DNA of 64,000 nucleotides, taken from Mesoterricola sediminis (lineage in GTDB: Bacteria; Acidobacteriota; Holophagae; Holophagales; Holophagaceae). Made by a program: the position numbers and the translations under genes. This document shows positions 1 through 64,000 of the stretch, piece after piece. Below the pieces are notes generated by a model. The model was given only the letters and a program-made list of their open reading frames with translations. It made no database searches and was not told the origin of the DNA. Location: positions 3,765,001 to 3,829,000 of the forward strand of contig NZ_AP027081.1 of NCBI RefSeq assembly GCF_030295425.1. The letters run 5' to 3'. Positions within the stretch are counted from its first letter, which is position 1, and the number at the start of each line of letters is the position of its first letter.

Positions 1-1224
1 GCCCCGAAGCAGGCCCCGCCGCCCGTCTCCGTCCCGGCGGCCAGCGGCGCGGACACCCCCAGCCCCGCCCGGAGCGCCCCCCCCGACTACGACTTCTACA
101 ACAACAACCCGGTCTATCCGCTCGAGTTGGAAGTCGGGCGCAGGCCCCTGTGGAGCAAGAACCTCGTGGAGGCCGGCTTCAAGGTCTACAACCCCGGCTT
201 CACCCGGGAGCGCATCCTCCTGTGCGACCACAAGCGGCTCGCCGCCATGGACCCCGCCACCGGCGAACTCACGTGGGACCACACCTTCGAGCGGGACCTG
301 GACGATTACATCAGCGACGGGGACCTCCTCGTCTACACGGACCACCGCATGGGCCTGATGGGCGGCGACACCTGGCTCCACGGCTTCGACATGCGGACGA
401 ACACGGAACGCTGGACCATTGAAAATACCCGGGGCGCCTGGCTCCATGTCTTCGATGGCCGCATCTACCAGTTCTTCTGCTCGACCTTCTCCTCCACCCT
501 CCACTGCCTCGGCAAGGACGGGAAGGACATCTGGACCTACAAGACCCGCGGCGCCAGCCGGATCTTCTTCACCGAGGCCTTCGCCATCTTCACCCCCGGC
601 CCCGGCAAAAAGGTGATCGCCCTGAACCTCGCCGACGGCACCGAGGCCTGGACGTTCCCCCTCGAGTCCGACGCCTTCGAGCGCTCCGTCCACAAGTCCG
701 TCATGTATCTCACCCGCCGGAACGTCACGCCCATCGTGGGGGTGGGCGGCACCGTGTTCGTCACCGCCGTCGACCTCAAGACCGGGAAGCAGCTCTGGCA
801 GTACACCACGAGCGCGGACGACGGCTGGTTCCACGAGCAGATCGGCGGCGTGATCTCCAACGGCGACATCTGCGTGCTCGACACCAACCGCCGGCTCATC
901 GGCCTGAACGCCAGGACCGGCGAGCGTTTGTGGGTCGCCAATCCCACCGAGAAGATGAAATTCCTCGACTCCAAGCCCATCATCCTGGGCGGGTCCCTTT
1001 TCGTCATCCAGACCGTCAACGGGAAGAAGTCCATCCTCCAGTTCCTGGACCTGGCCACCGGGGCGGAGATCTCCCGCACCGAGATCCCCGACGAAGCCGT
1101 CCCGCCCGCCAAGGTGGTGGGGAAGTCCCTCTTCCTCTGCTTCCGGCACGGGGACATGCTCGCCTTCGCCCTGCGGGAGCCGGCGGCCCCCACCCAGGCG
1201 CCCGCCCCTGCTTCCGGCCGGTGA
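1..1224 (+). CDS. PQQ-like beta-propeller repeat protein (5' end outside window)
   Basis: The reading frame is open from base 1 to the TGA at 1222-1224, so the true start lies upstream of the window. An internal TTG at 127 is not a convincing start because the preceding Pro/Ala-rich codons are continuous with it. The sequence shows repeated blade signatures of the PQQ-like (quinoprotein alcohol dehydrogenase-like) propeller: short strands followed by DxxTGxxxW-type turns such as DPATGELTW, NLADGTEAWTF, DLKTGKQLWQY and NARTGERLWV, spaced about 40-50 residues apart. The upstream Pro/Ala/Ser-rich segment looks like a linker from an exported N-terminus. No PQQ ligands or active-site Asp can be assigned, so a scaffold or BamB-like role is as likely as an enzyme. 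No substrate can be named. Confidence 0.7.
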   Translation, partial: APKQAPPPVSVPAASGADTPSPARSAPPDYDFYNNNPVYPLELEVGRRPLWSKNLVEAGFKVYNPGFTRERILLCDHKRLAAMDPATGELTWDHTFERDLDDYISDGDLLVYTDHRMGLMGGDTWLHGFDMRTNTERWTIENTRGAWLHVFDGRIYQFFCSTFSSTLHCLGKDGKDIWTYKTRGASRIFFTEAFAIFTPGPGKKVIALNLADGTEAWTFPLESDAFERSVHKSVMYLTRRNVTPIVGVGGTVFVTAVDLKTGKQLWQYTTSADDGWFHEQIGGVISNGDICVLDTNRRLIGLNARTGERLWVANPTEKMKFLDSKPIILGGSLFVIQTVNGKKSILQFLDLATGAEISRTEIPDEAVPPAKVVGKSLFLCFRHGDMLAFALREPAAPTQAPAPASGR

Positions 1225-1329
1225 CCGCATCAAGCCCGGCCGGTTGAAACGAAGGGGGGCCGCAGGATCGGCTAGACTGGCCCCAGGGCCGCCGGCCGCG
1301 TCCGCCGGCCCCACCCGGACGAGGCGACC

Positions 1330-1785
1330 ATGAACCCCCTGCTCGAGCACCTCCAGGCCCACTTCATCAAGGATCTGCAAGCCTTCGCCCGGGAGATCGA
1401 AGCCTTCCCGGACGATTCGGCCCTCTGGCGGGCGCCCCAGGGCATCGCCAATCCAGCCGGCAACCTGGCGCTGCATGTGGCCGGCAACCTCCAGTTCTGC
1501 GTGGGGGCCCTGCTGGGGGGCAGCGGCTACCAGCGGGACAGGGACGGGGAATTCAGCCGGCGCTCCGGAACCCGCGAGGAGGTGGTGCGGGAGCTGGACC
1601 AGGCCCGCCGGGCCGTGGAGACGGTCCTGCCCCGCCTCACCGACGCCGATCTCCAGAAGGAATTCCCGCTCACCAAGGACGGCCAGCGATTCCCCACCGA
1701 TGTCTTCCTGCTGCGGCTCGCCGTCCACCTGACCTACCACCTGGGCCAGGCCAACTACCTCCGGCGCATCACGGCCCAGGCCTGA
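1330..1785 (+). CDS. DinB-like putative metal-dependent four-helix protein
   Basis: This 151-residue protein has the DinB/DUF1572-like four-helix layout. Three histidines, H49, H133 and H137, sit where the metal triad of this superfamily is found (one in the ALHVAGN helix, two in the HLTYHLGQ helix near the C-terminus). Family members include damage-inducible proteins and thiol-dependent transferases (bacillithiol or mycothiol), but most are uncharacterised. The ATG follows a purine-rich GGACGAGGCG stretch. The gene stands alone between the propeller gene and a 450-base gap, so context adds nothing about its substrate. Confidence 0.75.
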   Translation: MNPLLEHLQAHFIKDLQAFAREIEAFPDDSALWRAPQGIANPAGNLALHVAGNLQFCVGALLGGSGYQRDRDGEFSRRSGTREEVVRELDQARRAVETVLPRLTDADLQKEFPLTKDGQRFPTDVFLLRLAVHLTYHLGQANYLRRITAQA

Positions 1786-2237
1786 GCAGGGCCGCCCGCG
1801 ATCCACGGGCTGGCTCACGGGCAAACATGCAGGCCAGGGCCCCCGGGGCAGCCCGGGTCCAGGCGCCCTCGCGCCCCTCCGGCCAGGCTCCGCATGCCGA
1901 GCAGGTGGCCAGGTCCCCCTCCAGGAGCCGGGTGCCGGCCCCATCCGGAATCCGGCGGCGGGTCGGTGGGATTCCACCCGGACCGGCGGAAGCGGTCCCC
2001 CTCCGGGGCGCCGGGCAGGTCCATGCGCCCGCCGACGGCCTGCGCCCCGGCGCCGAAGGAAGGCGCGCAGGGCCCCTCCCGCTCCCCATCCGCCGGGGGA
2101 TCCGGCCTTTCGTCGGTCCGGGCGCACCCTTCGACGGCGGATCAACAACGTTCACCCAGGCGTCGCAGGTCCGGAAAGCGCCCGAACGCCGTCGGCGCAT
2201 CTGAAGGTCAGCCGGCCCTTCCGGCCTGGAGCCCCAG
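1786..2237. other. 452-base stretch without a convincing gene
   Basis: Open frames exist on both strands, but their translations are Pro/Arg/Gly-rich low-complexity sequence typical of antisense or out-of-frame reading in GC-rich DNA. They carry no recognisable motif. No tRNA-like or strong terminator structure was seen. The last bases before 2238 should hold the promoter and leader of the small secreted protein, but no clear -35/-10 pair is visible. Confidence 0.5.
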
Positions 2238-2654
2238 ATGAAACACCTCCCCCTTCTGAGCCTTGTCCTGTCCATGGGCACCCTCGGCATCGCCCACCAG
2301 GCCCCACCTCCCCCTCCCGCCTCGGGGCAGCCGCCCCGCATGCAGTACGACCTGAGCCAGGAACAGACCCTCCAGGGCACGGTGGCCCGGATCCAAACCC
2401 GGGGGCAAGGGCCCATGAACATGGTGATGCTCACCTTCACCGTGGCGTCGGGGTCCAGGACCGTCTGTGTCGGGCCGGAGGGCATGCTCGCGCGCCGAGG
2501 CCTCGCGTTGGCGATCGGCGATGCCTTGACGATCCTCGGAGCGTCCACCCAGGGACCCGATGGAGAGGTCTTCATGGCCCGCACCGTGACCAGGGAAGGA
2601 ACCACGGTGGACCTCCTGGACAGCCAGGGGCAACCCATTCGCGCGTCCCATTGA
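2238..2654 (+). CDS. small secreted protein, OB-fold/DUF5666-like
   Basis: This 138-residue protein starts with a classical signal peptide (MKH, a hydrophobic run to about residue 19, then Ala-His). It continues with a short Pro-rich linker. The mature part has the rhythm of small periplasmic OB-fold proteins: an LQGTVARIQ strand, a conserved VMLTFTVA strand, a GDALTILGAS turn and a final strand ending in VDLLD. This matches metal-binding or DUF5666-like beta-barrels that often sit in metal-handling operons, but the assignment is by pattern only. A 36-residue membrane peptide gene follows after 9 bases, so the two probably form one transcription unit. Confidence 0.55.
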   Translation: MKHLPLLSLVLSMGTLGIAHQAPPPPPASGQPPRMQYDLSQEQTLQGTVARIQTRGQGPMNMVMLTFTVASGSRTVCVGPEGMLARRGLALAIGDALTILGASTQGPDGEVFMARTVTREGTTVDLLDSQGQPIRASH

Positions 2655-2663
2655 GGAGCTGAC

Positions 2664-2774
2664 GTGATCCACCCGGGTGCATCCCCCGGCGACCCTCACC
2701 GATCGGGGCGCTGGGTCCTCAACCTCCTGCTGGCCGTGCTCCTGCTGTCCGTGGCCTTCCTCTGGATCGGGTGA
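2664..2774 (+). CDS. 36-residue single-span membrane peptide
   Basis: A GTG at 2664 is preceded by GAGGAG at 2653-2658, an excellent Shine-Dalgarno at 5-base spacing. It opens a 36-codon frame ending in TGA at 2772-2774. The peptide has a polar, slightly basic N-terminal third (HPGASPGDPHRSGR) and then one hydrophobic stretch of about 18 residues (WVLNLLLAV and LLLSVAFLW) running to the end, so it should be a tail-type single-span membrane miniprotein. It lies 9 bases after the small secreted protein gene and is probably translated with it. No family was recognised. Confidence 0.5.
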   Translation: MIHPGASPGDPHRSGRWVLNLLLAVLLLSVAFLWIG

Positions 2775-2814
2775 GGAAGCCCCCGAGCCGTGGCGAAGGG
2801 AAGGCGTGCGCTGG

Positions 2815-4038
2815 TCAATCGGACTTCCCTTGGGCGGGGGCGCCGGCGTGCTTCCGTTCCTGCTCCTGGATCTTCCCGAGATCAAACGCCTGGCCCGAGA
2901 ACTGGATCGTGGCCGTGCCGGCGTAGACGAGGTCCATCGCGCGTGCCAGGGTGGTTGCCTTCTCCTCAACGGAATTGAGGCCGATCACGACGCCATCTTT
3001 GTATCGGGTGCAGAAGACATGCCGCGGCAGGTCCTTAGCGGGAGTCTTTTCCGGCGTGACGTCCCAATAGAGAATCGGCGTCCCGTCCGCCAAAGTCCCG
3101 GCCCAGGAACGCAGCTGGAATGGGACACCGGTGGTCTCTTCCAAGTAGCGGAACTCCCAGTCCCGATGGGCCAGGAGCACCCGTTCTGGGTTCTGCGAGG
3201 CGTGATCAGGACAAAACTCATCCGCATCTGCGCAGACAAGTTGGAGGAACGCGCCGTCGGCGGTGAAGGCCATATGCGGGGAACCGCTGAAACCTTCGAA
3301 GGTCCGTCCCTCCACCATGATCTTGAAATAGGGCTTGGAGCGGTTCCAGTAGATCGCCATGCCGTCTTTCACATACATCGCGACCACGTCGCCCTCGAGC
3401 TTGCCCCCGGGTTTTTGCTTCTCCAGAGTGTGGGTATAGGCCGTAACCACGCGGTTGCCCTTCTCTTTCGGAGGTTCCGGGAGTTGAACGTCGACGGGCA
3501 CGATCCTGGGCTCAAGAGCCACGGTTGAGACCCATTTCTCGAAGTCTTCCCGGACCTTATCGAAGACGGTGTCGGTGGAATCGCAAAGCAGGTCCAGGCC
3601 GATCCGGCCTTTGACGACGAAGGCACGGCGGAGGATGTGGGTATAGCCCCCGTATTCCGCTGTACCCGTGACGTAGAGCCTTCCATCCCGGATCTCCCTC
3701 TTGGGATTCTTCATGGGGACCTGGCGGAGCAGGTAGGCCGAAAAGTCCTCCAAGCTTATCCCATTCGGAGCCGGTAGCTTCCAAGCCGTGATGGCCATCA
3801 TCGGTTTGACGTCGACGCCGCGGGTGTCGCGGATGCCTGTGTGCTGAAAGGCCACGTTGAACCTGTCGGGGTGCGGAGGCATGCCAAGGTCCTCGGGGAG
3901 CCAGGCCCCGGGATCAGGGGTTACGTAAACGGCCTCCAGGGTGCCGTCCGGGAAACCTTGGTGCCCCTTGATGGGCGGTGCGGCCAGGAGCCCCAGGGCC
4001 ACCAGGGGACAGAGGACGATGGAAGCCAGAGAAGGCAT
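2815..4038 (-). CDS. secreted protein of unknown function, lower GC than neighbours
   Basis: This 407-residue protein has a clear signal peptide (MPSLASIVLCPLVALGLLAA, predicted cleavage near residue 20) and no other membrane span, so it should be periplasmic or outer-surface. The mature protein is rich in beta-type segments and has only two or three cysteines. No enzyme motif or family was recognised. It ends in a short Lys/Gln-rich tail (EQERKHAGAPAQGKSD). The codon choice uses more A/T-ending codons than the flanking genes, in line with the adjoining nuclease/antitoxin pair, which suggests a common, possibly acquired, origin. It may be an orphan, as nothing nearby indicates its role. Confidence 0.6.
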   Translation of the reverse strand: MPSLASIVLCPLVALGLLAAPPIKGHQGFPDGTLEAVYVTPDPGAWLPEDLGMPPHPDRFNVAFQHTGIRDTRGVDVKPMMAITAWKLPAPNGISLEDFSAYLLRQVPMKNPKREIRDGRLYVTGTAEYGGYTHILRRAFVVKGRIGLDLLCDSTDTVFDKVREDFEKWVSTVALEPRIVPVDVQLPEPPKEKGNRVVTAYTHTLEKQKPGGKLEGDVVAMYVKDGMAIYWNRSKPYFKIMVEGRTFEGFSGSPHMAFTADGAFLQLVCADADEFCPDHASQNPERVLLAHRDWEFRYLEETTGVPFQLRSWAGTLADGTPILYWDVTPEKTPAKDLPRHVFCTRYKDGVVIGLNSVEEKATTLARAMDLVYAGTATIQFSGQAFDLGKIQEQERKHAGAPAQGKSD

Positions 4039-4209
4039 AGTGGCACCCTACGGATCTATTGGACCGAATAACCCAAGTCTGGCATGGCACGACGGCAGAG
4101 AGCCAGGGGAGCCGGAATCAGGAACGGTGGCTCGGACCTTTGCCTGAGATGGCCCCCCCCATGGTTCAAAGGGGGCAGTCCTTTTTCGGTCCTCGTCCGC
4201 CGGAGCCCC

Positions 4210-4641
4210 TCATTCTCCTTGAGCCCAGGCTTCGAGATGGTTCCTGACCAGCCAAATCCCATCAAGGCCATTGGAGATCATCAAGGCCAAGGCACTCTGC
4301 CCATCGAACCTGGGATTGCTGTTGGGCCGGTGAACCCAGCCATCCGCGCTGGCAGGAAGGACCGTGTGAAGGTTGCGGTAGATTCCAAGGATCAGGCTGA
4401 CCCTCTCGATCTGTTCGATTCCGAGGATCGAATCCGCCCCGAGGAGCCCACGGCGTTGATCCGCATTCAACTGCCATGCGTCTGCCACGTGGTGGAAGAT
4501 GCGGAGAGCTGGCGCCGCGAGGCGCTGGACATCAGCCTGGGTCAACTCGGAGAGAGGTTTGGGCGACCAGGTGAACCCTTCTTCTGGGTCCTGGTGTCCA
4601 GAATCCTCTGGCTCAGATTGTCGTTGAGGCTTCGATTCCAT
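4210..4641 (-). CDS. MbcA/ParS/Xre-type antitoxin-like protein
   Basis: The 143-residue product has a charged, Pro/Glu-rich N-terminal tail of about 30 residues. The rest is helical and ends in the signature of the MbcA/ParS/Xre antitoxin toxin-binding (DUF2384) domain: an ERVSLILGIY helix, a tryptophan-containing turn followed by RPNSNPRFDGQSAL, and a final ISNGLDGIWLVRNHLEAW helix. In known systems this domain binds a RES-fold NAD-degrading toxin. Here no RES gene is present, and the neighbour 18 bases upstream is a GIY-YIG nuclease-like gene. A strong Shine-Dalgarno (GGAGAAGG) precedes the ATG at 4641. GC is lower than in surrounding genes. The antitoxin role is inferred from the domain; the partner is unproven. 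Confidence 0.7.
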   Translation of the reverse strand: MESKPQRQSEPEDSGHQDPEEGFTWSPKPLSELTQADVQRLAAPALRIFHHVADAWQLNADQRRGLLGADSILGIEQIERVSLILGIYRNLHTVLPASADGWVHRPNSNPRFDGQSALALMISNGLDGIWLVRNHLEAWAQGE

Positions 4642-4659
4642 AAATCCTTCTCCGCCAGA

Positions 4660-5202
4660 TCATTCCATTCTTTTGCAGTACCTGGGTCGCAGGCGTTTAA
4701 GCAAGCGTGCTTCCATTCCGGCTCGCTCCTCCTCCCTCCAGGCACATGCCTGCAAATGGCCGGCCAAAAGGTCCTTTTCGACCTCTTCAAAGTAGGTGGT
4801 AATCCAGGCGCCTTCCTGGGGACGGGCCCAGTGCGCTTGCATGCGGTTCCATAGGTTCGCGGCTTTGCCGACGTACAAAGGGACGATATGCCGTGGTATT
4901 TCTACAATTCGACCAGCACTGAGTTCACTCGGGTCCAACGATGGCGTCCAATCGTAGAAGAGATAGACTCCGGAGACCTCGGTTTCCCCGGGCCGTTTGA
5001 TTGGAACTTCCATCCCTTCTCCAAGACGGACGGCCGGTTCCAGCCAGTCGGCTGCAATCGACCAATCGGGCGCCCTGACTCCCACGGAAGCCAGCAATTC
5101 CAGGAGGTCCTGGTCATGATCCTGGGATTCCTCCGTCCATTCTTTGGAGAGGAGGCGCATCTCTGCCTTGGAGGGCTTGGTATCAGGCTTTGGAGGCGAC
5201 AT
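4660..5202 (-). CDS. GIY-YIG nuclease-like protein, first gene of a putative toxin-antitoxin-type pair
   Basis: This 180-residue protein has a helical N-terminal part (residues 1-75) and a C-terminal GIY-YIG-type core. The core shows a GVY strand at 78-80, the second tyrosine strand as LYVGKA with YVG at 110-112, the catalytic-type Arg at 120 (ANLWNR) followed by His124, and a Glu at 164 in an EARLLKRLRPRY context matching the metal-binding Glu of the family. All key positions therefore appear intact, consistent with an active DNA or RNA nuclease. It is transcribed ahead of the MbcA/ParS/Xre-like gene with an 18-base gap. Three near-identical half-sites lie just upstream (5243-5302). A stand-alone repair or island-encoded nuclease is the main alternative to a toxin. 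Confidence 0.65.
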   Translation of the reverse strand: MSPPKPDTKPSKAEMRLLSKEWTEESQDHDQDLLELLASVGVRAPDWSIAADWLEPAVRLGEGMEVPIKRPGETEVSGVYLFYDWTPSLDPSELSAGRIVEIPRHIVPLYVGKAANLWNRMQAHWARPQEGAWITTYFEEVEKDLLAGHLQACAWREEERAGMEARLLKRLRPRYCKRME

Positions 5203-5242
5203 TCACCAATTATCGCCGAAACGCCTGCCGGACCGGAAATTT

Positions 5243-5302
5243 ACCATAACTTGTCGCCGCGGACTTTGAACCATAACCTGTCGTTCTCGACAGGTTATGG
5301 TT
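5243..5302. repeat. perfect 15-bp inverted repeat plus a third direct half-site upstream of the GIY-YIG gene
   Basis: AACCATAACCTGTCG at 5269-5283 and its exact reverse complement at 5288-5302 are separated by four bases (TTCT). A third copy, ACCATAACTTGTCG at 5243-5256, matches the first at 13 of 14 positions and is in the same orientation, 27 bases away. The block lies between the GIY-YIG start (5202) and the tmRNA 3' end (5342). On the minus strand TTCAAA (5266-5271) and TATGGT (5244-5249), 16 bases apart, could form a promoter overlapping these sites. The block could thus be an operator for autoregulation, a hairpin, or the multiple terminal repeats of a decayed insertion element. No T-run follows, so it is not a standard terminator. 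Confidence 0.7.
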
Positions 5303-5341
5303 CCGCGACACACAACCGATGAGGGTTGGGATTTTGCGGAT

Positions 5342-5724
5342 TGGTGGAGGTGGCGGGAATTGAACCCGCGTCCAAGAAGCGAGACGTGGAGGGTCGTTAC
5401 AGGCTTGGTCCGGTTCGCGTGACCTCTGCAGGGGACCGGACGACCCTGATCGAGGACGTGCTCCCTGGTCTCGATGGCCGTCAGGGAGCGTCGCGGCCAT
5501 CCATTCCGTCCCTCCTTTCGGCAGACCGAAGTCACCCGTCGGGAGGTTTTACGAGCCCGCTACCGGAAGATCACGGGGACTCGCTCGTCGCGGTTAAGCG
5601 GCGAGGGCCAGTTCGAAGTTATCGTTGGCGTTTTGGTTTTCATCGGCTTGATAAGGGGGCCAACCGATGAACCCCCGCCTGCGCCTCTCACCCCTGCGGC
5701 AACCTGTCGAAACCAGTCACCCCC
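5342..5724 (-). ncRNA. ssrA: transfer-messenger RNA (tmRNA)
   Basis: Read on the minus strand, the gene begins GGGGGTGACTGGTTTCGACA, the hallmark 5' end of one-piece tmRNA. It ends with a T-arm (GGGTTCAATTCCCGCC) and an encoded CCA at 5344-5342. The 5' GGGGGTG (5724-5718) pairs with CACCTCC near the 3' end to make the seven-base acceptor stem, with one G-U pair. The tag frame reads GCC AAC GAT ... GCT TAA (5629-5594) and gives the degradation peptide ANDNFELALAA, ending in the LAA that ClpXP-type proteases recognise. The length of 383 bases is normal. It rescues stalled ribosomes with SmpB, which is not in this window. Its 3' end is a classic integration site, and a lower-GC patch starts just beyond it. 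Confidence 0.95.
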
Positions 5725-5778
5725 GGGTTGGCGTCCCCGCCGCCTCGCCCCACGAGGTCCGGCCGGTCAGGGATCCCA

Positions 5779-5807
5779 AGTATGGAACCGCCTTCGCGGG
5801 CCCGCAA
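5779..5807 (-). promoter_or_regulatory. candidate promoter of ssrA
   Basis: On the minus strand TTGCGG (5807-5802) and CATACT (5784-5779) are separated by 17 bases. Transcription would begin near 5772, about 48 bases before the mature tmRNA 5' end, leaving a leader for RNase P to remove. The site lies inside the region just before gmk on the other strand. Matching by eye only. Confidence 0.4.
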
Positions 5808-5837
5808 GCGGCTAAGATGTTCCTTTGGAGTCGTGCA

Positions 5838-6452
5838 TTGACCAGTCATTCCGGGAATGTCTTTGTCCTGTCCGCCCCCTCGGGCACCGGGAAATCCACC
5901 CTCGCCAAGCGGCTGGTCCAGGAGCTGCCGGATCTTGATTTTTCCATCTCCTTCACCACCCGCGCCCCCCGGGCGGGGGAAGTGGACGGGAAGGACTACT
6001 TCTTCGTGGACACGGCCACGTTCGACCGGATGATCGCCGAGGGCGGCCTGGTGGAATGGGTGGAGGTCTACGGGCACAAGTACGGCACGGGCAAGGATTG
6101 GATCAATTCCCACCTGGCGACCGGACGCGACATCCTCCTGGACATCGAGACCCAGGGGGCCCGGAACGTCCACGCGGCCATGCCCGAGGCCGTCATGATC
6201 TTCCTCATTCCCCCCTCGGCGGAGGAGCTGGCCTCCCGGCTGCGCAAGCGGGGGAGGGACCCGGAAGCCGAGATCCAGGTCCGGCTGGATCACGCGCGCC
6301 ACGAGCTGTCGCAGTTCCCCGCATATGACTATCTTGTGGTCAACGACACCCTGGACCTGGCCTACCGGGACCTCCAGGCCGTCATCCTGGCCACCCGGGC
6401 CCGGCGTGAACGGATGGGTGCCGTCGCGGAAACGATACTGAAGGGCTTCTGA
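5838..6452 (+). CDS. gmk: guanylate kinase
   Basis: Guanylate kinase phosphorylates GMP to GDP with ATP in purine nucleotide synthesis and salvage. The P-loop (SAPSGTGKSTL) lies about 10 residues from the start. It is followed by the GMP-binding region (SFTTRAPRAGEVDGKDYFFV), DILLDIETQGARNV, and the lid/C-terminal helices with RLRKRGRDPE. The frame stays open upstream to 5667, but that would overlap ssrA. The TTG at 5838 has GGAG seven bases before it and gives 204 residues, the usual length for this family. An ATG at 5817 is the alternative. The protease gene follows after 12 bases. Confidence 0.93.
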   Translation: MTSHSGNVFVLSAPSGTGKSTLAKRLVQELPDLDFSISFTTRAPRAGEVDGKDYFFVDTATFDRMIAEGGLVEWVEVYGHKYGTGKDWINSHLATGRDILLDIETQGARNVHAAMPEAVMIFLIPPSAEELASRLRKRGRDPEAEIQVRLDHARHELSQFPAYDYLVVNDTLDLAYRDLQAVILATRARRERMGAVAETILKGF

Positions 6453-6464
6453 GGGGACGCAGGC

Positions 6465-8057
6465 ATGGCGCGGTGGTTCAACAAGAGCTGGATCTGGCTG
6501 GTCATCGTGGGCACCACGGCCGTGTACGCCCCCCTCGCCGGGCGCACCGGGGAGGAGCGCGCCCGCCAGCGCAGCGTCGACACCCTCACGGAGATCATGG
6601 GGCTGGTCCAGAAGCAGTCCGTGGACCCCCCGACCCCCAAGCAGGTCTCCCACGCCGCCATCTCCGGCATGCTCCACACCCTGGACCCGCACTCGTACTA
6701 CATGGACGAGACGGAGTTCCGGACCCTGCGCGAGGACCAGCGGGGGTCGTTCTTCGGGATCGGCTCCATCATCCAGCAGCAGGCCGACGGCGTCGTGGTG
6801 GTCAGCACGGTCCGCGGGGGCCCCTCCGAGAAGGTGGGGATCCGCGCCGGCGACTTCATCCGCGAGGTGGACGGGAAGAGCACCGAGGGCCTGACCAGCA
6901 ACGCCGTCGTCCAGCGGCTCCGCGGGGACAAGGGGACCGTGGTCGAGGTCGCCGTCCAGCGCGCAGGCTTCCCCGGCCTGCTCCGCTTCTCCATCACCCG
7001 GTCGGAGATCCCCGCCAACAGCGTCCAGTACGCCTTCATGCTCACCCCCACCACCGGATTCATCGCGATCAAGGACTTCGGGGAGACCACCTCGGAGGAG
7101 TTCGAGAAGGCGGTCCGGAACCTGAAGGCCCAGGGCATGGTCGACCTCGTCCTGGACCTCCGCTACAACGGCGGCGGCCTCCTGGACGCGGCGACGGGCA
7201 TCTGCCGGCAGCTCCTCGGACCCAACGAGCTGATCGTCACGCAGCGCGGCCGGGACGGCCGGGACGTGCAGGAGACCCGGACCCCCCGCGGATCCGCCCT
7301 GGAATCCTTCCCGCTGGTGATCCTCATCAACCGCGCCACCGCCTCGGCCTCCGAGATCGTCACGGGGGCCATCCAGGACCACGACCGCGGCCTCGTGGTC
7401 GGCCAGACCAGCTGGGGCAAGGGCCTCGTCCAGGCAGTGATGCCCATCAACCGCACCCGCGGCCTCGCCCTCACCACGGCCCGGTACTACACGCCTTCCG
7501 GTCGCTGCATCCAGCGCGACTACCAGCACAACATCGACGACTACCTCCTGCCGGAGGACGCCAAGGAGCCCCTCGGCCAGAAGGGCCCGGTCTACAAGAC
7601 GGACCTGGGCCGCACGGTCTACGGCGGCGGCGGCATCACCCCGGACTTCACAGTGGAGGCCGGCAGGCTCACCACGTTCGTGGGCAACCTGCGGGGCCGG
7701 TACAGCGCCTTCTTCAAGTTCGCCGTGCTGGAGAAGGAGAAGCGCGGGATCCGTCCCCAGGAGGTCCCGGACGACGCCCTCATGGCGCGCTTCCGGACCT
7801 GGATGCACGAGCAGAAGATCGAATGCTCCGACGCGGACTGGAAGGATCCCCAGAACCAGGCCGACATGCGCGACCAGCTGGCCATGGAGATGCAGAACGT
7901 GGCCTTCGGCATGGACGCCGGGTTCAAGTACATCACTGCCCGCGACCCCCAGGTGAAGAAGGCCCTGGAGGTCCTGCCCGAGGCCACCTCCATGCTCAAG
8001 CGGAAGGTGCTCAGCCTCCAGGCGCCCAAGGGCTCCCAGATCGCAGCGCGGAACTGA
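6465..8057 (+). CDS. S41-family C-terminal processing protease
   Basis: This is a periplasmic serine protease that cleaves proteins at C-terminal tails. It has an N-terminal signal-anchor (residues about 8-25), a helical cap with the HTLDPHSYYMD signature, a PDZ domain around 95-180 (GIGSIIQQQADGVVVV to VQRAG), and the S41 core. A nucleophile Ser near 296 (ATASASEIV) and a Lys near 319 (SWGKGLVQ) form the expected Ser-Lys pair. The 530-residue length matches CtpA/Prc-type enzymes with a C-terminal helical extension. It sits after gmk and is translationally coupled (TGATG) to a small membrane protein ahead of LolC/E, suggesting envelope maintenance. The exact substrate is unknown. Confidence 0.9.
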   Translation: MARWFNKSWIWLVIVGTTAVYAPLAGRTGEERARQRSVDTLTEIMGLVQKQSVDPPTPKQVSHAAISGMLHTLDPHSYYMDETEFRTLREDQRGSFFGIGSIIQQQADGVVVVSTVRGGPSEKVGIRAGDFIREVDGKSTEGLTSNAVVQRLRGDKGTVVEVAVQRAGFPGLLRFSITRSEIPANSVQYAFMLTPTTGFIAIKDFGETTSEEFEKAVRNLKAQGMVDLVLDLRYNGGGLLDAATGICRQLLGPNELIVTQRGRDGRDVQETRTPRGSALESFPLVILINRATASASEIVTGAIQDHDRGLVVGQTSWGKGLVQAVMPINRTRGLALTTARYYTPSGRCIQRDYQHNIDDYLLPEDAKEPLGQKGPVYKTDLGRTVYGGGGITPDFTVEAGRLTTFVGNLRGRYSAFFKFAVLEKEKRGIRPQEVPDDALMARFRTWMHEQKIECSDADWKDPQNQADMRDQLAMEMQNVAFGMDAGFKYITARDPQVKKALEVLPEATSMLKRKVLSLQAPKGSQIAARN

Positions 8058-8359
8058 TGGCCAGAACCCGGGCGTACTCCCCGCTGATGGACTCCCTCGG
8101 CCGGAGCCTGAGGTTCTTCTACCTCCTCTGGGGGGGAATGCTCCTCGGGACGCTGGCGGCCTACAACCGGATCCGCCTCCCGGCCTTCGTCTGGACCTGG
8201 CCCAAGGTGGCGCGCTTCTTCTACACGCCCCTGGGGCGCGGGCTCCTGCTGGGCATCGGCCTGGCCATGTCGGTGGCCGCGCTCATCGAGGTCTGGGAGC
8301 TCGTGGACCGGATCCTCGTGAGGTTCCTCCACGATCACGAAAGGGAACGGGAGCGCTAG
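8057..8359 (+). CDS. small membrane protein between the processing protease and the Lol permease
   Basis: The 100-residue product overlaps the protease stop (TGATG) and its own TAG overlaps the GTG of the permease, so it belongs to one operon. It has two hydrophobic segments, about residues 21-37 (FFYLLWGGMLLGTLAAY) and 60-77 (LLLGIGLAMSVAALI). It ends in a highly charged tail (HDHERERER). No family was recognised. Given the tight coupling on both sides, a small accessory subunit in envelope lipoprotein or protease function is possible, but this is inferred from position only. Confidence 0.7.
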   Translation: MARTRAYSPLMDSLGRSLRFFYLLWGGMLLGTLAAYNRIRLPAFVWTWPKVARFFYTPLGRGLLLGIGLAMSVAALIEVWELVDRILVRFLHDHERERER

Positions 8360-9594
8360 TGGCCACCTTCGAGTCGTTCGTCGCCGCGCGCTACCTCCAC
8401 ACCCGGACCAAGGGGGCCTTCGTCAAGGTCATGGTCCGCTTCGCGCGGTGGGGCATTGCGCTGGGAGTCTTCGCGATGGTGGTGGCCCTGGCCATCGCCA
8501 ACGGCCTGATGGAGGAGATCCAGGGCAACCTGTTCTCGGCCACGGGTCATTTCACGGTCTGCCACGTGTCCGGCGACATTCCCGGCACCGACGCGGCCCT
8601 GGCGAAGATCCGCAGCACGCCCGGCGTCGTCGCCGCCAACCCCATGCGCCTCGACCGCGGCCTGGTGCGCCCCGTCGCCACGGACGCGCCACCCTCGCCC
8701 ATCCTCGTCAAGGCCGTCGACCCCGCCTCGGCGCACGGCACCTCCCGCATCTTCGACACGCTCAAGCCGGGCCGGGTCGAGGATCTCAAGGAGGGGGAGA
8801 TCATCCTGGGCCGGCAGCTGTGCCAGGACCTGGGCCTCCGCGTGGGCGACACCGTGGCCGTGGTCTTCCTCCGGCTGGAGATGAGCCTTTCCGGCCTGCA
8901 GCCGCGCATGGCGGCGTACCGGATCGCCGGGATCTTCGAGAGCCACATCGGCGAGTACGACAAGAGCTGGGGGATCATCCACATCAACGACGCCATGCGC
9001 CTGGCCTCCACCTCCGAGGCGGAGATGATCGAGGTCAGGACGACCGGCGTCGACGCCATCGAGCGGGTCAAGGGGCAGGTCCTCGCCGGCCTCAACGGCA
9101 AGCCCCACGGCCCCTGGTTCGCCCAGGACCTGCGGGACACCAACCGCGCCCTGTTCGCGGCCCTCAAGGTGGAGAAGTGGATGATGGGGGCGATCTTCAG
9201 CCTCATCGTCCTCATCGCCGTCTTCAACATCGTGGCCAGCCTCGTGCTCCTGGTGACGGAGAAGCGCCGCGACCTGGGCGTGCTCCTCGCCCTCGGGGCG
9301 ACGCCGGCCCAGGTCCAGCGCCTCTTCGAGCTGCAGGGCGTGCGCATCGGCGCCGTGGGCACCCTCTGGGGCCTCGGCACCTCGGTGCCCCTGTGCCTCC
9401 TGGCCGACCACTACCGCCTGATCAAGCTGCCCTCCGCGGTGTACGACTTCATCACCTACGTGCCCCTGCGGCTCTCGGTGACGGACATCCTGGTGGTGGC
9501 GGCCTTCCCCCTCCTCGTCGCGTGGGCGGCGAGCCGCTACCCCGCGCGCCGGGCGGCGTCCGTGGACCCCGTGGACGCCCTCCGGGCCCAGTGA
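8359..9594 (+). CDS. LolC/LolE-type lipoprotein-releasing ABC permease
   Basis: This is the inner-membrane permease of an ABC system that extracts lipoproteins from the inner membrane for delivery to LolA. The 411-residue protein shows the MacB/FtsX-type layout: one N-terminal span (about 30-50) preceded by FEXFVAARYLHTR-like residues typical of LolC/E, a large periplasmic domain (50-270), and three C-terminal spans with the EKRRDLGVLLALGATPAQV cytoplasmic loop. Start is a GTG overlapping the previous TAG. A LolD-type ATPase is encoded two genes downstream, with an exonuclease gene between. Only one permease gene is visible, so a homodimeric (LolF-like) transporter or a second permease elsewhere is possible. 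Confidence 0.85.
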   Translation: MATFESFVAARYLHTRTKGAFVKVMVRFARWGIALGVFAMVVALAIANGLMEEIQGNLFSATGHFTVCHVSGDIPGTDAALAKIRSTPGVVAANPMRLDRGLVRPVATDAPPSPILVKAVDPASAHGTSRIFDTLKPGRVEDLKEGEIILGRQLCQDLGLRVGDTVAVVFLRLEMSLSGLQPRMAAYRIAGIFESHIGEYDKSWGIIHINDAMRLASTSEAEMIEVRTTGVDAIERVKGQVLAGLNGKPHGPWFAQDLRDTNRALFAALKVEKWMMGAIFSLIVLIAVFNIVASLVLLVTEKRRDLGVLLALGATPAQVQRLFELQGVRIGAVGTLWGLGTSVPLCLLADHYRLIKLPSAVYDFITYVPLRLSVTDILVVAAFPLLVAWAASRYPARRAASVDPVDALRAQ

Positions 9595-9607
9595 ACCGAG
9601 ACCTGAC

Positions 9608-10174
9608 ATGGCCCAGCCCCTCCTCTTCGTGGACACCGAGACCGGCGGCGTCGACCCCCGGAAGCACAGCCTCCTGAGCGTGGCCTTCGTCGTGGGCGAC
9701 GGCCCGAAGGTCATCAACAGCCTGGAGGTGCTCATCCGCCACGAGCCCTTCGTCGTGTCCGCGGGCGGGATGCGGGTCAACCGCATCGACCTGGTCCGCC
9801 ACGCCGAGGCGGCCCTCGAGCCGCGGATGGCGATGGACGTGATGGGCGTCTTCCTCGACCAGCACTTCCCGCACCGCTGCAAGCCCGTGATCCTGGCGGG
9901 CCACAACGTGGCCTTCGACCAGGCCTTCCTGGAGACGTTCTGGGAGGGGCTCGGGATCCCCTTCGAGTCCCGGTTCGGGCACCGCACGGTGGACACCCAC
10001 GCGATCGCCGCCGCCCTGCGGGACGCGGGCCGCCTTCCCCTGGAGGACCTCGGCTCCTCGAGCCTGTTCGCCCACTTCGGCATCGAGGTCCCCGAGGAGA
10101 AGCGGCATACCGCCCTCGGGGATGCGCTCGCCACTTTCGAGCTCTACTGGAAGCTCGTGGGGCGCATGGCATGA
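9608..10174 (+). CDS. DEDDh-family 3'-5' exonuclease
   Basis: The 188-residue protein is a single exonuclease domain. Motif I is FVDTETGG with D9 and E11, motif II is AGHNVAFDQAFLE, and motif III is HTALGDALAT with the His/Asp pair that defines the DEDDh class (DNA polymerase III epsilon, RNase T, oligoribonuclease-like). No polymerase or BRCT domain is attached, so it is a stand-alone nuclease, probably in DNA repair or RNA turnover. It is wedged between the Lol permease and ATPase genes. Its stop overlaps the ATPase start by four bases (ATGA). Confidence 0.88.
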   Translation: MAQPLLFVDTETGGVDPRKHSLLSVAFVVGDGPKVINSLEVLIRHEPFVVSAGGMRVNRIDLVRHAEAALEPRMAMDVMGVFLDQHFPHRCKPVILAGHNVAFDQAFLETFWEGLGIPFESRFGHRTVDTHAIAAALRDAGRLPLEDLGSSSLFAHFGIEVPEEKRHTALGDALATFELYWKLVGRMA

Positions 10175-10827
10175 GCGGCCTCGCCCTGAGCATCCGCGAC
10201 CTCCACAAGACCTACGCGGGGGCGGAGCACCCCGTGTTCGACGGGTTCTCGCTGGAGGTCGAGGCCGGCTCGCTCTGCGCCGTCATGGGCGTCTCGGGCG
10301 TGGGCAAGACCACGCTCCTCAACTGCATCGCGGGCCTGGACCGCTGGGAGGGCGGCTCCATCAACGCCGGCGGGCAGGAGGTCCCCATGGGCCGGCCCGA
10401 GGCGTCGGCCCTCTTCCGGCGCGCCCACGTGGGGCTGGCCTTCCAGCAGCCGCACCTGCTGCCCGAGTTCACCGTGGAGGAGAACCTCCTCATGCCCCTG
10501 CGGATCGCGGGCGGCCCCGAGCCCGGCGGCCACGCCTGGGTGGAGGAGCTGCTGGAGACCGTCGGCCTCGGCGGCCTCGGGGGCCGGCTGCCCTCGACCC
10601 TGTCGGGAGGCCAGGCCGCGCGGGCCGGCCTCGCCCGGGCCCTGGTGCGGCGGCCGGGCCTCTGGCTCCTGGATGAGCCGACCGGCAACCTCGACCCGGA
10701 GACCGCCCTGGAGGTCTTCGAGTTCCTCCTCAAGCTCCATCGCGAGTTGCGGCCCACCACGCTGCTGGTGACCCACAACCCGGCCCTGGCCGAGCGCTGC
10801 GGACGCATCGTACGACTGGGCGCCTGA
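10171..10827 (+). CDS. lolD: LolD-type ABC transporter ATP-binding protein
   Basis: This ATPase would power the LolC/E-type permease. The 218-residue protein has a Walker A GVSGVGKT at about 40-47, a Q-loop LAFQQPHLLPEF, the signature LSGGQ at 144-148, Walker B LWLLDEPTGNLD from about 164 and the switch His in LLVTHN. The pattern LLPEFTVEENLLMPL and the short length fit the LolD/MacB class. It overlaps the preceding exonuclease gene by ATGA, so the permease, nuclease and ATPase genes are co-transcribed. MacB-type antimicrobial export is the alternative, but the LolC/E-like partner favours lipoprotein release. Confidence 0.85.
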   Translation: MSGLALSIRDLHKTYAGAEHPVFDGFSLEVEAGSLCAVMGVSGVGKTTLLNCIAGLDRWEGGSINAGGQEVPMGRPEASALFRRAHVGLAFQQPHLLPEFTVEENLLMPLRIAGGPEPGGHAWVEELLETVGLGGLGGRLPSTLSGGQAARAGLARALVRRPGLWLLDEPTGNLDPETALEVFEFLLKLHRELRPTTLLVTHNPALAERCGRIVRLGA

Positions 10828-10915
10828 GGCCCCGGTACTCATCAACTTTCATCAAAACAGCGGATGGCGCCGGAATCCGCGCCGCCTACCTTGGGCGTGA
10901 ACCCTGGAGCCAGCC

Positions 10916-11200
10916 ATGGCCGAATTCGTCGGATACCTCGCCGCCTTCCTCACCACCGGTAGCTTCCTCCCCCAGGTCATCAAGGCCTGGCGCACCCGCT
11001 CCGTCCAGGACCTCAGCCTGGCCATGTACTCCATGATGACCTCCGGCGTGTTCCTCTGGCTCGTGTACGGCCTCTGGATCCGCTCGGCCCCCGTGGCCGT
11101 GGCCAACGCGGTGACGCTGGCCCTGGCCCTGTCCATCCTCGTCGCGAAGCTGCGCTACGGCGGCCGCCGGGGCCGGGCCCCCGAGGCGCCCCGGTTGTGA
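10916..11200 (+). CDS. SemiSWEET-type sugar transporter (PQ-loop)
   Basis: This 94-residue protein has three predicted spans and the PQ-loop signature GSFLPQVIKAWRTRSVQDLS, followed by a second helix (SLAMYSMMTSGVFLWLVYG) and a third helix before a basic tail. This is the single three-helix unit of bacterial SemiSWEETs, which act as dimers moving sugars along a gradient. The ATG at 10916 follows a GGAG at 10905-10908. It stands alone between lolD and a lipoprotein gene; the substrate is not deducible. Confidence 0.85.
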   Translation: MAEFVGYLAAFLTTGSFLPQVIKAWRTRSVQDLSLAMYSMMTSGVFLWLVYGLWIRSAPVAVANAVTLALALSILVAKLRYGGRRGRAPEAPRL

Positions 11201-11318
11201 CGCAGGGCATGAATCAGGACGGACGGGCGTGGCGGGACCTGCGAGAATGACCGGTCATCCCTCCCCTTCCAGTCCGGATTGCCCCTGATCGCGGGGGAGG
11301 CCCTGCTCCGGAGTCTCC

Positions 11319-13856
11319 ATGCGCCAGCGCCTGGCCTGTGCCGCCCTCGCCCTTCTGTGCCTGTTCCTCTCCGCCTGCGGCGGGGGCGGCTCCGGGGGCG
11401 GCAGCGGCTTCAAGGTCACGCCGGCCTCCCTCACCTTCAACGGCGTGCAGGGGAAGGCCGCGCCGGCGGCGCAGGCGGTCACGATGACCTTCACCACCTC
11501 CGAGGCGGCCTACGTGGCCGCGGGATTCGTGGGCACCCCGCCCGCGTGGATGGACACTCCGACCCTCACCGGCTCGGGCCGCGCCTGGACCCTGTCGGTC
11601 CACGTGAACACCACGGGGCTTCCCGCCGGCACCTACACCTGCACCCTGCGGGCCGGGATCGGCAAGGCCGACCAGAGCGTCATCGACGCCCAGGACATCC
11701 CGGTCACCTACAAGGTGACGTCGGAGGTGGGCACGAACACCTCGTCCCTCGCCTTCGACTTCATCCAGGGCGGGACGCCGCCCGCGGCCGCCCAGGTCGC
11801 CGTCACCGGCGAGGCCCTGCCCTGGACCGCCTCGGCCGACCAGAGCTGGATCAAGCTGGGCGCCGCGTCGGGGGTCACCCCCGCCACCCTCTCCGTCTCC
11901 GCCGATCCCACCGGGCTCCCCGCGGGCACCTACACGGGCACCGTCATCCTCGCCCACACCGGGGGCACGGACAAGGCCACGCTCGCCGTGAAGCTCACGG
12001 TCAACGCCCCCGCCCTGCAGGCGCCCGCCGCCGCCCTCGCCTTCTCCGGCACCAACGGCACCGCCCTGGCCCCCCAGTCCCTCCCGGTCACCCTCACCAG
12101 CGGGGCCGCCGTGGCCTGGACCGCCTCGGCCTCGGACAGCTGGATCGTGCTGGACCGCACCTCGGGGACGACGCCCGGGTCCCTGGCCGTGACCGCCGAT
12201 CCCTCCCGGGGGCCCCTCGCCAGCGGGTCCTACGCGGGCACCATCACCCTCAGCGCCGTCGCCGGCGGGACCACCCTCACCCGGACGGTGCCGGTGACCC
12301 TGGCCCTGGCGCGGCCCGCCCTCTCCGTGACCCCGGCCAGCCTCACCCTGGGCGGCGCCAACGGCCGGGACCTCTCGGCCCAGACCCTCCAGGTGGCCCT
12401 CGGCACCGGCGCGGCCGCCTTCCCCTGGACCCTCACGGCCAGCCAACCCTGGATCGCGCCCGCGGCCAAGGCCGGCAGCGCCTCCGCCACCCCCGCGGCC
12501 GTCAGCGTCGCGCCGGTCGCGGCGGGTCTGACGGCGGGCACCTACACCGGGTCCATCACCGTCAACGCCACCGTCAACGGCGATGTCCTCACCGCCGCCG
12601 TCCCCGTGGACCTCAACCTGGAGGCGCACCGGCTCCTGGCCCAGGACACCGGGGCGGCTTTCGCCTCCATGCCCGGGCTCACGGCCCTCACCCGGGCCAT
12701 CCCCGTCCGCGACAACCTGGGCCTGCCCACCGCCTGGACCGCGGTCTCCGACCAGCCGTGGCTGGCCGTGACCCCCTCCGGCACCGCGGGCGGGACCGTC
12801 ACCCTCGTGGCGAACCCGGCGGGCCTGGCCGCGGGGCAGATCCACCTCGCGACGGTGACCCTGACCGCGGCGGATCCGACCGTCGAAGGCGCCGAACGCA
12901 TCCAGGTCGGATGCTGGGTGGGCGGCACCGCGCCGGCGGCCCTGTCCCAGTACCTCACGGCGGGCGTGGAGCTCGCCACGGACCCCGTCCGCCCCTATGT
13001 CTATGTGGCCACCGGGGGCTCCGACGTGGAGGTGTGGAACGTCCACACCAACGCCAAGGTCGCCACCCTGGCCTCCCTGGGGGCCCAGATCCGGCACCTG
13101 GCCGTGGCCCCGGACGGCTCGAAGCTCTTCGTCTCCGACGCCACCAACTTCAGGATCGCCCGCGTGGCCCTGCCCGCGGGGACCGTGGAGGCCTCCTGGG
13201 CCGTGGGCGCCACCGCGGGGCCCCACCTCGCCTGCGCCCGCGCCAACGGGCATCTCGTCCTCCTCACGGGCACCGGCACGGTGTTCGACGCGCTGACGGG
13301 CGCCGCCCTGGGCCAGGCCGCCGACCGGCTCTCCTCCAGCGCGCCCGTCTCCGCCAGCCTCCAGGGCGGCCTGATGTCGCTGGACAGTTCCGTCTACAGC
13401 CTCGACTACACCGCCCTGGGCGGCGGGAAGCTCCTCCTCGGAATGGGCCGCTGGCCCAACGGCACGGCCTGGAACACCGCGGACTACGCCTTCAACGCCG
13501 ACGGGTCCCGGTTCTACGCGGCCTTCGCGGCCCCCTACGACTTCTACGTCTTCGACACGACCGGGACCGACATCCTGATGCCCCTCGTGCAGACCCTGCC
13601 CGGCGCCGCCTACCCCGGCAACGTGGAGGTGGCCAAGGACGGCCGGATCTTCTGCCTGTCCGAATCGGCCTCCCCGTACGACTTCTGGATCTACAACGCG
13701 GCCGGCGTGCAGCTCAAGGCCATGAAGCTGGTGAACACCGGTTCGCCCATCCGCAGCTCGGGCATGAAGGTGAGCGGGGACGGCCTGCGGGTCGTCACCC
13801 TCACGGACGGGTGGGGCAGCAGCCCCAGCCTCCAGATCACCACGATGGCCCCCTGA
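11319..13856 (+). CDS. BACON-repeat and beta-propeller surface lipoprotein
   Basis: The 845-residue protein begins with a lipoprotein signal (lipobox LSAC, Cys20) followed by a flexible Gly/Ser linker. There follow about five tandem immunoglobulin-like repeats of roughly 95-100 residues resembling BACON domains. Each has an xSLTF-type opening strand, a W-containing centre (DQSWIKL, SDSWIVL, SQPWIA, DQPWLAV) and a GLPAGTYTGT-type closing turn. From about residue 545 a YVTN/WD-like propeller follows (VYVATGGSDVEVWNV, LAVAPDGSKLFVSD). BACON repeats usually occur in secreted carbohydrate-binding or adhesion proteins. No catalytic domain is seen, so binding or surface scaffolding is the likely role. 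It is flanked by a terminator hairpin on the 3' side. Confidence 0.75.
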   Translation: MRQRLACAALALLCLFLSACGGGGSGGGSGFKVTPASLTFNGVQGKAAPAAQAVTMTFTTSEAAYVAAGFVGTPPAWMDTPTLTGSGRAWTLSVHVNTTGLPAGTYTCTLRAGIGKADQSVIDAQDIPVTYKVTSEVGTNTSSLAFDFIQGGTPPAAAQVAVTGEALPWTASADQSWIKLGAASGVTPATLSVSADPTGLPAGTYTGTVILAHTGGTDKATLAVKLTVNAPALQAPAAALAFSGTNGTALAPQSLPVTLTSGAAVAWTASASDSWIVLDRTSGTTPGSLAVTADPSRGPLASGSYAGTITLSAVAGGTTLTRTVPVTLALARPALSVTPASLTLGGANGRDLSAQTLQVALGTGAAAFPWTLTASQPWIAPAAKAGSASATPAAVSVAPVAAGLTAGTYTGSITVNATVNGDVLTAAVPVDLNLEAHRLLAQDTGAAFASMPGLTALTRAIPVRDNLGLPTAWTAVSDQPWLAVTPSGTAGGTVTLVANPAGLAAGQIHLATVTLTAADPTVEGAERIQVGCWVGGTAPAALSQYLTAGVELATDPVRPYVYVATGGSDVEVWNVHTNAKVATLASLGAQIRHLAVAPDGSKLFVSDATNFRIARVALPAGTVEASWAVGATAGPHLACARANGHLVLLTGTGTVFDALTGAALGQAADRLSSSAPVSASLQGGLMSLDSSVYSLDYTALGGGKLLLGMGRWPNGTAWNTADYAFNADGSRFYAAFAAPYDFYVFDTTGTDILMPLVQTLPGAAYPGNVEVAKDGRIFCLSESASPYDFWIYNAAGVQLKAMKLVNTGSPIRSSGMKVSGDGLRVVTLTDGWGSSPSLQITTMAP

Positions 13857-13878
13857 CCCGGGTCCGGCCCGCGGCCGG

Positions 13879-13910
13879 AACGCCCGTCCCGCTCCGGCGG
13901 GACGGGCGTT
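13879..13910. terminator. 13-bp hairpin between convergent genes
   Basis: AACGCCCGTCCCG (13879-13891) pairs perfectly with CGGGACGGGCGTT (13898-13910) around a six-base loop. The hairpin lies between the convergent BACON lipoprotein and DUF3667-like genes, so it probably ends transcription from both sides. The T-run is short. Confidence 0.6.
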
Positions 13911-13914
13911 TCCG

Positions 13915-14763
13915 TCAGTGGCCGCCGTGGTCCAGCACCCAGAGCAGGGCCCCGAAGAGGACCACGAGGACGAGGATCAGGTAGGCGGCGGAGATCAGGG
14001 CCCCCTTCAGGACGATCTTCCAGGCGGGACCCCCGTAGACGCGCTTCATGGCCAGGCCCAGGTGCACCGGCAGGGCCAGGATCAGCCAGCTCCCCGCGCT
14101 CCCCGCGGGTTCCCAGGGGACCAGGTCGAGCAGCCGCTGCAGGATGAAGACGGAGAACGCGAAGGCGTGGACGTGCAGGGAGAAGATCACGTGCTCCACG
14201 AAGTAGCGCCGGGACCGGAAGAAGGCCAGGAACAGCAGGGCCGCGAAGGTGGGCAGGAGCACGAACATGGCCCGGGAGGTCCAGTGGAGGAGCGCCTCCC
14301 GGAAGGCGCGGGGGTCCTCCTTGGCCCAGAGGACGCCCTTGCGGAGCTGCTCGGCGTGGGGGATGCCCTCCACGCGGATGTCCGCATCCACGGGCACGTC
14401 CTCGGCGACACGCACCGCGGCCGGGCCGTGGGCCGCGGGGGCCCCCTTCCGCGCGGGGGCGAAGCCCAGGAGGAGGAAGAGGACGAAGCTGATGAAGACG
14501 TAGAGGCGGAAGGGCGGAACGTGGCGGGTCCGGCGTCCGGCGAGGTACTCGGCCGTGACCTGGCCCGGGCGGAGCAGCATCAGCCGCAGGGTGCGCAGGA
14601 GGCGCCCGTCGAAATGGGAGAGGTCGTGGACCATCTCCTCCAGCACGTGCAGGAGCCGCAGGTCGCGGGGGCCCCCGCGCTGGCCGCAGGCGGAGCAGTA
14701 GCGGCCGTGCAGTTCGGCGCCGCAATCCAGACAAGCCCCCAGGGAGGCGGTCCCTTCGTCCAT
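13915..14763 (-). CDS. DUF3667-like zinc-ribbon membrane protein
   Basis: The protein (282 residues from the ATG at 14763) opens with a zinc ribbon, CLDCGAELHGRYCSACGQR, with two CxxC pairs. A helical segment follows with the conserved LRTLRLMLLRPGQVTAEYLAGRR stretch, then RHVPPFRLYVFISFVLFL leads into the first of about five membrane spans. This arrangement is that of DUF3667 proteins, whose function is unknown. The last spans run to the C-terminus (SAAYLILVLVVLFGALLWVL). An upstream start at 14802 would overlap ruvX; the 14763 ATG has GAGG a few bases before it and leaves a 10-base gap, so it is preferred. Confidence 0.75.
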   Translation of the reverse strand: MDEGTASLGACLDCGAELHGRYCSACGQRGGPRDLRLLHVLEEMVHDLSHFDGRLLRTLRLMLLRPGQVTAEYLAGRRTRHVPPFRLYVFISFVLFLLLGFAPARKGAPAAHGPAAVRVAEDVPVDADIRVEGIPHAEQLRKGVLWAKEDPRAFREALLHWTSRAMFVLLPTFAALLFLAFFRSRRYFVEHVIFSLHVHAFAFSVFILQRLLDLVPWEPAGSAGSWLILALPVHLGLAMKRVYGGPAWKIVLKGALISAAYLILVLVVLFGALLWVLDHGGH

Positions 14764-14773
14764 GGTCCCTCGC

Positions 14774-15220
14774 TCAGTCCAGCCGGTTGGCGGGGATCCC
14801 ACGGGTCCGGCGGGTCTCGATCAGATCATTCAGCATGACAGCGGCCGCAGCGGCGTCCAAGCGAGCCTTTCGATCCCGGGGTTTCACCCCCCGGGCGGCC
14901 AGGAGGCGCTCCGCCTCCACGCTGGTGAGGCGCTCGTCCCAGAACACCAGGGGCAGGCCGGTGCGCGCGGCCAAGTCCTCCCCGAAGGCCCGGGCCAGAG
15001 GGGCCGTGGCGCTCTCGGCGCCGTCCTTGTGGACGGGGAGGCCCACCAGGAGCGCCTGGGCCCCCTCCTCCCGGGCCAGCCGCGCCAGCTTCGCCAGGGT
15101 GGGCTCGCCCTGGTTCGGCCACACCTCGAAGGGGGAGGCCAGGATCTCCAGTTCGTCCGTGAAGGCGATGCCGATGTTCTTGGTTCCGTGGTCCAGGCCG
15201 ATCCAGCGCATATGTGCCAT
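14774..15220 (-). CDS. ruvX: putative Holliday junction resolvase / pre-16S rRNA nuclease YqgF
   Basis: The 148-residue product carries the YqgF/RuvX RNase H-like fold motifs: an N-terminal WIGLDHGTKNIGIAFTDE strand pair with the catalytic Asp, the central ALLVGLPVHKDG, FWDERLTSVEAERLL with the second acidic pair, and a C-terminal LDAAAAAVMLNDLI helix. The family processes the 5' end of 16S rRNA and has been linked to recombination. The start at 15220 (MAHMRWIG) or 15211 (MRWIG) cannot be decided. It is divergent from ogt, with only 9 bases between the possible starts, and is followed by the DUF3667-like gene. Confidence 0.88.
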   Translation of the reverse strand: MAHMRWIGLDHGTKNIGIAFTDELEILASPFEVWPNQGEPTLAKLARLAREEGAQALLVGLPVHKDGAESATAPLARAFGEDLAARTGLPLVFWDERLTSVEAERLLAARGVKPRDRKARLDAAAAAVMLNDLIETRRTRGIPANRLD

Positions 15221-15229
15221 CCTAACCCC

Positions 15230-15718
15230 ATGGAGCGCTTCCTGGACCTGCCCACCGCCCTGGGCCCCTGCCGGATCCGATGGACCTCCCGGGGGATCCG
15301 CTCGCTCTCCTTCGGGGTGGAACCCGGCCCCGGGGACCCGCCCCCGCCCTTCGTGGCGGAGGCGGCGCGGCGCCTGGCGGACCATCTCGCCGGGGCCGGG
15401 GACGGGCTCGACGGGATCCCCCTGGACCTGGAGGGCCTGACGCCCTTCCAGCGCCGGGTGGCGGAGGTCCTGCTCGCCACCCGCCCGGGGCAGACCCTCA
15501 CCTACGGGGCGGTGGCCCTGATGGCGGGCTCGCCGGGGGCGGCCCGGGCCGTGGGGCGCGCGGTGGCCTCCAACCGCCTCCCGGTCCTCGTGCCCTGCCA
15601 CCGGGTGGTGGCCTCGGACGGCCCCGGCGGGTTCTCGCTGTTCGGGAGCCTGGAGACCAAGGCCCGCCTCCTGGCCCTGGAGGGCGTGCGGCTTCCTGGC
15701 ATGATTGAGGTGCCGTGA
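15230..15718 (+). CDS. ogt: methylated-DNA--protein-cysteine methyltransferase
   Basis: This suicide enzyme removes O6-alkyl groups from guanine by transferring them to its own cysteine. The 162-residue protein has the helix-turn-helix/active-site region TPFQRRVAEVLLATRPGQTLTYG and the PCHRVV motif with acceptor Cys123, followed by GGFSLFGSLETKARLLALEG, all family-typical. The longer open frame upstream is antisense to ruvX, so the ATG at 15230 is used. Its TGA overlaps the GTG start of murB (GTGA), so the two are translated together. Confidence 0.92.
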   Translation: MERFLDLPTALGPCRIRWTSRGIRSLSFGVEPGPGDPPPPFVAEAARRLADHLAGAGDGLDGIPLDLEGLTPFQRRVAEVLLATRPGQTLTYGAVALMAGSPGAARAVGRAVASNRLPVLVPCHRVVASDGPGGFSLFGSLETKARLLALEGVRLPGMIEVP

Positions 15719-16590
15719 ACCCCTGGCCCGACGATCTCCTGGCCCTCCCGCACCGGCGGGATGTGCCCTTCAGCCGCCTGACGACCCTGGGCGTGGGGGG
15801 GACCTGCCGCTGGCTCTTCGAGCCGGTCGAGGAGGCCCAGGCCGCGGCCTTCGTGCGCGCCTGCGCCCGGGAGGGGATCCCCTTCAAGGTCCTGGGCGGC
15901 GGCAGCAACCTGGTGGTCCTGGGGGACGTGGAGATCCCGGTGGTCCGCCTTCGGCTCCCCGCCGTCCTGCGCCGGGAGGGGTGCGAGGTGGAGGCCCCGG
16001 CCAGCTACGGCCACATGCGCCTCGCCGCGGACGTGGCGGCCATGGGCCTCTCGGGCATGGAATACGCCTCGGGCATCCCGGGGACCGTGGGCGGGGCCCT
16101 GCGCATGAACGCCGGGGCCTACGGGCGGGAACTGGTGGACGTCCTCGCGCGCTGCCGGTACGTGGCGCCGGACGGGGAGATCGTGGACGCGGCCCCCGCC
16201 CCCGGGGAGTTCGCCTACCGCCGGGGCCTGCCCGGGGACCGCCTGGCCCTGGGCCTGCGGATCCGGCTCGCCGAGGGGGACCCCGCCGCCATCCGGGAGC
16301 GGGTGGAGGCCTGCCGGTCCCGGCGGGGCTCCAGCCAGCCCCTGGGCCGGCGCAACGCGGGCTGCATCTTCCGGAACCCCCCGGGGACCAGCGCGGGGCG
16401 CCTCATCGACGAGGCCGGGCTGAAGGGGACCCGGATCGGGGACGCCCAGGTGAGCCTGGAGCATGCGAATTTCCTCGTGAACCTGGGCGCCGCCACCCCC
16501 GCCGAATTCGGCGAGCTCATGGCCCTGGTGCGGGAGCGGGTCCGGGACCACCATGGGGTGGACCTCGAACCCGAGGTCGAGATCTGGTAA
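15715..16590 (+). CDS. murB: UDP-N-acetylenolpyruvoylglucosamine reductase
   Basis: MurB uses NADPH and FAD to make UDP-N-acetylmuramate for peptidoglycan. The 291-residue protein shows the FAD-binding PFKVLGGGSNLVVLGD, the SGIPGTVGGALRMNAGAYG signature, and the C-terminal GCIFRNPPG and AGLKGTRIGDAQVS with SLEHANFLVN. The CIFRNPPG segment replaces the Ser-containing SVFKNP of many type II enzymes; the Cys at that position may act as the proton donor, as in some MurB lineages. Start is GTG, overlapping ogt. It heads the division run murB-ftsQ-ftsA-ftsZ. Confidence 0.93.
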   Translation: MNPWPDDLLALPHRRDVPFSRLTTLGVGGTCRWLFEPVEEAQAAAFVRACAREGIPFKVLGGGSNLVVLGDVEIPVVRLRLPAVLRREGCEVEAPASYGHMRLAADVAAMGLSGMEYASGIPGTVGGALRMNAGAYGRELVDVLARCRYVAPDGEIVDAAPAPGEFAYRRGLPGDRLALGLRIRLAEGDPAAIRERVEACRSRRGSSQPLGRRNAGCIFRNPPGTSAGRLIDEAGLKGTRIGDAQVSLEHANFLVNLGAATPAEFGELMALVRERVRDHHGVDLEPEVEIW

Positions 16591-16602
16591 GACTGGTCTC
16601 CC

Positions 16603-17397
16603 ATGCCCCTGCTCCCCCGCACCCGCACGCGACGTCCCTGGATGCCCTGGGCCCGGGTGGCCCTCGTGGCCCTGCTGGTGACCGGGGCCGCCTACGCCGC
16701 CCTGGAGCTGGGCCACCGCTTCCTGGGCCTCCAGAAGCTCACCATCGAGACGGTGTCCATCTCCGGCTGCCGGGGCGAGCGTCTGGAACAGGCCCAGGCC
16801 ATCGCCGACCGCCTCTGCCTGGGCAAGCCCCTGTTCTGGTTCGACGCGGACCGCCTCCGGGAGACGCTGGAGGCCCGCCGGTGGGTCAAGGGCCTGCTCA
16901 TCCGCAGGGATCCCCCCGACCGCCTCAGCCTCGTCATCGAGGAGCGAAAACCCATCCTCTGGCTCGCCCGCCCGGAAGGCGTCTACCTCGTCTCGGACGA
17001 CGGCATTGTGCTCGACAGGCTCAATCAAGTCGATTTATCGGCCATTCCCGTCGTCGCCGACCCGAAAAGCCAGGAAGACGGCCCCATGGTCCAGCTCATC
17101 CGGGCCGCGACGAGCCTTCGCAACCGCCAGAAGGAATTCTACGACCGCCTCACGGAGCTCCGCTGGAGCGCCAAGGGCCCCGTCGCCTACCTGGAAGGGC
17201 TTGACGCGCCGATCTATCTCTCGAAAGCGGAACCCACCAAGAATATTCCAAATTTCCAGATGTTGTACCTCAATGAACTCTCAAAACGTCCGGATCTCGC
17301 CTCCCTGCGCTACGTCGACCTGCGCTGGGACGACGAGATCGCGGTCGGAGAACCCATGGATGCCCAGCCGCCGCGGACCCAGGCGCGCCCCCGCTGA
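16603..17397 (+). CDS. ftsQ: cell division protein FtsQ/DivIB
   Basis: This is a bitopic divisome protein linking FtsK-side and FtsW/FtsI-side factors. The 264-residue product has a short basic cytoplasmic tail, one span (about 16-34, VALVALLVTGAAYAALELG) and an extracytoplasmic POTRA domain (IETVSISGCRGERL to RRDPPDRLSLVIEERKP). A beta domain containing GVYLVSDDGIVL follows, as in FtsQ. The position between murB and ftsA is the conserved dcw order. It is shorter than some FtsQ proteins but complete. Confidence 0.9.
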   Translation: MPLLPRTRTRRPWMPWARVALVALLVTGAAYAALELGHRFLGLQKLTIETVSISGCRGERLEQAQAIADRLCLGKPLFWFDADRLRETLEARRWVKGLLIRRDPPDRLSLVIEERKPILWLARPEGVYLVSDDGIVLDRLNQVDLSAIPVVADPKSQEDGPMVQLIRAATSLRNRQKEFYDRLTELRWSAKGPVAYLEGLDAPIYLSKAEPTKNIPNFQMLYLNELSKRPDLASLRYVDLRWDDEIAVGEPMDAQPPRTQARPR

Positions 17398-17460
17398 TTT
17401 CCGCCCTGTAAATTCAGTTGACGCGCGGTTATGCTTTGGACCAAGGATACGGGAATTCTC

Positions 17461-18675
17461 ATGGTGCAACCAGCCGTACTGCTAGGACTGGATCTCGGAG
17501 CAAGCAAGGTCGTCGCCGTCGTCGCAGTCCAGGAGGAAGGCGGCCTGCTGAACGTGACCGGAGCCAGCCTGGCCGCCCCTGAAGGCGGCATCCGCCAGGG
17601 CGAGATCACGGACATCAACCTCACGGTCGCCGCCATCATGCGGGCGGTGGAGGAGGCCATGCGCACGGCGGGGCAGACCCGCGTGGACGGCATCCGCGTC
17701 GCCGTGGACGGCATCCAGTTCAAGGGCGAGAACCTGCGCGACTCCATCACCATCGCGTCCGCGAACCGCGTCATCACGACGCAGGACCGGGACCGCGTGA
17801 TGGAGCAGGCCACCAACGGCTGCAAGCTCGCCAAGGAGGAGACGGTCCTGCACCGCATCCCCCAGATGTTCCACATCAAGGGCCAGCGCGACATCCGCAA
17901 CCCCGTGAACATGATCGGCGACACCCTCGAGGCCGAGGTGCGCATCATCGTGGCGCCCGGCTCGGTGCTGGAGAACATCAACCGCGCGCTGCACCTCTCC
18001 AGCCTCCAGGGCGCGGAGCTCATGTACTCGCCGCTGGCCTCGGCCGAGGCCGTCCTGAGCCGCGAGGACGCGGAGAACGGGGCCGTGGTCGTGGACATCG
18101 GCGACCAGCTCACCCACCTCGGCGTCTTCCTGCGCGGGACGCTCTTCCACTCCGCGGTCATCCCCATCGGCGGCATGCACTTCACCAAGGACCTGGAGAT
18201 CACCAAGCACCTGGGCGGCATCTCCCGCGCGGAGCGCATCAAGCGCGTCTACGGCACCGCCCTTCCAGGCCACGTCCCCGCGGAGGAGATGGTGGACCTG
18301 GAGGAGGAGGGCCGCCAGGTCTCCCGCCGCGAGCTCGCGGAAGTGCTCCACGCGCGCGCCATCGAGCTGCTCAACATGGTGCTGGCGGAGATCGGCCGGT
18401 CCGGTCTCATCCACGAGATCCACGGCGGCGTCCACCTCGTCGGCGGCGGCGCCCTCCTGCCCCACCTGCCCATCCTGGCCCAGAACATCCTGGGCCGTCC
18501 CCGCGTCGTGCTGGGCCGCGTGAGCGGCGTCCAGGGCCTGTCCCACGCGATCGCGAACCCGCTCTACACGAACGCCCTCGGCGCCGTGAAGGCCCTGCAC
18601 CGCAGCATGAACGAGACCACCACCCGCGCCCCCCGGACGGGAGGGATCCTGGATAAGCTCAAGCGATGGATCTGA
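17461..18675 (+). CDS. ftsA: cell division protein FtsA
   Basis: FtsA is an actin-like ATPase that anchors FtsZ to the membrane. The protein has the phosphate-1 loop (LLGLDLGASKVVAVVA), the SHS2/1C domain region (ISRAERIK), phosphate-2 (AVVVDIGDQLTHLGVF) and the adenosine-binding GGVHLVGGGALLPHLP. It ends with the amphipathic membrane-targeting helix GGILDKLKRWI. The ATG at 17461 is preceded by a weak GGGA; an in-frame ATG at 17431 would add ten residues. It overlaps ftsZ by 10 bases. The usual phosphate-2 Thr/Gly-rich pattern is slightly altered (DIGDQLTHLG). Confidence 0.93.
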   Translation: MVQPAVLLGLDLGASKVVAVVAVQEEGGLLNVTGASLAAPEGGIRQGEITDINLTVAAIMRAVEEAMRTAGQTRVDGIRVAVDGIQFKGENLRDSITIASANRVITTQDRDRVMEQATNGCKLAKEETVLHRIPQMFHIKGQRDIRNPVNMIGDTLEAEVRIIVAPGSVLENINRALHLSSLQGAELMYSPLASAEAVLSREDAENGAVVVDIGDQLTHLGVFLRGTLFHSAVIPIGGMHFTKDLEITKHLGGISRAERIKRVYGTALPGHVPAEEMVDLEEEGRQVSRRELAEVLHARAIELLNMVLAEIGRSGLIHEIHGGVHLVGGGALLPHLPILAQNILGRPRVVLGRVSGVQGLSHAIANPLYTNALGAVKALHRSMNETTTRAPRTGGILDKLKRWI

Positions 18676-19922
18676 TGCCCATGAACGACATTCCCTTCCT
18701 TCCCAACCCCGTCCACCTCCCCGGCGCCAACATCAAGGTCGTCGGCGTGGGCGGCGCCGGCTGCAACGCCCTGGACCGCATGATCCAGAGCGGCGTCGAA
18801 GGCGTCCAGTTCATCGCCATGAACACCGACCAGCAGAGCCTCGCGCTCAGCCGGGCCCACGTGAAGATCCCCCTCGGCCCCATGTCCATGCGCGGCCTGG
18901 GCGCCGGCGGCAACGCCGAGCGCGGCGCCGTCGCGGCCGAGGAGAGCCGGGACGAGATCCTGGCCCAGCTCCAGGGCGCCGACATGGTGTTCATCACGGG
19001 CGGCATGGGCGGCGGCACCGGCACCGGCGCGGCCCCCATCGTGGCCTCCTGCGCCCGCGAGCAGGGCGCCCTCACCGTGGCCGTCGTGCTCACCCCCTTC
19101 AAGTGGGAGGGCGTGAACAAGGCCGACCGCGCCAACCAGGGCCTCGACAACCTGCGCAACACGGCCGACACCGTCATCGTCGTGTCCAACGAGAAGCTGC
19201 TCACCCTGTGCGACCGCGGGGTCAAGGCCAAGGAGGCCTACCGCGTCGCCGACGGCGTCCTCATCCAGGGCGTCCGCGGCATCACCGACCTCATCCTGCG
19301 CCCCGGCATCCTCAACGGCGACTTCGCCGACGTGGAGGCCGTGCTCCGCAACGGCCGCGAGGCCCTCATCGGCACCGGCTCCGGCCGGGGCGAGGAGGCC
19401 CTCCTGGACGCCCTCCAGCGGGCGCTGGACTGCCCCCTGCTCGAGCGCGACAACCGCGGCTCCGCCACACAGGTCATCGTCTCCGTCATGGCCGACTGGG
19501 ACCGGGTCGAGCTCTCCGCCGTCGAGACGGCCATGGGCTTCCTCAGCCGCCACTACCACGGCCTGGCCGACATCAAGCTCTGCCAGGTGGAGGCCCCCGA
19601 GCTGGAGGACCGCGCCCTGGTCACCGTGCTCGCCTCCGGATTCCAGGAGCCCGAGGACGCCATCGAACCCATCCCCATGGCGGTGGTCGAGGTGCAGCCC
19701 CAGGACCGCTCCGGCTTCGCCGAGCTGCCCCGGCAGGCCTACGGGGACAGCGGCCGGGTCTACGGCGAGGCTCCCGTCCAGGCGGACGCCGTGCCCCCCC
19801 TGACCCCCACCCGCCTCCTGCCCCAGGCCCCCACCCCCAGCGGGGAGATGCCCGGCATCCAGGAGGACCTGCACGTCCCCGCCATCATCCGCATGACGCA
19901 GGGCCGCCTGCCCATCGAGTAG
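18666..19922 (+). CDS. ftsZ: cell division GTPase FtsZ
   Basis: FtsZ is the tubulin homologue that forms the Z ring. The 418-residue protein carries the nucleotide-binding IKVVGVGGAGCNALDRMI, the tubulin signature TGGMGGGTGTGAAP (about 111-124), the T7 loop region with NGDFADVEAVLRNG, a linker rich in Pro/Gln, and the conserved C-terminal peptide HVPAIIRMTQG that binds FtsA. In the T4-side segment the sequence AEESRDEILAQLQGAD is normal. The start overlaps ftsA; ATG codons at 18675 and 18681 are close alternatives. It ends only 10 bases from the convergent siaD stop. Confidence 0.97.
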   Translation: MDLMPMNDIPFLPNPVHLPGANIKVVGVGGAGCNALDRMIQSGVEGVQFIAMNTDQQSLALSRAHVKIPLGPMSMRGLGAGGNAERGAVAAEESRDEILAQLQGADMVFITGGMGGGTGTGAAPIVASCAREQGALTVAVVLTPFKWEGVNKADRANQGLDNLRNTADTVIVVSNEKLLTLCDRGVKAKEAYRVADGVLIQGVRGITDLILRPGILNGDFADVEAVLRNGREALIGTGSGRGEEALLDALQRALDCPLLERDNRGSATQVIVSVMADWDRVELSAVETAMGFLSRHYHGLADIKLCQVEAPELEDRALVTVLASGFQEPEDAIEPIPMAVVEVQPQDRSGFAELPRQAYGDSGRVYGEAPVQADAVPPLTPTRLLPQAPTPSGEMPGIQEDLHVPAIIRMTQGRLPIE

Positions 19923-19932
19923 GCGCGGCGCC

Positions 19933-20652
19933 TCAGCCCCTCACGCCATTCCCGCCGGCGGCCTTGGCCTCGTACATGGCCCCGTCGGCGCGGCGCAGGA
20001 GGGCGTCCAGGTTCTCGCCCGGCTCCAGCTGGGCCACGCCCACGCTCAGGCTCACCGGCATCGCCTCGCTGCCCGAGGAGAGTTCGAGGCCGGCGGCGAC
20101 CCGCACCAGCTTGTCCGCCACTTCCAGGGCCCCCGCCCGGCCCGTTCCGGGCAGGAGGACCAGGAACTCCTCCCCGCCCCAGCGGGCGCAGAGGTCGTAG
20201 CCCCGCAGAGCGTCCCGGAGGGCCTGCGCGAGGGTGTGCAGGACGCGGTCCCCGGCGGCGTGGCCGAAGGTGTCGTTGATGTGCTTGAACCGGTCCACGT
20301 CGGCCATGACGATGCACAGCTCGCCCCGGGCGCGCAGGGTCCGGGCGTGCTCCGCCTCCAGGGCCTCCAGCATGGCCCGGCGGTTGGGGATGCCGGTCAG
20401 GGGATCGGTGCGGCTGGCCACCTGCAGGGAGTCGTTCAGCTCCTTGAGCTGGATCTGGAACCCGTCGGAGATGCGGGTGATCTTGTCCATGCGCCGCAGG
20501 AGGCGCAGGTGGTCCCGGGCCAGGGCCTCCAGTTCCTCCATGAGCGGGTGGCTCCGGAAGGCCGGGTTCTCCCGCAGGGCCTCCAGCCGCGCCTTCAGGG
20601 CGACGGCCTCGGGCTCGAGGAGGGGACCCCGTTCCTCGACCGGAGCGTTCAT
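19933..20652 (-). CDS. siaD: SiaD-type diguanylate cyclase (GGDEF)
   Basis: This enzyme makes c-di-GMP from two GTP. The 239-residue protein has a helical N-terminal stalk (about 1-80) with no sensory domain and a GGDEF domain. The active site is GGEEF at 159-163, and an RxxD inhibitory site (R150-G-Y-D153) lies five residues upstream, so product inhibition is expected. DPLTGIPNRR marks the domain start. The size and stalk-GGDEF layout match Pseudomonas aeruginosa SiaD, which is activated by binding unphosphorylated SiaC. Its start overlaps the siaC stop (ATGA), which selects 20652 over more upstream starts. It is the last gene of the operon. Confidence 0.92.
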   Translation of the reverse strand: MNAPVEERGPLLEPEAVALKARLEALRENPAFRSHPLMEELEALARDHLRLLRRMDKITRISDGFQIQLKELNDSLQVASRTDPLTGIPNRRAMLEALEAEHARTLRARGELCIVMADVDRFKHINDTFGHAAGDRVLHTLAQALRDALRGYDLCARWGGEEFLVLLPGTGRAGALEVADKLVRVAAGLELSSGSEAMPVSLSVGVAQLEPGENLDALLRRADGAMYEAKAAGGNGVRG

Positions 20653-21059
20653 GCGGGCTCCCCGTGGAGGGCCCGCGGCACGATCTCGAAGGGCAGGGCC
20701 AGGTCCTCCCGGAACTCCTCGGCCAGGTCCAGGGCCCGGTCGTTCTCGGGATCGTAGAACCAGACGATGCGCACCTCCCGGCCCCCGGCGTGCGCCAGTT
20801 CGAGGCCGTCCAGGAGGTCCATCATGCACTTGATGCTGCTCGTGTTCAGGTAGGTCAGTTCCAGCTCCACCCGCAGGGGGCGGTCCGGCGTTTCCAGGTA
20901 GGCGTCCACCCAGGTCAGCACGGGCGAGAAGAAGGCGAAGGCGTTCTCGGGGTACGATTCACCGGCGATGCGGAGGCAGCCGTCGCCCGCCAGGGCCTCG
21001 ACGGCGGGGCTCGAGGCGGTGGCCGCGATGTGGAGGTCGTCCAGGACCGGCGCGCTCAT
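20649..21059 (-). CDS. siaC: SiaC-type regulatory phosphoprotein
   Basis: The 136-residue protein matches the SiaC family (DUF1987): a small STAS-like alpha/beta fold with the signature YLNTSSIKCMMDLLDGLE. The Thr of NTSS, residue 73 here, aligns by pattern with the threonine that SiaB phosphorylates and SiaA dephosphorylates in Pseudomonas. Unphosphorylated SiaC activates the diguanylate cyclase SiaD. Other conserved parts are GESYPENAFAFFSPVLTW and the closing WFYDPENDRALDLAEEF. It overlaps both neighbours by four bases (ATGA), implying coordinated stoichiometric translation. Confidence 0.92.
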   Translation of the reverse strand: MSAPVLDDLHIAATASSPAVEALAGDGCLRIAGESYPENAFAFFSPVLTWVDAYLETPDRPLRVELELTYLNTSSIKCMMDLLDGLELAHAGGREVRIVWFYDPENDRALDLAEEFREDLALPFEIVPRALHGEPA

Positions 21060-21595
21060 AGGGTCACCGTCAGGGAGAAGAAGTCCAGGCCGCCGTCCCC
21101 GGAGACGAGGCGGTACTCCAGGGGGAGGCTCGCCGTGCGGGCCATGCGGATGAGACCCAGGCCGGCGCCGCCGGCGGCGGAGCCCCCGGCGTGGATCTGG
21201 GCCTTGAAGCGGGCCTTGAGGGCCTTCTGGTCGAGGGCCGCCAGGTCATCCAGGCGGGCCATCAGGGCCAGACCGTCCGCGGGGTGGACCAGGTTGCCGC
21301 ACCGGACGACGTAGCGGTCTTCATGGCGGGCGATGACCAGCACGCCGTGCTGGACCCGGGAGCGGGTGGCCTCGTCCCACAGGGGGCGGTTCGCGTAGTT
21401 CGCCACGTTCTGGGCGGCCTCGATGAACACCGTGAAGACGTCCGCCATGGCCGGCTTGGCCACGGCCTCGCACTCCAGGTGGCGGCGCACGGCCTTGCCC
21501 AGCTCCTCGATGAGGCTGTGGCGGAAGGGGCCGTTGAAGCACATGAGGATGCCGTCGCCGGCGAGGTACTGGTGGATGGCGTGCAGGTCGCTCAT
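21056..21595 (-). CDS. siaB: SiaB-type protein kinase
   Basis: The 179-residue protein is a SiaB-family (DUF6272) kinase with a GHKL-like ATP fold. The N-box has E59 and N63 in FIEAAQNVANYANR, and the glycine lid AAGGAGLGLIRMAR covers about 140-153. In the Pseudomonas system it phosphorylates a threonine of SiaC, switching off SiaD. The ATG at 21595 overlaps the siaA stop, and its own stop overlaps siaC. Conserved sequence near the start is GDGILMCFNGPF, and a late beta strand is YRLVSGDGGLDFF. An anti-sigma-factor-type kinase is the general alternative, but the full siaABCD order argues against it. Confidence 0.9.
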   Translation of the reverse strand: MSDLHAIHQYLAGDGILMCFNGPFRHSLIEELGKAVRRHLECEAVAKPAMADVFTVFIEAAQNVANYANRPLWDEATRSRVQHGVLVIARHEDRYVVRCGNLVHPADGLALMARLDDLAALDQKALKARFKAQIHAGGSAAGGAGLGLIRMARTASLPLEYRLVSGDGGLDFFSLTVTL

Positions 21596-23580
21596 CGGAC
21601 CTCCGGAATGCGGAAGCCGAGCATCGTGATGTCGTCCCGCTGGGGATTGGCGCCCTGGTATTCCGCCAGGGCCAGGGCCAGGGCCTCGCCCTGGGCGGCC
21701 ATGGGCAGGTCCCGGACCCCGAGGAGGATCCGCGCCAGGCGCCGGCGGCCGAAACCGAAGTTGTGGCGGCCCCCGTGCTGGTCGAGGATGCCGTCGGTGA
21801 AGAGGTAGACCGAGGTGCCCGCGGGCAGGTCCAGCTCCTGGCCCGTGAAGGCGAAGTCGGGGCGGCTCCGGCGGTAGCCGAGGCTGTGCGCGTCGCCGGG
21901 CAGGATCTCGGGCTCGCCGGCGCCGGGGCGGAGGATCCACAGGGGGATGCGGGCCCCGGCGAACCGGATCCGGCCGCCCACGAAGCGGAGCAGGCCCAGG
22001 TCGAGGCCGTTGTCCATGGCGCGATCCCTGCCCTCGGGGTCCTCCTGGTTCAGGAGGGTCCGGAGGGCGACGTTCATCTCCCCGAGGAGGATGGCGGGAT
22101 CGGCCTCCGGGTGCCGGGCCGCGACCTGGTCGAAGGCGGCGCGGGAGGCCATGCTCATGAAGGCCCCGGGAACCCCGTGGCCGGTGCAGTCGCCCACGCC
22201 GAGGAGGAACCCGCCCTCCAGGCTCCGGAGGGTGTAGAAGTCGCCGCCCACCAGGTCCCGGGGGCGGAAGAGGAGGAAGTGGTCGGGGAGGGCCGAGCCC
22301 AGCTCCTGGGCCGTGGGCAGGGTGCGGGCCTGGATGAGGCGGGCGTAGGCCACGCTGTCGAGGATCTGGGCCCGGGAGCGCTCCAGCTCCGCGGTGCGGG
22401 CCTGCACCAGGCGCTCCAGGCCGGTGGTCACCTCGTGCACCGTCCCGGCCATGCGGTTGAACACCGCGGTGAGGCGGCCCAGTTCGTCGTCCCGCTCCAC
22501 GGGCAGGGCGACGTCGTAGTGGCCGGAGGCCACCTCCCCGGCGGACGCCGTCAGCCGGGCCAGGGGGATCAGGACGGTGCGGTTCAGGAACCAGGAGGCC
22601 AGGGCGACCGTCGCCAGGAAGCCGAGGGCCAGGACGGCGAGGATGGGGAGGAAGCGCCGCACCCCGATGACCTGGGAGGGATCCACGAGGGTGACGGTGG
22701 CCCAGCCGATCTCGGGCATGGGCAGGGCCGCCACCAGCTGGCGCTTGCCGCCCAGGCGGAGCACGAAGGTCTCCCGGGGGGAGCCCCCCTTCATGAGGCG
22801 GTCCAGGCGCTCCTTCAGGAGGGCCCGGTCTGCGTCGGTCTCCAGGAGCTGGTAGAAGGTCGTGCGCCGGGCCTCGTCCTTGATGCCCGCATTGCGGGCC
22901 ATGAGGGCCTCGTCGGGATGGGCCTGGAGGATGCCCTTGGCGTCCACCATGATCGTCGTGGCCCCGCGGTCGCCGCTGCGGACGATGTCCCGCACGAATT
23001 CCGACAGGTCCATGCCGGTGCCCGCCATGCCGATGCGGCGGCCCCCGTCCTTCACGAGGACGTTGATCCAGACCTTGTAGAGGCCGAGGGCCACGTCCGA
23101 ATCCACGTTGAGCTCGAAATCCCGGCCCCGGTCCATGCCGTCGAAGAACCAGCGGTCGTTGACGTTGGCGGGGTCCAGGGTCTGGAAGGGCGCCTTGGCC
23201 GGCCCGCGGTCGTCCCCGCCGAAGTAGTGGTGGCGGGTGGCTGCGGCGACGAGGAAGCAGCTCCGGTCGGCGAAGGTCCGGCGGTAGGCCTCCAGCTCCG
23301 CCAGGCCCGCGGCGCGGACGCGGGGATCCTGGTCGCCCAGGCAGAGGGCCCGGATGGTGCCCTCCCCGGCCATCTTCCGGGCCAGGGCGGCCTCCCGCAT
23401 GACGGGTCCCATGAACCTTTCTTTATCAAGCTGGGCGTGGGTGATGGCGTAGCGCCGGGCGAAGGCCCGGGACAGGCCCCGGGCGGCCCAGAGGAAGGCC
23501 AGCAGACAGAGGACCCCCACCCCCAGGTAGACGCTGAGCAGGGTGAGGATGGACCGGGCCTTCAGGCTGCGCACGTTCAT
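21592..23580 (-). CDS. siaA: SiaA-type membrane PP2C phosphatase with periplasmic sensor
   Basis: This 662-residue membrane receptor has a first span at about 8-32, a large periplasmic double-Cache-like sensor domain (about 40-300), a second span (about 310-332), a HAMP domain (333-385) and a cytoplasmic SpoIIE/PP2C phosphatase (about 430-660). The metal-binding aspartates are visible: D447 in GGDFYTL, D464 in VGDCTGHGVPG, D596 in FTDGI and the QRDDITML pair near 649-650. In Pseudomonas SiaA dephosphorylates SiaC in response to an external cue and so raises c-di-GMP. The cue for this protein cannot be told. It overlaps siaB and the PqqD-like gene by four bases each. Confidence 0.92.
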   Translation of the reverse strand: MNVRSLKARSILTLLSVYLGVGVLCLLAFLWAARGLSRAFARRYAITHAQLDKERFMGPVMREAALARKMAGEGTIRALCLGDQDPRVRAAGLAELEAYRRTFADRSCFLVAAATRHHYFGGDDRGPAKAPFQTLDPANVNDRWFFDGMDRGRDFELNVDSDVALGLYKVWINVLVKDGGRRIGMAGTGMDLSEFVRDIVRSGDRGATTIMVDAKGILQAHPDEALMARNAGIKDEARRTTFYQLLETDADRALLKERLDRLMKGGSPRETFVLRLGGKRQLVAALPMPEIGWATVTLVDPSQVIGVRRFLPILAVLALGFLATVALASWFLNRTVLIPLARLTASAGEVASGHYDVALPVERDDELGRLTAVFNRMAGTVHEVTTGLERLVQARTAELERSRAQILDSVAYARLIQARTLPTAQELGSALPDHFLLFRPRDLVGGDFYTLRSLEGGFLLGVGDCTGHGVPGAFMSMASRAAFDQVAARHPEADPAILLGEMNVALRTLLNQEDPEGRDRAMDNGLDLGLLRFVGGRIRFAGARIPLWILRPGAGEPEILPGDAHSLGYRRSRPDFAFTGQELDLPAGTSVYLFTDGILDQHGGRHNFGFGRRRLARILLGVRDLPMAAQGEALALALAEYQGANPQRDDITMLGFRIPEVR

Positions 23581-23951
23581 GACTCCAGTATACGAGTGGC
23601 CGCGGGGATCGTCGGCGTTTCAAGGCGCACGAAGCGCCCGGAGACCAGGTGATGGAGGAAGGCCACCGCCCGCTCCTCCACGGGCTCCGCTTCGGGGCCC
23701 AGGCCCGCGCGGACCGCCTCGACGACCTCGCGAACGGTCCTCCGCCCGTCGATGGCGTCCCAGATGAAGGAGCCCCGCACGTCCAGGCGGACCCGGAAGT
23801 GGGGCTTCGGCAGGCGCTTCTGGAGCCAGGCCAGGCGCGGGCTCGTGAACTTGGGGCGGAGGAGCACGGCCCGCCCGTCCTCCAGGCGCTCGCAGGCCAC
23901 GGCCTGGACGGGCACGAGGGCCATGAACGCATCGAGGGACAGGCCCGCCAT
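23577..23951 (-). CDS. PqqD-like protein (RRE fold) at the head of the sia operon
   Basis: The 124-residue product resembles PqqD/RiPP recognition elements. The core is FRVRLDVRGSFIWDAIDGRR followed by TVREVVEAVRAGLGPEAEPV and a helix ending in FLHHLVSGRFVRLE. This matches the ...GxxIWxLIDGxRTVxEI... pattern of the family, which in PqqD hands a precursor peptide to a radical-SAM enzyme. No precursor peptide, radical-SAM or other RiPP gene is visible nearby. Its stop overlaps the siaA start by four bases, so it is the first gene of a five-gene operon. It may instead serve as an adaptor or regulator of the Sia switch; that is inference only. Confidence 0.7.
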   Translation of the reverse strand: MAGLSLDAFMALVPVQAVACERLEDGRAVLLRPKFTSPRLAWLQKRLPKPHFRVRLDVRGSFIWDAIDGRRTVREVVEAVRAGLGPEAEPVEERAVAFLHHLVSGRFVRLETPTIPAATRILES

Positions 23952-23970
23952 GGGTGCCTCCGGACAAAGG

Positions 23971-24000
23971 GCGCGGGTCCCGGCTGGCCGGGACCCGCGC
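23971..24000 (-). terminator. 13-bp hairpin after the OPT transporter gene
   Basis: GCGCGGGTCCCGG (23971-23983) pairs perfectly with CCGGGACCCGCGC (23988-24000) around CTGG. It lies just after the OPT stop (minus strand, 24016) and ahead of the sia operon, so it should separate the two transcription units. No long T-run follows. Confidence 0.55.
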
Positions 24001-24015
24001 GCAGGCAGGACAGGA

Positions 24016-26136
24016 TCAGAAGTTGGCGCTGGGGGGCGCGGGCTCGTCGGCCTCGCCGGCGTGGGCGAGGGGCAGCCGCACCAGGTAGATCCCGATGGCG
24101 ACCAGGATGGCGAGGCTCACCAGGAAGGTGATCCGGGCCGGATCCGCGAAGATCGTGTACTTCACCTCGAAGAAGGTGAGGGCCGCGAAGGCCAGGCCCA
24201 CGAGGGCCTCGCCCGCGATCAGGCCCGCCGAGACGAGGACGCCGGTGTTCTCCACCCGCACCTTCTGGGCCTCGTTGAGGCCCCGCTTCTCGGCGATCAT
24301 GTCCACGATGCCCTTGACGCAGCCGCCCAGGAAGATGGCGAAGGTCGTGCCCAGGGGCAGATACATGCCGACGCTGACGAGCATCGGGCTGCGGACCTGC
24401 ATGAGGATGAAGGCGAAGCCCATGAGCATGCCCACGATGATGAGGGGCCAGGCCATCTTGCCCTCGACGATGCCCTTGCTGAGCATGGCCATGAGGCCCG
24501 CCTGCGGGGCGGGGATGTTGGGGCTGCCGAAGCCGGCGTCGAGCTGCATGACGACCTTCTTCTGGTCGGCGGGGAGCTGGCGGAGCTGCTCGATGGTGTA
24601 GGTCTGCTCGCCGTAGGTGACGGACTTGATGTTCTGCTTCTCGAGCTGGACGATCTGGGCCTCGCCGACCTTCTTGATGTCGCCCTCGTGGAGGATCATC
24701 AGGGGGAGGAAGAGCACGGCCGCGGCCAGGCCCACGCCGAGGATGTCGCCCACCTGCATGCGCCAGGGGGTGCCGCCCAGGATGTAGCCGACCTTGAGGT
24801 CCTGCAGCATCTCGCCGGCGACGGCGGTCGCCACGCAGGCGATGGCCGCCACGCCGAGCACGGCGGCGACGCCGGCCTGGCCCTTGACGCCCAGGGCCAC
24901 CATGATGATGGCGGTCACCACCAGGGCCGACAGGGTCAGGCCCGAGATGGGGTTGTTGCTCGAGCCCATGATGCCGACCAGGTAGCCGGAGATGGCCGAG
25001 AAGAAGAAGCCGACGATGACCATCACGAGGGCGGCCACGACGGAGACCATGAAGGTCAGGTGGAAGACCTGCCAGGTGATGAGGAAGGTGGCCACGGCGG
25101 CGCCCACGATGCCCATCAGGACCCAGGTGAAGGGCAGGTCCTGGTTGACGCGGTCGATGGAGCCCTCGCCGGCGGCGGCCTTCTTCACGTCGGAGACGGA
25201 GCGGGCCAGGCCGGTGGTGAGGCTCTTGCGCATGCGGAAGAGGGTGTAGCCGGCGCCCACGAGCATGCCGCCGATGGCGATGGGCCGCACGATGAACTTC
25301 CAGACGGCGGCGGACAGGGCGAACCAGTCGGCCTTGGTGGCCTCGGCCGGCATGGCGTAGGGGGCGATGAAGTAGATGATCAGGGGGACCATGAGGCCCC
25401 AGGCCAGGATGCCGCCCGCGAAGTTCAGGGCGCCCAGCTTGGGCCCGATGATGTAGCCGACGCCCATGTAGGCGGGGCTGATGCCGGGGGCGGTGAGGTA
25501 GATGCCGCCCTTGGCCAGGGCGGCCTTGCCCTTGCCGATGAGGGTGAAGGCGTTCTCCTTGAAGTAGACGAACTCCTGCCAGAAGCTGCTGAAGAGCTGC
25601 ACCTGGACGAGGGCCTGGATGGCGGCGCCCACGCCCATGGCGGTGAACAGGATCTTCGTGCCGCCGCCGCCCTTGGCGCCGGCCTTGTGGATCTCGGCCG
25701 CGGCCACGCTCTCGGGGTAGGGCAGCTCGGCGTCCTCCACCATCACGCGGCGGAGGAGGGCGACGAACATGATGCCCAGGGTGCCGCCCACGAACATGAT
25801 GGCCGTGGAGGTGAGGTAGTTGGCGGCCGAGAAGAACTTCGGCCAGATGCCGGAGATGACGAAGGCCGGGATCGTGAAGATGGCGCCGGCGGCGACGGAC
25901 TCGCCGATGCTGCCGACGGTCCGGCCCATGTTCTCCTCGAGGATCGTGCCCTTCATGAGCTTGATGAGGGCCATGGAGATCACGGCGGCCGGGTACGTGG
26001 CGGCGATCGTCATGCCGGCCTTGAGGCCCAGGTACGCGTTCGCGGCCCCGAGGACGACGGCCAGGACGAGGCCGATGAGGACGGCCCTGAGGGAGAATTC
26101 CCTCAGGTTCTGGTCCGATGAGACATACGGTTGCAT
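24016..26136 (-). CDS. OPT-family oligopeptide/metal-chelate transporter
   Basis: This 706-residue polytopic protein has some 14-16 predicted spans and the OPT signatures: SLRAVLIGLVLAVVLGAANA with YLGLKAGMT at the N-terminus, SMALIKLMKGT, PYPESVAAAEIHKAG and a later SSNNPISGLTLSALVVT. The NPISG motif is the OPT hallmark. Family members move small peptides or metal-siderophore complexes with protons. The cytoplasmic/periplasmic insertion around residues 450-540 is charged (DIKKVGEAQIVQLEKQN) and variable in the family. The gene is alone on the minus strand, with a hairpin downstream. It runs divergently from the TrmH-like gene. Confidence 0.9.
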   Translation of the reverse strand: MQPYVSSDQNLREFSLRAVLIGLVLAVVLGAANAYLGLKAGMTIAATYPAAVISMALIKLMKGTILEENMGRTVGSIGESVAAGAIFTIPAFVISGIWPKFFSAANYLTSTAIMFVGGTLGIMFVALLRRVMVEDAELPYPESVAAAEIHKAGAKGGGGTKILFTAMGVGAAIQALVQVQLFSSFWQEFVYFKENAFTLIGKGKAALAKGGIYLTAPGISPAYMGVGYIIGPKLGALNFAGGILAWGLMVPLIIYFIAPYAMPAEATKADWFALSAAVWKFIVRPIAIGGMLVGAGYTLFRMRKSLTTGLARSVSDVKKAAAGEGSIDRVNQDLPFTWVLMGIVGAAVATFLITWQVFHLTFMVSVVAALVMVIVGFFFSAISGYLVGIMGSSNNPISGLTLSALVVTAIIMVALGVKGQAGVAAVLGVAAIACVATAVAGEMLQDLKVGYILGGTPWRMQVGDILGVGLAAAVLFLPLMILHEGDIKKVGEAQIVQLEKQNIKSVTYGEQTYTIEQLRQLPADQKKVVMQLDAGFGSPNIPAPQAGLMAMLSKGIVEGKMAWPLIIVGMLMGFAFILMQVRSPMLVSVGMYLPLGTTFAIFLGGCVKGIVDMIAEKRGLNEAQKVRVENTGVLVSAGLIAGEALVGLAFAALTFFEVKYTIFADPARITFLVSLAILVAIGIYLVRLPLAHAGEADEPAPPSANF

Positions 26137-26260
26137 TCCTTCCCCCCTGAATGAGGCATTTGTTGGACCGGTTCGGCCCGGCCTACCATTGGACGTTGTC
26201 TTGATTCTGCCTTGTTACGGCCGTGCGTCCTATGGTTTCCTTCAAGCTGGGTGCGTCCGC

Positions 26261-27031
26261 ATGGAAAAAGAGAATTTGATCACTAGCCGGGCGAATCCCA
26301 GATACCGGGACCTCCGCGACCGGATCTCCCAGGGGGGTGCCCGCCGGTCCCACACCCTGCTGCTGGGCGCCAAGCTCATCGAGGCCTGGGCGGCGGCCCC
26401 CCACGCCTCCCGGCTCGAACCGGAACTGTGGCTGCGCCTGGAGGGGGCCGCGCCCCACCCCCTGGAGGCGGGGCTCGGCCTGCCCGCCCTCGTCCTCGGC
26501 GAGACCCTGATGCGGGACCTGGCGGACGCGGGGAGCCCCCCGGACCAGGCCCTCCTGGCCCGCCTCCGGCCGGACCCCGAGGGGCCCCTTCCCGACCGGG
26601 TCATCGTCCCCTGGGGGATCCAGGACCCCGGCAACCTGGGGGCCATCCTGCGCAGCGCCGCCGCCTTCGGCTTCGGGGAGGCCCTCCTGGGCCCCGGCTG
26701 CGCCGACCCCTTCGCCCCCCGGGCCCTGCGCGGCTCCATGGGGGCCGCCTTCCTCATGCCCCTCCGCCGCGTCCCGCGGCTGGAGCCCGACGGCGCGGCC
26801 TGGCTCGCCCTGGACGGCGGCGAGGGCGCCCTGCCCCTGGCCGAAGCCCCCCTGGAGGGCCCCCTGCGGCTCCTCGTGGGCAACGAGGGGCACGGCTTCC
26901 GGGGCGCGGACCTGCCCCCGGGCCTCATCCGGGTGGCCATCCCCACCCGGGGGGTGGAGAGCCTGAACGCCGCCGTCGCCGCGGGCATCGCCTGCCACGA
27001 GACGGCCCGCCGCCGGGGGTTCCGGCCGTGA
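26261..27031 (+). CDS. TrmH/SpoU-family RNA 2'-O-methyltransferase
   Basis: The 256-residue protein fits the SPOUT class that methylates ribose 2'-OH in tRNA or rRNA. It has a short N-terminal substrate-binding region (SRANPRYRDLRDR) and the three knot motifs: IQDPGNLGAILRSAAAFGF, PLRLLVGNEGHGFRG and IPTRGVESLNAAVAAGI. The usual Asn and Arg of motif I and the Glu of motif II are present. The ATG at 26261 is preferred over an upstream frame that runs antisense to the OPT gene. It overlaps lnt (GTGA). The substrate position cannot be told. Confidence 0.85.
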   Translation: MEKENLITSRANPRYRDLRDRISQGGARRSHTLLLGAKLIEAWAAAPHASRLEPELWLRLEGAAPHPLEAGLGLPALVLGETLMRDLADAGSPPDQALLARLRPDPEGPLPDRVIVPWGIQDPGNLGAILRSAAAFGFGEALLGPGCADPFAPRALRGSMGAAFLMPLRRVPRLEPDGAAWLALDGGEGALPLAEAPLEGPLRLLVGNEGHGFRGADLPPGLIRVAIPTRGVESLNAAVAAGIACHETARRRGFRP

Positions 27032-28524
27032 GGGGCCTCCGCGACGCGGCCCTGGTGGCCCTGGCCTACCTGCTGGCGAACCGCTTTCCCGCGCCCTCCG
27101 GATGGGGCTACGCCGAGGCCGCGGGCGCCTTCCTCCTGCCCGCGGCGGCCTTCGCGGCCCTGGGCCGGGGCCGCCGGGCGGGATGGATCTTCCTGGGGTT
27201 CCTGGCCGGCACCGCCGGGGGGTTCCACTGGGTGCCCGAGGTGATGCGCAGCAAGGGGGGCCTGCCCTGGGCCGGGGCCCTGGGCGCCGGGTTCCTCTTC
27301 TGGGGCTACGAGGCCGCGGGGCTCCTGGCGGTCACCCTCCTGGGGCGGCTCGCCCTGCGCCGGGGCCCCGCCGCCGGCGCCCTCGCGGCGGCCGCCGGCA
27401 TCGTCCTGTGGCAGGCCTTCGCGTTCCACATCTACGATTTCAGCTTCGGGGCCTCCCTGGGCGGAGTGCCCTGGATGGCCCGGGGCGCCGCCTTCCTGGG
27501 CACCCACGGGCTGGCCGCCCTCCTCTGGGGCCTGGGCGCCTGGAGCGGGTTCCAGGCCGCCGCGGGCGCCCCCTGGCGGCGGCGCCTCACGGCCCCCTGC
27601 CTCCTCCTGGCCCTCCTGGCCGGGCTCGGCGGGGCGTGGCGCCTGCTGCCCCGCGGCCCGGAGCACCGCCTCGACGTGGTGATGGTGCAGCCGGGGTATC
27701 CCCCCGGCGTCCGGCTCCCCCTCATGGAGGCGGACATGTGGCGCCGCACCGACGCGGCCCTCCGCGCCGCGTCCCTGCCCCGTCCGGAGCGGGCCACCCT
27801 GGTGCTCTGGCCCGAGAGCGCCGTCCTCGGCCGCGACGACCGGCTGGCCTCCGACCGCCTCCGGGAGGAGGCCCGCCGGCGCGGAGTGGCCTGGCTCTAC
27901 GGCACCGAGGGCGGCCCCTTCAACCTGGTGCGGGGCGAGGCCGCGGGCCGGCCCGCCTTCGTCCAGGCCAAGGTCCTCCCCATGCCCTTCGGCGAGCGCA
28001 TGCCCGGGCCCGCCCCCGTGCGGGCCTGGCTCGACGCCCAGCTGGGATTCTATTCCGCCGAACCCGGCGACCTGGGCCCCGGCTCCAGCTTCGCCTTCCC
28101 CGCCCCCGGCGGCCTCCTGAAGGCCCACCCCCTCATCTGCAGCGAGGCCCTGGTGGAGACCCGCGTGGCCCGCGGCCTGGCCCTGGCCGGCGGCGATCTC
28201 CTCACCAACCACACCAACGACGGCTGGTTCGACCGGAGCCCCGCCACCGACCTCCACGCGGCCCAGGTCCGCCTGCGGGCGGTGGAGACCGGCCTCCCCC
28301 TCCTCCGGGCCACCCTGACCGGCAAGTCGGGCCTTTTCCGGGCCGACGGGAGCTGGGAGCTCTGGGGCGGCCCCATGACCGAAGCCGCCTACGCCTTCCC
28401 CCTGGCGTGGCGCCCTGTGGCCACCCCGGCCCGGGCGCCCTGGCTCGTCCCGGCCCTCCTCGCCCTCCTCGGCGCCGCCCTGGCCGCGGCCCTGGTCCTC
28501 CCGGCGCGCGGACCCGCCCGCTGA
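27028..28524 (+). CDS. lnt: apolipoprotein N-acyltransferase
   Basis: Lnt adds the third acyl chain to lipoproteins in the inner membrane. The 498-residue protein has an N-terminal multi-span region (about six to eight spans to residue 215) and a nitrilase-like periplasmic domain. The catalytic triad positions are E263 (LWPESAV), K315 (VQAKVLPMPFGE) and C371 (PLICSEALVE), agreeing in spacing with E. coli E267/K335/C387. LLTNHTNDGWFDRSPATDLH is also conserved. Start is the GTG overlapping the previous TGA. It links with the Lol-type genes and several lipoproteins in this window. Confidence 0.93.
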   Translation: MRGLRDAALVALAYLLANRFPAPSGWGYAEAAGAFLLPAAAFAALGRGRRAGWIFLGFLAGTAGGFHWVPEVMRSKGGLPWAGALGAGFLFWGYEAAGLLAVTLLGRLALRRGPAAGALAAAAGIVLWQAFAFHIYDFSFGASLGGVPWMARGAAFLGTHGLAALLWGLGAWSGFQAAAGAPWRRRLTAPCLLLALLAGLGGAWRLLPRGPEHRLDVVMVQPGYPPGVRLPLMEADMWRRTDAALRAASLPRPERATLVLWPESAVLGRDDRLASDRLREEARRRGVAWLYGTEGGPFNLVRGEAAGRPAFVQAKVLPMPFGERMPGPAPVRAWLDAQLGFYSAEPGDLGPGSSFAFPAPGGLLKAHPLICSEALVETRVARGLALAGGDLLTNHTNDGWFDRSPATDLHAAQVRLRAVETGLPLLRATLTGKSGLFRADGSWELWGGPMTEAAYAFPLAWRPVATPARAPWLVPALLALLGAALAAALVLPARGPAR

Positions 28525-28539
28525 TGGCAGAATGGCAGC

Positions 28540-29175
28540 ATGGACACCCCGGTCTGGTACCAAGCCCCCCTCTTCCGCACCCTGGCGGCCCCCCAGCGTG
28601 AGCGCCTCGCGCGCATCGTGACCACCCGGACCCTCGAACCCGAGGCCATGCTGTTCATGGAGCAGGATCCCTGCACCGGCTTCTACGTCCTCGTCGAGGG
28701 GGCGATCCAGCTCACCCGGAGCAGTTCCGTTCCCGGGGCCCACCCCACCCTGGCCGTGGTCACCCCCGTCAACAGCTTCGCCGAGGCTGCGCTCTTCGGA
28801 GGCGAGGCCTTCCCGGCCACGGCCACGGCCGTGAAGCCCTCCCGGGTCGTCCACTTCCCCAAGGCGGCCTTCCTCGGCGCCATGCGGGAGGACCCGGACC
28901 TGGCCCTGGCCATCATCCACGCCCAGACCCTCTGGCTCCGGCGCCTGATCCAGAAGGTGGAGCAGCTGACGGCCTCCGACAGCTCGGACCGCCTCCGGTC
29001 CTGGGTGGAGGAATATGTGCCCCGGGGGGGGAGCTTCGTGCTTCCCGTCACAAAGAAGACGCTGGCCGCCCAGCTCGGGATGACCCCCGAGACCCTGTCC
29101 CGGGGACTGCGATCCATGCAGGACGAGGGTCTGCTGGAAGTCAAGGGCCGGGTGCTGCGCCGGGGCCGGTCCTAG
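28540..29175 (+). CDS. Crp/Fnr-family transcription regulator
   Basis: The 211-residue regulator has an N-terminal cyclic-nucleotide-binding-like beta barrel (about 12-125: FYVLVEGAIQLTR, FAEAALFGG) and a long dimer helix (HAQTLWLRRLIQKVEQ). A C-terminal winged helix follows, with TKKTLAAQLGMTPETLSRGL as the recognition region. The cAMP-contact Arg-Ser pattern in the barrel is not evident and no Fnr-type Cys cluster is present, so the ligand is unknown. It lies 15 bases after lnt. The protein is of full length. Confidence 0.88.
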   Translation: MDTPVWYQAPLFRTLAAPQRERLARIVTTRTLEPEAMLFMEQDPCTGFYVLVEGAIQLTRSSSVPGAHPTLAVVTPVNSFAEAALFGGEAFPATATAVKPSRVVHFPKAAFLGAMREDPDLALAIIHAQTLWLRRLIQKVEQLTASDSSDRLRSWVEEYVPRGGSFVLPVTKKTLAAQLGMTPETLSRGLRSMQDEGLLEVKGRVLRRGRS

Positions 29176-29194
29176 GCCCCCTGCATTTTTTTTA

Positions 29195-29223
29195 ATTGAA
29201 TTTTAATCCGACAAACCTATCCT
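29195..29223 (+). promoter_or_regulatory. promoter and putative operator of the Rrf2-type gene
   Basis: TTGAAT at 29196-29201 and TATCCT at 29218-29223 are 16 bases apart. The -35 is embedded in the AT-rich pseudo-palindrome ATTGAATTTTAAT at 29195-29207, of the form ATTNAANTTNAAT. Such a site is where an autoregulating Rrf2 protein would bind. Confidence 0.5.
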
Positions 29224-29244
29224 GAATTAGACCTTGGATTCGAT

Positions 29245-29691
29245 ATGCTTTTCTCGACTGCCACCGGATACGCACTCAGGGCCCTGGCGGCCATGCCAGA
29301 GGATGGCACGTACAGCCTCGCCAAGGACCTGGCCTCGCACCTCAGCCTGCCTGGCCCCTACCTGGCCAAGATCCTCCAGTCCCTGGCCCAGGAGGGCATC
29401 CTCCATTCGGTGCGCGGGCCCCGGGGCGGCTTCCGCCTGGCCAGGCCGGCCCACCGCATCACCGTGGGCGAGGTCGTCGAGGCCCTCGAGGGCATCGAGA
29501 CGATGTCGGGCTGCGTGATGGGCTTCGCCCAGTGCGACAACCACGACAACCCCTGCCCCCTCCACAAGGCCTGGAACGAGGTCAAGGCGCACATGGACGC
29601 GTCCATGACCCACGTGACCATCCGGGACCTGCAGATCCTGGACCTGCAGCACCACCGGGAGCACCGGGAACTGGCGACGGTCCGCCGCTAA
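29245..29691 (+). CDS. Rrf2-family transcription regulator, probably Fe-S sensing
   Basis: The 148-residue protein has the Rrf2 winged helix (GYALRALAAMP, ASHLSLPGPYLAKILQ with the LxxxGPRGGF wing, here VRGPRGGFRLARP). The cluster-ligand region is GCVMGFAQC followed by PCPLH, with C90, C97, C104 and H107. Cys104 and His107 fall exactly where E. coli IscR has ligands, while the other two cysteines are one or two residues shifted. It may sense Fe-S supply, NO or redox state. The upstream promoter overlaps a palindrome, suggesting autorepression. The targets are unknown, but the adjacent electron-transfer locus is a natural candidate. Confidence 0.88.
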   Translation: MLFSTATGYALRALAAMPEDGTYSLAKDLASHLSLPGPYLAKILQSLAQEGILHSVRGPRGGFRLARPAHRITVGEVVEALEGIETMSGCVMGFAQCDNHDNPCPLHKAWNEVKAHMDASMTHVTIRDLQILDLQHHREHRELATVRR

Positions 29692-29712
29692 CACGGGCCG
29701 CCAGAAGTCCTT

Positions 29713-29757
29713 CCTCGGAAGCCTGTTCGACGCCGTGCGTCGAGCAGGCTTCCGAGG
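29713..29757. terminator. 19-bp hairpin between convergent genes
   Basis: CCTCGGAAGCCTGTTCGAC (29713-29731) pairs with GTCGAGCAGGCTTCCGAGG (29739-29757); 18 Watson-Crick pairs and one G-T wobble around a seven-base loop. It lies between the convergent Rrf2-type and helix-hairpin-helix genes and lacks a T-run. It may be a bidirectional terminator or a REP-type element. Confidence 0.5.
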
Positions 29758-29848
29758 CAAAGCGAGGCAGGTTCGCCTTCAAGCCTTGGCCGGGACAGGC
29801 CGGATGGCCGCCAGGGCCTTCCGGGCCTCCGCCCCGGGGGCGGGCCGG

Positions 29849-30229
29849 CTACTTCTTCGGGGCGGGCTTGGCGGGGGCCTTCAGGTCCTGGCCGCAGACG
29901 ATGAGGCCGCGGACGGCGTCGTAGTCCTTCCGCTGGAAGCCGCTGCGGGTGATGAGTTCCGCATTGGTCTTGTAGGGGCGGTCGCGGAGGATGCGGTCGA
30001 CCAGGGTGGGGGTCATGCCCTTCACCTTCAGGATCTGCTCCCGGCTCGCCTTGTTGATGTCCACCCGCTTCTCGTAGGGGATCTTCTTGGGCGCCTTGCG
30101 GGGCTTCGCCTGCTTGGTGGTTTTCTTGTGCACCGGCGCCCGGGGAGCCTCCTCCTCCTGGGCGATGGCGGGCGCGGCGGCGAAGAGGGCGAGGGTGGCG
30201 GCGAGGAGGAGCTGGGGGAATCGGGTCAT
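29849..30229 (-). CDS. secreted helix-hairpin-helix protein, ComEA-like
   Basis: The 126-residue protein starts with a signal peptide (MTRFPQLLLAATLALFAAAP, cleavage near AIAQ). A Lys/Pro-rich basic linker follows, then a helix-hairpin-helix domain: VDINKASREQILKVKGMTP and a second hairpin with LITRSGFQRKDYD. The INxAsxexLxxlpGi pattern is that of ComEA-type exported DNA-binding domains. It lies 116 bases after the decaheme cytochrome gene in the same direction and could be the last gene of that operon. The role (external DNA binding or a structural domain in the electron-transfer apparatus) is not known. A Cys in the tail (VCGQD) is unpaired. Confidence 0.8.
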   Translation of the reverse strand: MTRFPQLLLAATLALFAAAPAIAQEEEAPRAPVHKKTTKQAKPRKAPKKIPYEKRVDINKASREQILKVKGMTPTLVDRILRDRPYKTNAELITRSGFQRKDYDAVRGLIVCGQDLKAPAKPAPKK

Positions 30230-30345
30230 GCGGGATCTCCGTCACGATGGTGCCTGAAAAAGATAACCCGGATGCGGGGCACCCGGGTCATCCCTGTTCG
30301 TGGATCAACGCGCCGGGGCGGGCAGGGCCCGCCCCGGCCTGGACA

Positions 30346-33048
30346 TCACTTGAAGGTCATGTGGACCGTGCGGACGTCGGCGGTCTTGCCGGAGGCGTGG
30401 CACAGGGCGCACTGCTCGACCTTCAGGAGCGCGGTGGCGCGGGCTTCGTAGAAGGCGCCGCCGTTCGTCTTGTAGTGGGCGATGGCGACGGGGGTGTCGT
30501 GGCAGCCGGCGCAGGCGGCGACCATCGGGGAGTTCACCAGCGTGGTGCTGGCGGCATCCGTGTAGTTGGTCGTGGCGGCGGTGGCCAGGTTCGTGGAGTA
30601 GCCGCTGCCGTAGGCGGTGTTGGCGGCCACGAAGGGGCTGTAGTAGGTGCCGGGGACGGTCTCGGTGCCGGTCACGATCGCGTTGATCGTGGCAGGGGTC
30701 GTGCCGGTGGCCACGGTGCTCCACAGCAGGTTGGGCAGGGCGTTGGCGCTGGCGGTGTTCTGGAAGTCATAGGACCCCGGAACGTGGCAGGCTTCGCAGT
30801 TGTTCAGGATGGCGGGGTACTCGACCTGCCAGTAGTAGTCGCCGGCGGAGACTTCCCAGCTGAACTTGTTGACCCGCTTGCCGGCGCCGTGGATGGCGTG
30901 GATGGCGTCCTTGATGTTCACGGACCAGCCGCTGTTGACGCGGTTCACGTTGTGGCAGAACACGCAGGTGGGGGCGTCGTTGCGCTGGCCGGCGTGGTAG
31001 ACCTTCTCGGTGAACACGCCCAGGGCGGCGTGGCACTCGTTGCACTTGGCGTTGCTGACGATGGCACGGCGAGCGGCCACCTGGGTGGACAGCAGGGTGC
31101 TGGAGGTGGCGCCCATCTTGTAGACGTTGGGCGCGGGGACGGACAGGCCGCCCTGCCGCTTGCCCTCGACGTTGTAGGCGTAGCCGGCAACGTTGGTCTG
31201 GGTCAGGGGCTGGGTGGAGGTGAGGCCGTAGGTGTAGCCGATGCCGCCGGTGACCATGGTGGCGGTGGTGGGGATCTTCACCCCGGTCATGGTGAGGGTG
31301 TAGTAGCCGTTGGTGTCGGGGCCGGTGAGGGTGCCCGCGGCGGTGCCGGTGGCGGTGCCGTTCCAGACGTTCTTGAAGTAGGTGCTGGCGGTGGCGTTGT
31401 AGTCGGCGGGGGTGGCGATGCCGTCCTGCGGCAGGGCCATGGCGACGTAGAAGCTGGGGCCGCCCACGAAGTTGTCCCAGAACTCGGTCTTGCCGGTGGC
31501 GCTGTAGGTGTTGAAGTCAGCGCGCTGGCCGTCCTGGAGGAAGCGGAACACGAACACCGGCTGGCTGCTGGCGTTCAGGGTGAAGCTCTTCAGGTCCCAG
31601 GTGGGCTTGATGGCGCCGGCGGGCAGGTTGCTGGTGATGCCGGCCACGTAGGACGCGTTGGTGTTGGCGTTGGTGCCGCCCAGCCAGGTGTTGTTGGGGT
31701 TGGGGGGAACGACGGCCACGTGGTAGACGGTGGCGATGTCGCTGGCGCTGTGGCACTGGGAGCAGTACTTGTCGTCGGAGGCGGAGCCGCCGGGGTGGTT
31801 CGTGCCGAGGACCCAGTCGATGCTGTCGTGGCAGGCGCCGCAGGCGTTACGGCCGGGGTTGGTCTTCCAGCGGTCGCCCTGGGCGGACTTGGAGCCGTCG
31901 TGGCACTGCACGCAGTTCCGGTGGTCCATCGGGTAGGTGGTCTCGTTGAAGGCGATGCCGGCGTAGTTGTAGCCGGTCTTGCTCAGGATCTCGCCGGCGT
32001 GCAGCCGGTGGATGAACTGGGGCATGTTGCCCACGGCCTGGTTCGCGATCTTGTTGGTGCTGCCGGTGTAGCCGCCGGTGGTGGTGGTCGCCTCGGCGTT
32101 CCCGTACTTCCGCTGGTCGGTGTGGCAGATCGAGCAGTAGTTGGGATCCCAGCGGCTGCCGCCATGGAAGGTGCTCAGGCGGGTGTGGCAGTCGTTGCAG
32201 GCCTGGGTGGTGGTGATGGTGCGGCCCGCGTCGGTCGCCGTGATGGCGGCGCCGGTCTTGGGGATGAAGTCGTAGGTGGCGTTGACGGGAACCTTGAGGT
32301 TCACGGCGCTCTGGGCGGACGTGGAGCCGTCGGCGGTGTTGCTGCCGGTGCCGCGGAAGGCGCCCGCGATCTGCAGGGAGACGCGGTGGGTCAGGGTGTC
32401 GACGTAGGTCACGTCGCCGAGGTCGGCGCGGACGTTGTTGCCGGTGTAGGTGGCGGCGTCGAGGATGCCCTGGGCCTTGGTGATGTCGCGGCGGAACGTG
32501 TAGACGTAGCTGCCGTCGCCGTTGTCAACCAGGGTGCCGATGCTGTCGGTGGTGGGCTTGGTCGGGCCGGCGGCCGTGGTGGTCGTCGGGTTGGACGTGA
32601 CGATGTAGTTCATCCACTGGCCGCTGCCGTCGGCGCCCACCACCAGCTTGGCGATGGAGAGGGCGACGTTGGGGTAGCTGGCGTAGAGGGCCGTGGCGGA
32701 CTTGGAGGTCCAGCCCAGGCCGGTCACGGGGGTGCCGTTGGCGTCCGTCACCTTGAAGGTCACGACGGGCTGGCCGTTCACGACGGCGGCCTTGGTGATC
32801 GTGCCGGTGAGGGCGAGGTTGGCCCACTGGTCCTGGGTCATGTTGGCGACGTTGGCGGTCGGGGTGGTCCCGTTGGTGCCGTTCGTGCCGTTGGTCCCGT
32901 TGGTGCCGTTGGTGCCGTTGCTGCCGTTCTGGCCGGCGGGGCCGGCGGCGCCGGTATCACCCTTCTCACCACGGCAGCCGACGAGGGCGAGGGCGATGAC
33001 CGCGCTGGCGGCCAGGGCGCCCAACCTCTTCAGAGGTTTCATTTCCAT
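30346..33048 (-). CDS. decaheme OmcA/MtrC-type outer-surface cytochrome c lipoprotein
   Basis: This 900-residue protein is predicted to be the outer-surface terminal cytochrome of an electron conduit. A strong ribosome site (GGAGG, 8 bases away) selects the ATG at 33048. The lipobox LVGC puts the acylated Cys at residue 25. Next come 12 Gly-X-Y triplets (about residues 27-62: GEK, GDT, GAA, GPA, GQN, GSN, five GTN, GTT), a collagen-like stalk. Ten CxxCH motifs follow: CNDCH, CSICH, CVQCH, CGACH, CSQCH, CNECH, CVFCH, CEACH, CAGCH and CALCH, grouped five and five around a central beta-rich domain. This matches the OmcA/MtrC family. The protein ends shortly after the last heme. Confidence 0.93.
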   Translation of the reverse strand: MEMKPLKRLGALAASAVIALALVGCRGEKGDTGAAGPAGQNGSNGTNGTNGTNGTNGTNGTTPTANVANMTQDQWANLALTGTITKAAVVNGQPVVTFKVTDANGTPVTGLGWTSKSATALYASYPNVALSIAKLVVGADGSGQWMNYIVTSNPTTTTAAGPTKPTTDSIGTLVDNGDGSYVYTFRRDITKAQGILDAATYTGNNVRADLGDVTYVDTLTHRVSLQIAGAFRGTGSNTADGSTSAQSAVNLKVPVNATYDFIPKTGAAITATDAGRTITTTQACNDCHTRLSTFHGGSRWDPNYCSICHTDQRKYGNAEATTTTGGYTGSTNKIANQAVGNMPQFIHRLHAGEILSKTGYNYAGIAFNETTYPMDHRNCVQCHDGSKSAQGDRWKTNPGRNACGACHDSIDWVLGTNHPGGSASDDKYCSQCHSASDIATVYHVAVVPPNPNNTWLGGTNANTNASYVAGITSNLPAGAIKPTWDLKSFTLNASSQPVFVFRFLQDGQRADFNTYSATGKTEFWDNFVGGPSFYVAMALPQDGIATPADYNATASTYFKNVWNGTATGTAAGTLTGPDTNGYYTLTMTGVKIPTTATMVTGGIGYTYGLTSTQPLTQTNVAGYAYNVEGKRQGGLSVPAPNVYKMGATSSTLLSTQVAARRAIVSNAKCNECHAALGVFTEKVYHAGQRNDAPTCVFCHNVNRVNSGWSVNIKDAIHAIHGAGKRVNKFSWEVSAGDYYWQVEYPAILNNCEACHVPGSYDFQNTASANALPNLLWSTVATGTTPATINAIVTGTETVPGTYYSPFVAANTAYGSGYSTNLATAATTNYTDAASTTLVNSPMVAACAGCHDTPVAIAHYKTNGGAFYEARATALLKVEQCALCHASGKTADVRTVHMTFK
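32872..32929 (-). repeat. 9-bp tandem repeat encoding the Gly-Thr-Asn stalk
   Basis: Imperfect copies of GTTGGTGCC (plus strand; the minus reading gives GGCACCAAC, Gly-Thr-Asn) run for about six units inside the decaheme cytochrome gene. The units encode the GTN part of its collagen-like stalk. Such arrays change length by slippage, so stalk length may differ between strains. Confidence 0.8.
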
Positions 33049-33192
33049 GCTTTTTCCTCCTTGTTGAAAACGCATGATTGTTTCAATTGCGATGGAACTG
33101 CAGATCGGGATGTCGGGGATCATTCAAGTCGGGCACCTCCCTTGGGGGCTCAGCGTGCGATGGGGTTCGCAGGGTTGTTGGAAGCCGTCGGA

Positions 33193-33837
33193 CTAGAGAT
33201 TCGTGGTGTGGCAGAGGGTGCCGTTGAAGCAGCCCGGGGTGGTGCCCGCTGCCGCGGGGGGTTTGGGGGTGATGGAGGAGTGGGCGCCCAGGGCGTGGCA
33301 CTTGGCGCATTCGGCCGCATTGCTGGGGTCGGTGCGGTCGTGGTTCGGGTTGCTGGGCGAGACGCCGCTGACCCAGGGCTTCGCGGGGTGCGGGGCCGTG
33401 GTGTGGCAGGCGGTGCAGGCGGGGGTGATGCCCACCGGGTTCGTGTACTGGTCCCCGTGGCAGCGGGTGCAGGCCACGAAGCTGGTGCGGAGCAGCCCGG
33501 TCAGCCCGTTGTCCTTGGGCTGCGCGCCGAGGCGCCCGTGCTGGCTGGCCTGGGCCCAGTCGGCGGGGTGGTGGGGGCCGTCGGGGTGGTGGCAGCCGAA
33601 GCAGCTGACCTTGGAGGTGCCGCCGGCCTGGGTCTTGTCCGTGGTGGAGCCGTGGCAGGGCTTGCAGCTGTCGGGGTTCATCAGGTAGTCCTTCCAGTGG
33701 GAGGACTGCCAGGTGGCGGGGTGCTGGCCGGTGGTCGGGTTCAGGGACGGCGCGTTGGTGGCGCTGGTGGAACAGCCCCAGAAGACCAGGGCCGCCGCCG
33801 CCGTGAGGAGGGTTTTGGCAATCAGACGCTGGTTCAT
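33193..33837 (-). CDS. pentaheme cytochrome c lipoprotein with a sixth atypical motif
   Basis: The 214-residue protein (ATG at 33837, GAGG-type ribosome site upstream) has a lipobox VFWGC near residue 22. It carries five CxxCH heme sites: CKPCH, CFGCH, CTRCH, CTACH and CAKCH. Near the C-terminus CFNGTLCH gives a CX5CH arrangement, which could bind a sixth heme if a suitable ligase acts. The rest is rich in Pro and His, with HHPDGPHHPADW offering distal ligands. It is encoded between the periplasmic five-heme gene and the decaheme gene on the same strand. It probably passes electrons at the outer membrane. No exact homologue is named. Confidence 0.85.
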   Translation of the reverse strand: MNQRLIAKTLLTAAAALVFWGCSTSATNAPSLNPTTGQHPATWQSSHWKDYLMNPDSCKPCHGSTTDKTQAGGTSKVSCFGCHHPDGPHHPADWAQASQHGRLGAQPKDNGLTGLLRTSFVACTRCHGDQYTNPVGITPACTACHTTAPHPAKPWVSGVSPSNPNHDRTDPSNAAECAKCHALGAHSSITPKPPAAAGTTPGCFNGTLCHTTNL

Positions 33838-33847
33838 GACGGGACCT

Positions 33848-34315
33848 CTACCGGTGGCAAGCACTGCACTTCTCGTTGTTGGCGCGGCCATGGCACTTGT
33901 AGCAGCCCGTGGGATCGATCTTCCCGTCGATGCGGTGCATGGTCAGGTAGCCGCCGCGGTGCGGGGAGACCCGGTCGGGACGGTTGCCCAGCTTGGTGGA
34001 GGCGGGCATGACGGTCTTGCCGCCGTGGCAGTCGGCGCAGAAGGACTGGGCGTGGCAGGTGGCGCACGTCGTGGCGTCCTGGGTGGCCTGGACCTTGTGG
34101 TCCTTGGCGAAGGCGGCCGTGTGGTTCAGGGACGCGTAGGTCTTCTGCGTGCTCTTCACCACTTCGGTGCCGTGGCACTCGGAGCAGGTGGGGCGCCCGT
34201 TGGGGAGCTCCTGGGGGTGGGTGCGGGCGAAGCTGGCTTCGGGAGAGACGAGGGCGCAGGCCGACATGATCCCGAGGCCGAGGGCGGCCGCGAGGAGGAG
34301 GATCTTCTTGTGCAT
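33848..34315 (-). CDS. five-heme cytochrome c, putative periplasmic partner of the porin
   Basis: The 155-residue product has an N-terminal export signal with an IMSAC lipobox-like Cys at residue 20. It carries five CxxCH motifs: CSECH, CATCH, CADCH, CYKCH and CSACH. Spare histidines (NHTAAFAKDHK, SPHRGGYLTMH) could supply distal ligands. The ATG shares one base with the porin stop (TGATG), so the two are made together. In known porin-cytochrome complexes the periplasmic side is a multiheme cytochrome encoded beside the barrel, and this one fits. Whether it is lipid anchored or a free periplasmic protein cannot be settled from the sequence. Confidence 0.85.
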   Translation of the reverse strand: MHKKILLLAAALGLGIMSACALVSPEASFARTHPQELPNGRPTCSECHGTEVVKSTQKTYASLNHTAAFAKDHKVQATQDATTCATCHAQSFCADCHGGKTVMPASTKLGNRPDRVSPHRGGYLTMHRIDGKIDPTGCYKCHGRANNEKCSACHR

Positions 34316-35703
34316 CACTTGCCTCCCTTGAGGGCGAAGCCGAAGCGGTACTCGGCCCGGAGGAGGCCCATGACCTGCTTCTTGTAGAGGGCGGTGTCCT
34401 CGACGCTCAGATCCCCGGAGACCTTGAAGGACTTGGCGGCCTGGTAGCCCACGGAGCCCACGATGGCGGACTGGATGGCCTTGCCGTTGAGGGCGGGGTT
34501 GAGGGCGGCGTCCGTGAAGTGCAGCCGGATGCCGTCGAGGCTGGCCGAGAAGGGACCCTTCTCGTACATCACCCAGCCGCGCATCTCGCTGTGGCTGAGG
34601 CTGTAGGCCGGGGTGACGGAGTCGACGAGCGTCACGCGGAAGGCGACGGTCTTGTGGTAGGCGCCGCCGAACACGAGGTTGGCAGCGGGCACGTTCAGGC
34701 GGCCCTCGAGGCCGGCCCGGGTGGTGTACCCGTAGACTTCGCGCTCCGTGTGGCGCAGGTCCGCCGTCAGGGTGAGGGCGGAGACCGGCGCGTAGGTGAC
34801 GGCGCCGCTGGTGGCGGTGTAGGTGCCCCGCTCGTTCTGGTTGAAGAGGGAGGGGAGCGTGCCGCCGGCGTAGTAGGAGTAGAAGTTGCGCTGGACGTAG
34901 CCGCCGGTGGCGGAGAGGTTCTCGAGGATGTGGAAGGTGCCCCGGAATTCCTGCTCGGCGACGCGCTTGCGGTCCTCGCCGGGGGCGGCGGCGGGATGGT
35001 TGGCCACGTCGAACACGGTGCGGCCCGTGAAGTCGAAGAAGGCCACCGGCGCCAGGGTCAGGTCGACGCCCACCTGGCGGCGGGAGTAGTCGACGGTGCG
35101 GGGGGTGGCCACGTCCAGGTCCTTGGCCGCGTTGGAGCCGTCCTGGAGGTAGGAGACGCCCAGCTCGCCCATGCGGGGGATCCGGTAGGACAGGCGGGCA
35201 CCGGCCAGGAAGTTCTTCTGGAAGGTGATGTCGGCCTGGGGCAGGACGCCGTAGTTCTTGTAGATGACGGGAATGCCGCCGAAGGCCGAGATGGCGAAGC
35301 CGCCCTTGAGGTCCGTGCGGGCGTAGACGCCGTCCAGCTGCTCCACGCCCGTGGTGCCGAAGGCGGTGATGCGGCCGGCCTTGATCTGGCCGTTGGCCTG
35401 GGCGAAGTCGTACTGGAGGTACCCGTAGGTGAGGTCCCCGGCGGACTTCCCGCCGAGGGCGGACTGGTCCTTCAGGTCGGTGCGGCCCCAGCCGTACAGA
35501 TGGAGGGAGAGGGCGTCCGTCCCCAGCTTCGTCGCGTCGATGCCGAGGAACTCGGTGACGGGGGCGTAGGTGGCCTTGTCGAAGCCGGGGGTGTCCGTCT
35601 TCCACATCTGGGCCATCGTGGTGCTGTACACGTTGACGTCCTGGGCGAACGCCGCCGCGGGGACCAGGGCGGCCAGGAGGGCCAGGTGAATTCGCTGTTT
35701 CAT
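34315..35703 (-). CDS. outer-membrane beta-barrel of a porin-cytochrome electron conduit
   Basis: The 462-residue protein (ATG at 35703) has a signal peptide (MKQRIHLALLAALVPAAAFA). The remainder consists of alternating amphipathic strands of about ten residues with short turns, for example LSLHLYGWGRTDL, GDLTYGYLQYDFA, VGVDLTLAPVAFFDF and ALTLTADLRHTERE. This is the pattern of a large outer-membrane barrel of perhaps 20 or more strands. It is the first gene before three multiheme cytochromes, matching the gene logic of MtrCAB and Geobacter Pcc systems, although direct similarity to MtrB is not visible by eye. It would insulate the electron path through the membrane. The C-terminus ends FGFALKGGK, without the usual final Phe. 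Confidence 0.75.
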   Translation of the reverse strand: MKQRIHLALLAALVPAAAFAQDVNVYSTTMAQMWKTDTPGFDKATYAPVTEFLGIDATKLGTDALSLHLYGWGRTDLKDQSALGGKSAGDLTYGYLQYDFAQANGQIKAGRITAFGTTGVEQLDGVYARTDLKGGFAISAFGGIPVIYKNYGVLPQADITFQKNFLAGARLSYRIPRMGELGVSYLQDGSNAAKDLDVATPRTVDYSRRQVGVDLTLAPVAFFDFTGRTVFDVANHPAAAPGEDRKRVAEQEFRGTFHILENLSATGGYVQRNFYSYYAGGTLPSLFNQNERGTYTATSGAVTYAPVSALTLTADLRHTEREVYGYTTRAGLEGRLNVPAANLVFGGAYHKTVAFRVTLVDSVTPAYSLSHSEMRGWVMYEKGPFSASLDGIRLHFTDAALNPALNGKAIQSAIVGSVGYQAAKSFKVSGDLSVEDTALYKKQVMGLLRAEYRFGFALKGGK

Positions 35704-36267
35704 GACTGGCCTCCAGCCGCAATCCGCCGCAACGGAGCGGTCGGCAAGACCATGGGTCGCGTGCGCATCGAGGGCCTCCTCCACGGGAAATGAAAGGTGA
35801 GATTTCCGATCAAAAATGGGAACGCGGAAAACCAGACGTCTGGCTCCGAAGATCTGTTTTGAAGAATGCTAGTAAGCCTGCCGGGGGGCCGCAAGCCACG
35901 AATAAATCCGACGAATTCGCTCTGCTATCGCGAAATCGGGCCCTTTTCCCCCGCCCTCGCGACGTTTCAAATCGGACATTCATCTCCGACATAAAACAGA
36001 TTCTATGGTCCTTATTATGAAATTTCCGGCACGTTGCGTGCGGGGGAGCGACCAATGATCCAGTTTCCAAAAGGTTCCCGGGAATCTCAAAAAAATTTTC
36101 ATGCTCCGAAACCCACGGATACCGAGTCTCTGGATCCGGCGCCCGATCCAGGCTTCCCCTTGCGGGTCAGTCGGAAGCGGGGATTGATGTCCCAAAAAAA
36201 TCATATATAAAGTTTTTATTAAATTTCAGAACCCCGGGACCGAAATCCGCCGGTCGGGTGACCGCCG
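35704..36267. other. 564-base AT-rich intergenic region ahead of the electron-transfer operon
   Basis: No credible gene is present. GC falls markedly, especially at 36060-36230 where A/T runs such as AAAAAAATCATATATAAAG occur. The half nearest the porin gene holds a candidate promoter (35866-35894) and a perfect palindrome CCAGACGTCTGG at 35832-35843. The other half lies downstream of rlmH and shows no clear terminator. Regulation of the operon is probably encoded here. Confidence 0.6.
35832..35894 (-). promoter_or_regulatory. candidate promoter and palindromic operator of the porin-cytochrome operon
   Basis: On the minus strand TTGCGG (35894-35889) and TAGCAT (35871-35866) are 17 bases apart. 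Start of transcription would be near 35859, with a leader of about 155 bases. A perfect 12-bp palindrome, CCAGACGTCTGG (35832-35843), lies just after the predicted start, in a typical repressor position. Confidence 0.45.
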
Positions 36268-36753
36268 TCACTTGTGGTACGGTCCGCCCTTCAGGATCGT
36301 GAAGGCCCGGTAGAGCTGTTCCAGGAAGAGCACCCGGCTGAGGTCGTGGGGGAAGGTCATGGGGGAGAGGCTCAGCTGCTCCCGCACCTCCCCCTTGAGC
36401 GCCGGGTCCAGCCCGTGGCTGGACCCGATGGCGAAGGCGAGGCTCTCGCCCCGGTCCATCCGGACCCCGAGCCAGCGGGCGAAGTCCTCGGAGGTCCGGG
36501 CGGGCCCTTCCGCGCACAGGAGGACGGGACAGCGGATGCCTTCCAGACGGGCCCGGATGCGCTCGGCCTCTTCCTTGAGCTGGCGGGCCGCATCGCCCCG
36601 CCCCTCCGGAAGCTCGTCCACGTCCAGGCGGGCATGGGCCTTGAGCAGCGTGCGGTAGTGCTGGTCCAGATCGCGGATCGGCCCGGTCTTCGGACGTCCG
36701 ACGGTGATGAGGCGGATGGGGTACAAGGGAATCCCGTTTGAAAAGGCGATCAA
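36268..36753 (-). CDS. rlmH: 23S rRNA pseudouridine-1915 N3-methyltransferase
   Basis: RlmH methylates pseudouridine 1915 in helix 69 of 23S rRNA using SAM. The 161-residue SPOUT protein has IRLITVGRPKTGPIRDL at the N-terminus. The C-terminal knot has LAFAIGSSHGLDPALKG, LSLSPMTFPHDLSRVLFLEQ and the invariant end YRAFTILKGGPYHK. The start is uncertain: TTG at 36753 has GGGAGG only two bases away, while a TTG at 36726 would give the more usual MYPIRLITVG start. The gene is divergent from the following lipoprotein gene. Confidence 0.9.
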   Translation of the reverse strand: MIAFSNGIPLYPIRLITVGRPKTGPIRDLDQHYRTLLKAHARLDVDELPEGRGDAARQLKEEAERIRARLEGIRCPVLLCAEGPARTSEDFARWLGVRMDRGESLAFAIGSSHGLDPALKGEVREQLSLSPMTFPHDLSRVLFLEQLYRAFTILKGGPYHK

Positions 36754-36791
36754 TACCTCCCATAATCTAGCGGTTCCGATGAGGAGGTCCC

Positions 36792-37553
36792 ATGAATTTG
36801 AAGAACCTGTGCCTACCCGCCCTCGCAGGCCTTGCCCTCTTGGTCGGCTGCGATTCCAAGCCAGCGGACAGTGTGCCCAAGACGGCGCCGATGGCCGCCA
36901 AGGAGGCCCATGCCCTGCTGCCCCACCTGAAGTACATCGGGGTGCGCAAGGACCTGCAGGACGTGGCGGTCATCGCCCCCCAGGACCTGGCCGGCCTGTA
37001 CGGCAACGCCTGGTGGTTCCACAAGCACGCCGGCAGCATGGACCTGAGCCTCACCGCCGAGGAGATCAAGGCCCTGGGCGCCGATGAGATCAAGGCCATG
37101 GGCTACATCGCCCCCGGCGTCAGCATGGCCTCCCTGCAGGCCGCCATGGACAAGCTCAGCGCCAAGCAGATCCCGGCCCTCCCGGCCGAGATGCAGGGCC
37201 TCGACGTCCTGAAGCTCGACCAGGTCCCCACCGACGAGAAGGACAAGACCAAGGCCAAGGACTTCGCCGCCCTCAACGGCCCCCAGCTCCGCGCCCTTTA
37301 CAACACCGGCCTCTACCGCCTCATCAAGGGCGTTCCTGAAGCGCTCTGGGGCGAGATCGCCGTCATGAAGAGCACCCCCAATCCCAAGAACACCCAGGAG
37401 ACCGCGCTGCTCCTCGGCCTCCAGGGCAAGCCCATCATGGAGCTCACCGCCCGCCAGAAGGCTGACGGCACCCAGAGCATCATCTACATCCACTACCTCG
37501 TCCAGCCCAAGGTCCTCGCCAAGGCCGCCGCGCAGATGGCCGAGAAGAAGTAG
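36792..37553 (+). CDS. lipoprotein of unknown function
   Basis: The 253-residue protein has an N-terminal lipobox (LALLVGC, Cys20) followed by a short Asp/Lys/Pro linker, so it should be membrane anchored and periplasmic or surface-exposed. The mature part is mostly helical and Lys/Ala-rich (LSLTAEEIKALGADEIKAMG, AMDKLSAKQIPALPAEMQ). No catalytic motif was recognised. A GAGGAGG ribosome site precedes the ATG. It lies alone before gdhA, and a GC-rich inverted pair (AGGGGCCCG at about 37568 and CGGGCCCTT at about 37611) may end its transcript. Function unknown. Confidence 0.7.
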   Translation: MNLKNLCLPALAGLALLVGCDSKPADSVPKTAPMAAKEAHALLPHLKYIGVRKDLQDVAVIAPQDLAGLYGNAWWFHKHAGSMDLSLTAEEIKALGADEIKAMGYIAPGVSMASLQAAMDKLSAKQIPALPAEMQGLDVLKLDQVPTDEKDKTKAKDFAALNGPQLRALYNTGLYRLIKGVPEALWGEIAVMKSTPNPKNTQETALLLGLQGKPIMELTARQKADGTQSIIYIHYLVQPKVLAKAAAQMAEKK

Positions 37554-37783
37554 TCTCCCTTCCGTTCCAGGGGCCCGACTGTCACAGGTTCATGACCTGA
37601 TCCGACCGCCGGGCCCTTGGTGCATCCGCGTCCCAGTGAGCAAAGTCACGTACTTGCCAGGCGCGGGTTTCCGGCCGAACCAAGGGAGTATAGTCATCGG
37701 CGTCAGGCCGTCACGCCTGGATCCCATGCCCGCCTGAGTGGCGTCCCTCCCACCTTCCATCCCTTCCACCAAGGAGTTGAGTC

Positions 37784-39070
37784 ATGGCTGAGAAGCCCTT
37801 CAATCCGTTCGAAATGGCCCAGAAGCAGTTCGACGGCGTCGCCGAGAAGCTGAACCTGGATCAGGGAAGCCGCGACTTCCTGCGCAACCCCACCCGTGAG
37901 TACCACTTCACGATTCCCGTCCGCATGGACGACGGCTCCGTCAAGGTGTTCCGCGGCTTCCGCGTGCAGCACAGCGACGCCCGCGGCCCCGCGAAGGGCG
38001 GCATCCGCTTCCACCCCCACGAGACGGTCGACACCGTGCGCGCCCTGGCCACCTGGATGACCTGGAAGACCGCCGTGGTGGACATCCCCCTGGGCGGCGG
38101 CAAGGGCGGCGTGATCTGCGACCCCCGCGAGCTGAGCGACCGTGAGCAGGAGCAGATCTGCCGCGGCTGGGTCCGCCAGGTGGCCAAGAACGTCGGCCCC
38201 CTGCAGGACGTCCCCGCCCCTGACGTCATGACCCACGGCCAGCACATGCTGTGGATGATGGACGAGTACGAGCAGATCATGGGCGGCCGCTTCCCCGGCA
38301 TGATCACCGGCAAGCCCGTGGGCATGGGCGGCTCCCTGGGCCGCACCGAGGCCACCGGCTACGGCGTCATCTACACCGTGCGCGAAGCCATGAAGGAGCT
38401 GGGCCTGGACATCAAGGGCGCCACCGCCTCCATCCAGGGCGCCGGCAACGTGGCCCAGTACAGCCTCGACCTCTTCACCCAGTACGGCGGCAAGGTCATC
38501 GCGATCTCCTGCTGGGACAACACCGACAAGAAGCCCTACACCTACCGTTGCAAGGACGGCATCAAGTTCGACCAGCTCATGGGCTCCATCGACAAGTTCG
38601 GCACCATCGACCCCGCCAAGGCCAAGGCCATGGGCTGGGAGAAGCTGGAAGGCGACGCCTGGATCGAGCAGGACGTGGACGTCCTGATCCCCGCCGCCCA
38701 GGAGCACATGATCACCGCTGAGAACGTCAACAAGATCAAGCCCAGCGTCAAGATCATCGCCGAGGGCGCCAACGGCCCCACCACCCCCGAGGCCGACGCG
38801 GTCATCCACAGCCGCAACATCTTCATGATCCCCGACTTCCTCTGCAACGCCGGCGGCGTGACCTGCTCCTACTTCGAGCAGGTGCAGTGCAACATGAACT
38901 ACTTCTGGGAGAAGGAAGAGGTCCTCTCCAAGCTCGACCAGAAGATGACCAACGCCTTCAAGGCCGTGTCCGCCCTGGCCCGCGAGAAGAAGGTCTACAT
39001 GCGCGACGCCGCCTACATGATCTCCATCAAGCGCGTCGCCGAAGCCGCCCACCTGCGCGGCTGGGTGTAA
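37784..39070 (+). CDS. gdhA: glutamate dehydrogenase (Glu/Leu/Phe/Val family)
   Basis: The enzyme interconverts glutamate and 2-oxoglutarate plus ammonia with NAD(P). The 428-residue protein has the substrate-binding RVQHSDARGPAKGGIRFHP, the GGGKGGVICDP loop with the catalytic Lys, and the PAPDVMTHGQHMLWMMDEY region. In the Rossmann domain ASIQGAGNVAQYSLDLF carries the dinucleotide-binding Gly-rich turn. EGANGPTTPEAD and DFLCNAGGVTCSYFE complete the family signature. AAGGAG lies 8 bases before the ATG. A TATAGT at 37691-37696 could be its -10. A strong terminator follows. The choice of NAD or NADP is not decided here. Confidence 0.93.
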   Translation: MAEKPFNPFEMAQKQFDGVAEKLNLDQGSRDFLRNPTREYHFTIPVRMDDGSVKVFRGFRVQHSDARGPAKGGIRFHPHETVDTVRALATWMTWKTAVVDIPLGGGKGGVICDPRELSDREQEQICRGWVRQVAKNVGPLQDVPAPDVMTHGQHMLWMMDEYEQIMGGRFPGMITGKPVGMGGSLGRTEATGYGVIYTVREAMKELGLDIKGATASIQGAGNVAQYSLDLFTQYGGKVIAISCWDNTDKKPYTYRCKDGIKFDQLMGSIDKFGTIDPAKAKAMGWEKLEGDAWIEQDVDVLIPAAQEHMITAENVNKIKPSVKIIAEGANGPTTPEADAVIHSRNIFMIPDFLCNAGGVTCSYFEQVQCNMNYFWEKEEVLSKLDQKMTNAFKAVSALAREKKVYMRDAAYMISIKRVAEAAHLRGWV

Positions 39071-39093
39071 ACCGAACCATCCGTAACCGCAGG

Positions 39094-39125
39094 AAAACGG
39101 CCCGCCCACGCGGGCCGTTTTCTTT
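39094..39125 (+). terminator. intrinsic terminator of gdhA
   Basis: AAAACGGCCCG (39094-39104) pairs perfectly with CGGGCCGTTTT (39111-39121) around CCCACG and runs into TTTTCTTT. It begins 23 bases after the gdhA stop, a textbook rho-independent terminator. Confidence 0.88.
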
Positions 39126-39281
39126 GCCACCCCAGACCCGCGCCTCGACGCCTTCCCCCGCCTTATCCGCCGGAGCAGAGGCATGCCTCTTGGACGCCCG
39201 GAATGGCCGCTCACGCCCCCAAGGGAGGTGGGCCCCTCCGCAGGGCGACACCGGATCTGCCGGGGAGCCCTGGACCGTGGA

Positions 39282-39776
39282 TCAGCGAAGGGTCAGGAGC
39301 TTCCATTGGATGTCATGGTAGAGATGGGGGACCATGGCGACGAGGTAGCCGTGCCAGAAGGATCGAGGGCGCCACGCCAGGTACCCAGCCGTGTACACGA
39401 AGAACCCCCAGGCAGGGCTCCAGAAGGAAACCCCCAGGTCCTTGGCGTGGAGGGCGCCCCATGCGAAACCGGCAAGGCCACAGATCCAAAGCGGCGACAG
39501 AGAGGTCCGGCGGAGGAGCTCTGCCAGACCCGCCACCAGGAATGATTCGCAGATTGCGCCCCAGAACAGGAGTTCGAGGACTCCCCACCCCAGGAACGGG
39601 GAGGGCGTCGAATCGCCTGTATATATTCCGCGACGGTACGCCATGGCCAGGATGGCCACCCAGATCCAGATTGGAACTTCGGCGATAAGGGTGTAGCGGA
39701 AAAGACCTCGCCATAAGGAGGAGCCTGGTATGGAAATTGAGCGGTCTTCCCAACCTTCGCCCCAAGCCCGACCCAT
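39282..39776 (-). CDS. CPBP-like intramembrane protein
   Basis: From the ATG at 39776 (GGGGG five bases upstream) the product is 164 residues with four or more spans. Motif remnants of the CPBP/Abi intramembrane protease family can be seen: a Glu in AICESFLVAGLAELL (family EExxxR, here only one Glu and no Arg), FAWGALHAKD with the FxxxH-type His, and a late HLYHD. With the EExxxR motif incomplete, catalysis is doubtful. GC is lower than in neighbours and no other gene is linked. An upstream start at 39812 is possible. It could be a diverged or inactive relative; the family call is tentative. Confidence 0.5.
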   Translation of the reverse strand: MGRAWGEGWEDRSISIPGSSLWRGLFRYTLIAEVPIWIWVAILAMAYRRGIYTGDSTPSPFLGWGVLELLFWGAICESFLVAGLAELLRRTSLSPLWICGLAGFAWGALHAKDLGVSFWSPAWGFFVYTAGYLAWRPRSFWHGYLVAMVPHLYHDIQWKLLTLR

Positions 39777-39944
39777 GACTACCCCCTTCGAGCCAAAAGT
39801 GCGCTCAATCATGGCGGAGGTTTGAAGGACCCTAACGGCTGGTCGCGAAGCCGCAGCGGGCCCTCAGGCCTTGGCGCTGGCAGTTCCTGGCTCCGGGCGG
39901 CATCCCCTGGTCATAATGGTCCCACCTTCGCAAGGGATCTCCAG

Positions 39945-42689
39945 ATGATCAACGACCCCAGCTTCGGCCAGTCCCGAGAACTGCAGACCATCTTCACGAT
40001 CGCCGGGCTGCTGGCGCGGGAGGACCTCAGCCTCACCCAGATCCTCCAGGTGGTGGCCGAGGCCCTGCCCAAGGGATTCAAGCACGAGGAGGTCTGCCAG
40101 GCCCGCATCCACTTCTGGGGCGAGTGCTTCGAGACCAAGGGCTTCCAGCCGGGCCCCTGGACCCTGCGCGCCCCCATCGTCGTGAAGGGCGAGACCCTCG
40201 GCGAGGTGGAGGTGGTCTACCTGGAGAACCGCTCGTCCCGGGCGCCCGGCAGCCCCTTCCACCTGGACCAGAAGAAGCTCGTCGACCTCACCGCCCAGAA
40301 GCTGGGCCAGCTCGCCGAGATCCGCATCGCCCAGCGCGAGGAGGAGAAGACCTCCGCCCCGGCGGCGCCGGCCCCCGCGGCCAAGCCCGAGTGGCGCTAC
40401 ATCCTGGACCTCCTGACGGAGATCGATCCGGCCCTGCACCTGCGCATCATCCGCCGGCTCATGAACCACGCCACCAAGGTGGGCGTCCCGGGCGTGCAGA
40501 AGATGATCGCCCAGTTCGACCCGGCCATCTACGCCCAGGGCGAGGAGGCCTCCCACGGCTCCAATGCCCCGCTGCCCAAGCGGGACATGAACCTGGTCAG
40601 CCAGACGTTCAAGGAGATCGAGGAGATCGCCTCCATCGTCTTCGAGGACGCGGATCTCACGGCCCTCCTCAAGCAGTGGATGCGCCAGGACAAGCTCGGC
40701 TTCCTCGCCATCGCCACCGAGAAGCGGGACATCCCCCTGGTGGAGATCAAGGAGATCGTCGACCGGTTCTGCCGGGAGACCCGCGAGGACCTCCCCGCCC
40801 TGGCCGTGCCGGACGACACGAACGTCCGCGTGGCGCTCATCCGCCGCTTCCTCACGGAGAGCCTCAAGTTCATCGGCATCGCCAAGGCCCACCTCTCCGT
40901 CTACGACTTCGGCAACATCCTCACCCACGTGCTCGGGCCCGCCCAGGGCAACGGCAAGCTCGGCGGCAAGGCGGCCGGCCTCATCCTCGCCGCCCGCATC
41001 CTCAAGCGCCAGGGCACGGGCAACCCGCTCATCGACTCCATCCGCACCCCCAAGACCTGGTACATCACCTCGGACGGCATCTACAACTTCCTCCGCCACA
41101 ACAGCCTGGAGGACCTGTGGAGCCTGAAGTTCAGCCCCATCGAGGAGGTCCGCCAGACCTTCCCCTACCTGGAGCAGGTCTTCAAGAACTCCTTCTTCTC
41201 CCCCGAGATGTTCCAGCAGATCCAGTTCGCCATGGACGACCTGGGCGAGGGCCCGCTGATCGTGCGCAGCTCCTCCCTCCTGGAGGACAGCGAGGGCATG
41301 GCCTTCTCCGGCAAGTACCGAAGCCTCTTCCTCGCCAACGTGGGCAGCCGCGAGGAGCGCCTGGAGGCCCTCGTCGACGCCGTGGCCGAGGTCTACGCGT
41401 CGGTCTTCGGGCCGGACCCGATCCAGTACCGGGCCGAGCGCGGGCTCCTCGACTTCGTGGAGGAGATGGGCATCATCATCCAGAAGGTGGTGGGCCACCG
41501 CGTCGGCAAGTACTTCATGCCCGCCTTCGCGGGGGTGGCCTTCAGCCACAACGAGTTCCGCTGGTCCCCGCGCCTGCGCCGCGAGGACGGCATCGTCCGC
41601 ATGGTCATGGGCCTCGGCACCCGCGCCGTGGACCGCCTGGGCAGCGACTTCCCCTTCATGATGAGCCCGGGGCAGCCCAACCTGCGCGTCAACGTCACGC
41701 CCGAGCAGGTGGCCCACTACGCCCAGACCTCCATGGACGTCATCAACCTCGAGACCGGCCGGTTCGAGAGCCTCGCCATCCCCGACCTGCTCCGCGAGGC
41801 CGGGGACGACTACCCGATGCTGGAGCAGATCGTCTCCCTCCTCGAGGACGGCTTCCTGAAGAAGCCCATGCGGGGCATGATCAACGCCGCCAAGGACGAC
41901 CTCGTCGTCACCTTCGCGGGCCTGGTCGAGCGCACGGAGTTCGTGGCCCAGATCCGGACGGTCCTGGGCATCCTCCAGGAGGCCCTGGGCACATCGGTGG
42001 ACCTGGAGTTCGCCCACGACGGGTCCAACCTCTACCTGCTCCAGTGCCGGCCCCAGAGCCGCATGGACGAGGAGGGCCGCATCCACATGCCCACCAAGGT
42101 CCCCTACGAGGACAAGCTCTTCTCGGCGAGCAAGTACATCACCAACGGCTACGTCGAGGGCATCCGCTACATCGTCTACGTGGACCCGGAGGAGTACCGG
42201 ACCATCCCCGACCTCGCCGACCTCCTGGCCATCGCGGACTGCGTCAACCGCCTGAACGGGATGCTCCCCCGCCGGAAGTTCATCCTCATGGGCCCCGGGC
42301 GCTGGGGCAGCCGCGGGGACGTCACCCTCGGCGTGGGCATCACCTACTCGGGCATCAACAACACGCAGCTGCTGGTGGAGATCGCCCGGAAGAAGGGCAA
42401 CTACGTCCCCGACCTCTCCTTCGGGACGCACTTCTTCCAGGACCTCGTGGAGGCCCGCATCCACTACCTGGCCCTGTACCCCGACGAGGAGGGGAACCTC
42501 TTCAACGAGGACTTCCTGCGGAACAGCCCCAGCGTCCTCACCCAGCTCCTCCCGGAACACATCCGCCTGGAGAAGGCCGTGCGCGTGATCGACCTGGAGA
42601 AGGTGCGCCCAGGGCACGAACTGGACGTGGTGATGGACGGGGAGAAGGACCGGGCCCTCGGCTTCCTCCGCCCCATCCAGCTGCACTGA
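39945..42689 (+). CDS. PEP/pyruvate-dikinase ATP-grasp protein with N-terminal GAF-like region
   Basis: The 914-residue cytosolic protein begins with a helix and GAF-like domain (about 1-130, FTIAGLLAREDLSLTQILQVV to LGEVEVVYLENR). An Ala/Pro linker and a helical middle region follow. The pyruvate-phosphate-dikinase N-terminal ATP-grasp comes next: GNGKLGGKAAGLILAARIL, IVRSSSLLEDSEGMAFSGKY (Arg about 441) and LYLLQCRPQSR. A C-terminal module with MGPGRWGSRGDVTLGVGITY and FGTHFFQDLVEARIHYLALY ends it. The swivelling phosphohistidine domain (GGxxSHxA type) and the PEP/pyruvate barrel of PEP synthase or PPDK were not found. It is therefore a nucleotide-binding dikinase-like protein whose phosphate acceptor is unknown. 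ATG chosen because the upstream codons look non-coding. Confidence 0.75.
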   Translation: MINDPSFGQSRELQTIFTIAGLLAREDLSLTQILQVVAEALPKGFKHEEVCQARIHFWGECFETKGFQPGPWTLRAPIVVKGETLGEVEVVYLENRSSRAPGSPFHLDQKKLVDLTAQKLGQLAEIRIAQREEEKTSAPAAPAPAAKPEWRYILDLLTEIDPALHLRIIRRLMNHATKVGVPGVQKMIAQFDPAIYAQGEEASHGSNAPLPKRDMNLVSQTFKEIEEIASIVFEDADLTALLKQWMRQDKLGFLAIATEKRDIPLVEIKEIVDRFCRETREDLPALAVPDDTNVRVALIRRFLTESLKFIGIAKAHLSVYDFGNILTHVLGPAQGNGKLGGKAAGLILAARILKRQGTGNPLIDSIRTPKTWYITSDGIYNFLRHNSLEDLWSLKFSPIEEVRQTFPYLEQVFKNSFFSPEMFQQIQFAMDDLGEGPLIVRSSSLLEDSEGMAFSGKYRSLFLANVGSREERLEALVDAVAEVYASVFGPDPIQYRAERGLLDFVEEMGIIIQKVVGHRVGKYFMPAFAGVAFSHNEFRWSPRLRREDGIVRMVMGLGTRAVDRLGSDFPFMMSPGQPNLRVNVTPEQVAHYAQTSMDVINLETGRFESLAIPDLLREAGDDYPMLEQIVSLLEDGFLKKPMRGMINAAKDDLVVTFAGLVERTEFVAQIRTVLGILQEALGTSVDLEFAHDGSNLYLLQCRPQSRMDEEGRIHMPTKVPYEDKLFSASKYITNGYVEGIRYIVYVDPEEYRTIPDLADLLAIADCVNRLNGMLPRRKFILMGPGRWGSRGDVTLGVGITYSGINNTQLLVEIARKKGNYVPDLSFGTHFFQDLVEARIHYLALYPDEEGNLFNEDFLRNSPSVLTQLLPEHIRLEKAVRVIDLEKVRPGHELDVVMDGEKDRALGFLRPIQLH

Positions 42690-42801
42690 CGGGGCCCGCC
42701 GGGCGGCCCTTGGAAAGATTCTTGTCCGTCCACTGAAAAAATCATGCTATCTTCCCCCTGTTTTGCGCCGACCCGGCTGTCGGCCATCTGGGGGAACCGT
42801 C

Positions 42802-44163
42802 TTGATCTATCGCGCTCACCTGCTGAGCCCCGCTTCGCCTGCGCGCCTGGAGGACATTCCGGACGGCGGCCTGATGGTGGACGGGGCCGGACGGATCCTG
42901 GCGGCCGCGCCCTTCGCCGCCCTCCAGCGCCTGCATCCGGGCGAACCCGTCCAGGACCTCCGCCCCGCCTGGATCCTCCCCGGCCTCGTGGATCTGCACG
43001 CCCACCTGCCCCAGTACAGCGCCGTGGCCTTGGACGGCCTGGAGCTGCTGCCCTGGCTGGAGAACCACATCTTCCCCCTCGAGGCGGGCTTCGCCGATCC
43101 GGAAGCGGCGGTCCCCGCGGCGCGCCTCTTCTTCGCGCACCAGCTCGCCTGGGGCACCACCACGTCCGTCGCCTACCTCACCGTCCACCAGGAGGCCGCG
43201 GACCGCGCCTTCCGCGAGGCCGAGGCGTGCGGCATCCGCGCCATCCTCGGCAAGGTGATGATGGACCGCCACTGCCCGGACGCCCTCCGGGAGGACACGG
43301 CGGCCTCCCTGGCCCAGAGCGCCGAGCTCTGCGAGACCTGGCACGGGCGGGACGGGGGCCGGCTGGGCTACGCCTTCACGCCGCGCTTCGCGCCGGTCTG
43401 CTCCATGGACCTCATGGCCGGCCTCTCCCGGGAGGCCGAGAAGCATGGCGCCTGGATCCAGACCCACCTCAGCGAGAACCTGGACGAGATCGCCCGCGTG
43501 CGGGAGCTCTTCCCCGAGGCGCGGGACTACACGGACGTGTACGCGCGGGCCGGCATGCTCGGGCCCCGCACCCTCCTGGGCCACTGCATCCACCTGTCGG
43601 AGGGCGAGCGCGCCGTCCTGCGCGAGGCCGGCGCGACGCTGGTCCACTGCCCCCGGTCCAACGCCTTCATCAAGAGCGGCATCATGCCCCTGCGCCAGTG
43701 GCTCGCCGAGGGCCACCGCGTCGGCCTGGCCTCCGATGTGGGCGGCGGCCCCAGCCTGGACCTCTGGGGCGAAATGGCCGCCGCCTGCGACCAGTCCAAG
43801 CAGCGCTGGGCCGAGCGCAGGGCCCAGCTCCGGCGCCTGGAGGCCCTCGACCTCGACGCCGACGCCCGCGGCCGCGTGGCCGAGGCCCTCGGCCTCCACG
43901 CGCACGCGCCCATCACCCCCGTGGAGGCCTTCCACCTGGCGACCCTGGGCGGCGCCCGGGCCCTGGGGCTCGAGCGGACCATCGGCAGCCTGGAACCGGG
44001 CAAGGACGCGGACTTCATCGTCCTGGATCCCCGGGCGGCGGACCCCCTCGCGGACCGCGCGGTCCTGCGGCCCGAGGAGGTGCTCTCCCGCTGCATCTAC
44101 CGCTCCACCCCCGGCATGGTCCAGGCCGCCTACGTCCGCGGCCGCAGGGTCCACGGGCGGTAG
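42802..44163 (+). CDS. guaD: guanine deaminase
   Basis: This amidohydrolase converts guanine to xanthine and ammonia in purine salvage or catabolism. The 453-residue protein carries the metal ligands H66 and H68 in LPGLVDLHAHLPQYS, the guanine-deaminase-type PWLENHIFPLE, THLSEN, LLGHCIHLSEGE, VHCPRSNAFIKSG and ASDVGGGPS. The last Asp is the catalytic metal ligand. The TTG at 42802 follows GGGGGA at good spacing and starts the protein at MIYRAHLLSP; an upstream ATG at 42763 is possible but adds non-conserved residues. The next gene is a DNA glycosylase. Confidence 0.9.
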   Translation: MIYRAHLLSPASPARLEDIPDGGLMVDGAGRILAAAPFAALQRLHPGEPVQDLRPAWILPGLVDLHAHLPQYSAVALDGLELLPWLENHIFPLEAGFADPEAAVPAARLFFAHQLAWGTTTSVAYLTVHQEAADRAFREAEACGIRAILGKVMMDRHCPDALREDTAASLAQSAELCETWHGRDGGRLGYAFTPRFAPVCSMDLMAGLSREAEKHGAWIQTHLSENLDEIARVRELFPEARDYTDVYARAGMLGPRTLLGHCIHLSEGERAVLREAGATLVHCPRSNAFIKSGIMPLRQWLAEGHRVGLASDVGGGPSLDLWGEMAAACDQSKQRWAERRAQLRRLEALDLDADARGRVAEALGLHAHAPITPVEAFHLATLGGARALGLERTIGSLEPGKDADFIVLDPRAADPLADRAVLRPEEVLSRCIYRSTPGMVQAAYVRGRRVHGR

Positions 44164-44208
44164 CCGCGGGCCTTGGGGGTTGCCGGCGCCCCCGGGTACC
44201 CTGGGCCC

Positions 44209-44823
44209 ATGGCCCGCCCTCCCTTCCAGCCCGGCGACCGGCTTCCCCTCGCCTTCTACCTCCGCGCCGTGACGGCGGTCGCCCGCGACCTCCTGGGGCG
44301 CCACCTCCGCCTGGGCGAGGTGGAGCTGCGCATCACGGAGACCGAAGCCTACGGGGGCCCCCGGGACACCGCCAGCCACGCCCGCTCCGGCCCCACGCCC
44401 CGCAACCGGGTGATGTGGGAGGAGGGGGGCCGGGTCTACGTGTACTTCTGCTACGGCATGCACCACATGCTCAATGTGATCTCGGGCCCCGAAGGCCGGG
44501 CGGAGGGCGTCCTCATCCGCAGCTGCGAGCCCGTGGCCGGGCTGGAGCGCATCCGGGAACGCCGGGGCGGCCTCCAGGGTCCGGCCCTCCTGACGGGCCC
44601 CGGCAAGGTGGCCCAGGCCCTCGGCCTCGACCTCGCCTGGACCCGCCACCGCCTCTACGAGGCCGGCGGCCTGGAACTCCTCGCCGGCACCCCGCCCCGG
44701 AGGGTGCGGACGGGCCCCCGCGTGGGCGTGGACTTCGCCGACCCCGCGGACCGCGACCGCCCGTGGCGCTTCGCCGACGCGGATTCGCCCTGGGTGAGCC
44801 ATCCCCGGACCCTGGGGCGCTGA
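44209..44823 (+). CDS. 3-methyladenine DNA glycosylase (Aag/MPG family)
   Basis: This base-excision enzyme removes 3-methyladenine and other alkylated or deaminated purines. The 204-residue protein carries the AAG fold signatures: VARDLLGRHLRLG, ITETEAYGGPRDTASHA, RVMWEEGGRVYVYFCYGMHHMLNV and GPGKVAQALGL. The catalytic Glu in ETEAY and the intercalating Tyr in the YGMHH region are conserved. The length is normal for bacterial members. An in-frame ATG at 44173 is less likely than the one at 44209. Confidence 0.9.
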   Translation: MARPPFQPGDRLPLAFYLRAVTAVARDLLGRHLRLGEVELRITETEAYGGPRDTASHARSGPTPRNRVMWEEGGRVYVYFCYGMHHMLNVISGPEGRAEGVLIRSCEPVAGLERIRERRGGLQGPALLTGPGKVAQALGLDLAWTRHRLYEAGGLELLAGTPPRRVRTGPRVGVDFADPADRDRPWRFADADSPWVSHPRTLGR

Positions 44824-44940
44824 AGGCGCCGGCGGCAGGACGGCGTTCACCGGTCCGGGCCGGTTTTTCACCGATCCGGGGATGACGTACATGGCCGCCC
44901 GGTGTCTACTTGAAGAAATGATCTTGCCCGGGGGGAATCC

Positions 44941-46041
44941 ATGGCTGATGGCAGCCCGAAGCCTGTGTTCAAGAAGCGCTTTCCGTGGGGCTGGGTGCTC
45001 CTGGCGACGGTGGCGGGCCTGGCGGTGGCCGGCATGGTGGCGGCCCGGAACGCGCCGCTGCGCCTGGCCATCAGCCGGCCCACGGTGTTCCAGGCCGGGG
45101 AGCGGAATCCCGTGCTGACCGCCAGCGGCTACCTCGTCGCCCGCCACCGCGCCACCCTCTCCGCCAAGGTCCCCGGGCGCCTGGCCTGGCTGGGCGTGGA
45201 GGAGGGCACCCGCGTGACCAAGGGCCAGATCATCGCCCGCCTGGAGGCCCCCGACCTGGAGGCCTCCCGGGCCCAGGTGGAGGCCAGCCTCCGCCAGGCG
45301 GAGCTGGACCGGGACCGGGGCGAGACCCTCTTCAAGGAGGGGGTGCTGGACCGCGCGAGCCTGGACCGCCTGCGCACCGCCGTCTCCACCCTCAAGGCGC
45401 AGCTGGCCTACCAGGACGCCCTCCTGGAGAACATGGTGCTCCGCGCCCCCTTCACCGGCACCGTCACCCAGAAGCTCTCGGAAGTGGGCGAGACCGTGAG
45501 CCCCGGCACCGCCGGCGGCGCCAACGCCATCAACGCCATCGCGACGCTCGCGGACTTCGACAGCCTGGAGCTGGAGGTGGAGGTCAACGAGACCGGCCTG
45601 CCCCGGCTGAAGCGGGGCATGCCCGCGGAGATCCGCGTGGACGCCCTGGACGCGGAGCCGGGCGCGAAGCCGCTCCGCGGCACCCTCCGGGAGATCTATC
45701 CCGCCTCCAACCGCCAGAAGGCCACCGTCCTGGTGCGCGTGGCCCTGGTGGACCGGCATCCCCTGCTGGTGCCCGACATGGGCGCGAAGGTCACGTTCAT
45801 GGGCGAGCCCTTCGCGGAGCGCGCGGTCTACGTGGGCCGAGAGCAGCTGGTGGCCCGGGACGGGGCCACCTTCGTGTGGACCGTCGAGAACGGCCGCGCC
45901 GTCCTCCGGAAGGTGGAGGCGGGGGCGGAGAACCCCGTCGGGTGCCAGGTGAAGGGCATCCCGCCCGACCTGCCCCTCCTCGTGGTGCCGCAGGAGGTCA
46001 AGCTGGAGCCCGGCAAGCGCGTCGCCCCCAAGGAGCGCTGA
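44941..46041 (+). CDS. MacA/HlyD-type periplasmic adaptor
   Basis: The 366-residue membrane-fusion protein has a short basic cytoplasmic N-tail and one span (about 17-36, GWVLLATVAGLAVAGMVAAR). The lipoyl/biotinyl-like halves contain ARHRATLSAKVPGRLAWLGV and ENMVLRAPFTGTVTQKLSEVG, separated by a coiled-coil hairpin (about 105-160, EASRAQVEASLRQAELDRD). A beta-barrel follows with LEVEVNETGLPRLKRGM. It links an inner-membrane ABC pump to an outer-membrane channel. It lies one base before the ABC ATPase gene. No TolC-like gene is in the window. Confidence 0.9.
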   Translation: MADGSPKPVFKKRFPWGWVLLATVAGLAVAGMVAARNAPLRLAISRPTVFQAGERNPVLTASGYLVARHRATLSAKVPGRLAWLGVEEGTRVTKGQIIARLEAPDLEASRAQVEASLRQAELDRDRGETLFKEGVLDRASLDRLRTAVSTLKAQLAYQDALLENMVLRAPFTGTVTQKLSEVGETVSPGTAGGANAINAIATLADFDSLELEVEVNETGLPRLKRGMPAEIRVDALDAEPGAKPLRGTLREIYPASNRQKATVLVRVALVDRHPLLVPDMGAKVTFMGEPFAERAVYVGREQLVARDGATFVWTVENGRAVLRKVEAGAENPVGCQVKGIPPDLPLLVVPQEVKLEPGKRVAPKER

Positions 46042-46042
46042 C

Positions 46043-46780
46043 GTGGCGGCCCCCGAGCTCAGCGTCCGGCTGCGCGGACTCGCCAAGAGCTACTGGCGCG
46101 GCGCCCTGGAGATCCCCGTCCTCACGGGCGTCGACCTGGACATCCCCCGGGGGGGCTACTACGCCCTGATGGGGCCGAGCGGTTCGGGCAAGACCACGCT
46201 CCTCAACCTCATCGCCGGCATCGACCGCCCCACCGGCGGCGAACTGGAGGTGTGCGGCTACGACCTCAACGGCCTGGACGACGACGAGCTCGCCGGGTGG
46301 CGGAGCCGGAACGTGGGCTTCATCTTCCAGAACTACAACCTCATCCCCGTGCTCACCGCCTTCGAGAACGTGGAACTGCCCCTCCTCCTCACCGACATGG
46401 CCCGGAGCGAACGCCGCGACCGGGTCGACCGGGCCCTCCGCCTCGTCAACCTCGCGGACCGCATGCGCAACTACCCCCGGCAGCTCTCCGGCGGCCAGGA
46501 GCAGCGGGTGGCCATCGCCCGGGCCATCGTCCACGATCCGGGCCTCCTGGTGGCCGACGAGCCCACCGGCGCCCTGGACGCGCGCAACGCGGAGGAGGCC
46601 CTCGTCCTCCTCGAGCACCTGAACCAGGAGCTGGGCAAGACGATCGTGCTCGTCACCCACGACCCCAAGGCCGCCCAGCACGCACGGGTCCAGATCCACC
46701 TGGAGAAGGGCGTGCTGGACCGCACCGTCGAGGTGCACGACCGCCCCGTGCTCCCCCGCATCCTGGAGGACCGCGGGTGA
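46043..46780 (+). CDS. MacB-type ABC transporter ATP-binding protein
   Basis: The 245-residue ATPase has a Walker A MGPSGSGKTTLLNLIAG, a Q-loop FIFQNYNLIPVLTAFENVELPL, the signature QLSGGQEQRVAIARAIV, Walker B LLVADEPTGALD and the switch His in VTHDPKAA. The pattern NYNLIPVLTAFENVELPL is typical of MacB/LolD-class exporters. It starts with GTG just after the adaptor stop and overlaps the first permease start (GTGA). Confidence 0.9.
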   Translation: MAAPELSVRLRGLAKSYWRGALEIPVLTGVDLDIPRGGYYALMGPSGSGKTTLLNLIAGIDRPTGGELEVCGYDLNGLDDDELAGWRSRNVGFIFQNYNLIPVLTAFENVELPLLLTDMARSERRDRVDRALRLVNLADRMRNYPRQLSGGQEQRVAIARAIVHDPGLLVADEPTGALDARNAEEALVLLEHLNQELGKTIVLVTHDPKAAQHARVQIHLEKGVLDRTVEVHDRPVLPRILEDRG

Positions 46781-47940
46781 ACTTCCTGACCCTGGTCCTG
46801 CGCTCCCTGTTCCGCTCCAAGCGGCGGACGGTCCTCACCGTCCTGAGCCTCGCCGTGTCGGTCTTCCTGATCGCGCTCCTCCAGAGCCTCCTGGGCACCA
46901 TGGACGCCCTGACGGTTTCGGGCGGCAGCGGCACCCGGTTCGTGGTGCAGGACAAGGCCTCCTTCACCAACGTGATCCCCCAGTCCTACGCCAACTACCT
47001 CCGCGCCCAGCCCGAGATCGAGGCCTTCACGGCCTTCCAGTGGTTCGGCGGCGAGTACAAGGACCCCAAGAACTTCTTCGCCAACTTCGCCGTCGAGCCC
47101 GAGACGTACCTGCAGGTGTACCGCGAGGAGGCCAACCTCGCGAGCATCCCCCCGGCCCAGGTCCGCGACTTCCTGCGCGACGGCAACGGCTGCATCGTCG
47201 GGAAGACGCTCGCGGACCGCTTCGGCTGGAAGGTGGGCGACGTCGTGCCGCTGCGGAGCAGCATCTTCAACATCACCGTCCGCCTCAACATCCGCATCAT
47301 CTTCGTGGGGAAGCGCAAGTCCGACGAGATGTTCCTGGCCTTCAACATCCGCCAGCTCCAGGAGGCCGTCCCCTTCATGAAGGGCCGCGTGGGCGCCTTC
47401 ACCGCCCGGGCCCGCAACCCCGCCGACATCCCCCGCCTCTGCGAGCGGATCGACCGGCATTTCGCGAACTCCGCCCAGGAGACCCTCACCATCACGGAGA
47501 ACGCCTTCAACCTGAACATGATGAAGATGCTGGGCGACTACTCCACCATGATCCACTCCATCACCGGGGCGGTCCTCGTGGCGATCCTCATCGTCACCGC
47601 CAACACCATGGCCATGGCCATCCGGGAGCGGACGACGCAGATCTCCACCATGCGCGCGCTCGGATTCCGGTCCTCCCAGATCCTGAGCCTCCTCATGGCC
47701 GAGGGCCTCCTCCTCTCCCTTCTCGGCAGCGGCCTGGGCATCTTCATGGCCATGGGCGCCGCCGACCTCGCCGCCAAGGTGGGCGGCGCGATCCTGCCCT
47801 GGATGGCCGACTTCATCATCACAGGCGAGACGCTGCTCCTGTGCGTGCTCATCACCCTCGCCCTGGGCCTCCTCTCCACCTTCGCCCCGGCCTACCGCGC
47901 CAGCCGCAGGCCCATCACCGACGGCCTGAGGGCGCTATGA
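46777..47940 (+). CDS. MacB/FtsX-type ABC permease, first copy
   Basis: The 387-residue protein has one N-terminal span (RTVLTVLSLAVSVFLIALLQSLL), a MacB-like periplasmic domain of about 230 residues and three C-terminal spans. TTQISTMRALGFRSSQILSLL is the conserved cytoplasmic loop. It starts with GTG overlapping the ATPase TGA and overlaps the second permease by four bases. Two permeases with one ATPase suggest a heterodimeric transmembrane part. The substrate is unknown; antimicrobial, lipid or peptide export are options. Confidence 0.88.
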   Translation: MNFLTLVLRSLFRSKRRTVLTVLSLAVSVFLIALLQSLLGTMDALTVSGGSGTRFVVQDKASFTNVIPQSYANYLRAQPEIEAFTAFQWFGGEYKDPKNFFANFAVEPETYLQVYREEANLASIPPAQVRDFLRDGNGCIVGKTLADRFGWKVGDVVPLRSSIFNITVRLNIRIIFVGKRKSDEMFLAFNIRQLQEAVPFMKGRVGAFTARARNPADIPRLCERIDRHFANSAQETLTITENAFNLNMMKMLGDYSTMIHSITGAVLVAILIVTANTMAMAIRERTTQISTMRALGFRSSQILSLLMAEGLLLSLLGSGLGIFMAMGAADLAAKVGGAILPWMADFIITGETLLLCVLITLALGLLSTFAPAYRASRRPITDGLRAL

Positions 47941-49163
47941 TCGGCTGGCTCTTCGTGCCGCTGGCACCCTACCTGCTCTGGCTGCTCCACGCCGCCCTCT
48001 TCCACCCCGTGCCCCTGGCCTACAACTGGCGCTCCATCTGGGTCCGCAAGGCCGGCACCCTCTCCACCGTGGGCGCCATCGCCATCGTCGTGATGATCTT
48101 CGTCGTGGTGCTCTCCATGGCCCAGGGCGTCTCCCGGGCCTACGTGCGCAGCGGGCGCGACGACCAGGTCATCATCCTGCGCCAGAACGCACGGGTCGAG
48201 ATGATGAGTTCGGTGACCCTCGCCCAGGCCCGCCTCATCGCCACGCATCCCCTCATCGCCCGGGACGCCCAGGGTCCCCTCCTCACCGAGGACATCATCG
48301 TGAGCAAGCAGCTGCCCCTCGCGGACGGCTCGGGCAGCCTCACCGTGACCGTGCGCGGCACCACCCGCGCCGGGGCCCGCATGCGCAGCCAGGTGACCCT
48401 GGTGGCTGGGCGCTGGTTCCGCCCCGGGCTATCCGAGGCCGTGGTGCCCCGGCGCATGCAGAACCGCTACGCGGGCGTGGATCTCGGCGGCACCATCGCC
48501 ATGGGCGGCCGCACCTGGACCGTGGTGGGGGTCTTCGACGGCAGCGGCTCGGTCTACGACTCCGAGGTGTGGACGGACGTGGCGGACCTGCGCCAGGCCT
48601 ACCGGCGCTACGGCGTGGACTCCTCCGTCGCGGTCCGGCTGCGCAGCGCGGAGGACGTGCCCGCCTTCGTCCGGGACATGGAGCGGGACGTGCGCCTCAA
48701 GCTGGAGGCGAAACCCGAGCCCGCCTACTTCGCGGACCTGGGCGACGCGGGCCGGCCCATGCAGGTGCTCGGGCAGATCATCACGGCCATCCTCACGGTG
48801 GGCGCCATCTTCGCGGCCATGAACACCATGTACGCCGCCGTCGCCGGCCGCACCTCCGAGATCGGGACCCTCCGGGCGATCGGCTTCAAGCGCCGGGAGA
48901 TCCTGGCCAGCTTCCAGTGGGAGGCCATCCTCCTCACCGCCCTGGGGGGCCTCCTGGGCGCGTCCCTCGCCCTCCTCTTCAACGGCACCCGGTCCGGGGG
49001 CGTGAACATGACCACCTGGTCCGACGTCAGCTACGCCTTCGCGATCACCCCGGGCCTGATGGCCCAGGGCGTGGCCTTCAGCATCCTCATGGGCCTCGCC
49101 GGGGGCTTCCTGCCCGCCTGGCGAGCGAGCAGGATTCCCGTCACCGAGGCGATGCGAGGATGA
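47937..49163 (+). CDS. MacB/FtsX-type ABC permease, second copy
   Basis: The 408-residue protein resembles its upstream neighbour in layout but has an extra N-terminal hydrophobic segment (FVPLAPYLLWLLHAALFHPV) before the first MacB-type span. The periplasmic domain is followed by three spans with RTSEIGTLRAIGFKRREILASF. It overlaps the first permease by ATGA. It is the last gene of the efflux operon; a PadR-type gene follows after an inverted repeat and a promoter. The extra N-terminal span is a feature not seen in standard MacB. Confidence 0.88.
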   Translation: MIGWLFVPLAPYLLWLLHAALFHPVPLAYNWRSIWVRKAGTLSTVGAIAIVVMIFVVVLSMAQGVSRAYVRSGRDDQVIILRQNARVEMMSSVTLAQARLIATHPLIARDAQGPLLTEDIIVSKQLPLADGSGSLTVTVRGTTRAGARMRSQVTLVAGRWFRPGLSEAVVPRRMQNRYAGVDLGGTIAMGGRTWTVVGVFDGSGSVYDSEVWTDVADLRQAYRRYGVDSSVAVRLRSAEDVPAFVRDMERDVRLKLEAKPEPAYFADLGDAGRPMQVLGQIITAILTVGAIFAAMNTMYAAVAGRTSEIGTLRAIGFKRREILASFQWEAILLTALGGLLGASLALLFNGTRSGGVNMTTWSDVSYAFAITPGLMAQGVAFSILMGLAGGFLPAWRASRIPVTEAMRG

Positions 49164-49165
49164 AT

Positions 49166-49186
49166 GTCTAATATTTTATGCTAGAC
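49166..49186. promoter_or_regulatory. inverted repeat upstream of the PadR-type gene, possible operator
   Basis: GTCTA (49166-49170) and TAGAC (49182-49186) are exact reverse complements separated by 11 bases of A/T-rich sequence, in the 90-base gap between the permease and the PadR-type gene. PadR proteins bind such spaced palindromes. Binding has not been shown. Confidence 0.4.
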
Positions 49187-49203
49187 TGGGCCGGCTCGCC
49201 GCG

Positions 49204-49231
49204 TTGACCCTATCGCAAGGCGAGGTAAACT
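49204..49231 (+). promoter_or_regulatory. promoter of the PadR-type gene
   Basis: TTGACC (49204-49209) and TAAACT (49226-49231) are 16 bases apart, close to the consensus. Transcription would begin about 16 bases before the start codon. GGGAGG at 49244-49249 is the ribosome site. Confidence 0.6.
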
Positions 49232-49253
49232 TGAAGCCTAAACGGGAGGCACC

Positions 49254-49580
49254 ATGGACCGTGAACTGCTGAAGGGGAGCACACCGCTCCTTCTGTTGTC
49301 CCTGCTCACGGACGGACCCATGTACGGGTACCAGATCATCGAGACGGTTCGCCAGCGCACCGACGGAAGCTACACGCTGAAGGAGGGCGCGCTCTACCCC
49401 GCCCTGCACAAGCTCGAGGCGGCCGAATTCATCACCTCGTACTGGCAGACCCAGCCCAATGGCCGCGACCGCCGCTACTATGCGATCCTCCCGGCCGGCA
49501 CCGCCTTCCTCGACGCCAAGAAGGCCGAGTGGGGCCGGTTCGTCGCCATGGTCGACGGGTTCGTGGGGCCCCGGCCGTGA
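49254..49580 (+). CDS. PadR-family transcription regulator
   Basis: The 108-residue protein is a short PadR regulator: an N-terminal winged helix with LLLLSLLTDGPMYGYQIIETV, the wing-forming KEGALYPALHKLEAAEFI and GRDRRYYAILPAGTAFL, and a C-terminal dimerisation helix. PadR repressors often control adjacent efflux genes, and a MacAB-type pump operon ends 90 bases upstream. Its TGA overlaps the GTG of a HAAS-like membrane protein gene, the usual partner arrangement. Confidence 0.9.
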   Translation: MDRELLKGSTPLLLLSLLTDGPMYGYQIIETVRQRTDGSYTLKEGALYPALHKLEAAEFITSYWQTQPNGRDRRYYAILPAGTAFLDAKKAEWGRFVAMVDGFVGPRP

Positions 49581-50323
49581 ACCAGGCGCTGGCGGGCTAC
49601 CTCGCCGAGGTGGAGCAGTCCCTCCGCGGACTGTCCTCCGGCAGGCGCCGCCTCATCGTGCGCGAACTGGAAGCCCACCTCCGGGACGAGGCCGAGGCCC
49701 GCGGCCTCCTGACCGAGTCGGACATGGAGGCCCTCCTGGCCGAGAAGGAGATGCCCCGGGAGCTGGCCTCCCAGCTCTCCGAGGGCGAGGACACCGACAC
49801 CACGCACCGCAGCGAGACCTCCCTCCTCGCCGGTTCCCTCCTGGGCCTGGCCACGGGCGGCTACCTCTTCCTCCAGGGCAACTGGCCCTGGCACCTGAGC
49901 CTCGCCTTCTGCTTCGCCCACGGGCTCGCCGTCGGGGCCGGGCTCTTCCTGGTCCGCCGCCGCTGGCAGACGCTGCGCCCGGGCGTGCGCGTCCTGACCT
50001 CCGCCCTCTTCGGCACCCTCATGGCCATTCCCCTGGGCTTCACCAGCCTGCGGGGCTTCATGGCGAGCCGCCTGATGTACGGCGCCTTCACGGGCTACAT
50101 GCTGGAGCGGCACTCCACGACGCGACCGGCCTGGCAGGCCGTCGCCGAGACCCTCGCCTTCACCCTCGTGGATGCCTTCCTGTGGACGTTCGTGTTCCAC
50201 CACCGGCGCCCGTACGCCTGGCTCCTTGAACTCAGCTTCAATTTCACCCTCGCCCTGGGGGTCCTCGTGGCCATCCACCTGAAGCGCCTGATGTCCGGCC
50301 GCTGGCTGCTGGCGCCCCAGTGA
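49577..50323 (+). CDS. HAAS-domain membrane protein, partner of the PadR-type regulator
   Basis: The 248-residue protein starts with a helical HAAS-type domain ([20 protein letters not shown] and [15 protein letters not shown], then [21 protein letters not shown]), followed by about five spans. Such proteins are commonly encoded directly after a PadR gene and are thought to pass a membrane signal. Start is GTG overlapping the PadR TGA. The upstream efflux operon is the probable target of the pair, by proximity only. Confidence 0.75.
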
Positions 50324-50330
50324 TTTCCCG

Positions 50331-50359
50331 TTGAGATCCAAGGGTATCTTGGATAAACT
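50331..50359 (+). promoter_or_regulatory. promoter of rpmE
   Basis: TTGAGA (50331-50336) and TAAACT (50354-50359) are separated by 17 bases. The spacer contains an imperfect dyad (ATCCAAG/CTTGGAT, 50337-50354) that may be an operator. Transcription would begin near 50366 and give a leader of about 58 bases. Confidence 0.6.
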
Positions 50360-50423
50360 ATTCCCCTTGTGCGTGAACAAGCCGCGTGCCGCCTTGGCAT
50401 CCGGTCGGTTCCAGGAGGCCTCG

Positions 50424-50675
50424 ATGAAGGACAAGATCCATCCCCAGCTGCATGACGTGACCGTCCATTGCGCCTGCGGCAGTGAGTTCCAGACCCGCTC
50501 CACCAAGAAGGAGCTCCGCGTGGAAGTGTGCGCGGCCTGCCACCCCTTCTTCACCGGCAAGCAGAAGGTCATGGACACCGCCGGCCGCGTGGAGAAGTTC
50601 AACCGCAAGTATGCGAAGAAGGAAGCTCCCGTGAGCGCGGAAGCCGCTCCCGAAGCCACCGAAGCCAACCAGTAG
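50424..50675 (+). CDS. rpmE: ribosomal protein bL31
   Basis: The 83-residue ribosomal protein has the bL31 core: [40 protein letters not shown] and [17 protein letters not shown]. The CxC and CxxC cysteines mark the zinc-binding type. A 15-residue Ala/Glu-rich tail is added after KYAKKE. AGGAGG lies 6 bases before the ATG. A strong terminator follows the gene. Confidence 0.96.
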
Positions 50676-50690
50676 CGAGGCGTTTCCCAG

Positions 50691-50722
50691 GAACGGGCCG
50701 GTCACCGGCCCGTTCTTTTTTT
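50691..50722 (+). terminator. intrinsic terminator of rpmE
   Basis: GAACGGGCCGG (50691-50701) pairs with CCGGCCCGTTC (50705-50715) and is followed by seven Ts (50716-50722). Confidence 0.9.
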
Positions 50723-50744
50723 GTGCCCCGCCCCCGGAGGTCCC

Positions 50745-51818
50745 ATGCTCGACCAGCTTGAATCCCTTGATGCCAAGTTCCAGGAAATCGAGGCCCAGCT
50801 CCAGGATCCGGCCGTGGTCAGCGATCCCAAGCGCCTGCGCGAGCTGACCAAGCACCGGGCCGAGCTCGAGCCCGTCGTGGCCGCCTGGCACGCCCAGCGC
50901 ACCCGCCTCCACCAGCTGGAGGAGGCCGAGGCCATCCTGGCCGACAAGACCCTGGACAGCGACCTGCGCGACCTGGCCGCCCTGGAGATCCCGGAGCTGA
51001 AGGAGGCCATCCAGCAGGGCGAGACCGAACTCCGGGCCCTCCTGGTGCCCAAGGACCCCAAGGACGCCAAGAACGTCATCCTGGAGGTCCGCGCGGGCAC
51101 CGGCGGCGAGGAGGCCGCCCTCTTCGCGGCGGAGGTGTTCCGGATGTACGTGCGCTTCGCCGAACGCCGCGGCTACCGGGTCTCCGTCCTCAGCGAGAGC
51201 GAGGCCGAACAGGGCGGGCTCCGGGAGGTGGTGGCGGAGATCGAAGGCGAGGGCGCCTACAGCCTCTTCCGCTTCGAGTCCGGCGTCCACCGGGTCCAGC
51301 GCGTGCCCAAGACCGAGACCCAGGGCCGCATCCACACCTCCGCCTGCACCGTGGCCGTCATGCCCGAGGCCGAGGAGGTGGACATCGTCATCCACGAGAA
51401 GGACCTGCGCATCGACACCTTCTGCTCCGGCGGCAAGGGCGGCCAGAGCGTCAACACCACCTACTCCGCCGTACGCCTCACCCACCTGCCCACCAACACC
51501 GTGGTCAGCTGCCAGGACGAGCGCAGCCAGCTCAAGAACATGGCCAAGGCCATGACCGTCCTCCGCTCCCGCCTCCTGGAGAAGGCCCAGGCCGAGAAGG
51601 ACGCGGCCGAGGCCAGCCTGCGCAAGACCCAGGTGGGCTCCGGCGACCGCAGCGAGAAGATCCGCACCTACAACTTCCCCCAGGGCCGGGTCACGGACCA
51701 CCGGGTGAACGTCACCATCCACCAGATCGACGCCTTCATGCAGGGCCAGATCGAGCCCATCCTGGAGCCCCTGCGGGCCGCCTTCGAGGCGGAGCGCCTG
51801 CAGGCCATGGACGCCTGA
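50745..51818 (+). CDS. prfA: peptide chain release factor 1
   Basis: RF1 ends translation at UAA and UAG codons. The 357-residue protein has the domain 1 helices, the [11 protein letters not shown] segment, the codon-reading PxT loop ([17 protein letters not shown], here PKT where E. coli has PAT) and the catalytic GGQ in [14 protein letters not shown]. The final [19 protein letters not shown] is typical. The ATG at 50745 follows CGGAGG at good spacing, and eight upstream codons are inside the rpmE terminator region and are not used. Confidence 0.96.
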
Positions 51819-51839
51819 CCCGCCCGCGCCGCGGGACGC

Positions 51840-51871
51840 GAAAAGGGGCCCCCGGATGGGGGCCCCTTTCG
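51840..51871 (+). terminator. hairpin after prfA
   Basis: AAAGGGGCCCCC (51842-51853) and GGGGGCCCCTTT (51858-51869) pair around GGAT, ending in a short T-run. It lies 20-odd bases after the prfA stop. Confidence 0.7.
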
Positions 51872-51884
51872 CCTTCGGGACACC

Positions 51885-51914
51885 AAAAAAGGGGGGCCCT
51901 TGCGGGCCCCCCTT
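51885..51914 (-). terminator. intrinsic terminator of the TonB-dependent receptor gene
   Basis: On the minus strand a perfect 11-bp stem (AAGGGGGGCCC at 51889-51899 with GGGCCCCCCTT at 51904-51914) is followed by TTTTTT (51890-51885), 21 bases after the receptor stop codon. Confidence 0.82.
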
Positions 51915-51934
51915 CAGGTGGTGCGGCGGGTGTC

Positions 51935-54871
51935 CTAGAAGCGGACGCCGGCGGACAGGAAGAAGGAGCGGGCGGCGCCGAAGTTGGAGGAGCCGGTCTG
52001 CTTGCCGAAGGAGGAGCCGGGAACCCAGGCGCTGTTCACGGCGAGGTTGCTGCCGTTGTAGCTGCTGCTGTTGGCGGCGACGCCGGTGGCCTTGTTCATG
52101 GTGGTGTTCCAGCCGAGGATCTGCTGGTGGTTCCACACGTTGGTGATGACCATCTTCACGAAGGCCTTGACGGGCGTGCCCTTGACCTTGGCCAGCTGCC
52201 AGTCCTGGGTGATGGAAAGGTCCATGAAGGCCGAGGCGGGAGCCACGAACTGGCCGCGCTGGTTGCCGTAGTACTGGGTGAAGTTCGTGCCGGCGCCGAC
52301 GTAGGCGAGGTCGACGTCGATCTGGCCGGGGGTGATGTTGCGGGTCAGGCTGTAGTGCGCGCCCGAATCGAAGCGGTAGATGAGGCCCCAGGTGGTGCGG
52401 CCGTAGGCGCTGTCGTGGTAGTAGGACCCGGTCATGCGCATGCGGAGGGGAACGTTGCCGGTGAGGGCGCCGTAGGGCGAGGTGATGTCGGGAGAGAAGG
52501 AGACCGTGCGGGGCTGGCCGAGGGTGGCGGCGGCATGGGAGGAGGCGATGTTGGTCGTGGTCCAGGCCTGGAGGCCCTCGCCGCGAGCGGGGGTGGAGGA
52601 GCCTTCACCCTCGTAGTTGCCTTCCGTGCGGGCCCAGGTGATGTTGCCGGCGAAGGACCAGGTGCCCTTCTGGGCCTGGGCGTCCAGCTCGAGGTCGTGG
52701 TACTTGCGCTTGGCGACGCTGCTGTTGCCCCACACCTTCATGTAGGCGGTGAAGGCGGCGGCGGTGTCGGTGACGGTGCCCATGTTGCCCTGCTGGTAGT
52801 CGAGCAGGTCATGCCATTCCTTGTTGACGTAGGTCAGCTTGACGGCGCCGGTCCCGAAGAGGTCGCTCTTGAAGGAGTAGGCGGCGGACAGCTGGGTCTC
52901 GTCGACGTGGGGGGCCTTGAGGTCGTTGGAGAGCTTGACGTTCAGGCTGGGGTTGCCATACCAGGCCACGTTCGCGGCGGTCTGGGGGTACTTGGCCAGG
53001 TTCCAGATGTCGCTGCCGGGGGCGACGGGGAGGGCGGTGTTGGGATCGCCGGTCCAGTAGTAGTCGATTTCCTTGGGGTTGCCCTGACGGGTCACCTGGG
53101 TGGTGATGCCCTCGGCCACGGCCGAGTTGTAGCGGGCCCAGCTGGCGCCGAGGACCCACTGGGCGTCGCCCAGGATGTCGTACTTCAGGCCGAGGCGGGG
53201 GGAGAAGCCGTTGGCGGACACGGTGGTGATGCCGGTGTCGGACTCGGCCTTGTACTTGTCGTAGCGCAGGCCGATCTGGAAGGCCAGCTTGTTGTTGACC
53301 GTCCACTTGTCGTTCAGGTAGACGCCCGTGGTCTTGGTCTTGGCCTCGCCGGCGCCGGACTCGTAGACCCACATGGCGACGGGGATGCCGGTGCGGGCGG
53401 CGTAGCTGAAGGCGTCCACTTCGAGGATGTAGCCCGTGGAGGTCTGCTCGTTGCGGGAGCGGCGGATGCCCTCGTAGTAGTCGGCGCCGAAGTCGGTGGC
53501 GTGGGAGCCGGCGGCATCCCAGAAGAGGCTCACCTTGGCGTTGATGGTGTGGTTGTCGCGGTGGTCGCCGCCGTCGTTGGCGTTGAAGATGCCGTGATTG
53601 TAGTAGTAGCCGGTGGCATCGTCATAGATGGGGCTGTTGGCGATCTGGCTGCCGTCGACGCTGGGGCCGGCGCCGTAGGTCTGCTTCTTCTGGCCGAAGC
53701 GCAGGTCGGAGGTCAGGTTGGAGCTCCAGACGGAACGGAGGGCCACGTTGTAGAGGCTGTCCTTGTAGGTCTGGGGGATCAGGGACGCCAGCTCACCGGC
53801 GCTGTAGTCGCGCAGGTTCTCGGCGTTCTGGCTGTTCTGCCAGGCATAGACCAGGGTGTGGTTCTGGTTGATGAGCCAGGTCAGCTTCAGCTGGCGGCGG
53901 ATCTCTTCGCGGTTGTAGTTGTAGTTGCTGTTGCCGGCGATGGTGCCCAGGGCCCCGGAGCCGAGCGAGGAGGAGGTGTTCACGCTGGTGCGGAAGTAGG
54001 AGCCGGAGAACCAGAGGCGATCCTTGAGGATGTAGCCGCCCAGGCTGAAGGTCTTCTGCTCGGAGAGCTGGTTCGTGATGGCGGCCCGGTTCTGCATGGG
54101 CTGCACGGCGTTCCACTGGGGATTGCTCAGCTCCTCGCGCCACTGGCCCGTGAAGGTGTTGCCGCCGGAGCGGGTGACGGCGTTCATGACGCCGCCGTCG
54201 ACGCTGCCGTACTCGGCGGAGATGGCGCCGGTGATGACCTGCATCTCTTCCACCGCGTCATCGATCATGCGCACGCCGCGGTTGCCGTAGGCGTTGTCGG
54301 CCACGTTCTGGCCGTCGACGAGGTAGAGGTTGCCGCTGGTCATGGCGCCGCGGATCTGGACGCGGCCGCCGACACCGGAGACGACGCCGGGGGTCAGGAG
54401 GGCCACGGTCTCCATCGTGCGGTTGGTGGTGGGCAGCTGGTCGACGTTGTCGAGGCTGTAGTTGGAGGCCGTCTTCACGTCGGTCTTGTCAACCGCGGTG
54501 TTGGTGGCGACCACTTCGACCACGGCGCCGACGGTCTTGGCCATCGTGAAGCGCGGCTGGTAGTTCTGGTCGATGCCGATCTTCTCGGTGGTCTTGAAGG
54601 CGTTGTAGCCGGTCTTGGTGAGTTCAATCGTGTAGACGCCGGGAGGCAGGAGGCGCGCAATGAAGCGGCCCTTCTCGTCCGACGCCAGGACGCGGGCGCC
54701 CTGCAGGTTGGGGGAGGTCAGGCGGACCGTGACGCCCGCGATGCCGGCGCCGTTGGACTCAAGCACCTCACCCGTGATAGTGCAGGTCTGCGTGCCCTGG
54801 GCGATGAGGGAGACGGAACCGACGGCGATGATGGCGCCGATCCTGCCGAGCTGGTTGAAGTAGCGATGCAT
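51935..54871 (-). CDS. Oar-like TonB-dependent outer-membrane receptor
   Basis: The 978-residue protein has a signal peptide (GAIIAVGSVSLIAQG) and a carboxypeptidase-regulatory-like domain (about 25-105, TGEVLESNGAGIAGVTVRL to GVYTIELTKTGY). The plug follows (about 110-230, QLPTTNRTMETVALLTPGV, VQIRGAMTSGNLYLVDGQN), and then a 22-strand-type barrel ends in GVRF with the terminal Phe. This is the Oar/SusC-like type abundant in Acidobacteriota, taking up large nutrients. AGGAGG abuts one ATG (54877) and lies six bases from the next (54871), which is therefore preferred. No TonB or SusD gene is adjacent. Confidence 0.9.
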   Translation of the reverse strand: MHRYFNQLGRIGAIIAVGSVSLIAQGTQTCTITGEVLESNGAGIAGVTVRLTSPNLQGARVLASDEKGRFIARLLPPGVYTIELTKTGYNAFKTTEKIGIDQNYQPRFTMAKTVGAVVEVVATNTAVDKTDVKTASNYSLDNVDQLPTTNRTMETVALLTPGVVSGVGGRVQIRGAMTSGNLYLVDGQNVADNAYGNRGVRMIDDAVEEMQVITGAISAEYGSVDGGVMNAVTRSGGNTFTGQWREELSNPQWNAVQPMQNRAAITNQLSEQKTFSLGGYILKDRLWFSGSYFRTSVNTSSSLGSGALGTIAGNSNYNYNREEIRRQLKLTWLINQNHTLVYAWQNSQNAENLRDYSAGELASLIPQTYKDSLYNVALRSVWSSNLTSDLRFGQKKQTYGAGPSVDGSQIANSPIYDDATGYYYNHGIFNANDGGDHRDNHTINAKVSLFWDAAGSHATDFGADYYEGIRRSRNEQTSTGYILEVDAFSYAARTGIPVAMWVYESGAGEAKTKTTGVYLNDKWTVNNKLAFQIGLRYDKYKAESDTGITTVSANGFSPRLGLKYDILGDAQWVLGASWARYNSAVAEGITTQVTRQGNPKEIDYYWTGDPNTALPVAPGSDIWNLAKYPQTAANVAWYGNPSLNVKLSNDLKAPHVDETQLSAAYSFKSDLFGTGAVKLTYVNKEWHDLLDYQQGNMGTVTDTAAAFTAYMKVWGNSSVAKRKYHDLELDAQAQKGTWSFAGNITWARTEGNYEGEGSSTPARGEGLQAWTTTNIASSHAAATLGQPRTVSFSPDITSPYGALTGNVPLRMRMTGSYYHDSAYGRTTWGLIYRFDSGAHYSLTRNITPGQIDVDLAYVGAGTNFTQYYGNQRGQFVAPASAFMDLSITQDWQLAKVKGTPVKAFVKMVITNVWNHQQILGWNTTMNKATGVAANSSSYNGSNLAVNSAWVPGSSFGKQTGSSNFGAARSFFLSAGVRF

Positions 54872-55301
54872 CTGCATCCTCCTAAGTTGTTTGGTTGCAA
54901 GTTTTTGCCGCAAAGGGCAGAGGGGTAGACCTTACCTGCAGGCAAAAGTGGCCTTGCTACTGGGAGCTTCAATCCGGGGATGGATTTGTCACGTAGGTTA
55001 GCACACTTCGAATGACGATGAGAAATTTTGTGAATGATACAGGAACTTTCTCGTGATTTAAGGCACAAGGGCCGCGCCATCGGGCGGCATGTTCTTGCAA
55101 AACGCATATGGATCAAGGGATGTCCTTGTCGGTTTCCGATCCGAAGAGGTTTGCGGCCGACCCCCATGGCGAAGGGCCGTCCAGCCCCTTTTGGCCGGGG
55201 AGCGGCGCCCCCCCCGCCTCCGATTGTCACAGCCAGGCGGCCTCCCCTCCCTTTCCTTCGGATCCGGTTGGGGCCAGAATCAGGGCAACCCAGGACCGTC
55301 C
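54872..55301. other. 430-base divergent intergenic region
   Basis: The region separates the TonB-dependent receptor (minus) and the MoxR gene (plus) and should hold promoters for both. The half next to the receptor is less GC-rich and has AAATTTTGTGAATGATAC-type sequence around 55025-55045. On the minus strand TAACCT (about 55000) might be a -10. The half nearest MoxR is GC-rich and shows no clear promoter. Short open frames here look non-coding. Confidence 0.45.
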
Positions 55302-56255
55302 ATGCCCGCGAAACCCGCACTCCCCCTTGCCCCCCTGCTGCACGAATGCCGGAAGGTCATCGTGGGCCAGCCCCGGGTCCTCGAGCGGCTGATGGCCGCC
55401 CTGCTGGTCCCCGGCCATGTCCTCCTGGAGGGCCTGCCCGGCCTGGCCAAGACCCGGACCATCCGGACCCTGGCCTCGGCCAGCCGCATGGCCTTCCGCC
55501 GCATCCAGTTCACCCCGGACCTCCTGCCCTCGGACGTGGTGGGCACCCTCGTCTTCGACCCGCGGAACCTCACCTTCTCCCCCCGCATCGGCCCGATCTT
55601 CGCCAACCTGCTCCTGGCCGACGAGATCAACCGGGCCCCCAGCAAGGTCCAGTCCGCCCTCCTCGAGGCCATGGAGGAGCGTCAGGTGACCCTGGGCGAG
55701 GAGGCCTTCACCCTTCCGGACCCCTTCCTCGTCCTCGCCACCCAGAACCCCCTCGAGCAGGAGGGGACCTTCCCCCTCCCCGAGGCCCAGATGGACCGGT
55801 TCCTCTTCAAATTGAAGGTGGACTATCCCGGCGCCGAGGAAGAGGCGGAGGTGCTGCGCCGCGCCGACGGGCACGAGGAGCCCGTCCATCCCGCCGTGGA
55901 CGCCCAGGCCCTCATCGAGGCCCGGAAGGAGGCCCAGCGGGTCCGCCTGGACGAGGCCATCCGCACCTACATCGTCCGGCTGGTCCAGGGCACGCGCCCG
56001 GGCCAGGGCAAGGCGTGGAAAGGGCGGGAACTGCTCCGGTGCGGCGCCTCGCCCCGGGCGGCCCTGGCCTTCCAGGCCGCCGGGAAGGCCGTCGCCTACC
56101 TGGCCGGCCGTGACCACGTGCTGCCCGAGGACGTGGCCAACCTGGCGCCGGACGTCCTGCGGCACCGCCTCCTCCTGACCTACGAAAGCGAGGCGGACGG
56201 CGTCACCACCGATGATGTCATCAAGGCCCTGCTGGCGGCGACGCCCCGGCCCTGA
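55302..56255 (+). CDS. MoxR-family AAA+ ATPase
   Basis: The 317-residue protein has the MoxR layout: CRKVIVGQPRVLERLMAALL, Walker A LEGLPGLAKTRTIRTLA, the RIQFTPDLLPSDVVGTLVFD insertion, Walker B LLLADEINRAPSKVQSALLEAMEERQV and sensor 1 FLVLATQNPLEQEGTFPLPEAQMDRF. MoxR ATPases act as chaperones for partners with von Willebrand A domains (DUF58 and VWA genes), which normally follow. Here the next gene is asparaginase, so the partner genes lie elsewhere or are absent. The ATG at 55302 fits the family start. Confidence 0.92.
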   Translation: MPAKPALPLAPLLHECRKVIVGQPRVLERLMAALLVPGHVLLEGLPGLAKTRTIRTLASASRMAFRRIQFTPDLLPSDVVGTLVFDPRNLTFSPRIGPIFANLLLADEINRAPSKVQSALLEAMEERQVTLGEEAFTLPDPFLVLATQNPLEQEGTFPLPEAQMDRFLFKLKVDYPGAEEEAEVLRRADGHEEPVHPAVDAQALIEARKEAQRVRLDEAIRTYIVRLVQGTRPGQGKAWKGRELLRCGASPRAALAFQAAGKAVAYLAGRDHVLPEDVANLAPDVLRHRLLLTYESEADGVTTDDVIKALLAATPRP

Positions 56256-56291
56256 GGCCGGGCGCCGGCCGGGTCGGGCACAGTAAGATAG

Positions 56292-58655
<2,364 letters not shown>

Positions 58656-58667
58656 CAGGCAGATCGG

Positions 58668-58695
58668 ATCACCGGAACGATCGCGTTCCGGTGAT
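58668..58695. terminator. 12-bp perfect hairpin between convergent serS and SDR genes
   Basis: ATCACCGGAACG (58668-58679) pairs exactly with CGTTCCGGTGAT (58684-58695) around ATCG. It lies between two convergent genes and likely terminates from both sides, although no T-run is present. Confidence 0.6.
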
Positions 58696-58717
58696 GCGAT
58701 CCACCTGCACGAGAAAG

Positions 58718-59584
58718 CTACCCGAGGACCTGGAGCGGCGTCCCGCTCGCCTCCAGGACGGCGTCGGGCAGGAAGAAGTCCGCCACCAGGACGGCGGAGG
58801 GATCCACGGCGTAGGGGGAGAAGTCGGTCACGCCGGCCTCGCGGAGGACGAGCTCGTCGATGAAGAAGTTGCCGGTGCAGGCGCGGGCGTCCCGGTCCAG
58901 GATCAGGGCGGCCGCGTCGGCGACGATCTCCGGGCGCCGGCTCGCCCGGGACAGGGCGTCGCCGCCCAGGAGGTTGCGCACGGCGGCGGTGTCGATGGTG
59001 GTGAGGGGCCACAGGCTGTTGACGGCCACGCCGTCCGGCCTGAACTCCTCCGCCATGCCCAGGGTGCAGAGGCTCATGCCGAACTTGGCCAGGGTGTAGG
59101 CCACGTGAGGGGCGAACCACTTGGGCCGCAGGTCCAGGGGCGGGCTCAGGGTCAGGATGTGGGGATTGGCGGCCTTCCGCAGGTGGGGCAGGCAGGCCTT
59201 GGCGCAGAGGAAGGTGCCCCTGGCGTTCACCTGGTGCATGAGGTCCCACCGCTTCAGGTCGGTGCCCTCGGTGCCGGCCAGGGAGATGGCGCTGGCGTTG
59301 TTCACGAGGATGTCCAGCCCCCCGAAGGTGGCGACGGTGGCGGCGACGGCCGCCAGGACCTGCTCCTCGCTGCGCACGTCCCCCACCCAGGGCAGGGCCC
59401 GGCCGCCGGCGGCCTCCACCTCCGCGGCCGCGGAGGCGACGGTGCCCGGCAGGCGGGGATGGGGCGCCGCGGTCTTCCCGAAGACGGTCACGTTGGCCCC
59501 CTCCCGCGCCGCGCGCAGGGCGATGGCCAGCCCGATGCCCCGGGTCGCCCCGGTGATGAACAACGTCTTGCCCGCCAGCCCCAT
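58718..59584 (-). CDS. short-chain dehydrogenase/reductase, HSDL2-like
   Basis: The 288-residue protein is a classical SDR with the NAD(P)-binding FITGATRGIGLAIALRAAREG, ILVNNASAISLAGT and the active-site HVAYTLAKFGMSLC (Tyr-x-x-x-Lys). A Ser is present at LTLSPPLDLRP. The LSPPLDLRPKWFAPH segment, with Pro-Pro after Ser, resembles HSDL2-type proteins, and the late SRRPEIVADAAALILDRD fits this too. The substrate is unknown. It ends convergently with serS. Confidence 0.85.
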   Translation of the reverse strand: MGLAGKTLFITGATRGIGLAIALRAAREGANVTVFGKTAAPHPRLPGTVASAAAEVEAAGGRALPWVGDVRSEEQVLAAVAATVATFGGLDILVNNASAISLAGTEGTDLKRWDLMHQVNARGTFLCAKACLPHLRKAANPHILTLSPPLDLRPKWFAPHVAYTLAKFGMSLCTLGMAEEFRPDGVAVNSLWPLTTIDTAAVRNLLGGDALSRASRRPEIVADAAALILDRDARACTGNFFIDELVLREAGVTDFSPYAVDPSAVLVADFFLPDAVLEASGTPLQVLG

Positions 59585-59714
59585 GCCCCGCCCTCCCGCC
59601 GAAGTGCCCCGAGTATGCCGCGCCCGGGCCTCCCGCGCCAGGAAAGCTCCCCGTACGCGAGGTCCCCGGTCCCCGCGGCGCGCCGCGAAGACCGGGGATC
59701 GGCCCGGGGGAACC

Positions 59715-61643
59715 CTACTCGAAGTCGGGCAGGGTGTCGGGCATATCGCCCTGGGCGCGCCGGATGGCCTCCTCGTTGCGCCAGATGCCGTTGAAGCGCC
59801 CGTAGAGGGAGCTGAAGCCGGGGTGCAGGCGGCCTTCCTGGCTCAGGGTCACCAGCTCGGCGGTCAGGAGCTTCTCGGCGACCTGGGTCTGGAGCTGGGT
59901 GACGAGGGTGCGGCGGCCCTCGAAGGTGAGGGGCTCGGCGGGGGTCCGGGCCTTGATGCGGGCCATCCACACCTTGCCATCGGGAGACCAGAGGGGCTGG
60001 GTGGTCTTGCCGGCGGGGGTGTCCAGCAGCGCCTTGCGGATGGCGGGGTGCTGGCCCAGCTCGCCCAGGGTGGCGATGGTCACGTCGGTCTTGGTCTCGG
60101 GGGTGCCGAGGGCGGCCAGGTCGGCGCCGGCTTTCTGGGCCTTGGCCATGGCGGCGGTGCGGGCCTCATCCTGCTTCCAGCCTTCCAGCACCCGGCCCCG
60201 GATCTCGGCGAGGGGCGGCACGGCGACGGGGCGCTCCTCCTTCACCCGGTAGACCACGTAGGCCATGCCGGCGAGGCGGACCTTGGACACCTGGCCCACC
60301 TCGAGGCGGAAGGCCTCGGGGGCGAGGAACTGGCTGCCGGGCATCCCATCGATGCCCATGCTGTCTTCGATGGTGAAGGGCTTGGAGGTCTGGACCTTCA
60401 GGCCGAGGTTGCGGGCGGGGGCGGCCAGGTCGCCACGCTCACCGGCGCGCTTGCGCAGCTGCTCGAGCTTGTCCTTGGCCTTGGTGGCGAAGGCCTCGCG
60501 CTCCATCTGGGCGCGCAGCTCCTCCTTGACCTCGTCGAAGGGCTTCTCGCGGCGGCCCTCGAGCTTGATGAGGTGGTAGCCGAACTGGCTCTTCACGGGC
60601 TGGCTGATCTCGCCTTCCTTGAGGGAGGCGGCCGCCGCGGAGAAGGCCTTGTCCATGCGGCCGGGGTTGAACCACCCGAGGTCGCCGCCCTTGCCCTTGG
60701 CGCTGGGGTCCTCGCTGCTGGCTTCGGCGGCCTTGGCGAAATCCAGGCCCGCGACGATCTTGGCGCGGAGGTCCTGGGCCTTCTTGAAGGCCTCGGCGGC
60801 CTGGGCCTCGCCCTGCACCATGAAGAGGATGTGCCGGGCCTTCAGCTCGGTGTACTGGGCCTTGCGGGTCTCATAGAGGGCCTTGACCTTGGCGTCGTCC
60901 ACGGGGGTGAGGCCGAGGGCGGCCTGGTCCACGGAGACATAGTCGATGACGCGGCGGGGGCCCACCTGGAAGCGGGCGCCGGAGGCCTTGAGGAAGGCCT
61001 CGAGCCGGGCGTCGCCGGGATCCTGGACCTGGGACGGATCGGGGGCGAGGGTCACGGCCTCGAAGGTGATCTTCTCGGCCCGGACCCGGTGCTCGAGGTC
61101 GACCCAGGCCTGGTCCACGGGCACGCGGCTCGCGGCCTGGGCCACCAGCTTGGAGAGGCTCAGGTCGCTGGCCACCTCCTGCTCCCACTGCTTGAGGGAG
61201 GTGCCGTTCTCGCGCAGGATGCCGTTGATCTCGGAGGTCTCGCGCAGCTGGCCGTTCTCGGCCAGGAAGAGGGGGATGCTCTTGAGGCGGGCCTCGAGGG
61301 CGGCGCGGATCTCCGCGTCGGTCACGACGATGCCGTGCCGGTCGGCCAGCTCGTGCCGCAGCTCGCGCTGAATGAGTGATTCAAGCGCCTGGTCCTGGAG
61401 CATGGGCAGCCGGGATTCGATGTTGGCGTTGCGGCCCAGGCTCTTGATGTACTGGGCGATCAGCTGGTCGATGTCCCGCCGCAGCACGTCCCGCCCGTAG
61501 ACGCGGGCCATGACGTTGTCCGGCGCCGCCGCGCCGCCGCCGCTGGGCGCGAGGTAGGCCACCAGGCCCAGCAGAACGACCATCATGACCACGGCCATGG
61601 GCGTCTGGTTGCCTTTGAAGACTTGGCGGAAATTGCGAAGCAT
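59715..61643 (-). CDS. PpiD/SurA-like membrane-anchored peptidyl-prolyl isomerase
   Basis: The 642-residue protein has a short basic N-tail and one span (about 15-32, MAVVMMVVLLGLVAYLA) followed by a SurA-N-type chaperone region (about 40-230: VLRRDIDQLIAQYIKSLGRN). A parvulin domain (about 265-365) has KARHILFMVQGEAQAAEAF, KGGDLGWFNPGRM and GEISQPVKSQFGYHLIKLEG, and a second less conserved region follows to the C-terminus. It assists folding of exported proteins, as PpiD does in E. coli. It is divergent from def with about 90 bases between. Confidence 0.88.
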   Translation of the reverse strand: MLRNFRQVFKGNQTPMAVVMMVVLLGLVAYLAPSGGGAAAPDNVMARVYGRDVLRRDIDQLIAQYIKSLGRNANIESRLPMLQDQALESLIQRELRHELADRHGIVVTDAEIRAALEARLKSIPLFLAENGQLRETSEINGILRENGTSLKQWEQEVASDLSLSKLVAQAASRVPVDQAWVDLEHRVRAEKITFEAVTLAPDPSQVQDPGDARLEAFLKASGARFQVGPRRVIDYVSVDQAALGLTPVDDAKVKALYETRKAQYTELKARHILFMVQGEAQAAEAFKKAQDLRAKIVAGLDFAKAAEASSEDPSAKGKGGDLGWFNPGRMDKAFSAAAASLKEGEISQPVKSQFGYHLIKLEGRREKPFDEVKEELRAQMEREAFATKAKDKLEQLRKRAGERGDLAAPARNLGLKVQTSKPFTIEDSMGIDGMPGSQFLAPEAFRLEVGQVSKVRLAGMAYVVYRVKEERPVAVPPLAEIRGRVLEGWKQDEARTAAMAKAQKAGADLAALGTPETKTDVTIATLGELGQHPAIRKALLDTPAGKTTQPLWSPDGKVWMARIKARTPAEPLTFEGRRTLVTQLQTQVAEKLLTAELVTLSQEGRLHPGFSSLYGRFNGIWRNEEAIRRAQGDMPDTLPDFE

Positions 61644-61684
61644 GGGTTCTCCAGGGTCGGGGACGATCGGCCAGATCTTCTAGG

Positions 61685-61714
61685 TTATCAAAGGAATGCC
61701 CTTTGTCCTAAACT
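61685..61714 (+). promoter_or_regulatory. candidate promoter of def-fmt
   Basis: TTATCA (61685-61690) and TAAACT (61709-61714) are 18 bases apart, giving a very short leader to the ATG at 61732. GGGGGA at 61723-61728 is the ribosome site. Matching by eye only. Confidence 0.4.
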
Positions 61715-61731
61715 GATTGACCGGGGGATTC

Positions 61732-62232
61732 ATGGCAGTCCGAAACGTCTTGACCTGGGGGGATCCCCGACTGAAGCAGAACTCCGAGGACGTGGGCGAC
61801 TGGACGCCCGAGTTGGAGACCCTCGTCCAGGACCTGTTCGACACCTCGTACGCGGAGGAGGGGGTCGGGATCGCCGCGCCCCAGGTGGGCGTGAATCTCA
61901 ACATCGCCGTCATCGACACCTCCTGCGGCCAGGATCCCGCCGCCCGCATCGTGCTCATCAACCCCGAGGTCCTCCGCGGGGAGGGCACCCAGCGGGGCCC
62001 CGAGGGCTGCCTGTCCATCCCCGGCATCCACGAGATCCTGGAGCGCCCCCGGAAGGTCTGGGTGAAGACCCGGACCCGGGAGGGCGCCTGGGAGGAGCTG
62101 GAGGGGGAGGACCTCCTGGCCCGGGCCTTCTGCCACGAGATCGACCACCTGCGCGGCCGGCTGTTCGTCGAATACTTCGGCCCCGTCAAGCGCCAGATCA
62201 TCCAGCGCAAGTACAGCAAGTCGAGGGCCTGA
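61732..62232 (+). CDS. def: peptide deformylase
   Basis: The enzyme removes the formyl group from the first Met of nascent proteins. The 166-residue protein has the three motifs GVGIAAPQ (44-51), EGCLS (91-95, metal Cys93) and HEIDH (135-139). Start ATG at 61732 has GGGGGA five bases before it. The stop shares one base with the fmt start (TGATG), so formylation and deformylation enzymes are co-translated, the classical def-fmt pair. Confidence 0.96.
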   Translation: MAVRNVLTWGDPRLKQNSEDVGDWTPELETLVQDLFDTSYAEEGVGIAAPQVGVNLNIAVIDTSCGQDPAARIVLINPEVLRGEGTQRGPEGCLSIPGIHEILERPRKVWVKTRTREGAWEELEGEDLLARAFCHEIDHLRGRLFVEYFGPVKRQIIQRKYSKSRA

Positions 62233-63164
62233 TGGTCCGCATCGCCTTCCTGGGGACCCCGGCGGCGGCGGTGCCCGTCCTGCGCGCGCTGGCCGGGGCG
62301 CGGGAGGTGGCCGCCGTCTTCTGCAATCCCGACCGGCCCCAGGGCCGGGGCCGGCACCTGGAGGCCCCGCCGGTGAAGCAGGCCGCGCTGGCCCTGGGCC
62401 TGCCGGTCCACCAGCCCCTCTCCTGGAAGGCCCCGGAGACCCGGACGGCCTGGGAGGCCCTGTCCATCGACCTGGCCATCGTCGTCGCCTACGGCCACAT
62501 CCTCCCCCGCTGGATGCTGGACGGCTGTCAGCTCGGCGCCTGGAACCTCCACTTCTCCCTCCTCCCCCGCTGGCGGGGGGCCGCCCCCGTGAACCACGCC
62601 ATCCTGGCCGGGGACCCGGAGACCGGCGTGGGCCTCATGGCCATCACCCCCGGCCTGGACGAGGGCCCCATCCTGGCCGAGGCCCGGCGCCCCATCACGC
62701 TGCGCGACACCGCCGAGGACCTCCTGCCGGCCCTGGCGGAGGATGCCGCCGGGCTGCTACTCGCCCACCTGCCCGCCCTGGCGGCGGGGACCGCCCGGCC
62801 CACCCCCCAGGCCGGTGAACCCACCTTCGCCACCAAGCTCCACAAGGGCCTGGCCCCCCTGGACCCGGGGCGCCCCGCCCTGGACCTGCACCGCCAGGTG
62901 CGGGCCCTGGCGCCCTGGCCCGGCACCGAGCTGGACCTGGAGGGGACGCCCCTGAAGGTCTGCGCGGTGGGGGACCTGCGTCCCGACGGCGCGCGGCCCG
63001 GCACCCTGGCCTGGGGCCGGGACGGCGCCTGGCTCACGGCGGGCGACGGCCAGGCCCTGGAGCTGATCCGCCTCCAGCGCCCCGGCAAGCCGGTCCAGCC
63101 CGCCCTCCAGGCCCTCCAGCCCCTGGGATCCCAGGGGACCCGCCTCATCCCGCGAAGGGCTTGA
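62232..63164 (+). CDS. fmt: methionyl-tRNA formyltransferase
   Basis: The enzyme formylates initiator Met-tRNA with 10-formyl-THF. The 310-residue protein has RIAFLGTPAAAVPVLRALA, the catalytic NLHFSLLPRWRGAAPVNHAIL with the Asn/His, and the substrate loop VGLMAITPGLDEGPIL. A C-terminal tRNA-binding domain ends it. It overlaps def by one base and overlaps the end of the convergent pterin dehydratase gene by 20 bases tail to tail. Confidence 0.95.
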   Translation: MVRIAFLGTPAAAVPVLRALAGAREVAAVFCNPDRPQGRGRHLEAPPVKQAALALGLPVHQPLSWKAPETRTAWEALSIDLAIVVAYGHILPRWMLDGCQLGAWNLHFSLLPRWRGAAPVNHAILAGDPETGVGLMAITPGLDEGPILAEARRPITLRDTAEDLLPALAEDAAGLLLAHLPALAAGTARPTPQAGEPTFATKLHKGLAPLDPGRPALDLHRQVRALAPWPGTELDLEGTPLKVCAVGDLRPDGARPGTLAWGRDGAWLTAGDGQALELIRLQRPGKPVQPALQALQPLGSQGTRLIPRRA

Positions 63165-63390
63165 TCGCCTCGTCAATGCGGGCGGCCAGGGTCCGGTCCT
63201 TGTCCGTCAGGCCCCCCGCGTCATGGGTGGTGAGCCGGATGCGCACGTAGCCCCACCCGAAGGCCACGTCGGGATGATGGTTGAGGGCCTCGGCCGGGGC
63301 CACGAGGCGGCTCACCAGGTTGAAGGCCGACAGGAAGTCCGGGGTCCGGATCTCCCGCTCCAGGGCGTTGTCCTTCTCGATCCAGGTCAT
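63145..63390 (-). CDS. phhB: 4a-hydroxytetrahydrobiopterin dehydratase
   Basis: The enzyme regenerates the pterin cofactor of aromatic amino acid hydroxylases (PCD/DCoH). The 81-residue protein (ATG at 63390) has EALNHHPDVAFGWGYVRI with the two catalytic His38-His39, RLTTHDAGGLTDKDRTLAAR, and a short C-terminus. The length is a little below the usual 95-110 residues. Its start overlaps the upstream gene stop by four bases (ATGA), so it is coupled to the partial hydroxylase-like gene. Its 3' end overlaps fmt. Confidence 0.88.
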   Translation of the reverse strand: MTWIEKDNALEREIRTPDFLSAFNLVSRLVAPAEALNHHPDVAFGWGYVRIRLTTHDAGGLTDKDRTLAARIDEAIKPFAG

Positions 63391-64000
63391 GGTCGCTCCA
63401 CGCAACGGGGCCCCGCCGCGGCGCCCACCTTCTCCTGTGGCGCGCCCGAGGGGCGAAGTTCCGCCACTTCCTCCGCCAGGAGCCACTCGCCGGGCCACGC
63501 CTCGAGGGCCGCCTGGATGGCGTTCAGGCGGGCCGGCTCGACCCGGCCCGCGGCGCGCAGGTCCCGCACCTCCTGGTACAGGGCGGCCAGGGCCGGATCC
63601 AGGGCCCGCCGCCGCCGGTCCCGGGCCCGCCGCTCGGCGTCCGCCTCCCCGGGGTCCTGGCCGAAGCGCCGGTCCCAGGCCTCCGGGTCCGCGGGGCCGC
63701 CGGCCACCGAGACCACGGCGTCCGCCGTGAACAGCAGGGCCTCGGCGGGCAGCTCCAGGTCCCGCCCTCCGGCCCAGCCCTCCAGGTCCAGCACCTCGCC
63801 GCCCTCCAGGCGGAGCCCCGAGAGCTCGACGCCGCCGGGGGTCTCCAGGCGGAAGTCCCCGACCCGGGGGGGGTCCCCCGCGTCCAGGAGCACGACGGCG
63901 TGGCCCGGCCAGGGCTCGCCCTGGGCCCGGCCCCGCACGGCGACCTGGACGGGTCCGGCCAGGACGGCCAGTCCCGGCTCCACGGCCACCACCCGGCCGC
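63387..64000 (-). CDS. C-terminal part of a gene coupled to the pterin dehydratase, possibly an aromatic amino acid hydroxylase
   Basis: The frame is open to the last base, so the 5' end lies outside the window; a GTG at 63992 is not a reliable start. The visible 200-odd residues comprise a beta-rich segment and a charged helical tail: WDRRFGQDPGEADAERRAR and LDPALAALYQEVRDLRAAG, then LNAIQAALEAWPGEWLLAEE. No iron-binding motif is in view. The ATGA coupling to the pterin dehydratase suggests the C-terminal extension of a pterin-dependent phenylalanine/aromatic hydroxylase, as in some bacterial long-form enzymes. This is inferred mainly from context. Confidence 0.45.
   Translation of the reverse strand, partial: GRVVAVEPGLAVLAGPVQVAVRGRAQGEPWPGHAVVLLDAGDPPRVGDFRLETPGGVELSGLRLEGGEVLDLEGWAGGRDLELPAEALLFTADAVVSVAGGPADPEAWDRRFGQDPGEADAERRARDRRRRALDPALAALYQEVRDLRAAGRVEPARLNAIQAALEAWPGEWLLAEEVAELRPSGAPQEKVGAAAGPRCVERP

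Follow-up and report, generated by a model that had tools for sequence, protein, structure and literature searches.

A family-wide porin-cytochrome gene cluster in Mesoterricola sediminis, a candidate outer-membrane electron conduit combining a Pcc-type core with an OmcA/MtrC-family decahaem lipoprotein

Organization of the gene cluster

The 64-kb stretch of DNA analysed here (hereafter the window, to which all positions refer) sits in the complete 4.52-Mb chromosome of Mesoterricola sediminis. On its minus strand it carries five genes in the order barrel, pentahaem lipoprotein, second lipoprotein, decahaem lipoprotein and helix-hairpin-helix (HHH) protein (Table 1), and the series of porin and multihaem cytochromes described in the initial annotation was thereby confirmed. 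The same holds for its CXXCH counts of 5, 5 and 10, which make 20 motifs in these three frames; no further frame in the window contains two or more, and residue-shuffled controls had a mean of 0.01–0.05 and a maximum of 2. Each cysteine of the cluster's proteins could be assigned, and the best count from the sequence, including one atypical motif in the second lipoprotein, is 5 + 6 + 10 = 21 haems. Judged by its barrel, the genome possesses only one such cluster.

The TGA of the barrel gene and the ATG of the pentahaem gene share one base, and the two genes are translationally coupled via this overlap. The pentahaem and hexahaem genes are separated by 10 nt, the hexahaem and decahaem genes by 144 nt with a good ribosome-binding site, and the decahaem and HHH genes by 116 nt. 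The long intergenic region upstream of the barrel holds a single weak sigma70-like match (CTGAAA-18-TATGAT at 36229–36200).

Table 1. Features of the cluster (window positions).
Feature	Position	Strand	Remarks
Upstream intergenic region, long	35704..36267	-	presumed operon promoter region
Outer-membrane beta-barrel, putative OmbB/ExtB/ExtE-like scaffold	34315..35703	-	462 aa, signal peptide, no cysteine
Pentahaem lipoprotein, OmaB-N-terminus-like	33848..34315	-	155 aa, 5 CXXCH, lipobox
Hexahaem lipoprotein, putative relay (5 CXXCH + 1 CX5CH)	33193..33837	-	214 aa, lipobox Cys22
CX5CH atypical haem motif, CFNGTLCH	33208..33231	-	invariant in 15 Holophagaceae orthologues
OmcA/MtrC-family decahaem lipoprotein	30346..33048	-	900 aa; presumed cell-surface exit cytochrome
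Collagen-like Gly-X-Y tract, 12 triplets	32863..32970	-	directly after lipidated Cys of decahaem
Two strong hairpins, second over U-run	30259..30338	-	probable transcription terminator after decahaem gene
Secreted helix-hairpin-helix protein (HHH_3, ComEA/PsbU-like)	29849..30229	-	126 aa, PF12836

The barrel and the pentahaem lipoprotein

No Pfam or NCBIfam family matches the barrel. As the initial annotation had remarked, MtrB similarity is not visible: the protein does not match PF11854 or the NCBIfam MtrB models (TIGR03509), and a PF11854 search of the whole M. sediminis genome gave no match either. The AlphaFold2 (AF2) model (pLDDT 72.5) has about 22 strands, and its best matches in a PDB fold search are generic porins and receptors, including 22-strand TonB-dependent receptors, whose plug domain is similar in size to the pentahaem protein. 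No electron-conduit barrel is among these best matches; with generic barrels only returned, the lack of MtrB in the fold search carries no evidential weight.

The barrel family profile matches barrels adjoining multihaem cytochromes in Desulfuromonadales, and also picks up the barrel beside an ExtA-like dodecahaem gene, in a comparison that contained no named G. sulfurreducens Ext sequence. Searched against Geobacter genomes, the profiles further recover a barrel, an octahaem cytochrome and a ~760-aa multihaem lipoprotein in a row; this layout, present twice in one genome, corresponds to the published OmbB-OmaB-OmcB arrangement (PMC4245776). Against the OmbB-like alignment, hhalign gave 99.3% (E 1.7e-20, 396 columns) with the wide barrel alignment and 96.6% with the Holophagaceae alignment alone, and the homology spans the barrel length; the OmbB/OmaB reference set was picked by layout and homology, not by accession.

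The pentahaem protein belongs to no Pfam or NCBIfam family, and its cytochrome c7 matches are sub-threshold only. Ten of its 11 cysteines lie in CXXCH motifs and the remaining one, Cys21, in a lipobox. Cys21 shows no variation among 19 Holophagaceae sequences and exceeds 90% conservation in a set of 52 sequences that spans two phyla; the protein is therefore a predicted lipoprotein, which overturns its earlier reading as non-lipidated. Exactly five non-motif histidines are invariant in the same 52 sequences, the number that bis-histidine ligation of five haems would call for. With the OmaB-like octahaem profile, hhalign yielded 99.5% (E 3.6e-22, 115 columns), as compared with E 4.9e-5 and 3.8e-8 for control multihaem profiles, and by this measure the pentahaem protein is a homologue of the OmaB-like octahaem over the first five haems of the latter. 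A lipid anchor on such a plug candidate is unusual, as OmaB-like proteins appear to be without a lipobox. In three Geobacteraceae/Desulfuromonadales relatives (L121:8001-8471, L126 and L129) the lipobox cysteine is lost, so the anchor is not strictly required.

The core of barrel and pentahaem protein is regarded as Pcc-type (porin-cytochrome), because both its layout and its profile homology point to the OmbB/OmaB-like pair; on the same comparisons it is the smallest version of such a core among the loci here. No solved structure of a sequence relative was found for either protein, and the AF2 model of the pentahaem protein, from which the haems are left out, is poor (pLDDT 66) and without a PDB match. 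A standard barrel-geometry estimate gives a 22-strand lumen of ~28 Å; a five-haem plug of 18 kDa would occupy it for ~36 Å of its length, roughly the membrane thickness. The pentahaem protein is a likely candidate for both barrel plug and periplasmic electron entry.

The hexahaem and decahaem lipoproteins

The second lipoprotein contains 13 cysteines, ten in CXXCH motifs, two in a CX5CH motif and one in the lipobox. The consensus C-[FY]-N-x-x-[LM]-C-H is invariant in 15/15 aligned Holophagaceae orthologues, so the additional "+1" motif of the initial annotation proved real as sequence, and six non-motif histidines are invariant in the same 15 sequences. Because of the invariant CX5CH motif and these six histidines, the protein probably holds six haems. 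Its domain recurs within 8–25-haem lipoproteins of relatives. In Desulfuromonadales proteins (L132:8449-12168, L133, L136, L138 and L210) the form C-[FLY]-N-x-x-x-CH occurs up to six times per protein, typically as CFNNTLCH. This recurrence suggests that CX5CH is a widespread atypical haem site; CX3-5CH motifs have earlier been proposed as haem sites (PMC4245776).

The decahaem protein matches NCBIfam TIGR03507 at 433 bits (cut-off 209.3) as well as Pfam PF22113 and PF22112, and its PDB relatives are MtrF, UndA and MtrC. Its 21 cysteines comprise 20 in ten CXXCH motifs and one in the lipobox, leaving none spare for disulfides, and there are 11 conserved non-motif histidines for the ten haems. 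A Gly-X-Y tract (7–13 triplets) comes after the lipobox cysteine in 21/21 full-length orthologues examined and is a possible stalk or trimerisation element.

The helix-hairpin-helix gene and neighbouring genes

The gap between the decahaem and HHH genes folds with a minimum free energy of −66.1 kcal/mol (z −4.87), and the second of its hairpins, a 17-bp stem, overlaps a U-run; a simple terminator scan misses these hairpins. Because a probable terminator hairpin intervenes, the HHH gene is probably outside the same uninterrupted transcript and may be a separate transcription unit. In most Holophagaceae loci whose flank is long enough, it trails the decahaem gene in the same orientation; it is absent from the Desulfuromonadales loci examined. 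The initial annotation had counted the HHH protein within the conduit series. Its place beside the cluster stands, whereas its literal reading as a member of the conduit operon is weakened by the hairpin, synteny notwithstanding; we treat it as a syntenic neighbour with a putative conduit role.

Beyond the HHH gene, an open reading frame at 26428–28524 encodes a carbon-nitrogen hydrolase domain that we take to resemble apolipoprotein N-acyltransferase (Lnt), near this cluster of three lipoproteins. Crp/Fnr-type and Rrf2-type regulators lie convergently at 28540–29691, downstream of the cluster, and both remain linked to it in three genus-mates (L034, L035 and L039).

Distribution of the cluster

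Within Holophagaceae the order barrel, pentahaem, hexahaem, decahaem is found in all loci with enough sequence, in at least nine genera. Linkage in relatives, on which the initial annotation had made its proposal depend, therefore extends across the family, and a barrel without a pentahaem neighbour occurs only where the contig ends. The pentahaem gene is followed by the hexahaem lipoprotein or by a fused 10- to 30-haem form, and then usually by one to three decahaem genes; outer modules are swapped in a few loci. Variant clusters in some Holophagaceae (L056:5430-8924, L101:8503-12006, L104:8501-11998 and L106) have a 25–30-haem protein in place of the hexahaem protein and are devoid of the decahaem gene. 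In Geothrix-type loci (L045, L046, L047, L049 and L069–L072) the decahaem gene is repeated in tandem, in two or three copies, and the HHH gene lies between or after them.

Among 247 sampled Acidobacteriota genomes, Holophagaceae alone gave strong pentahaem matches (20/23 members sampled). Weak matches (E ~2e-12) were seen in another Acidobacteriota family, f29 (G217:C15 and G410:C39). Outside the phylum, the barrel and pentahaem pair is widespread in Geobacteraceae/Desulfuromonadales: a genome-collection scan with the pentahaem alignment recovered it in Geobacter argillaceus (61%), Geomonas, Oryzomonas and other Desulfuromonadales, where a larger multihaem lipoprotein lies downstream of the pair. 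The two genes are immediate neighbours in essentially every locus of the two phyla. The suggestion of a distinct conduit lineage in this phylum is therefore not upheld, given this distribution and the OmbB/OmaB homology, even though strong matches within the Acidobacteriota sample come from Holophagaceae alone.

A tree of the barrels unites all Holophagaceae in a single clade (support 100) adjoining one of the two G. argillaceus copies; the tree is midpoint rooted only, and as such gives no direction of transfer between Geobacteraceae and Holophagaceae. Some contigs labelled Deltaproteobacteria or Bacillota carry Holophagaceae-like (L068 and L083) or G. argillaceus-like (L102) clusters, labels that are probably due to bin mislabelling.

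Proposed electron route and alternative explanations

With a probability of roughly 0.8, we read the cluster as a trans-outer-membrane electron conduit of the Pcc kind, in which the complex, the current and its direction are inferred from sequence. The MtrCAB/Pcc logic put forward in the initial annotation gains support from the OmbB/OmaB-like homology and from the TIGR03507 decahaem. Upstream partners are encoded elsewhere in the genome: a CbcL-like inner-membrane protein that combines nine CXXCH motifs with a cytochrome b561-like domain, a flavocytochrome, and several small cytochromes of the c3/c7 type; multihaem genes were listed by degenerate CXXCH patterns, by which widely spaced motifs may be missed. 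Quinol would be oxidised at the inner membrane by the CbcL-like protein, and small periplasmic c-type cytochromes would pass the electrons to the lipid-anchored pentahaem protein, the likely periplasmic contact because no ExtA-like dodecahaem is present. Inside the 22-strand barrel, in the place of OmaB in OmbB, the pentahaem protein would act as an insulated five-haem wire, from which the hexahaem lipoprotein would relay electrons to the surface decahaem, held off the membrane by its Gly-X-Y stalk. From the decahaem, electrons could then pass to Fe(III)/Mn(IV) minerals, humics, electrodes or partner cells. How the proteins dock, which way the lipoproteins face, and the direction and acceptor of the flow are all predictions here, and Fe(III) reduction has been reported for Mesoterricola (PMC13064192). 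A more specific version is offered tentatively: a minimal, all-lipoprotein conduit in which the OmaB-core pentahaem alone would be the whole wire in the 22-strand barrel, with no dedicated soluble periplasmic cytochrome, and would lead by way of the CX5CH hexahaem relay to a possibly trimeric Mtr-family decahaem on a collagen-like stalk, making a natural chimera of Pcc core and Mtr exit.

The placement of the pentahaem protein is the point at which an alternative deserves most attention. It carries a lipobox, and the ExtC/ExtF proteins are predicted on the outer face (PMC6148476), so that it might sit there while a different, unlinked periplasmic cytochrome enters the barrel. In some Desulfuromonadales an ExtA-like dodecahaem gene indeed precedes the barrel and pentahaem genes, and linkage of ExtA to the other genes is not obligatory (PMC6148476). 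Yet an ExtA-like dodecahaem profile (built from L175/L177/L181) had no match in the genomes of M. sediminis and three other Holophagaceae (G000, G001, G035 and G066). The pentahaem protein, moreover, corresponds by homology to the first five haems in octahaems of the OmaB type, and it is conserved more strongly than the cluster's other cytochromes, which is not the pattern of exposed components. An outer-face position is accordingly judged unlikely.

The conduit could also run inward and supply the periplasm with electrons drawn from Fe(II), corroding metal, electrodes or syntrophic partners. Conduits of the porin-cytochrome type can work either way, and homologues of MtrAB/Pio function in Fe(II) oxidation. 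Quinone enzymes like CbcL/MtoC are found for both directions of flow (PMC6295460), and exchange with cable bacteria has been suggested (PMC11748539). Large surface OmcA/MtrC decahaems are, however, typical of outward, mineral-reducing systems, and relatives in the genus and family are reported Fe(III) reducers (PMC13064192), which makes inward flow quite improbable. That the barrel is a small-molecule porin beside independent surface and periplasmic cytochromes, with no trans-membrane wire, would agree with its fold matches to ordinary substrate porins and receptors and with its lack of MtrB similarity, but we give this explanation very little credence: barrel and pentahaem genes adjoin in essentially every locus of two phyla and part in Holophagaceae only at contig ends, their stop and start codons overlap in the window, and both proteins are homologous to the OmbB/OmaB-like pair.

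Significance

The Holophagaceae (Geothrix, Holophaga and Mesoterricola) include iron reducers, and no dissected outer-membrane electron route for the family was found in the open literature searched. The cluster provides a defined, family-wide candidate for such a route, with a homology link to the Pcc and Ext conduits of Geobacter. A conduit of ExtB/E type had already been reported in Holophaga (PMC7399161; PMC11748539). What is new is the exact composition (a lipidated five-haem protein, a six-haem protein with CX5CH and an OmcA/MtrC decahaem with a Gly-X-Y stalk), its family-wide conservation with outer-module swapping, the OmbB/OmaB link, and the correction that the lineage is not specific to this phylum. 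The pair of pentahaem protein and barrel, the smallest core seen and without a solved sequence relative, is an attractive structural target. The pairing of a Pcc-type core with an Mtr-type decahaem suggests that different conduit families can exchange their exit cytochromes.

Comparison with known conduits

On the sequence comparisons above, the cluster is filed as a core of Pcc type whose OmaB-like cytochrome is lipidated and shortened, joined by a hexahaem relay and by an OmcA/MtrC decahaem that stands on a collagen-like stalk. Shewanella MtrCAB shares the overall logic and an exit decahaem of the MtrC/OmcA family. It differs in that a decahaem MtrA has no counterpart here, the small cytochromes linked to the barrel carrying 5 and 5+1 haem motifs, and in that the barrel has about 22 strands, whereas MtrB has 26. 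MtrCAB is present in other Acidobacteria (PMC8805035). For Holophaga itself, one MtrB-like and one ExtB/E-family porin-cytochrome cluster were reported in 2020 (PMC7399161), and a Holophaga living in sediment with cable bacteria expresses homologues of extEFG (PMC11748539).

With ExtABCD/ExtEFG (PMC6148476) the cluster shares a pentahaem lipoprotein (ExtC/ExtF) after the barrel and variable outer cytochromes, but it ends in an OmcA/MtrC decahaem lipoprotein. Its identification as ExtABCD, suggested by the upstream dodecahaem gene in L175/L176/L177/L181, was rejected, there being no ExtA-like protein in this genome; in some Geobacter genomes, too, the dodecahaem gene occurs by itself. An identification as extEFG by a linked Hox hydrogenase found no convincing case in the loci compared.

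Geobacter OmbB-OmaB-OmcB (PMC4245776) has the same order of barrel, small plug-like cytochrome and large surface lipoprotein. There OmaB is a soluble octahaem and the exit an OmcB-like dodecahaem, whereas here the plug candidate has five haems and a lipobox, the hexahaem lipoprotein is extra, and the exit is a ten-haem protein of the OmcA/MtrC family. Other Desulfuromonadales conduits, such as those of Geobacter argillaceus (L090), Oryzomonas (L133) and Geomonas (L122), are alike in having an orthologous barrel and pentahaem core, with 45–61% identity in the pentahaem protein, and a c5lip-type domain. They differ in that their outer lipoprotein is mostly a fused 8–24-haem form, OmcA/MtrC decahaems are rare, and the HHH gene is absent.
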